39,428 nucleotides of DNA, from IMG/VR virus record IMGVR_UViG_3300037541_000699, positions 1-39,428 of that record, one strand, 5' to 3'. Every line of letters begins with the position of its first letter. Within the stretch, counting starts at the first letter, position 1. Origin of the DNA: a virus. The translations under genes and the position numbers were made by a program. This document shows positions 1-39,428 of the stretch, piece by piece. The notes below the pieces were generated by a model that saw only the letters and a list, made by a program, of their open reading frames with translations, did no database searches and was not told where the DNA came from.

Positions 1-4
1 GCGG

Positions 5-2056
5 TCAAAGCATCCCACCAGCACGGAGGAGCTGATAGTCGATACAGGTGTATTTGGAGCAGTCGCCGAAGTGGTCGTGGGGGACGCGTTGCCATTCGCC
101 GTCGGCGTCGCGTTTTTGGCCGGTGTGGCCGAGTTTCACTTCGGGGTCGGCATCGACGGGGAGGTGGAAGGCTCCGTCGATGCGCTTCATCATGCGGTTG
201 GCGTAGAGCATGTTTTTGACCTCGCGGTCGTTGAAGACGAGGAGGGACATGCTTGGACGGGTGGCGACGCGGGTTTCGTGGAGTTGCCCGTGCTTGGCAT
301 CGGAGCCTTTGACGGGGATGAAGAAGCCTTTGGAGGCGGCGCACACGTCGAGTTGATCGTCTTGCTGCCAACCGGTGTCGAGGTAGCCGCGCCCGGGGTA
401 GATTTTTTCGCCGGTGCCCTCGACGATGATGTGACGGGCCTTGAGGAACTCGGTGGCGAGGAGGTCTTTGGATGAGACGACGGTGCCCCAGTCGCAAACC
501 CAAACGCCGCCATCGTGGGCGAGGGCGGTGAGTTCCCAATGGGTGGTGGCTTCGCCGGGATCGGCATTGAGGAGGAGACGGAGGGGCTTGAATGGTAAGG
601 TGCCGCGTCGATACAAGGGGCGTCCGTTTTTGCCGTCGGCGATGGCTTTGACGACATCGTCCATTCTGAGGTTCACGTTGTATTCGGTCCACGGGCGAGC
701 CAGGCGGCTGTTGTGGTAGTCCTGGAGGCCAAACATGTCCTTGAGTGAATCGAGGAAGTCCCAGGCCATGGTGCCGAAGCTCTTGGTGGGTGAGTAAAAC
801 GAGGGGAGGATGAAGGTGCGGCGGTTTTTGGCGGCGAGTGTGTTGTGGCGTTTTTCGGTGCAGCCTTCGACCATGGCTTGCTTGTGCAGCTCGGTGATCT
901 CGCAGCCGTTGTGCGGGCAGATGTAGCGGACGGATTCGCGGACGCGGGTTTCGTCCCACTGGCCGGAGGCTTCACGGGCGGACTTGTCCCAGGTGAGCGA
1001 TTTGTAATCACTGGGGAGGGTGAGTCCGAGGTGGGTGTTGTAGTCTTCGACATCTTCCGGGCGGCCGATGAAGTCGAGGTAGAACCAGCCGTGGCAGTGC
1101 GGGCACTCGGTGTAGAAATGCGTCTGGTCACCGGCGAGGATGTATTTCCAGAAAGGGTGCGTGGGGCTGTTCGGCGTGCTGGAGTAGTAGTGAAATTCGA
1201 GAGCGCCGAAGCCGTCGGTGCGTTTGGCGATGAGATGGAAGGGGTGAGCTTCAGGTACTTGCTCGCTTTCGCTTTGGATGAGTTTCGAGGCTTCATCGCA
1301 AAGAGTGATGCCGTAGGAGCCACCGGAGAGAGCACCAGGGGAGTTGCCGCCGACGAAGTTCACCATACCGCCGGAGAGGTCCATGGACATGGAGCGGTAG
1401 CGGTCGGAGTTGGCGGGTTTGCAGGCGGCGAGGATGGGGTTTTCGTCGATGAGCACCTGCATGCGCTTTTCGCTGAGCTCGGTCTTGGTCCAGTCGCGGG
1501 AGCTGCCGATCATGAGGATGGGCATGGGGGCGTTGACGAGTCGATATGCGGCACCAAGCGTGAGCATGGTGGTCTTGGCGATCTGCACCCCAGCGGAGAC
1601 GCCGCATTCATTGATGCCGGCCTCGGGGTTGAAGCATTCGAGGATGGGACGCTGGAAGGGGCGCGAGGCGGTGCGAAACGGCCCGGCGGAGTTGGGTGCC
1701 ATCTTGCGGGGGAGGATGATGTTTTCCTCCAGCCATGGCACGACGGCTTTGCGGCGCTGGGTGCGGAACATGCCGAGCACCTCGCTTTGCACGGCGGCGG
1801 CGCGGCGCTGCTGCGGGGTGTAGGGGACGCGCGAGGGCGTGTAGATGATCTGCGGGGCGGGTGCCGTGGGCGCGGCCTCGGGCGTGACAGCGGCGGCGCG
1901 GGGCGGCAGCAGGGCGGCGATCTGCGCGTCGGCGTAGAGTTCGTCGATCTCGGCTTTGCTGGCGCTGCCGCGACCGTATTTGTCGAGCAAGGCGGCGAGT
2001 CGCCGACGATTGAGCGCACTGGCGGCAGCGGTGAGGTCTGGCGGCGGGGCGGTCAT
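5..2056 (-). CDS. terL: Phage terminase large subunit, GpA family (copy B, complete)
   Basis: ATPase/nuclease that packages phage DNA into proheads. The 683-residue protein has the GpA-family layout: RPFQRPILE near residue 132, a Walker A-like SAGVQIAKTT at 154-163, Walker B-like CDEAS at 253-257, a zinc-ribbon-like pair CPHC (318-321) and CPHNGC (380-385), and an acidic nuclease-type motif NADPG in the C-terminal half. The Walker A segment has Ala160 where Gly is usual before Lys-Thr. The ATG at 2054-2056 is chosen because it overlaps the stop of the upstream methyltransferase as ATGA; longer in-frame extensions would lie inside that gene. A second, diverged copy occupies the right edge of the window. 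Family assignment is secure. Confidence 0.93.
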   Translation of the reverse strand: MTAPPPDLTAAASALNRRRLAALLDKYGRGSASKAEIDELYADAQIAALLPPRAAAVTPEAAPTAPAPQIIYTPSRVPYTPQQRRAAAVQSEVLGMFRTQRRKAVVPWLEENIILPRKMAPNSAGPFRTASRPFQRPILECFNPEAGINECGVSAGVQIAKTTMLTLGAAYRLVNAPMPILMIGSSRDWTKTELSEKRMQVLIDENPILAACKPANSDRYRSMSMDLSGGMVNFVGGNSPGALSGGSYGITLCDEASKLIQSESEQVPEAHPFHLIAKRTDGFGALEFHYYSSTPNSPTHPFWKYILAGDQTHFYTECPHCHGWFYLDFIGRPEDVEDYNTHLGLTLPSDYKSLTWDKSAREASGQWDETRVRESVRYICPHNGCEITELHKQAMVEGCTEKRHNTLAAKNRRTFILPSFYSPTKSFGTMAWDFLDSLKDMFGLQDYHNSRLARPWTEYNVNLRMDDVVKAIADGKNGRPLYRRGTLPFKPLRLLLNADPGEATTHWELTALAHDGGVWVCDWGTVVSSKDLLATEFLKARHIIVEGTGEKIYPGRGYLDTGWQQDDQLDVCAASKGFFIPVKGSDAKHGQLHETRVATRPSMSLLVFNDREVKNMLYANRMMKRIDGAFHLPVDADPEVKLGHTGQKRDADGEWQRVPHDHFGDCSKYTCIDYQLLRAGGML

Positions 2057-3285
2057 TCGACGCGCTTGATTTCGAGATCGGGGAAGGCGCGGTGCATGCG
2101 GTCGAGGATGACGGCGCAGTAGTCGGGGCTGATCTCCATGCCGTAGCAGATGCGGTGGAGGTTTTGGGCGGCGACCATGGTGGTGCCGGAGCCGAGGAAG
2201 GGGTCGTAAACGTCGCCGGAGTGGTTGCGAATCAAATACGCCATGCATTCTACCGGTTTTTGCGTCGGGTGTTCAGTCTTAGCTTCATCCGATCCAGACA
2301 TGATGTGATTCGGGCTTTTAGCGTCGATCACCGTCGTTTGTTTTCGGTCACCAATCCATCCATGCGTTTTCCCCTTCTTCACTGCATACCAGCAAGGCTC
2401 ATGCTTGAAGTGATAATCAGACCGTCCCATGACCATGACTGATTTGTTCCAGACTAGCTGCTGGCAAATCTCAAAACCGGAGGCTCGGAGGCTTGCCATA
2501 ACAACGTCGGAAAATTTACCCGCATGCCACACATACGCTACATCCCCAGGGAACAAGGCCCAGGTCTCTCGCCAGTCGGCGCGGTCATCATTATCCACCT
2601 TTCTTTTATTGCCCGGACCCATCGCTTTTTCTCCTAAAGCCTTGTCTCTCCATGATTGATCTAATTCGACCCCATAGGGCGGGTCGGTCACCATGATCAG
2701 CGGCACCTTGCCAATGAGCACCTTCGCCACATCCTCAGCCTTCGTCGAGTCGCCACACATGAGGCGGTGAGGGCCGATCTGCCAGACCTGGCCGGGTTCC
2801 ACCTGCCAGATTTTATTGAGCTCAGCGGCGCGGTCGGTGTCTGGCTCGGCGTCGGCATCGCCTGCGGGTGGCGGCGGCGCGGGCGGCAGGGCGGACAGTA
2901 GCGCGAGAACGGGATCGACCGAGGCATCGCGAAGGCTGGCAAGCAGGGCATCGAGCTTGTCTTCGTCGTTTTTGCCGGAGTGGGCATTGGCTGCCAGCAT
3001 GCGGGCGAGGTGCGTCTCTTCAGAGTAATCGACGACGACGACATCGGCATGGGTGAAGCCGAGGGCGGTCATGCGCCAGGCGCGAACGTGACCGGAGACC
3101 CACATGCGGTTTCGTTTGTTCCAGATGAGCGGATCAAAGTAGTCGTGCTCCAGGCTGGCATCCAGGGTGCGGACTTCCTCGCTGTCGGCATCTGGAATGA
3201 CGCGGGGATTTTTGGGGTGCGGATGGTTGATCTCCGCGAGGGGGGCGGATTTCCAAAGTTCGAGGTTGGCGTGTTTTTCGGTCAT
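2053..3285 (-). CDS. ParB-like nuclease/DNA methyltransferase fusion
   Basis: Probably modifies phage DNA, protecting it from host restriction or marking it for packaging. The 410-residue protein begins with a ParB/Srx-like domain (about 10-120, with VSGH at 63-66). A proline/acidic linker (about 133-155) follows, then a beta-class N4/N6 DNA methyltransferase: catalytic DPPY at 201-204 comes before the AdoMet-binding DPFLGSGTT at 361-369, and TEHPTQKP is seen at 337-344. The start at 3285 lies 4 bases after the small terminase stop. The stop overlaps the terminase start, so it is in the packaging operon. Modified base and target sequence cannot be read from the sequence; adenine-N6 or cytosine-N4 are both possible with DPPY. 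Confidence 0.9.
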   Translation of the reverse strand: MTEKHANLELWKSAPLAEINHPHPKNPRVIPDADSEEVRTLDASLEHDYFDPLIWNKRNRMWVSGHVRAWRMTALGFTHADVVVVDYSEETHLARMLAANAHSGKNDEDKLDALLASLRDASVDPVLALLSALPPAPPPPAGDADAEPDTDRAAELNKIWQVEPGQVWQIGPHRLMCGDSTKAEDVAKVLIGKVPLIMVTDPPYGVELDQSWRDKALGEKAMGPGNKRKVDNDDRADWRETWALFPGDVAYVWHAGKFSDVVMASLRASGFEICQQLVWNKSVMVMGRSDYHFKHEPCWYAVKKGKTHGWIGDRKQTTVIDAKSPNHIMSGSDEAKTEHPTQKPVECMAYLIRNHSGDVYDPFLGSGTTMVAAQNLHRICYGMEISPDYCAVILDRMHRAFPDLEIKRVE

Positions 3286-3289
3286 GGGA

Positions 3290-3946
3290 TCATAGGGCAA
3301 GCTCGGCGAGGACGCTTTCGAGGGCGGGGTTGAATTCCTCCTCCCGCCACTGGCTAATGGCTCGCATGGCGTGCTGGGGGTTGTCGGGGTTCGCCCGCTG
3401 GGCGATGCGGCCTTCAAAGGAGGCGAAGAGCGAGACGAATTTCATGAGCGCGGCTTTGGCATCCTGCCAGGCGGACATGGGCTGAAGTCGTCCGCTTTCG
3501 AGATCGGCCTGCACCCGCCGCTGGCGGGCGAGGTGGTAGGACTTGAGGGAATCGGCGGCGATTTTCACGAAGCCGATGGCCGCCATGGGGTCTTGACGCT
3601 CTAAAGCGGCTTGCCGCTGGGCATTGGCAGCCACTAAACCGGCCCAGGCCTGGCATTCGGCATATTCTTCCGGCGTCCACTGGTCCTGTGGTTTCTCCAT
3701 CGCGGGCGGGGCCACATGCACCAGCCGATCTCCGGGGGGCGTCTGCCCGCCCATCACGGCGACCAGGGCGCGTTTTTGCTCTTCGCTCGGGTCGGAGACT
3801 TCGAGCGCCTTCGCTCCCTGCGTCGCCAAAAAAGCCACGTAATCGCCGTGCCGATTTTTGGCATGGAGTTGCGCCGTGCGAAGGGCCACCCCCTTCGCAG
3901 CCATGTAGAGCTTCACCAGCCCCGATTCTGCATGCGACCGCGCCAT
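3290..3946 (-). CDS. Probable small terminase subunit
   Basis: A 218-residue protein at the head of the methyltransferase-terminase operon, where small terminase (DNA recognition) subunits normally sit. Residues 8-40 look like a helix-turn-helix segment (GLVKLYMAAKGVALRTAQLH), followed by an Ala/Gln/Arg-rich helical body. Upstream, 3960-3966 carries the late-gene motif TGTCAAA on the plus strand, about 14 bases before the start. The role rests on position, size and the HTH-like start, not on a recognised conserved motif; another DNA-binding late protein remains possible. Confidence 0.6.
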   Translation of the reverse strand: MARSHAESGLVKLYMAAKGVALRTAQLHAKNRHGDYVAFLATQGAKALEVSDPSEEQKRALVAVMGGQTPPGDRLVHVAPPAMEKPQDQWTPEEYAECQAWAGLVAANAQRQAALERQDPMAAIGFVKIAADSLKSYHLARQRRVQADLESGRLQPMSAWQDAKAALMKFVSLFASFEGRIAQRANPDNPQHAMRAISQWREEEFNPALESVLAELAL

Positions 3947-4556
3947 GATGCGCTTCCGGTGTCAAAGCGCACCGAAACCGCGAAAAACGCAACGCATGCG
4001 CCCAAACCATGCGCAAACACGTTTGCGCGTCCGCTCGCACAAAGGGCGTGAGACATTAAACCCGACTGGATAGGGGTGGCTGGAAAAAGATTCCTTACCG
4101 CCCCCCCACCCTATGAGGGTCGCGACGCTCAAACCCACACCCGCAGCCACCTACTCCAGAAGTCGCCTCAGTCACACAATCCTTCAAAACCCTCATAGAC
4201 CCTCAAAACCCTCTTACTTCCTTGGAAAATCAAGGGTTCCAGCGCGAGAGGGTGGCCATTCAAAAGCTGCATTCGAGAGGGTAGCCTCTTGAAATGGCAC
4301 CCACTTCCTCCGCAATCGTTCAAAACAGCGTGAAAAGCCGAGAGGGTCGAGAGGGTCGCCGTTTGATTGGTGGGAATAAAAAGAGGGTCGGGCGGCGGCG
4401 GCGAGCCGTCTGCATTCCGCCTCCGGCGATGCTGCCGCACACGCGGAACGATAGCTATGGTGCGACGTTCGCGGCGTTGCGTTCTTGCCTCACCTCTCAC
4501 CCCTCGCTCACCCCGCACCCCGCGAGCGCATCATGGCGCTCGCGCTCACTCACCTC
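3947..4556. repeat. 610-base non-coding region with GAGGGT repeats
   Basis: No convincing gene lies between the helicase-like gene and the small terminase. Open frames here are composed of low-complexity Arg/Pro-rich translation. The region holds repeated GAGAGGGTNGCC-type sites at 4246-4257, 4275-4286, 4340-4349 and 4349-4360, with a further AGAGGGTCGGG at 4382-4392. A direct repeat TCAAAACCCTC occurs at 4184-4194 and 4203-4213 (start to start 19 bases), and CACCTCTCACCCCTC recurs near 4490-4565. Its place just upstream of the terminase genes suggests a packaging (pac/cos) recognition site, a replication origin or a late control region. Confidence 0.5.
3958..3967 (-). promoter_or_regulatory. 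TGTCAA late motif (representative of a dispersed set)
   Basis: Plus-strand TGTCAA occurs at 3960, 16738, 20538, 25157, 29917, 31132, 32960, 34284, 34737, 35366 and 37477, with a TGTCAG variant at 37116. All lie within about 10-60 bases upstream of minus-strand late-gene starts and all in one orientation (TTTGACA on the coding strand). No -10 box follows, so these are not ordinary sigma-70 promoters. Confidence 0.7.
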
Positions 4557-6422
4557 TCACCCCTCCGCATCGCGGACCTTCTCGACCAGGAGCCTGCGAG
4601 GATTCGACCCTGCGAGATTCTTGAATGCCCACACGCTGCCGTCGCTGGCTTTGAAGTGCCGCTCGTGCATCTGCGTCTTGAGCGCCTTGCCAAAGCTCGC
4701 GGTGCTCTTGCTCCCCATGAATTCCGCCGCCGCTGCCATCGTCGCCGCATCCACCGTGCCCTGCCCACCGTCCTCGGCCCACAGTGCATCGACATCCTCC
4801 GCCGCTGCCTTTTCCACCGACCTCGCCGGTGCTTTGAAATCCTTGCACGCCAGCACCGCCTCGATGCTCGTCTCGGGCCACAGATAGCCCGTCACAGCTT
4901 CCAGCCCATGCCGTCTCGCGATACCCGCAAATTGCCGCACCAGCACCTCAAAGCGATCACGTGGCTTGCCGTCGCCGTCCTTGGTGTATTCCTCGACCGC
5001 GATCTGCGCCAGTCGCGCAAAGTCCCGGCTCTGCTTGTCGCCGATCTCATCATTGCCGCTCGCGATCATGCAGTCCCACTCCTGCTTAAACAGCTTCCCC
5101 GTATGCCACACCACGGCTGGCGCAAACCGCGCCCAACTCTCGAAGCTCCCCAGTAAACGCCCAGGCTTCAACGGTCGCCCCGCCTTGTCCCACTCGCGCA
5201 CCATCGCCCAGCAGGCTGACAGCACCATCTTGCGATTGCCCTCGTTGCGGAAAAAATCATCGTCAATCAGCGTCGCCGATGCAGGCAGCACACGATCCGT
5301 CCCCGTCATCGGGTTCCACAGATCGACGAGCAAACCACGACGCTGCAAATCGCGACTCAGTGTGATGTTGTTCCCACTCCCCATCACCGTCGTCCGGTTC
5401 ACATAGCGACCCAGTTCCGTGTTGTTGCCCATTTTTCTCAGCTCGTGCTCGTCCTCCTGGATAAAGGTATCGAGCAGGGCCGTCTTGATCGGCTTGCCGC
5501 CCCAGTCGATGTTATCAAAGTTCACATACGGCGAGTGGGTGCGGCACACGGTGTCGAGATACTTCGCCAGCTCCTCCTCCTTCTCGTCCTCGAGCGTCTT
5601 CACCGCTCTGCTGCCATGGATCGCCCAGGTGATGAGCCAGGTCAGATTCGTCTTCCCGCTCTCTTGAATGTTCGCATTCACAAAAAACGCCGGAGCACGC
5701 CCCCCAAACAGACCGCGCCCAAACATCGTGACCAGGGCCGCCAGCCAGATCGCAAAGTCACGCTCCTTCTGCCGCCACGCAAAATACTGCACCAGGTCGT
5801 GCAGCCACATCACCGCATCCGTCACGTCCATGTTCTCGTCATACATCACCTCACCCGTCGTCCAGGTCTTCGAGTGCGCGTCGTAGCCTTTGCGGCACAG
5901 CCTAATCATCGGCAGACCGCGCTCGTCCTGCTCATCGGTAAAGGTCGGCAGGCACACCGGAGCCACATGCTCCACCTCCGGCAGACTCCGCTTAAAGTCC
6001 TCACTCGCCAGGATGATCGACGCTTGGTGGATACTCAGATCACTCTCGACCAGGATCTCCTTGCCCGTCAGCGCACCCGCCGCATCCGTCTCCTTCTTGG
6101 TCCCCGCATGCAGCACCACCTGTCCCCCTTGGCTCGATGGCAGCCAGGTGCAAAACGCCAGCGGCTTCATCACTTGGAAGCCCTCTTCGCTCTCACTCCA
6201 CGTCACGACCTCACCTCCACTGCGAAAGATCAGATCACGCCCACGCAGCACCTCGATCACCCGCAGCACCAGCTTCTGCGGCACCGGTCTTGACTTCTCC
6301 TTGCCCACATACAGCGAGAAGGCCAGCCGCGACGCAGCCTCCGGCACCTCCACGCCGGCCGTCCGCGCCAGCGGCTCAAACGCCGCCGCGATCCGTTGCG
6401 CTCCAGCACTCGCGATCACCAT
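4557..6422 (-). CDS. Phage replicative helicase-like ATPase
   Basis: A 621-residue P-loop protein, probably the replicative helicase/ATPase of the phage. An N-terminal domain (1-200) precedes a Walker A-like NANIQESGKT at 249-258 (Gly256-Lys257-Thr258; the first Gly of the classical motif is absent) and a Walker B-like NFDNID at 301-306. A Gly-Asn-Asn sensor-like segment lies near 353-355. It directly follows the primase-like gene, overlapping by 7 bases if ATG 6422 is used or 4 bases (GTGA) with GTG 6419. The pair resembles the D5/SF3-type primase-helicase arrangement of phages and mobile elements. The superfamily is likely; the exact family is not recognised. Confidence 0.72.
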   Translation of the reverse strand: MVIASAGAQRIAAAFEPLARTAGVEVPEAASRLAFSLYVGKEKSRPVPQKLVLRVIEVLRGRDLIFRSGGEVVTWSESEEGFQVMKPLAFCTWLPSSQGGQVVLHAGTKKETDAAGALTGKEILVESDLSIHQASIILASEDFKRSLPEVEHVAPVCLPTFTDEQDERGLPMIRLCRKGYDAHSKTWTTGEVMYDENMDVTDAVMWLHDLVQYFAWRQKERDFAIWLAALVTMFGRGLFGGRAPAFFVNANIQESGKTNLTWLITWAIHGSRAVKTLEDEKEEELAKYLDTVCRTHSPYVNFDNIDWGGKPIKTALLDTFIQEDEHELRKMGNNTELGRYVNRTTVMGSGNNITLSRDLQRRGLLVDLWNPMTGTDRVLPASATLIDDDFFRNEGNRKMVLSACWAMVREWDKAGRPLKPGRLLGSFESWARFAPAVVWHTGKLFKQEWDCMIASGNDEIGDKQSRDFARLAQIAVEEYTKDGDGKPRDRFEVLVRQFAGIARRHGLEAVTGYLWPETSIEAVLACKDFKAPARSVEKAAAEDVDALWAEDGGQGTVDAATMAAAAEFMGSKSTASFGKALKTQMHERHFKASDGSVWAFKNLAGSNPRRLLVEKVRDAEG

Positions 6423-7507
6423 GCTCTCACGGCCTCCTCACCGATGCAGCCACCGTTGATCGTCGCGCTGGGATTAAAATACAGCAGCCGCTGCTTTTTC
6501 GCCCCGTGCTCAAACGGCACAAATCGCCCCTCCTTCATCTTGCCCTCGCGCAGAGTGTTCGGCATCCGCATCGCCGCCGTTGGGTTGCTGAGGCTTTGAG
6601 GGTCAAAGCCCAGCATCGTCATCACATCACGTGCCGCCGTCCGCATCGCACTCCACTCATCATAGTCTCGCGCATCCACTCGCACCAGCGCATGTAGACT
6701 GCGGCCTGCGCTACTCGTGATCGCTACAATCGGCAGACGCACTTGCGCGATGGCATTCAGCCACATCGCCTCCGGTGCCTCGTCAGATTCCCACAGCATG
6801 TAGCGAAACGCGGCCACGGACTGGATCGTCCGACGGCTCAGTCGCGGTGGCGTCGTCCCTTGCACCGCATGCCACTTGCCGTCCACCGGCTGGATCATCA
6901 TCACGCAGCCCTCGCGGCTCCCACGCGGCCCCTCCTTCACACGCTGGCCCTTAACCTGCGGGTCTTTCCCCAGCGCAAACCACGCGCCCTTGTAGCGCAT
7001 GTAGTCACCCATTGAGCGCATCGACGTGAAGCACATCACCATCTCCTGCGGCGCATAGATCGCATCAATGAACGCCCCCGTGTCCACCGCCCACGGGTCC
7101 ACACTCGACCTCGCCCGCAGCCACGCATGATCACACGTCCACTCCACGCACTGCACCTTCTTCAGGATCTCCGCATCGTAGAGTAGCTTCTCCTTCTTCT
7201 TCGCAGGCACATACAGCGGCGCATTCTCATCACTCGACCCATCCACCATCCAGCCACGCGGCTTCGAGTGCGAGGCCCGCGCCGCCGACTGGATTTTGTG
7301 CAGCAGTTCACGCTCCGTCCAGTGCGGTGCGCAGGCTTGGTTGTATTCCTGCATCAGCATCATCGCATCCACCTCATTGAGTGCGAAGCCATGCACCAGC
7401 GCACACGCCACGCCAAACGTCGTCCCATGACCACCGCTGCCAGCGATCGCAGGCGGACACGCCGCCACGTATTTTCGAGCCCTGCCGATGATGTCCCCTC
7501 CAGTCAT
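6416..7507 (-). CDS. Primase-like replication protein
   Basis: A 363-residue protein whose N-terminus (about 5-78) resembles the PriCT-type segment found in plasmid and phage primases (GGHGTTFGVACALVHGFAL, then WTERELLHKI). The C-terminal half contains an acidic WESDEA (239-244), a Ser-x-His in SSAGRSLHALV (265-275) and MPNTLREGK (315-323). This order resembles motifs of the archaeo-eukaryotic primase superfamily. ATG 7507 is preferred to the longer frame because a purine-rich GGGAG lies about 10 bases upstream. It overlaps the following helicase-like gene, supporting a primase-helicase role. AEP membership is inferred from motif spacing only. Confidence 0.65.
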   Translation of the reverse strand: MTGGDIIGRARKYVAACPPAIAGSGGHGTTFGVACALVHGFALNEVDAMMLMQEYNQACAPHWTERELLHKIQSAARASHSKPRGWMVDGSSDENAPLYVPAKKKEKLLYDAEILKKVQCVEWTCDHAWLRARSSVDPWAVDTGAFIDAIYAPQEMVMCFTSMRSMGDYMRYKGAWFALGKDPQVKGQRVKEGPRGSREGCVMMIQPVDGKWHAVQGTTPPRLSRRTIQSVAAFRYMLWESDEAPEAMWLNAIAQVRLPIVAITSSAGRSLHALVRVDARDYDEWSAMRTAARDVMTMLGFDPQSLSNPTAAMRMPNTLREGKMKEGRFVPFEHGAKKQRLLYFNPSATINGGCIGEEAVRAW

Positions 7508-7568
7508 GCTAGATCGTCTCCCTTCGTTGAAATTGGTTGTTGTTATCCCCTGCCTCAATGACCGCCCG

Positions 7569-8951
7569 TCAAATCGGCCCCACCCCGATCGCCTTCGCCA
7601 CCTCGCTGATCACCTTCATCGGCTCGTCGCTCGAGTCGCTCTCCGCGCACAGCAGCAGCATCAGGGCGCAGCGCATCGGGGCGCGTTGCTTCTTGTCGCC
7701 GCGCATCCACTCCATCGCCGCCTCGCGGTCGGTGATACCACGCCAGGCCTCCAGTGCTCCGGCATCCACATCCGTTGTGAGATGCGCCAGGAAATCCCGC
7801 AGCGGCTCCCACGGCGCACTCGTCATCACCAGCGTCGGGTATTCGAGCAGCTCGTCATAAATTGCGCCCAGGTTGGTGCGTAGCCATTGCCGCAGTTGCT
7901 CGACCTCCTCCATGGCCTCAGCCTTGATCGGCATCGTGCTCACCGGCGGCGGCAGCACCTCCGTCGTGGTCTCCTGCTCGTTATCGGCGTCATCATCGCT
8001 CACCTCGGTCGGCGGCTTCACACTCAGCGCATCGCGCATCATGCTCGAGTTCACCAGCCGCACATGCCCCTCCGCATGCAGCGGAGCCGCCACCACATAC
8101 ACCGGCACACCGATCTCCAGTGCCACCTGTTCCCAGGTGCGGCCTTCGCGATCCTTCGGCATCATCACATCGCCAAATTCAAACTCCGGCTGCGGTTGCC
8201 CACTCTCACCCATCGCAAATTCACGCCGCTCGGCCCACTCCACGAAGTGATAGCCCTTCGCCACCTTGTATTTCTTGCGCAGCGCGACCTCACGCGCCAG
8301 CCACTCCTTGCGACGCTTCTCCGGCAGCACATAATGCGCCTGAATGTAGGCCTTCGCCTGCCCATGCGCCATCGGCTCCCCGGTCTCCAGATCCTTGAGG
8401 ATCATCTGCGTCGCTGCACGTCGCTCCTTCGCATCCAGCACCTCCAGCAGCAGCTCTGCCGTGTTCATGCTGAGTCTTCCATCACTCAGTGCCGCTCTCG
8501 CCGCCTGCGGCAGTTGCTCGCCCAGCTCGAACCATAGCTGCGCACGCTCAGCCGACACCCCCAGACTCGGAGCCAGTTCATCGGTTCGCATGCCCAGTTT
8601 CACACCGTTCTCCACCGCCACGATCTTCTCCTCCGCATCCAGCGGATCGTTGTGCCCGTGATCCTCCAGGAGGAAACGATACGCCGCCGCCTCGTCATCG
8701 TAGTGGTGCACCACCTGCGCACACTCCGTCCAGCCCAGTGTGCTCATCGCCTCAAAGCGGCGGTGCCCTTTGAGCAGATAGTCACCATCCACCCGCTCCC
8801 ACACATGGATCGCGTCTTGCAGACCCTCACGGGCCAGCGAAGACACCAGCTCCGGCATGCCACGATAGTTCGAGCCACGCGGATTCCATTCCCAGAATTT
8901 CACACGCTCCAAGGAGCGCACCACCACTTCATTTTTTGTTTGTTCGTTCAT
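7569..8951 (-). CDS. ParB/RepB-family protein
   Basis: A 460-residue protein with an N-terminal ParB nuclease-like domain: NPRG at 23-26 and KGHRR at 61-65, then a helical DNA-binding part (about 95-215). A long acidic linker follows (about 320-350, rich in Asp/Glu/Thr). In phages such proteins take part in partition, regulation or DNA processing. No ParA-type ATPase is present in the window, so classical segregation is not supported here. It lies in the early operon just before the primase-like gene. This is the second ParB-like domain of the phage, the other being fused to the methyltransferase. Confidence 0.78.
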   Translation of the reverse strand: MNEQTKNEVVVRSLERVKFWEWNPRGSNYRGMPELVSSLAREGLQDAIHVWERVDGDYLLKGHRRFEAMSTLGWTECAQVVHHYDDEAAAYRFLLEDHGHNDPLDAEEKIVAVENGVKLGMRTDELAPSLGVSAERAQLWFELGEQLPQAARAALSDGRLSMNTAELLLEVLDAKERRAATQMILKDLETGEPMAHGQAKAYIQAHYVLPEKRRKEWLAREVALRKKYKVAKGYHFVEWAERREFAMGESGQPQPEFEFGDVMMPKDREGRTWEQVALEIGVPVYVVAAPLHAEGHVRLVNSSMMRDALSVKPPTEVSDDDADNEQETTTEVLPPPVSTMPIKAEAMEEVEQLRQWLRTNLGAIYDELLEYPTLVMTSAPWEPLRDFLAHLTTDVDAGALEAWRGITDREAAMEWMRGDKKQRAPMRCALMLLLCAESDSSDEPMKVISEVAKAIGVGPI

Positions 8952-8965
8952 CGTTTTTGATTGGT

Positions 8966-9721
8966 TTAAATTCCCAGCCGTCTTGCCTCCGCCGCCTCGT
9001 GTAGCTCATTGAGCACACGTCTCCGTTGCCGCTCATCGAGCCGCGCAAATGCCTGCTTCATCGGCACGCCCTCATAGGTCTCCGCCTCCGCCTTACTCCC
9101 GCCCGTGCGGTTGTGGTTCCCAAGTTGCACGGTTTCATACACAGCCCGCGCCTCGTCCGACTTCTCAAACCAAAAACGAAAGCCTCGCGGCAGCTTGCCC
9201 GTGCGCATCATCTCCTCACGCAGCTTGTTCATCGCGGCACACACCGCACTCCGCTTGTTCTCCGCCTTGAGTTGCCACAGCAGGCCGATGCTCTCAAAGC
9301 TCGGCAGCACCTCGCGCACCACCACACCGCGATTCAGCGCATAGGCCAGCAGCGTCACGCGGCGTCCTGTCTCCCACGGCGTCCGCGTCCCCAGCATCAG
9401 CAGTTCAAACACCGCCTCGGCATCCGACGCTCTCGGCAGTGCCAGCCCACCATTGCACCGCACCGCGATCCGTTGCATCTCCCTCACCATCGCCGCAGTC
9501 ATGGGTGGACAGGACACAAAAAAGCGCAGCGCCATGATCCACACACGATACCCCATCTCGGTGATGGGTGGCCGACCCGCCACCGCGTTATTCGTCACCA
9601 CCGCAAACAGCGAGTCCTTCGCCAAAGTTTCTTCGTCATCACGACGCCCTTGATGCAGCGCATCAAAGCTCAATCCGCCCTGACCGCGCAGCGCAGCGAT
9701 GTCGTGATGCTCGTTACTCAC
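8966..9721 (-). CDS. Early-operon protein of unknown function
   Basis: Not recognised. A 251-residue, mostly helical protein with an Arg/Glu-rich C-terminus (DERQRRRVLNELHEAAEARR) that may bind nucleic acid. An in-frame ATG exists at 9736, but GTG at 9719-9721 forms a GTGA overlap with the upstream stop, matching the neighbouring junctions, and is preferred. It precedes the ParB-like gene by 14 bases. Its place between small DNA-binding genes and the replication genes suggests an accessory replication or regulatory role. Confidence 0.6.
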   Translation of the reverse strand: MSNEHHDIAALRGQGGLSFDALHQGRRDDEETLAKDSLFAVVTNNAVAGRPPITEMGYRVWIMALRFFVSCPPMTAAMVREMQRIAVRCNGGLALPRASDAEAVFELLMLGTRTPWETGRRVTLLAYALNRGVVVREVLPSFESIGLLWQLKAENKRSAVCAAMNKLREEMMRTGKLPRGFRFWFEKSDEARAVYETVQLGNHNRTGGSKAEAETYEGVPMKQAFARLDERQRRRVLNELHEAAEARRLGI

Positions 9722-9993
9722 AGCAGCCACCCCCACTTCGCTTGCAGTTGCTTGCTCGCCGCCTTCGCGCTCAGCTCACACACCTGGATGCCATTCACGC
9801 AGGCCGTCGCATTGCACGTCGCCGTCTTGAGCTCACTCAGCAGTTGCCGCTTATCTTCCAGGCTCACCAGACTCGGCTCCATCGCCAGCAGCTTGCCGAT
9901 CCCGTCGATCACACCCGCCCACTTGACCAGGCCTGCATGAAACTCCGCCCGCAGATGCTCCGGGTGCGTCGCAATTTGTTGCGTCAGACTCAT
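9718..9993 (-). CDS. Small early-operon protein
   Basis: Not recognised. A 91-residue helical protein with three cysteines at about 60-72 (ATCNATACVNGIQVC). Start and stop both overlap neighbouring genes by 4 bases, so it is almost certainly translated as part of the coupled early operon. There is no signal peptide or membrane segment. Confidence 0.6.
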   Translation of the reverse strand: MSLTQQIATHPEHLRAEFHAGLVKWAGVIDGIGKLLAMEPSLVSLEDKRQLLSELKTATCNATACVNGIQVCELSAKAASKQLQAKWGWLL

Positions 9994-10274
9994 CTCGCCG
10001 CCCTCCCTTCATCCTTGGCCTTCAACGCCTCCATCACCCGCAGCTCCTCCGCCTTGCGTTCCGTCGCCTCGCGCTGCTGCCGCCACACCACGCTTTCGCA
10101 GCCGCCCGCGATGATGCTCAGCACCGTCACCAGCTCCATCGCCTTCGATTCCTCCATCGCCAGACTCACCGGCTCCGAGTCCGCCTGCAGCATGATCGCC
10201 GCCAGATTGATGCGCCCCAGGCACAACACGCCCTCCACGCCTTCGACCGTCACTTTGTATTCACCCGGTTTCAT
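9990..10274 (-). CDS. Small early-operon protein
   Basis: Not recognised. A 94-residue protein beginning with a short beta-rich part (KPGEYKVTVEGVEGVLCLG) and ending in a charged helix rich in Arg/Glu/Ala. ATGA overlaps on both sides support the start and the operon placement. It could be a small nucleic-acid-binding or host-takeover protein, but nothing specific is visible. Confidence 0.6.
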   Translation of the reverse strand: MKPGEYKVTVEGVEGVLCLGRINLAAIMLQADSEPVSLAMEESKAMELVTVLSIIAGGCESVVWRQQREATERKAEELRVMEALKAKDEGRAAR

Positions 10275-10636
10275 GCCGCCTTCTTCCTTTCCAGTTCGTG
10301 TTTCACACCTTCAAACACTCGATCAAAAACCGCCCGCAAATGCGTCAGCCCAACATCCGTCACTCCGGTCACTGCGGTCATTGAGGTCACTCCGCTCCCC
10401 GCCTGCGCCGCTTCGATCTCCGCCGCCAGTGCCTCCACACTCATGAAGGCCGCGCCATCGTGCCGTTCCGACATCCACGCATGCAGCCCATGCAGCGTGA
10501 CCTTCCTCACCAGCTTCTTCTCGCCCGGCAGCTTCACCGCCGGCAAGCCATCGTCCTGGATCATCCGCGCCACCTCCTGCGGGCGCGTTCCAAAATATCG
10601 GGCGATCTCCGCCACCGTGTAAAGCCCCCGGCTCAT
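10271..10636 (-). CDS. Helix-turn-helix excisionase/MerR-like protein
   Basis: A 121-residue DNA-binding protein. The N-terminus MSRGLYTVAEIARYFGTRP with a following KLVRKVTLHGLHAW is typical of HTH_17/MerR-type excisionase-like domains. Residues 70-121 form a separate helical tail. ATG 10636 is chosen over an in-frame start 15 bases upstream because it overlaps the previous stop (ATGA) and has GGAGG about 8 bases before it. Candidate roles are excisionase (recombination directionality factor) for the integrase or an early-gene regulator. Confidence 0.68.
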   Translation of the reverse strand: MSRGLYTVAEIARYFGTRPQEVARMIQDDGLPAVKLPGEKKLVRKVTLHGLHAWMSERHDGAAFMSVEALAAEIEAAQAGSGVTSMTAVTGVTDVGLTHLRAVFDRVFEGVKHELERKKAA

Positions 10637-11226
10637 CTCCGCACCTCCCACACGTTCAAAGGTTCACCCTTGATCGACTTCGCCACCGCATTCTTGCTCG
10701 TGTCCCGGTCAATGTATCCCTCCGCCGGCCGCATCACAAAGGCCCGACCGCGATACATCACGATCTTCGCCGCCAGGCCGCCCGCCAGCGCGTCCCGCTT
10801 CGCCTTCAGCGCCATCCGCTGCTCGGTCTCCTGGTAGTTCTTCGAGCCGAGCTGCACCTCAAAAGGCCCCGCCAGCATCCGCCAGCCAGGGCACCGATGC
10901 TCGACCGCATGAATCAAATCATTCGCCTCCAGCACGCGCGCCTTCTTCCGCTTCCCCAGGCCCTCCACCTTCTCCAGCCACTCACGACCCTTCGACGTGA
11001 TCTCATACACCCCCAGCGCCTTATCCAGCACCGCGAACCCATGAGACACCGCCACACCCATCCGCTTGTGCCCCCGCATCACCTTGGCCCCCTTGTAGCC
11101 ATTTTGCAGCGCCAGTGCCTTCTGCGACAGCTCCCGCAGAATCTGCCGCACCGCCAGCCCACAGCCCGGCAGATAAATCCCCGCCATCCGGCAGAGATCC
11201 GTAAAATCTTGAGACTCCTTGCTCAT
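10633..11226 (-). CDS. Winged-helix-like early protein, unknown role
   Basis: Not recognised. A 197-residue basic protein. Residues about 55-90 (VSHGFAVLDKALGVYEITSKGREWLEK) have the helix-strand-wing pattern of a winged-helix DNA-binding domain, followed by Lys/Arg-rich segments. It overlaps both neighbours by 4 bases. A regulatory or DNA-processing role in early lytic growth is plausible but not shown. Confidence 0.58.
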   Translation of the reverse strand: MSKESQDFTDLCRMAGIYLPGCGLAVRQILRELSQKALALQNGYKGAKVMRGHKRMGVAVSHGFAVLDKALGVYEITSKGREWLEKVEGLGKRKKARVLEANDLIHAVEHRCPGWRMLAGPFEVQLGSKNYQETEQRMALKAKRDALAGGLAAKIVMYRGRAFVMRPAEGYIDRDTSKNAVAKSIKGEPLNVWEVRR

Positions 11227-12011
11227 GGCCTCACCTCCTCATTTTTCATCATTGCACCTTCATCCTCTATCCTTTCAATCAGCCCACCCAGGCACCCGAT
11301 GACCAGGTGCAGACTCGCCTCCGCAGCCGCCAGCTTCGCACCGTAGTCCTCCACACTCAGATCACCCTGCGCCTTGCGCACATCGTCCCGCGCCGAGCAT
11401 GTCTCCACCACCAGCGCCTCCACAATGCGCCGCAGCTCCACACCTCTCACCTCTGACCTCTCACTTCTCACCGTCAGCATGTCCACCTCAGAAAGCGGAG
11501 CGCGGATGCCCTCATCCGCCGCCAAAGGCTCACTCAAACTCTCCAGCGGCCCCACACGCCAGCTCAGATTCTCGCCTCTCACCTCTGCCCTCTCACCTCT
11601 CACCGCCGTCTCTTCATCCTCCCAGCCCTTCTCCTCCCCGGTTTTTTCATCCCAGAACCGCGTTGTCTTTTCAAGCCGCTGCCGCCGCTCCAGCTCCCGC
11701 TGCCTTAAGTCCTCGAACCAGCGCTCATTATCCTCCACTTTTCGCACCGCCAGCAGGATCAGCACCACTGAAAAAAACAGCATCAGGCCCATGATCGACC
11801 CCTCCGCCCAAGGAGCCAGCGCGACTAGATGCTCGTTGCCAGATCCTAGATTCCAGCATCCAGCATCCAGCCTCCAGCATCCAGCCACACAGCTCCACAG
11901 CCACGCCACCAGCGCAGCCATCGTCAGCAAGGTCAATCCGGTCAACACCGTCCCCCGCCAGTCTCTACGCACGCGTCTTTTCGGTCCCGCATACTGCATT
12001 TCGTATTTCAT
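11223..12011 (-). CDS. Two-TM membrane protein carrying repeat-derived segments
   Basis: A 262-residue inner-membrane protein of unknown function. It has TM segments at about 21-43 and 72-92, then a charged cytoplasmic tail. Three ATGs follow an excellent GGAGG (12020-12024); the second and third (12014, 12011) have proper spacing, and 12011 is reported. Part of the coding sequence is made of the same short repeats seen between genes. CWRLDAGCWNL, between the TM segments, comes from GGATGCT-type heptamers at 11841-11886. VRGERAEVRGE and VRSERSEVRGVE come from AGAGGTG-type repeats. The protein may therefore be repeat-expanded relative to relatives. Confidence 0.6.
   Translation of the reverse strand: MKYEMQYAGPKRRVRRDWRGTVLTGLTLLTMAALVAWLWSCVAGCWRLDAGCWNLGSGNEHLVALAPWAEGSIMGLMLFFSVVLILLAVRKVEDNERWFEDLRQRELERRQRLEKTTRFWDEKTGEEKGWEDEETAVRGERAEVRGENLSWRVGPLESLSEPLAADEGIRAPLSEVDMLTVRSERSEVRGVELRRIVEALVVETCSARDDVRKAQGDLSVEDYGAKLAAAEASLHLVIGCLGGLIERIEDEGAMMKNEEVRP
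11841..11886. repeat. Heptanucleotide repeat inside a coding region
   Basis: Reverse-orientation copies of the CTGGATG heptamer family (seen here as CCAGCAT units) followed by a CTAGAT-type unit. It is the same composite arrangement found at 22107-22257 and 29924-30010, but within the reading frame of the membrane protein. Confidence 0.75.
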
Positions 12012-12045
12012 CATCATGTCCTCCTTGTAGTTGTTTGAAAAAATG

Positions 12046-12072
12046 GTCCGGGATGCCTCCCCGGCGATGACC
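12046..12072. repeat. 27-bp direct repeat, copy 1 (hairpin-forming)
   Basis: An exact 27-base repeat with 12618-12644. Each copy contains an inverted repeat CCGGG-7 bases-CCCGG and lies just upstream of a minus-strand gene start region. It resembles a repetitive extragenic palindrome or a small regulatory hairpin. Confidence 0.7.
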
Positions 12073-12101
12073 ACCCCTCAGCGGGATGATGCTCGTTGCT
12101 C

Positions 12102-12137
12102 GTTGCTAGATGCTAGATGCCAGCATCCAGCATCCAG
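12102..12137. repeat. Short heptamer repeat at a gene end
   Basis: CTAGATG and CCAGCAT heptamer units overlap the 3' end of the preceding minus-strand gene and supply its last codons (WMLDAGI). Same repeat family as 22107-22257. Confidence 0.65.
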
Positions 12138-12508
12138 TTCCGCAGCCGTTGCAGCCACGGCAGCTTCACCACCACCGCCTCCTGGCCGTCGAAGTGGCTC
12201 GCCGTGTGAATCCACCGCCGCGTAATCACCACTTCCGGGGCGCGTCGCGTGATGCTCTCCACCCGCTCCCGCCGCAGCTCCGCCTGCTCCCGCGTCTCCA
12301 CCTTGCGTGCGCTGACACCCATGCCCGCCTTCAGCTTCAGCGGCAGGATCAGGACTTCATCCTTCATCCTTCCACCTTCATCCTTGGCACGCACCACCGG
12401 CTGTCTCAGCGTCATCGACGCCACCGATAGCCGCTTCCGCGTCTCCAGCGGCAGCGCCACGCCGCCGCGTTTGCTCCCCTTCATCATTTGGCATTCATCC
12501 TTCATCAT
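12113..12508 (-). CDS. Basic early protein, unknown function
   Basis: Not recognised. A 131-residue, strongly basic protein; Arg-rich segments (REQAELRRERVESITRR) suggest nucleic-acid binding. The start at 12508 is well supported: AGGAG lies 5 bases upstream, one of the few clear Shine-Dalgarno sites in the window. The first codons (MMKDECQMMK) and the last (WMLDAGI) are translations of the ATGAAGGATGAA and GGATGCT repeat families, so both ends may have been extended by repeats. Confidence 0.55.
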   Translation of the reverse strand: MMKDECQMMKGSKRGGVALPLETRKRLSVASMTLRQPVVRAKDEGGRMKDEVLILPLKLKAGMGVSARKVETREQAELRRERVESITRRAPEVVITRRWIHTASHFDGQEAVVVKLPWLQRLRNWMLDAGI

Positions 12509-12617
12509 TGTGTCTCCTCTCGTTTTGGTTGCTTTGTCCTCCGTAGCTCGTCAGAGCGAAGGAGGATTCCCACCCGTCCCCGGCTCCCCACCGGTTCAAA
12601 ATTCAGCGCTTAAAAGT

Positions 12618-12644
12618 GTCCGGGATGCCTCCCCGGCGATGACC
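12618..12644. repeat. 27-bp direct repeat, copy 2
   Basis: Identical to 12046-12072, with the same internal CCGGG/CCCGG hairpin. It lies in the 246-base gap between 12508 and 12755. That gap otherwise holds no gene that I can support. Confidence 0.7.
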
Positions 12645-12754
12645 CCCGTTTAGTGGAGATGGACTGAGAAGTTTTTGCCTCCTCACCGTGCGGTCACTGC
12701 GTCCGTGGCCCTGCGTCTCGACCCCGCCGTCAGCCCGGCAGGCACGGAAATTCG

Positions 12755-12949
12755 TCACACCGGCACCGCCGCCAGCTTGTAGATGCGCCGGATCAGCGCC
12801 TCACCATCCCGCAGCGTCTCCCGCAGCGCCGCCGCATCGCGGCACTCGCCCTTCACGCGGCTGTCCATCAGCAGCTTCAGCATCAGGTCGCGGGAGGCAT
12901 CCAGCGTCTTCTGTTCGGTGCTCGTTAGTTTCAGGATCGGCTTGCTCAT
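12755..12949 (-). CDS. Small helical early protein
   Basis: Not recognised. 64 residues, charged and helical throughout (MSKPILKLTSTEQKTLDASR at the start). It lies 32 bases downstream of the minus-strand RHH regulator, so it is probably the second gene of the early operon. No membrane segment or cysteine cluster. Confidence 0.5.
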   Translation of the reverse strand: MSKPILKLTSTEQKTLDASRDLMLKLLMDSRVKGECRDAAALRETLRDGEALIRRIYKLAAVPV

Positions 12950-12981
12950 AAATCGTCAGTCATTCAGGTCAGTGTTGTCAC

Positions 12982-13176
12982 TCAGGCGGCAAGGTCAGGG
13001 GCGAGCTGCTGTCTGAGCACCGCAAGACCGCGCTCCAGCGCCAGGCGCATCGTGTCTTGCTTGCTCAACTTCACCGCCACGGCGGTTTCATTCACCAGCA
13101 CTGCTAGGTCGGCCGTCAGGCGTAGCGGCACTGGCACCGCTGTTGATCTTCTCTCGTCGCTGTCTGCTTTGCTCAT
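12982..13176 (-). CDS. Ribbon-helix-helix regulator (Cro-like position)
   Basis: A 64-residue DNA-binding protein. The RHH fold is visible as a strand VPVPLRLT followed by two helices, the second LSKQDTMRLALERGLAVL. It is the first gene of the minus-strand early operon and diverges from a second RHH gene across an 87-base AT-rich region with repeated operator-like sites. The second helix resembles that of the divergent gene (MSKADIMRLCMRIGL), so the two look related, like a repressor/Cro pair. Confidence 0.75.
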   Translation of the reverse strand: MSKADSDERRSTAVPVPLRLTADLAVLVNETAVAVKLSKQDTMRLALERGLAVLRQQLAPDLAA

Positions 13177-13184
13177 GGCGGACG

Positions 13185-13234
13185 AATATACGTTTCATAT
13201 ATAATCGTCAACGCAAAATATACATTTCTTGTAT
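13185..13234. promoter_or_regulatory. Divergent promoter/operator region with direct repeats
   Basis: AT-rich region between the two RHH genes. Two 18-base direct repeats AATATAC[G/A]TTTC[A/T]T[A/G]TAT lie at 13185-13202 and 13217-13234, 32 bases apart (about three helical turns). A perfect TATAAT (13200-13205) faces the plus-strand gene. A TTGACG (minus, 13206-13211) with an AT-rich -10-like stretch over the first repeat faces the early operon. The repeats overlap both promoters and are the likely binding sites of one or both RHH proteins. Confidence 0.65.
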
Positions 13235-13263
13235 CGCCCTTCGTTTCTGTGCTATTTTTCCAA

Positions 13264-13734
13264 GTGAAAACGAAACCCATCCCCATCGCGTTACCCCACG
13301 ACTTGCTTGATCAAGTTGATCAAGTCCAACACCTCACCGGCATGAGCAAAGCCGACATCATGCGACTCTGCATGCGCATCGGTCTTGTCGATCTCCGCGC
13401 CGCCGAGCATGATCTGCCAGGCATCGTCAAACGCATCGCTGACGACGCAGGCTTATCGTTCCAACAATGGTCGAAAGAAAAGTCCGAACAAAATGAAGCT
13501 CGACAAAAAAACGCCGATCTGTTGGAATCCCAGGAATGTGCTCCACCTGCGCCTTCGCGAAAGCGTTCCCCCAGCACCGGACCGGTGCCAACGACTGCGA
13601 ACATTGTGCGGCTGCCGCCGCCGCCCGTCATAGCCACACTGCTGCACGACATGGTAGCCGAGACCTCCAACCCCACACCTGTCACCGAGCCCCGCAGCGA
13701 AGCACGCTACGAAAAAAAACGCCGTAAAGCATGA
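13264..13734 (+). CDS. Ribbon-helix-helix regulator with extended C-terminus (repressor candidate)
   Basis: First gene of the only convincing plus-strand operon. The N-terminal 45 residues form an RHH domain (KPIPIALP strand, then helices including MSKADIMRLCMRIGLVDLR). A 110-residue Pro/Ser/Lys-rich tail of low complexity follows. GTG 13264 is preferred because the RHH strand begins immediately after it; GTG 13249 would add five residues, and neither has a Shine-Dalgarno site. Transcribed away from the early operon and next to the integrase, it occupies the place of a prophage repressor. Ends in an ATGA overlap with the next gene. Confidence 0.72.
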   Translation: MKTKPIPIALPHDLLDQVDQVQHLTGMSKADIMRLCMRIGLVDLRAAEHDLPGIVKRIADDAGLSFQQWSKEKSEQNEARQKNADLLESQECAPPAPSRKRSPSTGPVPTTANIVRLPPPPVIATLLHDMVAETSNPTPVTEPRSEARYEKKRRKA

Positions 13735-13904
13735 AGCCGCTCCTCGTCAGCTTGATTTTTTCAGTGGGCACAATTGGGCTACTCAAAAAGCCCGTTGGGC
13801 CTTGTCAGCCCTACGCTGAAAAATGCCTGCACTGCACCGACTGTTCGCAGTGCAAACACTGCGCAGTGGACAAAGGCCGCTGCTCCGTTTGCTTCCACCA
13901 ATGA
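13731..13904 (+). CDS. 57-residue cysteine-rich protein with hydrophobic N-terminus
   Basis: Not recognised. The start overlaps the repressor stop (ATGA) and the stop overlaps the next start (ATGA), so it is the middle gene of a coupled operon. Residues 4-18 are hydrophobic (signal or anchor). The rest contains eight cysteines at 25, 32, 35, 38, 41, 44, 51 and 54: five in a strict C-x2 ladder, then a CxxC. This pattern suggests metal (zinc) binding or a disulfide-rich exported peptide. It is likely expressed from the prophage. Confidence 0.65.
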   Translation: MKPLLVSLIFSVGTIGLLKKPVGPCQPYAEKCLHCTDCSQCKHCAVDKGRCSVCFHQ

Positions 13905-14260
13905 ACACCTCAACTGAACGCCCCACCGCCCTGATCAAACGCCGCGTTAAAAACGGCACCGCGCAGACCGTCGCTTTCTGTTTCTTCTTTGGTGGCATCT
14001 TTCTTCTGTTTCTTTCTCCGCCCCTCGGCCTGCTCGCCATGCTGCTGGGTCTCGTGGTCGATACCATTCGCACCGTCGAGCACACCTGCGGAGCCTGTGG
14101 CAATCACGTCGCCAGCACCAGCACCCTCTGCCCCACCTGCCACATCACGCTCGAGCCACCGCCCAGCCCATGGCCCGACAGGCTGCTCAGCCTCGGCCTA
14201 ATCACCCTCGTGGTCATCGGTGGCATCTTGTTGCGACGCTGGATGCTAGGCACACTTTGA
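13901..14260 (+). CDS. Zinc-ribbon membrane protein
   Basis: A 119-residue protein with a hydrophobic hairpin at about 22-52 (VAFCFFFGGIFLLFLSPPLG and on), a zinc-ribbon-like CGACGNH then CPTC at about 63-80, and a third TM at about 94-113. ATG 13901 overlaps the previous stop. A cytoplasmic zinc ribbon between membrane segments is common in small bacterial membrane proteins of unknown role. In this location it is a good candidate for lysogenic conversion or superinfection exclusion, which is an inference from context only. Confidence 0.65.
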   Translation: MNTSTERPTALIKRRVKNGTAQTVAFCFFFGGIFLLFLSPPLGLLAMLLGLVVDTIRTVEHTCGACGNHVASTSTLCPTCHITLEPPPSPWPDRLLSLGLITLVVIGGILLRRWMLGTL

Positions 14261-14286
14261 GCGCGATCTCCTTTCAATCCGCCCAC

Positions 14287-14318
14287 AAAAAAGCCGCTCC
14301 AATCGAGCGGCTTTTTTA
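14287..14318. terminator. Bidirectional rho-independent terminator
   Basis: Perfect 7-bp stem GCCGCTC/GAGCGGC (14293-14299 with 14305-14311), flanked by A-run and T-run, so it can stop transcription on both strands. It lies exactly between the convergent plus-strand operon (ends 14260) and the integrase (ends 14323). Confidence 0.9.
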
Positions 14319-14322
14319 TTGA

Positions 14323-15567
14323 TCAATTCGTCCGCGTCTCAACCCCGATGGCAAACCACGCGTCGCCATCCTCCTTTCGTAACGGCCTGCGATACCGCTT
14401 CCGGATCACCCCCTCTGAATTGCCCGCCCACTCCGCGACTTGCCCCCGCCCGTGTCCTTCAGCCAGTTGATACGAGATATAGGAGTGCCGCATGATGTCC
14501 TGCGGCCACACGCTCAGCATCTTCGCCGCCTTCAGCAGCCGCATCAAATGCGGCTGATCCGTCGTCCGCACGCAATGCCTCGCCGCCCGCTTGAACTTCT
14601 TCCCCCAGCGTGCGTCCTCATTCGCGCCCTGCAACATCGCCCGCACGTTGTCAGGAATCGGCACATAGCGCTGCTTCATCGTCTTCAGCGCCACCTGCGG
14701 CCCCAGGTCCAAATACCCGCGCTCCCAGTCCCACATGTCCCATGTGATGCGCCGCATCTCAAACGGCCTCAGCCCCATCCAGCAGCCAATCACGAAGAAG
14801 TTTAAACACTGCGGCTCCTTCGCACGAATCAGCGCCAAAATCTTCCGCGCCTGGTCAACGCTAAAAATCTCCGGCACCGGGTCCGCCTCCTTTCGTTTTT
14901 TGATCACCTCCGCCGGATGCGGCTCACCTCGCGCACGCATTCCCCATTCGCGACACCGATTCAAAAACGTCTTCCACGACGCCAAGCGATTGTTAAAAAA
15001 TCGCGCTCCGATCTCCGCACCATCCTCACGCGGCCGCCCGATCCACATCGTCAGCATCTCCACATCCAGGTCACACACCGACACCGCTCCGTAGCGCATC
15101 ACAAACGCCTCCAGCTCCTTGCGCAGCCCCGCCAGATGCTCCCACGAAGACCGCGCATGCAGCGCCAAAAAACGCGGCACCGCCACCGCCATCGTTGATC
15201 GATCCAGTGCCCCATGCCCCGCCTTTAGCCAGGCATCCACCGCCCGCGAAACATTCGCCAACCCATCGCAACGTCGCACCGCATCCCGCACCGTCTCCAC
15301 CACCGAATGCAACGACCTCGACCCCGCAATCTCCAGCAGTCCTTGCACCGCCTCCGCCTCGATCACCGACACCATACGCGACCCCGCTTTGCCGGCCAAC
15401 TCCCGCACCTTCGCCTGTGCCAATTTGAGCGCCCCCTCCCGCGTCATCGCCGTCGTCGAGCGTCCCTGCCGAGCCTCCCGCCATCGCACCACAAAACGCC
15501 CATCCCCCCGACGCGAAATCCGCGCCTCCACCCCGCCATATTTCACACTCTGAATCGTCTCTGCCAT
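14323..15567 (-). CDS. int: Tyrosine integrase
   Basis: Site-specific recombinase of 414 residues. It has an N-terminal arm-binding-type domain (1-60), a core-binding SAM-like domain (about 125-215) and a catalytic domain (230-400). Visible catalytic residues are Arg267 (GLRPFE), Lys298 (TMKQR), Arg360-His361 (DIMRHS) and Tyr392 (RKRYRR). The box II position three before Arg360 is Asp357 rather than His, and the usual GHS is AGNS (381-384); both are tolerated in some family members. It is read toward the terminator at 14287. Repeats upstream of its start and the tRNA-like core at 15694 fit an integrase/att cassette. Confidence 0.93.
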   Translation of the reverse strand: MAETIQSVKYGGVEARISRRGDGRFVVRWREARQGRSTTAMTREGALKLAQAKVRELAGKAGSRMVSVIEAEAVQGLLEIAGSRSLHSVVETVRDAVRRCDGLANVSRAVDAWLKAGHGALDRSTMAVAVPRFLALHARSSWEHLAGLRKELEAFVMRYGAVSVCDLDVEMLTMWIGRPREDGAEIGARFFNNRLASWKTFLNRCREWGMRARGEPHPAEVIKKRKEADPVPEIFSVDQARKILALIRAKEPQCLNFFVIGCWMGLRPFEMRRITWDMWDWERGYLDLGPQVALKTMKQRYVPIPDNVRAMLQGANEDARWGKKFKRAARHCVRTTDQPHLMRLLKAAKMLSVWPQDIMRHSYISYQLAEGHGRGQVAEWAGNSEGVIRKRYRRPLRKEDGDAWFAIGVETRTN

Positions 15568-15575
15568 GACACCCC

Positions 15576-15620
15576 TTTACACCCTTTTTAAGGCCATAAA
15601 AGGCCATAAAAGGCCAAAAA
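15576..15620. repeat. Tandem 10-bp repeats next to the integrase (arm-site candidates)
   Basis: Three tandem copies of AGGCCATAAA (the third AGGCCAAAAA) at 15591-15620 immediately upstream of int, with TTTACACCC at 15576-15584. A similar ATTACACCC recurs on the far side of the core at 15754-15762. Repeats flanking a core on both sides are expected of integrase arm-type or IHF/Xis sites; binding is inferred. Confidence 0.6.
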
Positions 15621-15693
15621 CAGACTCCAAAGCCCCAACACCCCCTTGAGCCTCCCGCCCTAGTGAAATCAAGCCTCCAGCCCCGAATTGTTG

Positions 15694-15716
15694 TGGTGGA
15701 GATAAGGGGATTCGAA
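15694..15716 (-). other. Attachment-site core: 3' end of a tRNA/tmRNA gene
   Basis: On the minus strand the segment reads as a T-loop TTCGAAT, then CCCC, an acceptor-type TATCTCC, then ACCA: the last 23 bases of a tRNA or tmRNA gene. The bases before it (AAGGC) cannot form the T-stem with CCCCT, so no complete tRNA is present. Only the 3' end is shared, as in attP or an att hybrid. It lies between integrase and endolysin, the standard place. Confidence 0.72.
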
Positions 15717-15746
15717 GCCTTGCATTTACTGGGGGAATGTGGCGGC

Positions 15747-15762
15747 GGGTGTGATTACACCC
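15747..15762. repeat. Inverted repeat in the att region
   Basis: GGGTGT-GATT-ACACCC, a perfect 6-bp stem with a 4-base loop, 31 bases from the tRNA-like core and 17 bases after the endolysin stop (15779). It could be an integrase arm site or a weak terminator for the lysis genes; there is no U-tract. Confidence 0.45.
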
Positions 15763-15778
15763 TGTTTACACACCCAGC

Positions 15779-16342
15779 TCAAAAGCCACATGACTGCCGG
15801 AGGGATGCCATAGGGAACGCGGGGCCGGGATCGTTTTTCCGCGTGGGGGCGATGTCGTCGTGCCCGACGATGTCGTCGAGCTGGTAGCGAGTGACGAGGG
15901 CTTTGGAGACGGCTTCGCAGGCGGCGAGTTGAGCGAGGGGATAGGCTTCCCAGCGCTGATGCAGGCCTCCGTGTTTGTGTTTGGCGGAAACGAGCGGCAG
16001 CTTGGACCAGCGTAGCGCGAGTCGGGCGTCGTTGCCTGCGTTGGCTAGCTCGATGCCGAGGGTGCAAGCGTTGAGGTTTTTGTGCCCCTGCCATTGGGAC
16101 ACGCCTGCATGGCCACAGGTGCGATCAAACGGGCGCGTCTGATAGACGGTGCCGTCGCGGTCGATGACGAGGTGAGCGGAGGCACCTTTGGCGGCGGGCG
16201 TGCGCCAAAATTCGATGGAGGATTCGGCGCTGGCTCCGGCGGTGAAGTGGATGACGAGGAAACGACGCACAGGCATTTTTGCGCCGCCTTGGATGGGACG
16301 ACGCAGGGCGGTTCCGAGCCAGTGGTCGTCGGTGATGCTCAT
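15779..16342 (-). CDS. N-acetylmuramoyl-L-alanine amidase (endolysin)
   Basis: A peptidoglycan amidase of 187 residues, matching the Amidase_2 domain throughout. Zinc ligands are visible as His32 (IHFTAG), His161 (VGHDDI) and Asp171 (RKNDPGPAF, where other members have Cys). Glu98 in GIELAN fits the conserved core. There is no signal peptide, so release to the cell wall should depend on the holin-like gene just upstream. It is the last gene of the late operon before the att site. Confidence 0.92.
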   Translation of the reverse strand: MSITDDHWLGTALRRPIQGGAKMPVRRFLVIHFTAGASAESSIEFWRTPAAKGASAHLVIDRDGTVYQTRPFDRTCGHAGVSQWQGHKNLNACTLGIELANAGNDARLALRWSKLPLVSAKHKHGGLHQRWEAYPLAQLAACEAVSKALVTRYQLDDIVGHDDIAPTRKNDPGPAFPMASLRQSCGF

Positions 16343-16352
16343 GGGTGTTGGC

Positions 16353-16721
16353 TCATTTACCGCTGGTCACATCCACCACGAGACGGCGCTGGCTGTAGCC
16401 GATCACGGCGGTCTGCATGGCAGAGCGAGCGGCATCTTGGCCGATGCCGAGCCACTGGGGTGAGCTGAGGCCCAGGAATGCCTTGCTGCCATTGGCGGTG
16501 GTCGTGCAGCTCGGCAGCGTGAGCAGGCAAAGGCAGCCGAGGAGGAGCTTGAGGGAGCCAGTGACGCCTGCGTCTTTGGCGACGTAGCCCAGGATGGCAA
16601 TGGTGACGGGGATGAGCCATTGCTGCCAGTTGGCGAGGTCGCCGCCATTGCCCTGGTAGATGGCGAGGAAGGACAGGCCAGCGAGTGCGGCTCCGATGAG
16701 CGTGGTGCGGTAGTTTTTCAT
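16353..16721 (-). CDS. Holin-like protein fused to a lipoprotein segment
   Basis: A 122-residue protein. The first 55 residues look like a small phage holin: TM at about 8-24 (LIGAALAGLSFLAIYQG) and 35-50 (WLIPVTIAILGYVAKDA). Instead of ending, the frame continues into LKLLLGCLCLLTLPSC, a lipoprotein-type signal with lipobox LPSC, then a 50-residue polar tail. No start codon separates the parts. ATG 16721 is chosen over TTG 16733. It could combine holin and outer-membrane-spanin-like parts. TGTCAA late motif at 16738-16743. Confidence 0.65.
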   Translation of the reverse strand: MKNYRTTLIGAALAGLSFLAIYQGNGGDLANWQQWLIPVTIAILGYVAKDAGVTGSLKLLLGCLCLLTLPSCTTTANGSKAFLGLSSPQWLGIGQDAARSAMQTAVIGYSQRRLVVDVTSGK

Positions 16722-16746
16722 GTTACCACTCAACCCGTGTCAATGC

Positions 16747-17022
16747 TCAGGCATGGTGGCGGTCGTGCGAGGCGTTGGACAGTAGATTGGCGAGTTGCTT
16801 GTGCAGCTCGATGCGGTCGGCCTCGCAGCGGTCGCTGCGCTCGCGGAGGCGCTGGAGTTCACGATCCATGGCATTGAGGCGATCAGTTCGCTCTTTGTTG
16901 AGCTCGGTTACGAGCGCCTGGTTGCCTTTGGTTTGCCACCAGACTGCGATGACCAGGATCATGGCCACGGGGCCGGTGGAGACGATGACTTCGAATGCTT
17001 TGGCAATGAGGGTGGGTTCCAT
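16747..17022 (-). CDS. Small membrane-anchored coiled-coil lysis protein
   Basis: 91 residues: an N-terminal TM segment (about 11-28, VIVSTGPVAMILVIAVWW) followed by a charged coiled coil (ELNKERTDRLNAMDRELQRL onward). This is the topology of Rz-type inner-membrane spanins and some holins. It sits between a tail gene and the holin-like gene, 3 bases after the previous stop. Which lysis role it plays cannot be told. Confidence 0.6.
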   Translation of the reverse strand: MEPTLIAKAFEVIVSTGPVAMILVIAVWWQTKGNQALVTELNKERTDRLNAMDRELQRLRERSDRCEADRIELHKQLANLLSNASHDRHHA

Positions 17023-17024
17023 GG

Positions 17025-17477
17025 TCAGAGCGTTTGCGCGGTGGCGAAGATGGCGTCGATTTGCTCCGGGGTTTGGTCAACGGCTAAAGCGAGGGCAATG
17101 ACGAATGGGTGATCGCGCTGGACGGTGGTGCTTTGCGCGGTCTGCCACCAGATTTTCCCTTCGAGCGTGGCAAGTGCGGCGGCTTCAACTTGCTCGTAGA
17201 GACCTGCTTGGAGGAGCGCAAAGGCGAGGGAGCGGAACGGAACGATGACTGGAGTCGCTGGGATGTCGTGGACCTGCCAGTCGAGTGTTAGGGTCTTCGC
17301 GGCGTGGTCGTGGGCTTCTGTGCGGGTGAGGTATTGCGTCGCGGTGATCTCCGGCTGTGGTGTTTCGATGATCTCGTAAATTTGCAAATGCGGTTCGAGA
17401 TCCTGAACCGGCTCGTCGTCGGCACGGGAGTAGCCTGCGGAGAATTGACCTGTCAGAGTGTTGTAGATGCGTTTCAT
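17025..17477 (-). CDS. Putative tail-fibre-associated protein
   Basis: Not recognised with certainty. A 150-residue soluble protein with ATGA overlap to the LamG gene upstream. Small proteins directly after fibre genes are often fibre assembly or capping factors; that is the only argument for a role. No signal peptide or TM. Confidence 0.5.
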   Translation of the reverse strand: MKRIYNTLTGQFSAGYSRADDEPVQDLEPHLQIYEIIETPQPEITATQYLTRTEAHDHAAKTLTLDWQVHDIPATPVIVPFRSLAFALLQAGLYEQVEAAALATLEGKIWWQTAQSTTVQRDHPFVIALALAVDQTPEQIDAIFATAQTL

Positions 17478-18247
17478 GAATCTGAATGTGGGCCGGTTGG
17501 CGGGGTGAAATTAATGGTATAGCGCGCGACACCTTTTGTGATACGTGCTTCGTCCATGAACCCGTTGAACCATTCGGAAGGCCTTGTGTCTGAGGTGGCA
17601 AATGGTTGCCCGTTGTCGACGAGCGCCGCAGAACTGGTCGCAACGACGGTGCCGACGCCGTCGAGATAGGCGGTGAAGGTCGTGCCGTTCCTCACCAGCG
17701 CCACGTGATGCCAGGTGTTGGCCGCGATGGTCCCGACCGTCACTCCATTGGCAATATTCCACGTGCTGCCATTCGACGACAGAAAGGCGTAAAGTGTTGT
17801 TCCGTTTTTCCACAGCATGTAGGGACCGACTGCGCTCAAGCCGCGCTTGGTGAGTATCCCCGCGAAACCACTGGCGGAACTCCATCGCACAAAGGCCTCG
17901 ATTGTGAAATTCCCTGTCCCAAACTCGAAATCCGCATGATCGGCGAAGGTAATTGCTGAGTTGTCGCTCGTGTGCGACAAGCTAGCTGTCCCGAATTTTT
18001 GCTGCGCCGTGCTGATTTGCGCGGAGCCGAGCACAGTGGCGGTTTTGGCGCTTGAGGAGCTATCGACGATGGTCGTGCTGCCGTTGGTGCCGTCGCAGTG
18101 GAGCGAAAGAACGACGTTGGCAAAATACTCATCGCTACCAGGAGGCGGCGCGGGCGGCGTGCTGCTGATGTGGTCATAGACCACGATGGAGCCGGGCGAG
18201 TAGAGCGCCAGAGCGACGCAGAGCAGAGCGGTGAGGAGGTGTTTCAT
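17474..18247 (-). CDS. LamG/concanavalin-like lectin protein with signal peptide
   Basis: A 257-residue protein whose residues about 45-250 have the LamG_3-type jelly-roll pattern (LSLHCDGTNGSTTIVDSS, FGTGNFTIEAFVRWSS, WHHVALVRNG, FNGFMDEARITKG). Such domains bind glycans, fitting a receptor-binding tail component. The N-terminus MKHLLTALLCVALALYSPGS looks like a Sec signal peptide or anchor, which is unusual for a virion protein. The ATG shares one base with the stop of the fibre gene upstream (TAATG). Confidence 0.75.
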   Translation of the reverse strand: MKHLLTALLCVALALYSPGSIVVYDHISSTPPAPPPGSDEYFANVVLSLHCDGTNGSTTIVDSSSSAKTATVLGSAQISTAQQKFGTASLSHTSDNSAITFADHADFEFGTGNFTIEAFVRWSSASGFAGILTKRGLSAVGPYMLWKNGTTLYAFLSSNGSTWNIANGVTVGTIAANTWHHVALVRNGTTFTAYLDGVGTVVATSSAALVDNGQPFATSDTRPSEWFNGFMDEARITKGVARYTINFTPPTGPHSDS

Positions 18248-19710
18248 TAGCGTGTGCCGTAGAGGGTGACGGTTACACCGGCTCCAGAAGTGGAAGCGCC
18301 AACTTGGTCGAAATCGAAACTGATAATCGCGTCGTCACTGATCGCGCTGTCGGTGATGGTGGCCGCGCTGGCAGCGGTCGTGCTCGTGGTCTCGCTCGCG
18401 TCAATGCTCAGCTTCGTGCCGAGCACGGTGCTGCTGGTTTCGTTGATGTCGATGATGATCGTGCTGCCAGTCGGCGCGGTGAGGCATTGCGCACGGACGG
18501 CAGTGAGCGTGAAGGCAAAAGGCACACGGCGGCTTTTTTTGTTGGTGCCTGCGGTGATCGCCGTGGTGTCGTCGGTGAGGACAAAGACGATTTCGACGCG
18601 CTCTGCATCGACGAGGCGGTTGTCGCTGCCTTGGACCGCGACGCTGGCGGAGGTCTCGCCATCGGTGGCGAGTTCGACGGTGCCGCGTGTGGTCGTGGTG
18701 CCTGCGTCAACCTTCGTGCCTGCGATGGCTGCGCTGGCATTGATGTCAGCGTTGACGATGGTGCCGTCGGTGATTTGCGCGGAGGCGACGGCACTGAGTC
18801 CAGCGAGTGTGCCCGCGTCGGAGATCGTGGCAAGCAACTGTGTGCCGGTATGGTTGGCACGGGCGAGCGGGTCGGTGGCGAGTTTCGAGAGAGCGATGGC
18901 TGCGCTGGCATTGATGTCAGCGTTGACGATGGTGCCGTCGCTGATCTTGGCGCTGGTGATGATGCCGTCTGCTAGGTCCGTGCTGGCGATGTCGGTCCAT
19001 TGGGGGGCGGCGGATTGACCGAAGCCGGGGCCTGTTTGCGTTAGAAATTTTTTGGTTGTCTCCGTGTTGCCCGTCAGCCTCGCAAACACCCCTGGAGACG
19101 AGCCATAAAGGATGTCTCCCGTGCTGACGGTGCTTAGCCCTGTGCCCCCCATGGGGACGGTCACTGCGGCAAGATTTTCATACCCGGTGCCATTCCAGCG
19201 GAGGATGCCCGTGCCCGAAAAAATGGAACCAAATCCAGCCGCGATCGTGGCGAGGTTGGCGCTGTAGGCCTGAACGTTGGTGCCAATGACGAGACCCAGC
19301 GTGCTGCGTTGCGCGGAGGCGTTGGCATCATCCATGAGGGCGAGACCGGCGGCGGTGGCACTGGATAGCGTGGTGAGGGTGGAGCTGAGGGGCTGGTAAG
19401 TCGTGGCGGCCGTGGCGGTGGCGAGCTTGGCGTTGAGTGCGGTTTGGAGGTCGGTTTGATCGGCGAGGGTGCCGGTGATTTCTCCCCACGCGGACGCTCC
19501 GCCGCTGCCACTGCCAAAGCCGGTGATCGTGGAGCCGCTGGCGGCGATGATGCTGGCCCCGCTGGCGATGGTGAGGGTTTTGCCAGAGCCGATGACGAGG
19601 TTCTCCGTGATGGTGTTGCCGTTGACGTTTTTTAGGACGGTTTTGGTCTGCGCATGAAGCGCAGTGATGAGCAATGTGAATACAAGGAGGATGCGAGCGA
19701 GCAAAGGCAT
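18247..19710 (-). CDS. Tail fibre-like repeat protein with signal peptide
   Basis: 487 residues, rich in Thr/Ser/Ala/Gly. The start at 19710 is chosen because it begins a clear signal-like segment (MPLLARILLVFTLLITALHA, possible cleavage after AHA-type site near 20-21); an upstream extension would be Pro/Thr-rich nonsense overlapping the previous gene. The body has strand-rich repeats including two copies of DGTIVNADINASAAIA about 60 residues apart, typical of phage fibre stalks. The C-terminal 120 residues look globular. Followed at once by the LamG gene. Confidence 0.72.
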   Translation of the reverse strand: MPLLARILLVFTLLITALHAQTKTVLKNVNGNTITENLVIGSGKTLTIASGASIIAASGSTITGFGSGSGGASAWGEITGTLADQTDLQTALNAKLATATAATTYQPLSSTLTTLSSATAAGLALMDDANASAQRSTLGLVIGTNVQAYSANLATIAAGFGSIFSGTGILRWNGTGYENLAAVTVPMGGTGLSTVSTGDILYGSSPGVFARLTGNTETTKKFLTQTGPGFGQSAAPQWTDIASTDLADGIITSAKISDGTIVNADINASAAIALSKLATDPLARANHTGTQLLATISDAGTLAGLSAVASAQITDGTIVNADINASAAIAGTKVDAGTTTTRGTVELATDGETSASVAVQGSDNRLVDAERVEIVFVLTDDTTAITAGTNKKSRRVPFAFTLTAVRAQCLTAPTGSTIIIDINETSSTVLGTKLSIDASETTSTTAASAATITDSAISDDAIISFDFDQVGASTSGAGVTVTLYGTR

Positions 19711-19738
19711 AAGAGGGTGAGATGTGGGGCGTGAGATT

Positions 19739-20524
19739 TTAGCGGACGCGTTTCCAGATTTGGGCGTTGGTGCTGGCGTTGTAGTCGTCGGGGCGCACGA
19801 TGCCGTTGGCGCTGTCTTCGGCGGTGGTGCCTGCGAATAAGCGCCAGTCTTGCAGCTCATCGGCGACGTAGATTTGCGCGAGCATCAGCGTCTTTTCCAC
19901 GGTGGGGATGCCATCGAGCGCGGTGGTGCCACCGCCGGTGAGGGCGGTGATGTCTTTGTAGTAGAGCACTGGAGACGGCGAGGGCTGTGAGCTGATGGCG
20001 ACCGCGCCGTCCGTGGGGCGCACCACGTCGGAGAGGATGAGGACGGGCACCCATTGACTGGACTGCGGAACACTGTCTGTGATCGTCTGAATTTGCAGAT
20101 GGCAATAGACGCTGCTAGTGCCTGCGGGAAGGAGCGCGGAGAGGTCGTCACCACTGAGATCAAGCGTGCCGAGGTAAAATCCGCCGGGGTCGTCGGTGAG
20201 GTCGCTGGCGACGTTGTCGGTGAGGCTGGCGGGTTTGTCCCAGGTGTCGTCGGTGATCTGAGCGAGGGGATCGACGTTGTTGTGATCGTCCCATTTCTTC
20301 AGCGCGGCGCTGATCGTGGTGCCACTGGGCAAGAGCACGGCTTCGTTGTCTTCCCATGGATCAAAGACGCGGAGGCGAAGCGTGGGCTTGTCGCCGCGCT
20401 GGAGACGCAGCGCACCGGGTGGCGGGGTGCCGAGGGAGGACTCGACATCGCCGAAAGGACCGTAACCCCCTTGGGAGTTGGTGAGCTGGCCGGTGCGGAG
20501 ATTGAGATACGCGGTGAGGATCAC
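19739..20524 (-). CDS. Baseplate/tail-tip protein, unknown
   Basis: Not recognised. 261 residues, beta-rich, starting MILTAYLNLRTGQL, reading like a virion surface protein upstream of the fibre. The start is GTG at 20522-20524. The late motif TGTCAAA lies at 20538-20544 on the plus strand, 14 bases upstream. Confidence 0.6.
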   Translation of the reverse strand: MILTAYLNLRTGQLTNSQGGYGPFGDVESSLGTPPPGALRLQRGDKPTLRLRVFDPWEDNEAVLLPSGTTISAALKKWDDHNNVDPLAQITDDTWDKPASLTDNVASDLTDDPGGFYLGTLDLSGDDLSALLPAGTSSVYCHLQIQTITDSVPQSSQWVPVLILSDVVRPTDGAVAISSQPSPSPVLYYKDITALTGGGTTALDGIPTVEKTLMLAQIYVADELQDWRLFAGTTAEDSANGIVRPDDYNASTNAQIWKRVR

Positions 20525-20585
20525 GCGAGAGGACGCGTGTCAAAACATGGGACGAGATTGACGAGGTTGACCGGATTGACGGGGA

Positions 20586-21740
20586 TTATGCGAGCGAGAT
20601 GACGACGTTGGCGATGACATCGGTGGTGGGAAACTCGGTGGCGGGGATGTCGTCGTCAAACCAGTCGCTGACGGCACCGGCGGCGATGCTGGCACTGTGG
20701 CTGGTGCCGCCTTGGTCCCAGGTGAGGTCGAGAGCGCGGCCGGTGACACGCCAGCGGTAGCGGTAGCTGTTCACTCGGCGAGCTATGAGGGCATCTGGCA
20801 CAGCATCCCAATAGCCGAGATTTTGCGTGATGTCCGTGGGCGCGTCGGCATTCGAGAGCCAGGTCCAGGAGCTGGCGACGGCTGGCTCGCCGTCGTTTTC
20901 CAAGCCTTCTTCGGCCGCAGGGATGAGCAGCGCAGGATCGAGGACGCCGGAATAGGTGATCGTTGTTGTGCCATCGGGCGCACCGTAGTCGAATTCGGGG
21001 TCTTCATCGCTCGCGACTTCCACCTCCGGACAGGTGTAGGATTCGTCGAGCGGCGTGTGGAGATGCACGCCGCCGGCGGCGGTCTGCGTCTCGGTGATGG
21101 TGCCGTTGACGTAAGGCGTGACGCTGGTGAGGACGCGATACACCACGCCGGAAACGATCTCGCGATAACAGGTGAAGGCCGTGGCCCAGCGGTATTGGCG
21201 CTCCAGCTCCAGGGTGATCTCTCGGGGAGGTAACTCGCGCTCGAAGACCAGGTCGTCACCGCCGGAAGAGCGGCGCATGCCAGGGAGCTGGAGTTGCCGC
21301 TGCGTGGCGCGTGAGAGCGCTTCGAGCGTGCGCTCGGTGTCTCTGCACCAATCACGCCACACGGCGCTGGAAAGCGGCAGCATGGGCGCAGTGGTGGCAT
21401 CGACGGTGATGCGGGCGCTGGCCTGCATGCTCTCCGTGCCGAGATGCAGCGCGGCGGAGATTTTGGAGAGGTTGGCATCGACCGCGTCTTTCCACGGGCG
21501 CAGGCCTTGCGGCCAGCGCGGCAAGGCGACGGCGTTGCTGGTGGCGGTGCCATTGCCAGTGCCTTCGATCATTGTGATCTGCTCGCCGCTTTGCGAGACG
21601 CGTGTGCCGCTGATTTGGATCTGCACCTTGGCGGCTTGCGCGAGGCGCTCGATGAAGGACTGCACTGCTTTGCGCCAGGGCACCAGGCCTGTTGGCCAGC
21701 GCGGGGCGCGGAGCTGACGTGTGGAGGCGGTGGCGTTCAT
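20586..21740 (-). CDS. Tail protein with internal repeat, unknown
   Basis: Not recognised. 384 residues. The N-terminal region contains two related segments, RAPRWPTGLVPWRKAV (about 11-26) and ALPRWPQGLRPWKDAV (about 72-87), each followed by a helical stretch, suggesting internal duplication. The C-terminal half is beta-rich. The start overlaps the stop of the preceding gene (ATGA). Probably a minor tail or baseplate component by position. Confidence 0.6.
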   Translation of the reverse strand: MNATASTRQLRAPRWPTGLVPWRKAVQSFIERLAQAAKVQIQISGTRVSQSGEQITMIEGTGNGTATSNAVALPRWPQGLRPWKDAVDANLSKISAALHLGTESMQASARITVDATTAPMLPLSSAVWRDWCRDTERTLEALSRATQRQLQLPGMRRSSGGDDLVFERELPPREITLELERQYRWATAFTCYREIVSGVVYRVLTSVTPYVNGTITETQTAAGGVHLHTPLDESYTCPEVEVASDEDPEFDYGAPDGTTTITYSGVLDPALLIPAAEEGLENDGEPAVASSWTWLSNADAPTDITQNLGYWDAVPDALIARRVNSYRYRWRVTGRALDLTWDQGGTSHSASIAAGAVSDWFDDDIPATEFPTTDVIANVVISLA

Positions 21741-22102
21741 GCGGGCGTTAAGGAGTCGGGCTTATCGAGCTTGAGGCCGAAGAACACGAGATCCATGATG
21801 ACGTGCTTGCCATCTGCCGCGATGGCGACGGACTTCGGCGGGCGATTGCCCGACATGTCGCCGACGCGGCTGTTGTCAGGCCATTGCTTGAGCCAGGCGG
21901 AGGTGATGGCGCTGCTGTCGGCGCAGAGGGCGCGGACGTGCTCCAGATCGACGCCGGGGACGCGCAAGCCGAGCGTGATGGTGGCTTGCTGTTGCGGGTT
22001 GACCTGATGCTTCACGATGGGGCTTTTGCCTTCTTCGATCAAGGGCGCGAGGAGGTGTGAGGCGAAGGCGCGGAGTTCGGTGTCGAGTTGTGCAGGGGTC
22101 AT
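21737..22102 (-). CDS. Minor tail protein, unknown
   Basis: Not recognised. 121 residues, soluble, no clear motif. The start codon lies 4 bases from a 15-copy heptamer array that occupies its entire leader, so no Shine-Dalgarno site is possible in the usual place. Translation may depend on coupling or unstructured leader sequence. Confidence 0.58.
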
Positions 22103-22106
22103 GGGG

Positions 22107-22257
22107 CTGGATGCTGGATGCTGGATGCTGGATGCTGGATGCTGGATGCTGGATGCTGGATGCTGGATGCTGGATGCTGGATGCTGGATGCTGGATGCTG
22201 GATGCTGGATGCTAGAATCTAGGATCTAGGATCTAGGATCGAGGATCGAGGATCGAG
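22107..22257. repeat. Heptanucleotide tandem array (15 x CTGGATG plus variants)
   Basis: Fifteen perfect CTGGATG units at 22107-22211, followed by CTAGAAT, three CTAGGAT-type and three CGAGGAT-type heptamers to 22257. The array exactly fills the gap between two tail genes. Perfect tandem copies imply recent slippage expansion. Not a CRISPR: units are 7 bases with no spacers. Confidence 0.95.
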
Positions 22258-23337
22258 TCACCGGAACATCACGGGCCAGATGTAGCGATAGACTTTTTGA
22301 TAGACCATGGATTGGATCTGGCTGTTGAGAGTGGCTTGTGTGGGGGCAGAGATGAGGGTCCAGCCGTAGGGGTAGTTGTAAGTGAGTTCGTCCGCCGTCA
22401 GGGTGATCGTGGGAATGGTGGGCGCATTTTCGGGCGCTCCAATGGACGGCACGGAATACGTGGGCAGGGAGCCAGCGGCGGAGAGGTAGGTGTCGGTGAC
22501 GACGACTTCGGGGAGGTGAAAATTCGTGTAGCGGGGCGTGTCCGGCCAGCCTGCATACAGACCGATGGTGATTGGTTCGCTGCTGCTGAATTGTTGGCCG
22601 TTGACCGTGATCATTCGGTGATACGGCTTAGCTTCTTCAAAGCCGCGATAGGTGCAGTCGGCGGTCACGAAATCGGTGTTGTCGTCTTGATGGCTGAGGT
22701 CGCAGAGGAAGAGGTAGGGATGCGAGGGATGCGAGGCACCGAGCGCGAACTCTCCCGCGATGACTTCTCCGGCGCTGATATTGCTGCCGAGCGCTGCTGC
22801 GCTGCCGCCGCTGGTGAGGGAGACCCTGAAGGTGTCTGCGGTGCGGTCGATCACGAAGTAAGGCACGCCCAGCGAGGTGTCGCTTTGCGGGACGAGACTG
22901 CTGCCACCCGTCAAGCGAGCGAAGAAGACGCGACGGCCATTCTGGAAGCCGTGCGCATTGCAGGTGATGACGCCGGAGCTGGAAACGCCGGTGCAGGATT
23001 TCCACGCGGCATGCCAGGAGAGGTAGCGCACGGTGCGTTCATCCCATCCGGCTTCGATGGTGCGGCGCTTGCCACGGCTGAGGATTTTGGTGGGGTAGCT
23101 CTCATCGAGCGAGCCTTCGGCGGTGATCTGCCACTCATGGCTGATGCCGCTGGTGGTATGGCTGAGTTCCACGATGATCATGCCGGGAAAGTCGGGGCAG
23201 GGATCGCCCGCGCTCAACGTGGTGGTGAGCGGGGTTTTGTAGCTGCCTTGGAGCACATCGACGCCGCGAAGCTGCGTGCGCTTGACGATGGGATGACGCC
23301 AGAGCGGAAGTGTGCCGGAGGAGAACGTGGGTTGCAT
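22258..23337 (-). CDS. Tail protein downstream of tape measure, unknown
   Basis: Not recognised. 359 residues, beta-rich. Starts MQPTFSSGTLPLWRHPIVKR 3 bases after the tape measure stop. Position right after the tape measure is usual for distal tail or baseplate hub proteins. No peptidase or lectin motif visible. Confidence 0.62.
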   Translation of the reverse strand: MQPTFSSGTLPLWRHPIVKRTQLRGVDVLQGSYKTPLTTTLSAGDPCPDFPGMIIVELSHTTSGISHEWQITAEGSLDESYPTKILSRGKRRTIEAGWDERTVRYLSWHAAWKSCTGVSSSGVITCNAHGFQNGRRVFFARLTGGSSLVPQSDTSLGVPYFVIDRTADTFRVSLTSGGSAAALGSNISAGEVIAGEFALGASHPSHPYLFLCDLSHQDDNTDFVTADCTYRGFEEAKPYHRMITVNGQQFSSSEPITIGLYAGWPDTPRYTNFHLPEVVVTDTYLSAAGSLPTYSVPSIGAPENAPTIPTITLTADELTYNYPYGWTLISAPTQATLNSQIQSMVYQKVYRYIWPVMFR

Positions 23338-23340
23338 GGA

Positions 23341-25125
23341 TCAGTTGGCGAAAAAGACGCGGTTCAAAAGTTCGTTGGTGCGGTCGATTTTAGGACCTAG
23401 CTCCGTGTTGGATTTTTGCGCGGCCGTGGTGGCACTGACGGCGGTGGTGCTGGTGCTGATGCTCATGCTGCCGCTGCCACTGCCGACGTTTTGACGCGCG
23501 TAAAATCCGTTCAAGCCTCCGCCTGGAGTCAAGCTGCCACGACGCGGAGAAAGTGGCTGGAACGGACCAGCGATGCTGCCGCCGGTGTAGGTGTCTGGGG
23601 TTTGGACGCCACGGATTTTTTTCCGGCCATCGGTGATTCTGCGGTCGTTTTCGTCATAGCCTTCTTCGGGCGTGAACGGCGCTGGCATGGAGCCGCGTGT
23701 TTCAGTGATCACACGACGCGGAGTGAAGACATTCGGCGTGGATGCCGTGCGAGGCGCTGCGGCAGCCACAGGTCGAGGACGAGCGGAGGCGTCTTGACGC
23801 TTGAGCGCGGCGGCTTCTTCCTGCAAATCGAGCAGCTTCATCTCGTTGGCGATGCGCTCTTTGTCGGTGAGGTTGATCGTGACGGCGGCGTTTTCGACAA
23901 GAGTCATCTGCTCCGCGATGCGTTCTTGCACGGCAGCAAGCTGCTCTTGAATGGGTAATTCAGACTCTGCGATTTTACGCTTCCGCTCATCGAGCTGCTG
24001 CTGCTCTTTGCTGGCGGGCTTTGGCTCCATGGCAGCCCCGGCGGCGCGGATGGGATCTTCCTGAGCCTTGGGCAGTTCCAAGGCTTTGAGCTCTTCTTTG
24101 CGGATCTCAACCGTGGCCTTGATTTGCTCCTCCCGCATCTTTTCGAGTTCGATGCTATCCTTCTGCGCCTGCATGAGTTCGAGGATGCCCTGCGTCTCCT
24201 CTTGGTATTTGGTAAGTCCGTCCACCTCCCCCATGTAGCCGATGGCTCGCATGAGGTCGGAGGCCATGAAGCCGATGGCATCACCCGCATTGACGAACCA
24301 ATCGGCGACGCCGCTGGCGCTATCGCCGAGGAATTGCCCGGCTTGACGGAGCTTGTCGTTGTTTTGATCCAGCAGGCCACCGAGGCGAGACAAGCCTTCC
24401 GCGCCTTTACCGACGAGGCCTTCAAGGAGCGCATTGGCGGCACCGCGAATGCTGGTGCTGAAGTCCTGCATCTTTTCATCCAGCCCGGCCTGCGCACGTT
24501 CAAGTTTGCCAAAGCCTTCGACGAGCGTGGAAACAAAGGTTTCCGCGTCGATGTTCATGCGCTGCAAGGTCTCCGTGTCGGCGGTGCCGAACATGTCTTT
24601 CATCACGGCGCGGACTTGCGGAACGCGCTCGGCGATCTGGTTGATTTCCTCGGCGCTGACTTTGCCTTTGCTGATGATCTGCGTCAGCGCGAGCACGACG
24701 CCGTCGAGATCGGCGGAGGTGCCACCAGCGAGGCTGAGGGCATTGCCCATTTCAGTGATGGCTTTTTTGGAAAGCTCCGCGCTGAGTCCGACGCTGCGCA
24801 GTCGGATGTCGCCCTGCACAGCCTGCTCAAAGTCGAGGCCGGGGAGTTTGCTGGCCTCACGCAGCTCGTCCATGCGGAGCTTGGCACCGGCCGCGCTGCC
24901 TTCGAGCGAGGTCATGCCGCGATTCATGCGGTCGAAGGCGGCGACGACTTGCACGCCTTCACGAGCCAGGAGTCCGAGGCCCAGAGTGCCGATGGCGGCT
25001 TGTGCCCCGCGAAAGCTGTTCTCCGTGCTGGAGGCAAAGCGCTTGAGCTTGCCTTCTTGCTGGCTGAGTCCGCGATTGAGCGCGGTGCCATCGTAGCCGA
25101 ATTTGACTGTTGCGTCGTTGCTCAT
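23341..25125 (-). CDS. Tape measure protein
   Basis: 594 residues. The N-terminal 200 residues match the tape-measure N-terminal domain common to siphophages (SLEGSAAGAKLRMDELREAS at about 74-93, then GLDFEQAVQGDIRLRS). A helical, hydrophobic middle (about 220-310) and a long coiled coil (about 315-460) follow. It determines tail length and enters the cell at infection; this length predicts a fairly short tail. It lies after the frameshifted tail chaperone genes as expected. Late motif TGTCAAAG at 25157-25164. Confidence 0.88.
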   Translation of the reverse strand: MSNDATVKFGYDGTALNRGLSQQEGKLKRFASSTENSFRGAQAAIGTLGLGLLAREGVQVVAAFDRMNRGMTSLEGSAAGAKLRMDELREASKLPGLDFEQAVQGDIRLRSVGLSAELSKKAITEMGNALSLAGGTSADLDGVVLALTQIISKGKVSAEEINQIAERVPQVRAVMKDMFGTADTETLQRMNIDAETFVSTLVEGFGKLERAQAGLDEKMQDFSTSIRGAANALLEGLVGKGAEGLSRLGGLLDQNNDKLRQAGQFLGDSASGVADWFVNAGDAIGFMASDLMRAIGYMGEVDGLTKYQEETQGILELMQAQKDSIELEKMREEQIKATVEIRKEELKALELPKAQEDPIRAAGAAMEPKPASKEQQQLDERKRKIAESELPIQEQLAAVQERIAEQMTLVENAAVTINLTDKERIANEMKLLDLQEEAAALKRQDASARPRPVAAAAPRTASTPNVFTPRRVITETRGSMPAPFTPEEGYDENDRRITDGRKKIRGVQTPDTYTGGSIAGPFQPLSPRRGSLTPGGGLNGFYARQNVGSGSGSMSISTSTTAVSATTAAQKSNTELGPKIDRTNELLNRVFFAN

Positions 25126-25158
25126 GCGGGATCGTCAGGGTTTGACGAGGGCCGCGTG

Positions 25159-25281
25159 TCAAAGATGCGGAGGACCAAACACGCAACGCCAGCGGAGCAG
25201 CATGGCAATGCAGACCAGCAGCCAGACAATGATGAACATCATCTGCCACCGTGCATCCCGATCTGCGCGGCGGCGCTTCAT
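25159..25281 (-). CDS. 40-residue single-TM protein
   Basis: Not recognised. A basic start (MKRRRADRDARWQ) leads into one TM helix (MMFIIVWLLVCIAMLL, about 14-30). The ATGA overlap with the stop of the previous gene supports it. It lies between tail chaperone and tape measure genes, where it may be an accessory membrane or lysis-timing peptide. Confidence 0.5.
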   Translation of the reverse strand: MKRRRADRDARWQMMFIIVWLLVCIAMLLRWRCVFGPPHL

Positions 25282-25520
25282 CGGCGACTGAGTTCTTCGA
25301 GGATCTTCTGGCCGAGCTTGCGGAGCTTGATGAGCTCTTGGGCGCAAACGTAAATGTAATACGGCGCGAGGATGAGCAGGAAGCTAAAGAAGAGCGCGAG
25401 GATGAGGAGGATGAGGCCGAAGGGGCCGGAGAAGGCGGAGGGGGGGCATGAGGTGATAAGTGAGAGGTGAGAGGTGAGAGGTGCAAGCTCAAAGAGACCA
25501 CTCGCAGAGGGTGCGGGCAT
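25278..25520 (-). CDS. Small membrane protein, start uncertain
   Basis: Not recognised. 80 residues from ATG 25520: a first part translated from CACCTCTCA-type repeats (APLTSHLSLITS), a TM helix (about 33-57, FGLILLILALFFSFLLILAP) and a charged helix. The start overlaps the end of the frameshifted chaperone gene. It precedes the 40-residue TM protein with a 4-base overlap. Confidence 0.5.
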   Translation of the reverse strand: MPAPSASGLFELAPLTSHLSLITSCPPSAFSGPFGLILLILALFFSFLLILAPYYIYVCAQELIKLRKLGQKILEELSRR

Positions 25521-26105
25521 GCGTGGCGGCTTTGAGCTGGTAATATAAGGCGCGATGCAGGGGCATGGCGTAGATCATTGATTCCTGCCACCCGGTGAGG
25601 TGTGCGATGTCGGCGACAAGGTCACACGTCTCGGGTGGCAAGGCTAGTTTCCCGGTCCTTCCACGGTTCCTCCTGTGGCGGTGTGGAATCGGGCGCGGGC
25701 GATGCATTCATTCATTTCACGAGCGATGCTGACGGCTTCATTGAGTTCGTGAAGACCGATGTTTTTTTCCACCCACGCATCGAAGGCCGCAAGCTGAATG
25801 TGCGGCGCGGTGATGCGGAGAGCGCGAATGCTTTCAGGCGTGAGATGGGCGCAGTAAATGACGCGGGCGGCCTCCGGCGCGAAGTCGGCCAGCGTGTCAT
25901 AGGAGCCGAGCGCGGGCGCGTTGCCATGCACGCGCAACTCGCGGTAATAGAGCTCACTGGCGAGCGTGAGAGCGATTTCTTTGCCACGCCACACGAAGAC
26001 GCGATGGAAATCTTTTTCGCGTTGCGCGGGGTCGATGAGCGGCGCGGTGTCGATGAGGTTGGCGCTGGGAGCGGCGGGAGTTGGGGGGTCGGAGGGGAGG
26101 AGCAT
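25489..26105 (-). CDS. Tail assembly chaperone GT-type frameshift product
   Basis: Product predicted by -1 ribosomal frameshifting at 25647-25653: the 153 residues of the upstream chaperone continue into 52 more from the overlapping frame (LALPPETCDLVADIAHLTGW to CEWSL). Siphophages commonly make G and GT chaperones from such a pair directly upstream of the tape measure, GT contacting the tail tube protein through its extension. Gene order, small size and slippery site all agree. The extension has no start of its own at the right place. Confidence 0.75.
25644..26105 (-). CDS. Tail assembly chaperone G-type (unshifted product)
   Basis: 153 residues from ATG 26105; a longer frame upstream encodes repeat-derived sequence. 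The protein is helical, with FHRVFVWRGKEIALTLASEL at about 36-55, and ends with TVEGPGN then TAG. It acts with the shifted product to wrap the tape measure during tail assembly. No sequence family is claimed; the assignment rests on gene order and the frameshift. Confidence 0.72.
   Translation of the reverse strand: MLLPSDPPTPAAPSANLIDTAPLIDPAQREKDFHRVFVWRGKEIALTLASELYYRELRVHGNAPALGSYDTLADFAPEAARVIYCAHLTPESIRALRITAPHIQLAAFDAWVEKNIGLHELNEAVSIAREMNECIARARFHTATGGTVEGPGN
25647..25653 (-). promoter_or_regulatory. Slippery heptamer GGGAAAC for -1 frameshift
   Basis: In the reading frame it is read G-GGA-AAC and is followed immediately by the TAG stop (25644-25646). This is the canonical X-XXY-YYZ form; lambda uses GGGAAAG at the same gene pair. 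Confidence 0.85.
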
Positions 26106-26152
26106 GGGGGAAAGGAGGAATGATGAATGATGAATGAAGAAGGAGGAATGAT

Positions 26153-26197
26153 GGCGAACGTCCGCTGCACCGAACGGCGCTCGCTCAGGCTCACTTG
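26153..26197. repeat. Module boundary repeat D (copy 1)
   Basis: Shares GGYGAACGTNCGCTGC and the related TCGCT-AGGCTC block with 37529-37571. Each copy lies at the downstream end of a group of small accessory genes, overlapping the stop of the last one. Confidence 0.6.
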
Positions 26198-26439
26198 TCG
26201 ATGAGCTCTTGGTTCTCCGAGAAAAGCAGATGCGGTGCGTAAGCCCGAAGCCACTTTTCATCCCGCATGATTTCGGCCAGCAGTTCGGCGGCACTGTCAC
26301 GCTCCTCTGCGCAGCGTGTGCCGTTTCGTTTTCCTTCTGCCACCCAGCCTTCAAGCTCGGTTATGCGATCCCGCAGCCTTGAAGATGATTCGTGCGCGTC
26401 ATGAAGTCTGCTTTGCAGTTCAGAGAGTTCGATGGCCAT
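26191..26439 (-). CDS. Small coiled-coil accessory protein
   Basis: Not recognised. 82 residues from ATG 26439, a charged coiled coil (MAIELSELQSRLHDAHESSS onward). Last gene of the accessory module between head-tail genes and tail chaperones. An in-frame upstream start would read through the hairpin repeat at 26465 and is not favoured. Confidence 0.5.
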   Translation of the reverse strand: MAIELSELQSRLHDAHESSSRLRDRITELEGWVAEGKRNGTRCAEERDSAAELLAEIMRDEKWLRAYAPHLLFSENQELIDK

Positions 26440-26464
26440 AGTGTCTTTGGGGTAGTTCGCCGGA

Positions 26465-26499
26465 GAACCCGGCAGTGCTGGCAACGGCGGGGAGTTGCC
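26465..26499. repeat. 35-bp hairpin repeat R (copy 1)
   Basis: 34 of 35 bases identical to 27831-27865. Contains the stem GGCAAC/GTTGCC around a G-rich loop. It sits between two accessory genes. Confidence 0.85.
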
Positions 26500-26513
26500 T
26501 GTTGGCGTTCTGC

Positions 26514-26777
26514 TTATTCATCGCGTTCGAGTTCGTGGGGTAGCATCTCGCGAACATACCCTTCATGGTTTCTCAGGTCGTAGCGCTCGTCATAGACAAG
26601 GATGCGGTTCGTGAGCCGGACTACTCCCAGCCTTTCGCCAGTGAGTTTTACGCGCACTATATCGCCAGCCTGAAACTTAGTCGGGGGAGGCTTGGGGCGA
26701 TCACACGCCGCCAAAAGCAGAACAAAACTGATGCAGGCAACGGCTCGTATGGAGTTGGTCGTGTTCATGGTAGTCAT
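26514..26777 (-). CDS. Small lipoprotein
   Basis: 87 residues with a lipoprotein signal ending in LLLAAC (lipobox, Cys about residue 25), then a small beta-rich domain (FQAGDIVRVKLTGERLGVVR) resembling SH3-like folds. Likely exported and lipid-anchored; a phage-borne lipoprotein in a late accessory module could mask receptors, but no function is recognised. The start overlaps the previous gene by ATGA. Confidence 0.6.
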   Translation of the reverse strand: MTTMNTTNSIRAVACISFVLLLAACDRPKPPPTKFQAGDIVRVKLTGERLGVVRLTNRILVYDERYDLRNHEGYVREMLPHELERDE

Positions 26778-27034
26778 TCGCTCGCCGTCGCCTGATCAGC
26801 GACGTTGTCCTCACTCGGCAGATGCGTGATCCAAATTCGATTGCCCTTCGAGTCTTCAACGAAAGGATACATTCTCACGCCGTCAACGCGGCTGGCTTGG
26901 AAGATTGCGTCAAAGTCGGAATCCTCCATTTCTGGCAGCTCATCCTCGTATTCCCATCGCACATCGGAAGTCTCCAAAGGCGAACAAGACGGTGCAGCCA
27001 ATTCGGCTGGCGGTTTAGTTTTGCGTGTTTTCAT
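26774..27034 (-). CDS. Small acidic accessory protein
   Basis: Not recognised. 86 residues, acidic centre (WEYEDELPEMEDSDFDAIF), followed by a beta segment (GVRMYPFVEDSKGNRIWITH). Overlaps both neighbours by 4 bases, so it belongs to the accessory operon. Confidence 0.52.
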   Translation of the reverse strand: MKTRKTKPPAELAAPSCSPLETSDVRWEYEDELPEMEDSDFDAIFQASRVDGVRMYPFVEDSKGNRIWITHLPSEDNVADQATASE

Positions 27035-27213
27035 AGTTCTTTCTCGCCAGCCTCTTGGCTGACCTTTGCGTTAGCTGGCTCAGAAGGCGTCTCGGCATTC
27101 GGTGTCTTCCGAGGCCGTCCGCCCTTTGCACCGTTTGCTTTTGCTGCGGCGGCTTTTGCCTCGGAGGTTTTGCGGCCTCCGAGGCGTCCGAGTTGTTGGG
27201 CGGCATTGTTCAT
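27031..27213 (-). CDS. Lys/Ala-rich small basic protein
   Basis: 60 residues. LGRLGGRKTSEAKAAAAKAN then GAKGGRPRKT is a recurrent bacterial small-protein pattern with AT-hook-like GRPRK, suggesting nucleic-acid binding. Overlaps both neighbours by 4 bases. Confidence 0.55.
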   Translation of the reverse strand: MNNAAQQLGRLGGRKTSEAKAAAAKANGAKGGRPRKTPNAETPSEPANAKVSQEAGEKEL

Positions 27214-27407
27214 GCTTTTTCGCTGCGGTAGATGAGTTTGCCAGCCTCTTCGTCATAGACGCGCCATTCGGTGCCAGCGTCGTTATTTTCGGTTTTGAAC
27301 CTCCACTTGGCCTCAGCGATGGCTTTAGCCTTGTTCGTGAATTGAGCGACTTCGTGGATGTCTCCGGTAGAGACGTTGTATTCGACTTTGTAGCGTGGTG
27401 TTTTCAT
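27210..27407 (-). CDS. Small accessory protein, unknown
   Basis: Not recognised. 65 residues from ATG 27407 (MKTPRYKVEYNVSTGDIHEV). Its upstream leader is AT-rich relative to the rest of the window and could hold a promoter for the module. A longer frame to 27527 is possible but reads through that leader. Confidence 0.5.
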   Translation of the reverse strand: MKTPRYKVEYNVSTGDIHEVAQFTNKAKAIAEAKWRFKTENNDAGTEWRVYDEEAGKLIYRSEKA

Positions 27408-27540
27408 ATATTTGGGTGAGTTGCGGTTTGGTCTGACCCTGTATAAATAACCCAAGCGCTTAGGATAGTAAATGGAGATTTGATTTATTTTCATCGCCCT
27501 CGCGCTGCCGCGTTTTCCAGGCTCCAAACCAGCCAGCTAA

Positions 27541-27816
27541 CTAGGCGCTGGTGCCAAGCTCGTGCCTCGCTGGCACAGCTTCGGCGTTCAGCCTAGCCTT
27601 GGCGGCGTTTGCAGCGTCGTAGAGTTGCGACATCACCAGCTTTTCGAGGCCGTTGCTGCCGTGATTTGCGAGCCGGTTAGCTTCGTCGTAGCACGTCCGC
27701 ATGAGTGAGCGGGCGATCCTCTCTATTTCTTGCGCTGTCTCGATCTCGACGGCAGCAGATCCGCCGGACCAGTCATCATGCGTTGCGGCGTCAGTTGTTG
27801 GTGTTTCAGATTTCAT
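27541..27816 (-). CDS. Small accessory protein, unknown
   Basis: Not recognised. 91 residues, helical (VEIETAQEIERIARSLMRTC in the middle). First gene of the accessory module, just downstream of hairpin repeat R copy 2. Confidence 0.5.
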   Translation of the reverse strand: MKSETPTTDAATHDDWSGGSAAVEIETAQEIERIARSLMRTCYDEANRLANHGSNGLEKLVMSQLYDAANAAKARLNAEAVPARHELGTSA

Positions 27817-27830
27817 GGGTTAATCGGGCT

Positions 27831-27865
27831 GAACCCGGCAGTGCTGGCAACGGCGGGAAGTTGCC
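27831..27865. repeat. 35-bp hairpin repeat R (copy 2)
   Basis: Matches 26465-26499 with one difference, retaining the GGCAAC/GTTGCC stem. Lies at the upstream edge of the accessory module, 3 bases past the stop of the preceding gene. Confidence 0.85.
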
Positions 27866-27868
27866 CGT

Positions 27869-28588
27869 TCATGGTTTCGGAAGTCGAGCGCCCGCCGTCG
27901 CCAGACTTTGATCGTGCGGCGGAGTCCACGCAGCGAGCGCGGCGGCGAATGTGTCGCGCTCTTTGCTCCCGTTTCCGTTTCCGTGTAGAGAGAAGATCGT
28001 TTTGCCGTTCGGAGATTCCCGCACGAAGAACGATCCAAAGCCGTCGATGTCGTAGCAGGCCATTACGTAGCCACGCCAGTTCGGAGCGGTTACGTCCACC
28101 GGCTGAAAAGTGTGGTTGTCATACATCCACCACGCCGAACAAATCTCGGCAGGGTCACACGCTGGGGCGGTGAGCGCAGCTTCGAGTTTCGCGAGGCGGG
28201 TTTCGAGGGCGGCGGGAGCAGGGGAGAGCCGCCAGGTTTTGCAGCTTTCAAAGAAGCGCATGAACATGCCCGCGAGACCTTCGTGACCGACGCGGAGACC
28301 GGCCTCGAAGAGGGCGGTGTCGATGCGTTCGAGCATCTCGCGCATGGTGCCGTGACGCTCCAGGGTGAGGTGCAGATGTGGGAGGGCGGTTTGGCGAATG
28401 AAGCCGCGTGTTTTTTTGGGGTCGGCTCCGTCGAAGCGGGCGGCGATGTGATCGGCTTCGCAGGGACGGAAGCCGCGAGTGCGAAGGGAGGCGATGATTT
28501 CAGCGGGCCAGCCCTCACGGGTGAGTTCGGTGATTTCTGCGTCGCTCATGCTGACAAGAGCGCGTTGTTGGTCGGTGATGCTGCTCAT
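27869..28588 (-). CDS. Tail-region protein, unknown
   Basis: Not recognised. 239 residues; the N-terminal part has a short HTH-like segment (DAEITELTREGWPAEIIASL), followed by a helical middle and a beta-rich C-terminus. The ATGA overlap with the upstream gene ties it to the structural operon rather than to the accessory module. Confidence 0.55.
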   Translation of the reverse strand: MSSITDQQRALVSMSDAEITELTREGWPAEIIASLRTRGFRPCEADHIAARFDGADPKKTRGFIRQTALPHLHLTLERHGTMREMLERIDTALFEAGLRVGHEGLAGMFMRFFESCKTWRLSPAPAALETRLAKLEAALTAPACDPAEICSAWWMYDNHTFQPVDVTAPNWRGYVMACYDIDGFGSFFVRESPNGKTIFSLHGNGNGSKERDTFAAALAAWTPPHDQSLATAGARLPKP

Positions 28589-29370
28589 GAGATTTTGATG
28601 CCGAGGCGTCGTTGGACTTGGTCGATGGTGTGTCCGGGGGCGTCGGCGCGGAAGGCCGCGCCTTTATCGCGGAACGTTTTGTGGGAAACGGTGATCCATT
28701 GACCGGACTGCTGATGTTTGCGCAGCTCTCGCAGGCAATGGAGCGCGTGAATGGCGATGGCGAAGGGCTCCCAGCGTCGGGTGGGAAAGAGAGTGTTGGA
28801 GCGCAGGGCTGTGATGAGCGGCTCGCAATCGGTGCGAGGAGCGTTTGGTTCCGTGGTGAGGGGCCGGGCGAAACGAGCCACGGTGTAGATGTGGCCGGTG
28901 CCGTTGTGGGTGACATCGAGCAGATCGTGACCGATGCCGATGAGGGCGAGGATCAGGTCTTGATCCTGACTTTGGAAGGTGACTTCATTGACCGGATTGA
29001 CGGCTTCTTTGCTGGCTTGCAGGAGGTAGCTGCCAGGAGCTTCTTCGGTGAGACGGTGAGACGCGCCTTTGTGGGACTCAATCAACCGGGTGCGATTGAC
29101 CATGGTGCGCAACGCGATGAGGTAGGGATGGAGGAGCTGCGTGGCGAGTTCGCCGATGAGTTTGCCGTTGTTGAAATCGCGACGCAGAGCGCCGGTGATG
29201 AAGGCTCGGCCGTTGCGCTCAGGATCGACGCTGGAGACGCTGGCGAGGTGCCAGTCGGTGTATTGCTTGCCGGTCTTGTGGTCCTGCATCGGCACAGGCT
29301 TGAGGGCGATGTCGAGGGAGCCGAGCGCGGCGGCTTCGTAGGTGTTGCGGGTGGTTTGCCAAGCGAGCAT
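28585..29370 (-). CDS. Virion-region protein, unknown
   Basis: Not recognised. 261 residues, mixed alpha/beta, between the putative tail tube gene and the accessory module. It is followed without a gap by the 239-residue gene. The leader has GGATGAA heptamers rather than a Shine-Dalgarno site. Confidence 0.55.
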   Translation of the reverse strand: MLAWQTTRNTYEAAALGSLDIALKPVPMQDHKTGKQYTDWHLASVSSVDPERNGRAFITGALRRDFNNGKLIGELATQLLHPYLIALRTMVNRTRLIESHKGASHRLTEEAPGSYLLQASKEAVNPVNEVTFQSQDQDLILALIGIGHDLLDVTHNGTGHIYTVARFARPLTTEPNAPRTDCEPLITALRSNTLFPTRRWEPFAIAIHALHCLRELRKHQQSGQWITVSHKTFRDKGAAFRADAPGHTIDQVQRRLGIKIS

Positions 29371-29412
29371 TTTGAAAGGATGAAGGAGGAATGATGAAGG
29401 ATGAAATGAAGA

Positions 29413-29445
29413 AGCGCGTGATCGTGGGGAGGACGATCACGCGCT
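29413..29445 (-). terminator. Strong hairpin after the putative tail tube gene
   Basis: A perfect 13-bp stem (29413-29425 with 29433-29445) and 7-base loop, 42 bases downstream of the stop at 29487. A U-run is lacking, so it may stabilise mRNA ends or attenuate rather than terminate fully. Confidence 0.65.
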
Positions 29446-29486
29446 GCGTGGGAGGGGGATCGTCAGGAGATGGAGAGGGGCGGTGG

Positions 29487-29900
29487 TTAGACCATTTGCG
29501 GGCAGTGCAGGAGATTGAAGGTAAACTCGCGACCGGTGGCGGTGCGGGCTTTTTTGGCTTCAGGATCGCGGCTTTGCAGGGTGCCGACGGTGATCTCGAT
29601 GCCGAAGAGTTCGTTGTCGATGAGGTTGGCGAGACTCAGGGCGACGACTTCGGCGTCATCGAGCGCGGCGAAGCCTTGCAGCGCTCCGCTGCTGGTGGGG
29701 ATGGGCTGGCCGACGATGCTGATTTCGGCTTTGGGGTCGTAGCCCTCGCTGTAGAGCGTGGCGGGCACGCTGCCTGCGTTGGGCACGCCCATGACATCGT
29801 CATAGGTGCGCGTGGTTTTGACGGTGAAGTCGGTGAGGTAGAGGCCGGACTCGTTTTGGAGCGAGCCGGGACGGGTGCCTGCGGTGTAGAGAGGGGCCAT
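29487..29900 (-). CDS. Putative major tail tube protein
   Basis: 137 residues, beta-rich (SGLYLTDFTVKTTRTYDDVM, later EISIVGQPIP). It is a single gene flanked by a strong hairpin downstream and a repeat array upstream, an isolation typical of highly expressed virion proteins. It lies three genes or more upstream of the tail chaperones, where tail tube genes are expected. No decisive motif. Late motif TGTCAAAC at 29917-29924. Confidence 0.5.
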   Translation of the reverse strand: MAPLYTAGTRPGSLQNESGLYLTDFTVKTTRTYDDVMGVPNAGSVPATLYSEGYDPKAEISIVGQPIPTSSGALQGFAALDDAEVVALSLANLIDNELFGIEITVGTLQSRDPEAKKARTATGREFTFNLLHCPQMV

Positions 29901-29923
29901 GACGAATGAGTTGCTGTGTCAAA

Positions 29924-30010
29924 CTGGAGGCTGGATGCTGGATGCTGGATGCTGGTTGCTGGTTGCTGGTTGCTGGATCTAGCATCTAGGATCGAGCATC
30001 GAGTATCTAG
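29924..30010. repeat. Heptanucleotide array (CTGGATG family)
   Basis: Twelve consecutive heptamers: CTGGAGG, three CTGGATG, three CTGGTTG, then CTGGATC, TAGCATC, TAGGATC, GAGCATC and GAGTATC. Same family and orientation as 22107-22257, filling the gap between two minus-strand genes. Confidence 0.9.
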
Positions 30011-30011
30011 C

Positions 30012-30494
30012 TCATGCGTTGTTCCAGAAGGTGACGACTTGGAAGGGAGCGGTGAGGGTGAGGAGGGATTTGGCTTCGTCGTAGTCGTCGTTGATGGTTT
30101 GCGGGTAGATGGCCTGGACACTCCAGCCCTCGCGGTAAGCGTCCGTTTGGGCTTCGATGAAGGTTTGCCAGGTGGTGAGGTGGTCGTCGGAGAAGAGACT
30201 TCGGAGGGCTTGAAGCCAGGCGTGCGCTTGGGCGCGGGTGGTCTGGCCGGTTTCGGTGCCGATGCTGATTTCGAGCTTTAGGTTGAGCGTGAGGGTGAGG
30301 AGCGTGTCGGTGGAGTCGGGATCGACTTCGACATCAAACAGGGCGTGGGGATGCGTGAGGGCGGTGGCGCTACTGTGAGTGCGGCGTGGCACGGCGGAGA
30401 GGCTGGGGACGCCGGAAACGGCCAGGGCGGGCGTGCTGGCGGTGTAGTCGGCGAAGACGGTGGAGAAGTGCGCGGCGGGGGAGGTGGAGGGCAT
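30012..30494 (-). CDS. Putative tail terminator/minor tail protein
   Basis: Not recognised. 160 residues. The central strand-rich part (DTLLTLTLNLKLEISIGTET) and the following helix give the general look of tail-completion proteins found between head-tail genes and the tail tube gene. The start is directly preceded by a C-rich stretch and the heptamer array at 30504-30587, with no Shine-Dalgarno site. Confidence 0.5.
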   Translation of the reverse strand: MPSTSPAAHFSTVFADYTASTPALAVSGVPSLSAVPRRTHSSATALTHPHALFDVEVDPDSTDTLLTLTLNLKLEISIGTETGQTTRAQAHAWLQALRSLFSDDHLTTWQTFIEAQTDAYREGWSVQAIYPQTINDDYDEAKSLLTLTAPFQVVTFWNNA

Positions 30495-30503
30495 GGGGGG
30501 GAA

Positions 30504-30587
30504 GGATGAATGATGAAGGATGAAGGATGAAGGATGAAGGATGAAGGTTGAAGGATGAAGGATGAAGGATGAAGGATGAAGGAGGAA
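30504..30587. repeat. Heptanucleotide array (12 x GGATGAA family)
   Basis: Twelve heptamers, nine of them perfect GGATGAA, between a terminator and the start at 30494. Shorter runs of the same unit occur near 29376-29410, 31091-31130 and 26106-26150, all at minus-strand gene junctions. Confidence 0.92.
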
Positions 30588-30592
30588 GGCAG

Positions 30593-30628
30593 AAAAAAGC
30601 GCCGGGCCGTTTTCACGACACCGGCGCT
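30593..30628 (-). terminator. Rho-independent terminator after the decoration-type gene
   Basis: Stem AGCGCCGG/CCGGCGCT (30598-30605 with 30621-30628), followed on the minus strand by a T-run (30593-30598). Lies 27 bases after the stop at 30656. Confidence 0.82.
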
Positions 30629-30655
30629 CTCAACACATGAGGACGTGGACAGGGG

Positions 30656-31090
30656 TTAGGTGGTGGCGACGCCGGAGGCGAGACCGGCTGCGCTGTAATT
30701 GATTTTGGTGCTGCTTTTGGCGATGCCGCAGATGCGGCCATACCAGCCGGTGGTGTTGTCGGCGATGGGGGCGAGCTTGCCGGGAGTGGCGGAGCCGACG
30801 ATGGCACCGTTGACGGTGACGCCGTGGGTGCCGATGGTGAGGTCGTCATCCTCGGTGATGTATTCGACCGGTTGCCCGCTGGAGGCGGAATTGATCGCCA
30901 TGCCGACGGCGGTGCGAATGAGGGCGGAGGCACCGTTGGCATCGGCCAGTTTCGCGACGTTGGAGGCGGCGGTGTCGAGGTAGATTTCCTCACCGGCGGC
31001 GATGGTGGCACCGGCGATGGCTCGGCGGCGACGCGCCAGGGCGGCGGCGGAAGGAATGACTGCGGAGGCGGTGATGGAGATGTCGGCCAT
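30656..31090 (-). CDS. Putative capsid decoration/DUF2190-like protein
   Basis: 144 residues, beta-rich, with GATIAAGEEIYLDTAASNVA and a run of short strands resembling small capsid-associated proteins (DUF2190/decoration type). It is followed by its own terminator, implying high expression. It is somewhat distant from the major capsid gene. Assignment is by resemblance and expression context. Confidence 0.5.
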   Translation of the reverse strand: MADISITASAVIPSAAALARRRRAIAGATIAAGEEIYLDTAASNVAKLADANGASALIRTAVGMAINSASSGQPVEYITEDDDLTIGTHGVTVNGAIVGSATPGKLAPIADNTTGWYGRICGIAKSSTKINYSAAGLASGVATT

Positions 31091-31160
31091 GAGAAGAGAA
31101 GGATGAAGGTGGAAGGTTGAATGATGAAGGGTGTCAAACTGTGACGGAAAGACTTGGAGA

Positions 31161-31937
31161 CTAGGAAATGGTGAGCTGGGATTTTTTCAAAGCGGCGCGG
31201 ATGCTGTAGCGGATGGAGTTTTGCAGACGTTTTTGCCGCTTGCCGGAGCGCAACACAAACTGCATGCGGCGGGGGAGGTCGTTGGCGCGACCGTGGCGGG
31301 CGCGGTTGGTGATGGTGATGGTGAAGCGATCAGGACGGGGGATGACGCTGATGCTGCCGACGTTTTGACGGTGGCGCGTGATCCAGGCGGGCAGCGATGT
31401 TTTCAAACGAGCGGCGGCTGGGGCAAAGCCGGAGGCGAGCAGGCCGACGCGGGACTGCATCTGCTTGATGTAGCTTTTCACGTAGCGAGGATCGCGCACG
31501 TGCTCGGTCGGTTTGTCGCCGGTGACGCGGCCATTGCGGCCTCGCCGAGTTTCGTGAGCGGTGCCGTCATCGCTGCCGAAGTCGATGAGTTCTTTGAGTC
31601 CAAGGGTCTTGCAAATGCGGGCGGCTTGCGGCCAGTTTTTATGCTTCACCGCTGCCCAAAATGCGGCGGCGAGTTTTTCGTCACGCGCTTTGATGATGGC
31701 GTAAAGTTTGCCGGGGGTGGCATAGACTTTCCACACGTCGCGCATGACGGCAGACTCGCCGAGTTTCTTTGAGGCCGGATTGGCTTTGCCCATGCTCGGT
31801 GGCGTGATGTCGGTGATGTCGCGCACAAAGCCGCGTGCATCATCTTCGATGGCCTTCGCCATGATCGCGGCGGCCTCACGCGGGACTTGTTTGAGCTTTT
31901 TGAGCAGCGGGCCGAGTTGGACGTTGGCGCTGATCAT
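31161..31937 (-). CDS. Head-tail/minor tail completion protein, unknown
   Basis: 258 residues from ATG 31937, basic C-terminus (RRMQFVLRSGKRQKRLQNSI). The N-terminal LGPLLKKLKQVPREAAAIMA resembles the beginning of phage minor tail (neck, Gp10/HK97-like) proteins, but no match is certain. ATG 31937 overlaps the stop of the methyltransferase-like gene (ATGA). An upstream frame extension would lie inside that gene. Confidence 0.55.
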   Translation of the reverse strand: MISANVQLGPLLKKLKQVPREAAAIMAKAIEDDARGFVRDITDITPPSMGKANPASKKLGESAVMRDVWKVYATPGKLYAIIKARDEKLAAAFWAAVKHKNWPQAARICKTLGLKELIDFGSDDGTAHETRRGRNGRVTGDKPTEHVRDPRYVKSYIKQMQSRVGLLASGFAPAAARLKTSLPAWITRHRQNVGSISVIPRPDRFTITITNRARHGRANDLPRRMQFVLRSGKRQKRLQNSIRYSIRAALKKSQLTIS

Positions 31938-32590
31938 TGGGTGGATTCGGTTGGGCACTTTGCCCGTCTTGCTGTTTCCACCAACCACCTCGCCAATGTT
32001 GGCACGGTGGCGGCACGTTGGTGCTTACTCATTCGCTGCTGTCTGCGTCGATCACCTTCGCCGCTTCTGGGATGATGCTTTCGGCTGGGGATTGTCGGCA
32101 TAACTTCAGCGGGTTCTAGGCCGCAAAAGACCAGCCAAGTTTTTTTCAGCATCGAATATCCCCACCACGCTTGGCTGACTTCAATCGTCCACATTCCATC
32201 TTTGGTTTCGCCTGGTCGCGGTAGGTTGCAGTGATCGAACAGTCTGGAGTGGGCTGGATGTTCCAACACGCCACCGCATCGCCTCAGCCAATCAACGCAC
32301 AACGGTCCCAGCTCTCGCACGCCTTCAATGGGTTTCCATTGATGGGCACAATAGGCACTCCACGGAGCGCAGACTGGATGAGCGACCACGGGCACACCGC
32401 CAACGAAGCTCCTCACGTCACGCGAAGCATTGAAGCACTCGACTCCAGGGAGTGAGTGATAGACCGAATCAGGTGCGCAACATAGGACCGCCACAGGGTC
32501 CACTTTCACGACTCCAGACGCTCCAAACTCAAATGCGTCTTGGACTTCGAAACGCGAACTAGCCGCCGCATGATATGTCGGAGCGATCAT
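31934..32590 (-). CDS. Phage cytosine-methyltransferase-like protein
   Basis: 218 residues. HPVCAPWSAY (about 71-80) resembles the Pro-Cys catalytic segment of C5-cytosine methyltransferases, and GGVLEHPAHS (about 105-114) resembles their Glu-Asn-Val region. TWLVFCGLEP closes the conserved part. A clear AdoMet-binding FxGxG is not seen, so activity is doubtful. It overlaps both neighbours by 4 bases within the head-tail genes, an odd site for a DNA-modifying enzyme. Could also be an unrelated conserved phage family. Confidence 0.5.
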   Translation of the reverse strand: MIAPTYHAAASSRFEVQDAFEFGASGVVKVDPVAVLCCAPDSVYHSLPGVECFNASRDVRSFVGGVPVVAHPVCAPWSAYCAHQWKPIEGVRELGPLCVDWLRRCGGVLEHPAHSRLFDHCNLPRPGETKDGMWTIEVSQAWWGYSMLKKTWLVFCGLEPAEVMPTIPSRKHHPRSGEGDRRRQQRMSKHQRAATVPTLARWLVETARRAKCPTESTQ

Positions 32591-32946
32591 TGGGTGGTGA
32601 TCTGCTGGCCGGTGAGTGTCCAGAAGACGCTGTGGGGGGACTCGTTGGGTGCTCCGGCGTCGGTGGCGAGCTGATAGACGCGACCCGTTTCGATGTGGGT
32701 GAAACGCACGGCGCGGGTGCTGTCGGTGGTGGCGTCGATGACGTCGCTGGCGGGCAGCAAGGCGCAGGCCACGACGATCTTGATCGTGCGCGATTGGATG
32801 ACGCCGCCGTCGTTTTCAAACTTCACCCCACGCCTCGCAATGAAGGCCGCAGGCAGACGCCGATTGTTGAGCAGGATGGTGCAGGGATTCCGCTGCAACA
32901 GTGTGGCGAGGTGCAGCTTTTCACTGGTGACGAGGGCGGCGGACAT
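32587..32946 (-). CDS. Putative head-tail connector
   Basis: 119 residues, not recognised. First gene after the capsid terminator, the usual position of head completion/connector proteins. TGTCAAAG late motif at 32960-32967, 14 bases upstream of the start. Confidence 0.5.
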   Translation of the reverse strand: MSAALVTSEKLHLATLLQRNPCTILLNNRRLPAAFIARRGVKFENDGGVIQSRTIKIVVACALLPASDVIDATTDSTRAVRFTHIETGRVYQLATDAGAPNESPHSVFWTLTGQQITTQ

Positions 32947-32978
32947 GCCGGGGTGGAAATGTCAAAGCGTGAAGGCAC

Positions 32979-33017
32979 AAAAAAACGCCGCGTCCCCCAA
33001 CCAAAAGGGACGCGGCG
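32979..33017 (-). terminator. Rho-independent terminator of the capsid gene
   Basis: An 11-bp perfect stem (32986-32996 with 33007-33017), followed on the minus strand by seven T. It lies 52 bases after the major capsid stop. Confidence 0.9.
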
Positions 33018-33068
33018 CAGGGGACACCGGCGGGCGAAGAATAACCGCGCCGGGTGAGAGTCTCACAA

Positions 33069-34241
33069 TTAGCCGAGGAGCGTGGCGACGAACTCGGGCT
33101 TCCAGACTTTGACGCCGTAGAAGGCCATGAGCTTGATCTCGCTCATGCCGTAGCCTTTGTAGAGGCGGGCGGAGAAAGAGAGACCGGTGTCAGCGTCCAC
33201 CAGCACAGCGATCTCTTCGCCGACATCGCCGCCGGGAGGTTGTGCAGGCGGGCGCATCGCGAGCTCGATGGCGGTCTTGTGGAAGGCGACGTTGGCGGTG
33301 TAGCTGTTGCCAACGGTGACGGCCTTGTCGTTGACGATGGCACCACGCAGGCCGGGATGATTGATCACCAAGCTGCCAGAGGTCGCGGTGAGTCCGGTCT
33401 TGACGACGTAGTTGCCTGCGGTCGGCTCGTCGGCCACGGTGATGATGTCGCCAGCTTTGATGCCGGTGCTGTTCACGGTGCCGCCGTCAACAGTGAGAGT
33501 CGTGCTGCCGACGGCGATGTTGCCGTTGTTGATGAGGTAGCCTGTGCCTGCGCCCTTCGTGTGAGCCTGCACACCCGCGCTGGCGCGGATGGACATGTTG
33601 AAGAGGTTGAGCAATTCACCACGGCGCAGCGTTGCGTCCGTGCCAGCATCACCCACGTTGGTGAGGGTCGAACGCTTGCGCAGATTGGCTCCAGCGGCGG
33701 TGTTGAGGATGAGCGAGAGCATGCCGTCAGACATCGGGGTGCCGTTGTCTTCAAGGATGCGGTAGAGATCTGCGAGGATCTCGAAGTTCGAACCGAATGG
33801 CGTGGTGCCAGCGGTGCCGACAGCGCGGCTTGCGCCTTGATAGGCAGCGAGTCCGATTGCGGCCTCGATACTGTTGCGCATTTTGCGGATGGCCTGCTTA
33901 TAGAGCTGCTGGAGAGCAAGCTCAGCGCCGACGGTTTTGGACAGCTGAGCGAATTGCTCGCCTTTGAGCGGGATGGATGCTCCCGCGTAGGAGGAGAGAG
34001 ACAGCGTCTCGGTGCTGGTGGTGATGTCGGCGGCGTCAGGCACCGTCATGGCTGGGGTGTAGCTGGTCTCGAGCGTGGGCTCGGTGGTGCGCAGCGAGGT
34101 GACGGTGCCGCCAGCGGAGATGCCTTCGGAGCCGCCGTTGAGGATGACGCCTTGAGAAAAGCCGGAGGGTTCCATCGCGACTTGATCGCGAGCGGCATAG
34201 AGGATTTCGGTGAGTCCAGTGAGTGAGATGTCGTTAGCCAT
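33069..34241 (-). CDS. Major capsid protein, P22 coat-like
   Basis: 390 residues. N-terminal MANDISLTGLTEILYAARDQ, a central helical stretch and the C-terminal NVAFHKTAIELAMRPP segment are typical of the P22-type coat protein group with the HK97 fold. It follows the protease/scaffold gene and is closed by a strong terminator, as expected for the most abundant virion protein. The leader contains TGTCAATC (34284-34291) but no Shine-Dalgarno site. Confidence 0.85.
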   Translation of the reverse strand: MANDISLTGLTEILYAARDQVAMEPSGFSQGVILNGGSEGISAGGTVTSLRTTEPTLETSYTPAMTVPDAADITTSTETLSLSSYAGASIPLKGEQFAQLSKTVGAELALQQLYKQAIRKMRNSIEAAIGLAAYQGASRAVGTAGTTPFGSNFEILADLYRILEDNGTPMSDGMLSLILNTAAGANLRKRSTLTNVGDAGTDATLRRGELLNLFNMSIRASAGVQAHTKGAGTGYLINNGNIAVGSTTLTVDGGTVNSTGIKAGDIITVADEPTAGNYVVKTGLTATSGSLVINHPGLRGAIVNDKAVTVGNSYTANVAFHKTAIELAMRPPAQPPGGDVGEEIAVLVDADTGLSFSARLYKGYGMSEIKLMAFYGVKVWKPEFVATLLG

Positions 34242-34296
34242 ATGTTTGGATCAGTGAGAGGTGGGGGTGTGTTGAGTTTGAGATGTCAATCGGCGA

Positions 34297-35352
34297 TCAG
34301 TCTTCGAGCTTGCCTTTGGCTGCCATGAAGGCGTTTCGCTCTGCGTGTGGTAGCTGGTTGAAGGCGGCGCGGGTCATGATGTTCACGGGGTTGCCGCTGC
34401 CACCTTGAGCGCCCTGGATGGGAGCGTTGCCACCGGCAGCACCGGCGGCTCCGTTGGTGAGCAGGGCGGTGATTTTGGCGAGCTCAGTTTCCAGCGCGGT
34501 GAGCTTGGCTTTGTCGTCCTTCGTGGCCTCGGTGATGCTGGCAGCGAAGGCGGCTTTCACAGCGGCGTCCTCGAAGTCGATGACGACGTTCGGAGATTGC
34601 GGCTTGTGCGCGGTGATGGCAGCGGTGAGCTGGTCTTCAGTTTCATCACCCTTGACGGTGATGCCGACGAGTGAGGCGAGGGCGAGGAGTGCTTTCATGG
34701 GGGTGGGAGTGCGCGATGGCGACGGTGGCGGCGCGATGTCAAAGAGGGCGCTCGGCACATGACGCAGCGCGGCAGTGATGCGGGCAGTCTTGAAAGCGGA
34801 GGCACTGAGGGCGACTTCGTCGCTGGTGGCATCGGCAAAACCATGCTCGACGGCTTCTTCACCTGTGAGCCAGGTCTCGGCGTCCATCATCGCGGTGAGG
34901 TCTTCGTCGCTCTTTTTCGTGCGCTCACGATAAGCGGCGAGGAGGCTGCCTTTGATCTTGTCGAGCAGGTCGGCGAGCTGACGCATGTCGGCAGAATCAC
35001 CCACCGCAAAGCCGCTGGGGTTGTGAATCATCATGAACGCATTGCGCGGCATCATGATCCGCGTGCCTGCCATGGCGATGACGGAGGCCATAGAGGCGGC
35101 GAGGCCTTCGATGCGCACGGTGACGTTCCCACGTGCCTTCAGGGCATGGTAGATGGCAAGACCATCGAAGACTTCACCGCCAGGCGAGTGGATGGAGAGA
35201 GTGATCGGAGTCGCAGCCGCGATGCTGCGGAGCTGGGCGAGGAAGTCTTTGGCGCTGACACCCCATGCGCCGATCTCGTCGTGGATGGAGATTTCAGCGG
35301 GGGCTTCGGCGGAGGCGGCATTGCGGATGGTGAACCAGGTCTTGCGGGACAT
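34297..35352 (-). CDS. ClpP-like prohead protease fused to scaffold
   Basis: 351 residues. The first 195 are a ClpP/S49-type serine protease: SPGGEVFDGL (56-65), nucleophile Ser87 in GLAASMAS, His110 in MMIHNP, and an acidic residue near Asp157. The C-terminal 133 residues beginning at Met219 (MKALLALASLVG) form a coiled, acidic scaffold-like part ending in RAAFNQLPHAERNAF. An internal start at 34698 would produce the scaffold alone, and the late motif TGTCAAAG lies upstream of it at 34737-34744. Confidence 0.88.
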   Translation of the reverse strand: MSRKTWFTIRNAASAEAPAEISIHDEIGAWGVSAKDFLAQLRSIAAATPITLSIHSPGGEVFDGLAIYHALKARGNVTVRIEGLAASMASVIAMAGTRIMMPRNAFMMIHNPSGFAVGDSADMRQLADLLDKIKGSLLAAYRERTKKSDEDLTAMMDAETWLTGEEAVEHGFADATSDEVALSASAFKTARITAALRHVPSALFDIAPPPSPSRTPTPMKALLALASLVGITVKGDETEDQLTAAITAHKPQSPNVVIDFEDAAVKAAFAASITEATKDDKAKLTALETELAKITALLTNGAAGAAGGNAPIQGAQGGSGNPVNIMTRAAFNQLPHAERNAFMAAKGKLED

Positions 35353-35399
35353 GCTGGCGGGCGGGTGTCAATGCGTGACAAAACGAAAAGCAGCCGGAA

Positions 35400-35454
35400 T
35401 CGACAAGAGAATGGGGACAAAAGAATGATTCTTCTGTCCCCATTCTTTTGTCGA
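35400..35454. repeat. 55-base perfect-length hairpin element
   Basis: 27-base arms (35400-35426 and 35428-35454) with only two G-T-type mismatches and a single-base apex. Sits between portal stop (35464) and protease start. Far longer than a terminator and lacking GC stem composition, it resembles a palindromic interspersed element; it may also affect portal/protease mRNA. Confidence 0.85.
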
Positions 35455-35463
35455 TTTTGATGG

Positions 35464-37083
35464 TTAAGCATCCAGAGCCGAAGTTTCAGCGGCGAGGGGT
35501 TCGGGGCTGAGAACATTCAGGGTGCCGCTGGCGGCTTGGAGGGTCTTGAGGCCCATGCCAATGGAGATGGCGATGGAGGCGGGGATTTTGACTTGGTCGA
35601 TAGGGGTGCCAGTGGCCTGTGAGATGGCGAAGCGGATACTGCCGAGCTTTTGCTGGATCGCGGCGTGGCGGACGGCCTCGCCATCCATACCGGTGCGGCG
35701 CTCAATGAAGTCATCGGGGGTGATGAGGTTTTCGCCGAGATTTTCGAGGTCGGCTTTGTTATCGCGCCCGGCATCGACGGTGGGGTCGGGATCGGTGACA
35801 AAGTCGATTTGATTCCAATCTTCGACGCCAGCATATTGGAAGAGCGGGCCGCCGGGCATCATGGCGGTGCCGATGACTTTTTCCCAGAGCCATTCGAGGA
35901 ACGGGTAGAGGCGGGCGCGGAGTCCCTCATGGGCTCGGGCGACCTGCTGGAGCAGTCCGCGATATTCCACGCCACCGACTTTGCCACGCGTGAAGATCCA
36001 CTCGGGCGGATACTTCAACTCAAACATGAAGGGATGCAGGAGATCGGCGAGAATTTCGCGGAAAGGAATGCCTTCCTGCGGGTTGTTGAAAAAGTTGAAG
36101 CTCTCGTTGTCCGACATCGGCAGGAACACTGCGCCTTCGGCGACCTCGACGAAGCGGCGGCCCGTGTCGGCGGTGGGATTGCCACCTTGCTCGGCGAGTG
36201 CGATCTGCTGCATGGCATTAAGCATCTTGCCGTCGCGGGTGGTGGTGGCACCGAGGAGTGAGGCGCGGACTTTGGCCGAGTGCTTGCGCAGGGCTTTGAG
36301 ATCGAGCGAGTCGAGCAGGTCGCGACCACTCGCGAAGATCACGGGATCACCGTGATACTGATGGATCCGCGTCGGGTCTTTCAGGTGGAAAATGTTGCGG
36401 TGCCCCATGGCATTCACGGCCGGGATGTCGGTGAATGCTTTGGAGAGCAGATAACCACTCGCGTCCGGGTCTTGATTCAGGCGCAGGAGCTGGAGCTGGT
36501 CGAGACCGTTGTATTGGAGGCCGTCAAACCAGCGGAGCTTGCGGGCAGCGACGCTTTGCACGTCGCCATTGGTGAGCTGGTCGCGGCTCACGAGTTGAAT
36601 TTGAAAGGCTCGCTTGCTGCGATCATTGAGTGACCACGAAGCGCCGGTCGGCTCATAGACGGGCAGGATGAAAAGCTCACCATCGCCCAGCATGGCGGAG
36701 AGCAGCATGGGCTGGATCGCGAAGAGGTTGTGCTCTTTGCGGATGTCGATGGCGGGGGAATCAGCCCATTTTTTGAAGAGCGCGGTGGCCTCGCGGCGGA
36801 AGTCGGCATCTTGCGAAATCGACTTGCAGCCGATGCCTTTACCGACGGCCTCACGCGGCAGTTGCTGGATGCCGTAACGCACCTGGGGGATGCCTTCTTC
36901 GCTTTGCAGGAAGCGGGAGATTTGCACGAGGTCTTTCGAACGCTGCATGCGCTCGACGCTTTTCGAGTTCCAGGCGGTGTAGTGCGGCGTGGAGCGATAG
37001 CTGCCACCGGAGGTGGTGGTCGTGGTCGCGGCGTTGGTGATGGGCGCGGGTGCGGTGGACTTGAGTGTTTTGCGACGTGACAT
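35464..37083 (-). CDS. Portal protein (lambda-type)
   Basis: 539 residues. Forms the dodecameric ring through which DNA is packaged. The pattern matches lambda gpB-type portals: YTAWNSKSVERMQRSKDLVQ at the start, the central NIFHLKDPTRIHQYHGDPVI, the DLLDSLDLKALRKHSAKVRA helix, and MFELKYPPEWIF. Upstream of the protease and downstream of terminase as in lambdoid heads. The leader has TGTCAG, a one-base variant of the late motif. Confidence 0.9.
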   Translation of the reverse strand: MSRRKTLKSTAPAPITNAATTTTTSGGSYRSTPHYTAWNSKSVERMQRSKDLVQISRFLQSEEGIPQVRYGIQQLPREAVGKGIGCKSISQDADFRREATALFKKWADSPAIDIRKEHNLFAIQPMLLSAMLGDGELFILPVYEPTGASWSLNDRSKRAFQIQLVSRDQLTNGDVQSVAARKLRWFDGLQYNGLDQLQLLRLNQDPDASGYLLSKAFTDIPAVNAMGHRNIFHLKDPTRIHQYHGDPVIFASGRDLLDSLDLKALRKHSAKVRASLLGATTTRDGKMLNAMQQIALAEQGGNPTADTGRRFVEVAEGAVFLPMSDNESFNFFNNPQEGIPFREILADLLHPFMFELKYPPEWIFTRGKVGGVEYRGLLQQVARAHEGLRARLYPFLEWLWEKVIGTAMMPGGPLFQYAGVEDWNQIDFVTDPDPTVDAGRDNKADLENLGENLITPDDFIERRTGMDGEAVRHAAIQQKLGSIRFAISQATGTPIDQVKIPASIAISIGMGLKTLQAASGTLNVLSPEPLAAETSALDA

Positions 37084-37124
37084 CGGGCGGCGAAAGTAAG
37101 AGGTGAGACGTGAGATGTCAGAGA

Positions 37125-37463
37125 TCAGCCGAGTAGGGTGGCAGGCTCGTAGCCAGGCCGGAAGCGGAAGCCGAAGGGACGGGAGAGCGACTTCGCGACT
37201 TGACCGGCAATCTCGGCCTCGAGATCTTCAATCGCGGCCTGCACGGCCTGCCGCCGCTGCTCCGGCGAGGAGTCGCGAAACTGCGCCGAGTGCGAGGAGC
37301 CCTCAAAAGCCTGCGCCGTGATCTCGGCGCCGCTGCGATCCTCGGCCAGGAGGAGGTATTGCTCCGTCAGCCATTGCCGCTGTGCGCTCGGATCGCCCGC
37401 ATACAAGATGCGGGCGTGAAAACGGTAGTCCGAGGTGAGGTCGGCGATGGTGACTGCGGCCAT
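37125..37463 (-). CDS. Putative gpW-like connector or small head protein
   Basis: 112 residues, ending in FGFRFRPGYEPATLLG. Located between terminase/accessory module and portal where lambda has gpW, but larger and not recognised. Late motif TGTCAAAG at 37477-37484, 14 bases upstream. Confidence 0.55.
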   Translation of the reverse strand: MAAVTIADLTSDYRFHARILYAGDPSAQRQWLTEQYLLLAEDRSGAEITAQAFEGSSHSAQFRDSSPEQRRQAVQAAIEDLEAEIAGQVAKSLSRPFGFRFRPGYEPATLLG

Positions 37464-37528
37464 GCCGTGGCATGGGTGTCAAAGCCCGCCGGAGGACCGT
37501 GGTGACTGGATTGACCGGAGTGACTAGG

Positions 37529-37571
37529 GGTGAACGTGCGCTGCGGCAAACAGACTCGCTGAGGCTCGCTA
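37529..37571. repeat. Module boundary repeat D (copy 2)
   Basis: Related to 26153-26197. Overlaps the stop of the last gene of the second accessory module. Confidence 0.6.
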
Positions 37572-37763
37572 GTTGCCGAGCTGGGTGTTCGAGCCGCCAA
37601 AATGCGCGTCCAGGACTTCGCCGGGTTTGTCGCTTAGAGCCTTCCGAGTCGCTGGCAAAATGTGGACTGTCATTTTGACCTTGCCTAGCGCGGGACGGCC
37701 AGCGCCGGGAGCCCGCTTGCGGGGCTCTCCGGCTTTGGTGAGTTGTGGCTTTTTGCGGCTCAT
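37569..37763 (-). CDS. Small basic DNA-binding-like protein
   Basis: 64 residues from ATG 37763 (ATGA overlap). A basic N-terminus (MSRKKPQLTKAGEPRKR) is followed by KMTVHILPATRKALSDKPGE, which looks like a ribbon-helix-helix strand and helix. Possibly a regulator. Second gene of the accessory module between terminase and portal. Confidence 0.55.
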   Translation of the reverse strand: MSRKKPQLTKAGEPRKRAPGAGRPALGKVKMTVHILPATRKALSDKPGEVLDAHFGGSNTQLGN

Positions 37764-37966
37764 TTGATTTTTGCCCACGCTCTCAATTGCCGCTCACTGA
37801 CCCGGACTCCGCTAGCGTTGACGCACCGAGCGCCGCTACACCCGGGCTCGCATTGCGCGGCAACAAGTTTGCGGTAAGCTCCTTCAGCCAAATCATAGCT
37901 TGCGCTGGCTTTGGTTGAGTTTCCTTGACCTTGGTAAGGCATGTTCCAGGTGACGGTGTATTTCAT
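37760..37966 (-). CDS. Small accessory protein with 3 cysteines
   Basis: Not recognised. 68 residues from ATG 37966 (MKYTVTWNMPYQGQGNSTKA). In-frame ATGs at 37969 and 38008 also exist. The last lies within the predicted transcription start of the promoter at 38014-38042, so a downstream start is favoured. C-terminal region contains CEPGCSGARC, which may bind metal or form a disulfide. Confidence 0.52.
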   Translation of the reverse strand: MKYTVTWNMPYQGQGNSTKASASYDLAEGAYRKLVAAQCEPGCSGARCVNASGVRVSERQLRAWAKIK

Positions 37967-38013
37967 CATTTTTGTGAATTGAGTTTGTGTCGTGCTCGTC
38001 TTGAGCATGGGGC

Positions 38014-38042
38014 ATTATCGCCCCCCCTATTTCATACGTCAA
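38014..38042 (-). promoter_or_regulatory. Sigma-70-type promoter of the accessory module
   Basis: TTGACG (38037-38042), 17-base spacer, GATAAT (38014-38019) on the minus strand, in an AT-rich pocket between terminase and the module genes. Five of six consensus bases in both hexamers and ideal spacing. Upstream, TTGTGACG and TTGTTGACG form a direct repeat that could be an operator. Confidence 0.7.
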
Positions 38043-38092
38043 CAATTATCTTGCACGTCACAAATTATTTCCGGGGTCGCTGGTTGCGGCTC

Positions 38093-38120
38093 GAACCTGG
38101 CGCTGGTGGCAACGGCTCAT
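38093..38120. repeat. Degenerate copy of hairpin repeat R
   Basis: GAACCTGGCGCTGGTGGCAACGG resembles the GAACCCGGCAGTGCTGGCAACGG part of the copies at 26465 and 27831. It lies upstream of the second accessory module, matching the arrangement at the first. Confidence 0.5.
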
Positions 38121-38175
38121 TCGGCCGTGTCGTGTGGGCGGCGCGCGAGGTGAGCCGTCGCCACAGCTTCGGCGG

Positions 38176-39428
38176 TCAAAGCATCCCACCAGCACGGAGG
38201 AGCTGATAGTCGATACAGGTGTATTTGGAGCAGTCGCCGAAGTGGTCGTGGGGGACGCGTTGCCATTCGCCGTCGGCGTCGCGTTTTTGGCCGGTGTGTC
38301 CGAGTTTGACTTCGGGGTCGGCATCGGTGGGGAGGTGGAAGGCTCCGTCGATGCGCTTCATCATGCGATTGGCGTAGAGCATGTTTTTGATCTCGCGGTC
38401 GTTGAAGACGAGGAGGGACATCTGCGGACGAGTGGCGACGCGGGTTTCGTGGAGTTGACCGTGTTTGGCATCGGAGCCTTTGACGGGGATGAAGAAGCCT
38501 TTGGAGGCGGCGCAGACGTCGAGTTGATCGTCCTGCTGCCATCCGGTGTCGAGGTAGCCGCGGACGGGGAAGATTTTCTCGCCGGTGCCTTCGACGATGA
38601 TGTGGCGGGCTTTCAGGAAGTCGGTGGCGAGGAGGTCTTTGGAGGAGACGACGGTGCCCCAATCGCAGACCCAGACGCCGCCGTCGTGGGCGAGGGCGGT
38701 GAGTTCCCAATGGGTGGTGGCTTCGCCGGGGTCGGCATTGAGTAGGAGCCGGAGGGGCTTGAATGGTAAGGTGCCGCGTCGATACAAGGGGCGGCCGTTT
38801 TTGCCTTCGGCGATGGCTTTGACCACGTCGTCCATTCTGAGGTTGACGTTGAACTCGGTCCACGGGCGAGCCAGGCGGCTGTTGTGATAGTCCTGCAAGC
38901 CGAACATGTCCTTGAGTGAATCGAGGAAGTCCCAGGCCATCGTGCCGAAGCTCTTGGTGGGGGAGTAAAACGAGGGCAGGATGAAGGTGCGGCGGTTTTT
39001 GGCGGCGAGTAAGTTGTGGCGCTTTTCAAGACAGCCTTCGACCATGGCTTGCTTGTGGAGTTCGGTGATCTCGCAGCCGTTGTGCGGGCAGATGTAGCGC
39101 ACGGATTCGCGGACGCGGGTCTCGTCCCATTGTCCGGAGGCTTCACGGGCGTCTTTGTCCCAGGTGAGCGATTTGTAATCGCTGGGCAGTGTGAGTCTGA
39201 GGTGGGTGTTGTAGTCTTCGACATCTTCGGGCCGTCCGATGAAGTCGAGGTAGAACCAGCCGTGGCAGTGCGGGCACTCGGTGTAGAAATGGGTCTGGTC
39301 TCCGGCGAGGATGTATTTCCAGAAGGGGTGCGTGGGGCTGTTTGGCGTGCTGCTGTAATAGTGGAACTCGAGAGCACCGAAGCCGTCGGTGCGTTTCGCG
39401 ATGAGATGGAATGGGTGGGCCTCGGGGG
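38176..39428 (-). CDS. terL: Phage terminase large subunit, GpA family (copy A, 5' end beyond window)
   Basis: The C-terminal 416 residues or so of a GpA-type large terminase; the 5' end lies beyond the right edge. Over the C-terminal 308 residues I count ten substitutions against copy B (for example CLEKRHNL for CTEKRHNT, EFNV for EYNV, PVRG for PGRG), about 97 percent identity, with many silent changes too. It retains the zinc CPHNGC and NADPG nuclease-type motifs. It heads the structural genes of this window; copy B belongs to the far end. Confidence 0.92.
   Translation of the reverse strand, partial: PEAHPFHLIAKRTDGFGALEFHYYSSTPNSPTHPFWKYILAGDQTHFYTECPHCHGWFYLDFIGRPEDVEDYNTHLRLTLPSDYKSLTWDKDAREASGQWDETRVRESVRYICPHNGCEITELHKQAMVEGCLEKRHNLLAAKNRRTFILPSFYSPTKSFGTMAWDFLDSLKDMFGLQDYHNSRLARPWTEFNVNLRMDDVVKAIAEGKNGRPLYRRGTLPFKPLRLLLNADPGEATTHWELTALAHDGGVWVCDWGTVVSSKDLLATDFLKARHIIVEGTGEKIFPVRGYLDTGWQQDDQLDVCAASKGFFIPVKGSDAKHGQLHETRVATRPQMSLLVFNDREIKNMLYANRMMKRIDGAFHLPTDADPEVKLGHTGQKRDADGEWQRVPHDHFGDCSKYTCIDYQLLRAGGML

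What the first reader, a model, noticed from the sequence alone, without database searches (positions are those of the whole stretch)
13177..14286. Plus-strand lysogeny module: RHH regulator, eight-cysteine peptide and zinc-ribbon membrane protein
Three genes with successive ATGA overlaps (13264-13734, 13731-13904, 13901-14260) run against the rest of the phage and end in a bidirectional terminator next to the integrase. The middle gene, 57 residues, has cysteines at a strict C-x2 spacing five times in a row after a hydrophobic start. The third has a zinc ribbon between membrane segments. Position and orientation suit prophage-expressed functions such as immunity, superinfection exclusion or host conversion. 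I recognise neither small protein family.
Basis: partly seen in the sequence, partly recalled or inferred. Interest (0 to 1): 0.68.

Follow-up and report, generated by a model that had tools for sequence, protein, structure and literature searches.

The report
Prophage immunity operon with hidden gene
A virus of Verrucomicrobiaceae-type bacteria carries a small operon, most likely active while it sleeps in its host: an exchangeable DNA-binding switch, an overlooked zinc-finger-like gene in a second reading frame, an exported cysteine-rich peptide and a membrane zinc protein, probably to alter the host cell, for example against rival viruses.

Summary
The trio is real. RHH regulator P1 (13264-13734), 57-aa eight-Cys peptide P2 (13731-13904) and membrane zinc-ribbon P3 (13901-14260) overlap by ATGA, run against the phage and end at a strong terminator beside the integrase. 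P2 is an optional cassette of about 152 bp: present in the window and one relative (5 synonymous, 0 nonsynonymous changes), cleanly absent from five others. P2 belongs to an undescribed Cys-rich family with signal-peptide-like N-termini; its close members lie in lysogeny regions of unrelated Verrucomicrobiaceae prophages, two of them in the operon of a CI/S24 repressor. P3 relatives follow the lysogeny regulator in most relatives; one prophage has both families. Regulator and divergent partner swap together, as expected for immunity. Best reading: a prophage-expressed immunity operon with accessory genes for the envelope, probably superinfection exclusion or host conversion. Expression and function are untested.

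The parts
12982..13176 (-). Divergent small regulator (64 aa), RHH-like partner of P1
   Evidence: 39% identical to P1 over 41 aa; co-swaps with the + regulator
13185..13202 (.). Operator-like repeat 1, AATATACGTTTCATATAT
   Evidence: Direct repeat, 83% identical to repeat 2, spacing 32 nt; a different sequence in a similar layout in L007
13217..13234 (.). Operator-like repeat 2, AATATACATTTCTTGTAT
   Evidence: binding not tested
13264..13734 (+). P1: RHH-type regulator (about 50 N-terminal residues) with a Pro/Ser-rich tail
   Evidence: Weak PHROG repressor match, E 0.026; bacterial relative L241:8316-8573 matches Arc-like repressors, E 4.8e-6
13536..13727 (+). orfZ: nested ORF (63 aa) in the -1 frame of P1, motif C-x2-C-x-F-x3-F-P-x7-8-D-C-x-H-C
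   Evidence: Present in five lineages; codon-resampling and frame-conservation tests
13731..13904 (+). P2: 57-aa peptide, hydrophobic signal-peptide-like N-terminus, eight Cys; optional cassette (about 13736-13887 is missing in five relatives)
13901..14260 (+). P3: membrane protein with a zinc ribbon (CGAC-x10-CPTC) between hydrophobic segments
14287..14317 (.). Bidirectional terminator-like hairpin
   Evidence: z = -6.4, 0 of 200 shuffles as stable
14323..15567 (-). Tyrosine-recombinase integrase, convergent with the operon
   Evidence: phrog_1, E 1.8e-18

Best explanation
This is the rightward lysogeny (immunity) operon of a temperate phage of Verrucomicrobiaceae or close kin. Two small ribbon-helix-helix-type regulators are read divergently from a short control region with two operator-like repeats; the pair behaves as an exchangeable specificity cassette, as an immunity switch should. 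Behind the regulator come accessory genes for the lysogen: orfZ (a small zinc-finger-like protein read in the -1 frame of the regulator gene), P2 (exported, its eight Cys held by metal or disulfides) and P3 (a membrane zinc ribbon). The most likely job of P2 and P3 is to change the envelope of the lysogen, above all to hinder DNA entry by other phages (superinfection exclusion, as Ltp and SieA do). Shown: the genes, their conservation, the co-swapping of regulators, and the recurrence of P2 in lysogeny regions of unrelated prophages. Inferred: operator function, expression in lysogens, translation of orfZ, export, metal binding, exclusion.
For: Layout, overlaps and terminator. Regulator and divergent partner cluster alike in 11 of 12 phages compared and the operator-like repeats differ with regulator type. 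P3 relatives lie behind the regulator and beside an integrase in diverged phages and in a bacterial contig, L241. P2: purifying selection; close relatives in the operon of a CI/S24 repressor in two further prophages, L228 and L243, and in three other lysogeny regions, L239, L242, L244; in L239 with a P3 relative. All close P2 relatives have a hydrophobic N-terminus. Parallel: Ltp lies in the lysogeny module, is transcribed in the prophage and blocks DNA injection (PMC3952083).
Against: No expression or phenotype data. No match to any known exclusion or defence protein. P2 is missing from five of seven close relatives, so the phage does not need it. More distant P2 relatives and one P3 relative (L240) lie in what look like ordinary chromosomal settings, which fits a host physiological role as well. 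In L239 and L244 P2 is not a downstream gene of the regulator's own transcript.
Confidence: 0.42

Rival explanations
1. P2 and P3 serve lysogenic conversion for host fitness rather than phage exclusion: P2 is a phage copy of a bacterial exported metal-buffering or redox peptide, and P3 of a host membrane zinc-ribbon protein.
For: P2-family proteins occur in what look like ordinary chromosomal settings in Verrucomicrobiota and Bacteroidota; a P3 relative lies next to biotin synthase-like and other host genes in L240.
Against: The close subfamily of P2 (GPC-PYAE...) was seen only in prophage or phage settings here; no enzyme or metal-response gene is linked to it.
Confidence: 0.28
2. The small proteins act inside the lysogeny decision itself: orfZ and P1 as co-regulators, P2/P3 as a signal or sensor of the cell state that feeds the switch.
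For: All are linked to the regulator, and orfZ overlaps its gene.
Against: P2, P3 and orfZ are each missing in some phages that keep the regulator pair (L003, L011, L016, L075); P2 and P3 look like envelope proteins.
Confidence: 0.15
3. orfZ is not a gene: the -1-frame cysteines are a by-product of a conserved P1 tail.
For: The P1 frame is also open and keeps TANIV-like residues and a basic C-terminus in several lineages; no clear Shine-Dalgarno-like site precedes the orfZ ATG; the structure model is weak; some phages lack it.
Against: With the P1 protein fixed, resampled codons give the 4-Cys spacing with P 1e-4 to 5e-4 per lineage and the full motif 0 times in 200,000. orfZ identity exceeds P1-frame identity in 19 of 21 pairs; L058 and L059 differ by 4 bases in the finger, all synonymous in orfZ and all nonsynonymous in P1.
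Confidence: 0.3

Closest known systems
Ltp superinfection-exclusion lipoprotein of Streptococcus thermophilus phage TP-J34 (PMC3952083)
   Same: Small envelope protein encoded in the lysogeny module, on the strand of the lysogeny genes, expressed from the prophage
   Different: Ltp is a lipoprotein of a Gram-positive host; P2 has no lipobox and is Cys-rich; exclusion by P2/P3 is untested
SieA of phage P22 (PMC10883804)
   Same: Phage-encoded inner-membrane protein expressed from the prophage; P3 is also a predicted membrane protein
   Different: No sequence link was found; P3 carries a zinc ribbon; no exclusion data
P22 immI region, Mnt and Arc (own knowledge)
   Same: Two small ribbon-helix-helix repressors read divergently from a short operator region
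   Different: Here the second immunity-type switch seems to be the main one next to the integrase; no antirepressor was recognised; some relatives use an Xre regulator instead
zf-LITAF-like domain (PF10601)
   Same: CxxC zinc ribbon next to a membrane-inserting hydrophobic stretch; score just above the Pfam cut-off
   Different: In P3 both CxxC pairs follow the hydrophobic stretch instead of flanking it

Membership tests
Ribbon-helix-helix (Arc/CopG-like) repressors: P1 | Profile match to RHH repressors | tested here: inconclusive
   P1 itself only E 0.026 to phrog_4738, none in Pfam; related L241 regulator E 4.8e-6 to Arc-like phrog_3431
Phage immunity (repressor/operator) cassette | Regulator pair exchanged as one unit between related phages | tested here: met
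   Same clusters for both proteins, one exception (L016) among 12
Phage immunity (repressor/operator) cassette | Regulators bind the intergenic operators and confer immunity | not testable with these tools
   Only operator-like repeats are seen
Superinfection-exclusion (Sie) genes | Encoded in the lysogeny region of a temperate phage | tested here: met
Superinfection-exclusion (Sie) genes | Expressed in the lysogen and reduces infection by other phages | not testable with these tools
   No expression or plating data
zf-LITAF-like (PF10601): P3 | Two CxxC knuckles flanking a hydrophobic segment | tested here: not met
   Match covers model positions 19-68 only; no CxxC before the hydrophobic stretch
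Known defence or counter-defence proteins (PADLOC) | Profile match | tested here: not met
   No match for P1, P2, P3 or orfZ

The most novel reading that the evidence does not exclude
A zinc-finger-like gene (orfZ) is overprinted in the -1 frame inside the 3' half of a phage immunity-regulator gene and stays there while the DNA-binding part of the regulator is exchanged for other RHH or Xre types, next to a new exported Cys-rich family (P2) that keeps turning up in lysogeny regions of unrelated prophages.
Probability: 0.6. Interest if true: 0.65.

Novelty: new variant of a known kind. Interest (0 to 1): 0.52.

Why it matters
It defines an exchangeable immunity module with accessory genes in phages of Verrucomicrobiaceae, a group for which the paper searches turned up little, and two protein families (P2, orfZ) without a match in Pfam, PHROGs or NCBIfam above chance level. 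Recurrence of P2 in unrelated prophages points to a selected function in the lysogen. The nested ORF is a case where standard annotation would miss a conserved gene, and a single tagged fusion can test it.

Tried and rejected
INPHARED phages and PLSDB plasmids searched with P2 and P3: no match. The genome-contig scan with the P3 alignment found nothing. A -1 frameshift into orfZ was considered: window-type phages have A_AAA_AAC before it, but I found no usable slippery site in L016, L058, L060 or L100 by eye, whereas every lineage has an ATG 0-7 codons before the first Cys. LITAF membership rejected (see membership test). Known defence systems: no match. Structure models of orfZ and P2 are too weak to use (pLDDT 60 and 59.5; no PDB match with E <= 0.001). 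Low variability of the finger within the window group alone (3 of 21 variable sites in 69 of 231 nt) is too weak to count. An earlier count said 20 of 21 pairs for the frame comparison; the correct count is 19 of 21.

Full report
WHAT IS THERE. The window is an IMG/VR virus record of 39,428 bases. On the + strand, against the mostly leftward phage genes, lie P1 (13264-13734, GTG start), P2 (13731-13904) and P3 (13901-14260), joined by two ATGA overlaps. [quoted passage not shown] phrog_1 E = 1.8e-18). Divergent to P1 is a 64-aa protein (12982-13176, minus strand) that is 39% identical to P1 over 41 residues. Between them are two 18-nt operator-like repeats 32 nt apart (13185-13202 and 13217-13234). 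No sigma-70-type promoter match was found, which says little for this phylum.

CONSERVATION OF THE TRIO. Six relatives encode P3 at 91-96% identity. In five of them (L006, L007, L008, L009, L011) the gene before P3 ends in TAA, P3 starts 14 bases further on, and about 152 bp of P2 are missing. The sixth, L012, has P2 with five synonymous and no nonsynonymous changes. P2 is therefore a cassette. In L100 and L096 the same place holds a different ORF of about 35 residues with one hydrophobic segment (read from the sequence), and a similar ORF begins there in L060. The place between regulator and P3 thus takes up different small genes.

AN IMMUNITY REGION. The DNA-binding half of P1 is replaced in relatives while the 3' half and P3 stay. 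The + regulator and its divergent partner cluster alike: window, L059, L241 and L012 (RHH types A and B); L006, L058 and L100 (RHH type C); L060, L075, L239 and L244 (Xre regulator with an RHH-like partner). Only L016 mixes an A regulator with a B partner. Joint exchange of two divergent regulators is what an immunity cassette should show.

P2 IS A LYSOGENY-REGION FAMILY. A DNA pattern for its Cys spacing, run over the GTDB contigs, found a 65% identical protein in a Verrucomicrobiaceae MAG (L150/L228). It lies in a prophage, on the strand of a CI/S24 repressor (HTH_3 5.7e-23, Peptidase_S24 2.1e-18) and after two genes that follow that repressor, an HSDR_N-domain protein and a protein with a hydrophobic N-terminus. 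A profile search of 68 genomes of that bacterial family gave seven genomes with P2 relatives. L243 repeats the arrangement: CI/S24-like repressor, three small genes, P2, then a Mu-like protease. In L242 P2 stands between an integrase-like gene and small regulator genes and is followed by a membrane protein with a GYF_2 domain; in L244 it stands between an Xre/RHH regulator pair and an integrase-like gene. These two integrase-like genes match no Pfam or PHROG family; I name them by their similarity to each other and their C-terminal motifs only. In L239 one prophage has integrase, P2, a GYF_2 plus zinc-ribbon relative of P3, and an Xre/RHH pair. L226, L245, L172, L161 and L133 carry more distant P2 relatives in what look like ordinary chromosomal settings. 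All close relatives have a hydrophobic N-terminus of signal-peptide type and none has a lipobox by eye. Export is inferred.

P3. Relatives at 32-37% identity (L058, L059, L060) and others (L075, L096, L100, L241) lie behind the regulator and beside an integrase. L241 is a bacterial contig with RHH pair, P3 relative and integrase (Pfam 8.1e-12), which places the module in Verrucomicrobiaceae. The closest isolated phage by terminase is Akkermansia phage Moulinsart at 30.6% identity. P3 just passes the zf-LITAF-like cut-off, but both its CxxC pairs follow the hydrophobic stretch, so it is not filed there.

A NESTED ORF. In the -1 frame of the P1 tail, and in the frame of P2, lies orfZ (13536-13727), MCSTCAFAKAFPQHRTGANDCEHC and on. 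The motif C-x2-C-x-F-x3-F-P-x7-8-D-C-x-H-C occurs at the same place in window-type phages, L016, L058/L059, L060/L096 and L100, five lineages with different kinds of regulator, each with an ATG 0-7 codons before it. A fixed-spacing pattern found it in nine IMG/VR contigs; among 23 related records the pattern matched eight, once each, with no match of the reversed control pattern. With the P1 protein held fixed and codons resampled by the phage's own usage, the 4-Cys spacing arises with P = 1e-4 to 5e-4 per lineage and the full motif never in 200,000 trials. orfZ is better conserved than the P1 frame in 19 of 21 pairs, and the four base differences between L058 and L059 are all synonymous in orfZ and all change P1. 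The lineages share ancestry, so these probabilities must not be multiplied. L012 has lost half of the finger through a deletion, which also breaks its P1 tail, and L011, L075, L239, L241 and L244 lack it, so it is an accessory gene as well. Whether it is translated is untested. It has no match in Pfam, PHROGs or NCBIfam worth following.

HOW IT MOST LIKELY WORKS. The regulators hold the lytic genes off and set their own level at the repeats; the same rightward transcript would deliver orfZ, P2 and P3 in the lysogen. P2 would be exported and held together by metal or disulfides; P3 would sit in the membrane. [quoted passage not shown] I put exclusion first (whole statement 0.42), host conversion second (0.28) and a role in the lysogeny decision third (0.15). 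These are parallels in how it would work; membership in those families is not claimed.

NOVELTY. An immunity operon with accessory genes is a known kind of thing. The P2 and orfZ families, and the overprinting of orfZ in an exchangeable regulator gene, were not found in the family libraries or in the papers searched. Hence: new variant of a known kind.

Noticed in passing
window 38176-39102 versus 5-930: The right end of the contig encodes a near-identical but not identical second copy of the terminase C-terminal part found at the left end; the contig probably runs round a circular or permuted genome onto a strain variant.
   Followed up: no
L012:5136-6004: A deletion in the P1 tail shifts its frame and removes the second half of the orfZ finger, while P2 and P3 remain intact.
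   Followed up: partly
L100 about 4055-4165; L096 about 3319-3425; L060 after 1205: A different ORF of about 35 residues with one hydrophobic segment occupies the P2 place between regulator and P3.
   Followed up: partly
L240:9614-9901: A P3-like membrane zinc-ribbon protein (95 aa) next to a biotin synthase-like gene, apparently a chromosomal gene of the host group.
   Followed up: partly
L161:3683-3859; L133:1678-2064; L172:6720-7070; L245:8910-9086: Exported-looking Cys-rich proteins of the wider P2 family (CxACKNCKYCKHC-x6-CGVC) in Bacteroidota and Verrucomicrobiota, without a Pfam or NCBIfam match for those tested.
   Followed up: partly
window 22017-22229, also near 11850, 12100 and 29800-29990: Short repeats around GATGCTGGATGCTGGA/ATCCAGCATCCAGC between genes, up to about 150 bp long.
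   Followed up: no
L016:7500-8435: The one phage where an A-type regulator is paired with a B-type partner, with an extra 67-aa minus-strand ORF (7709-7912) between them.
   Followed up: no
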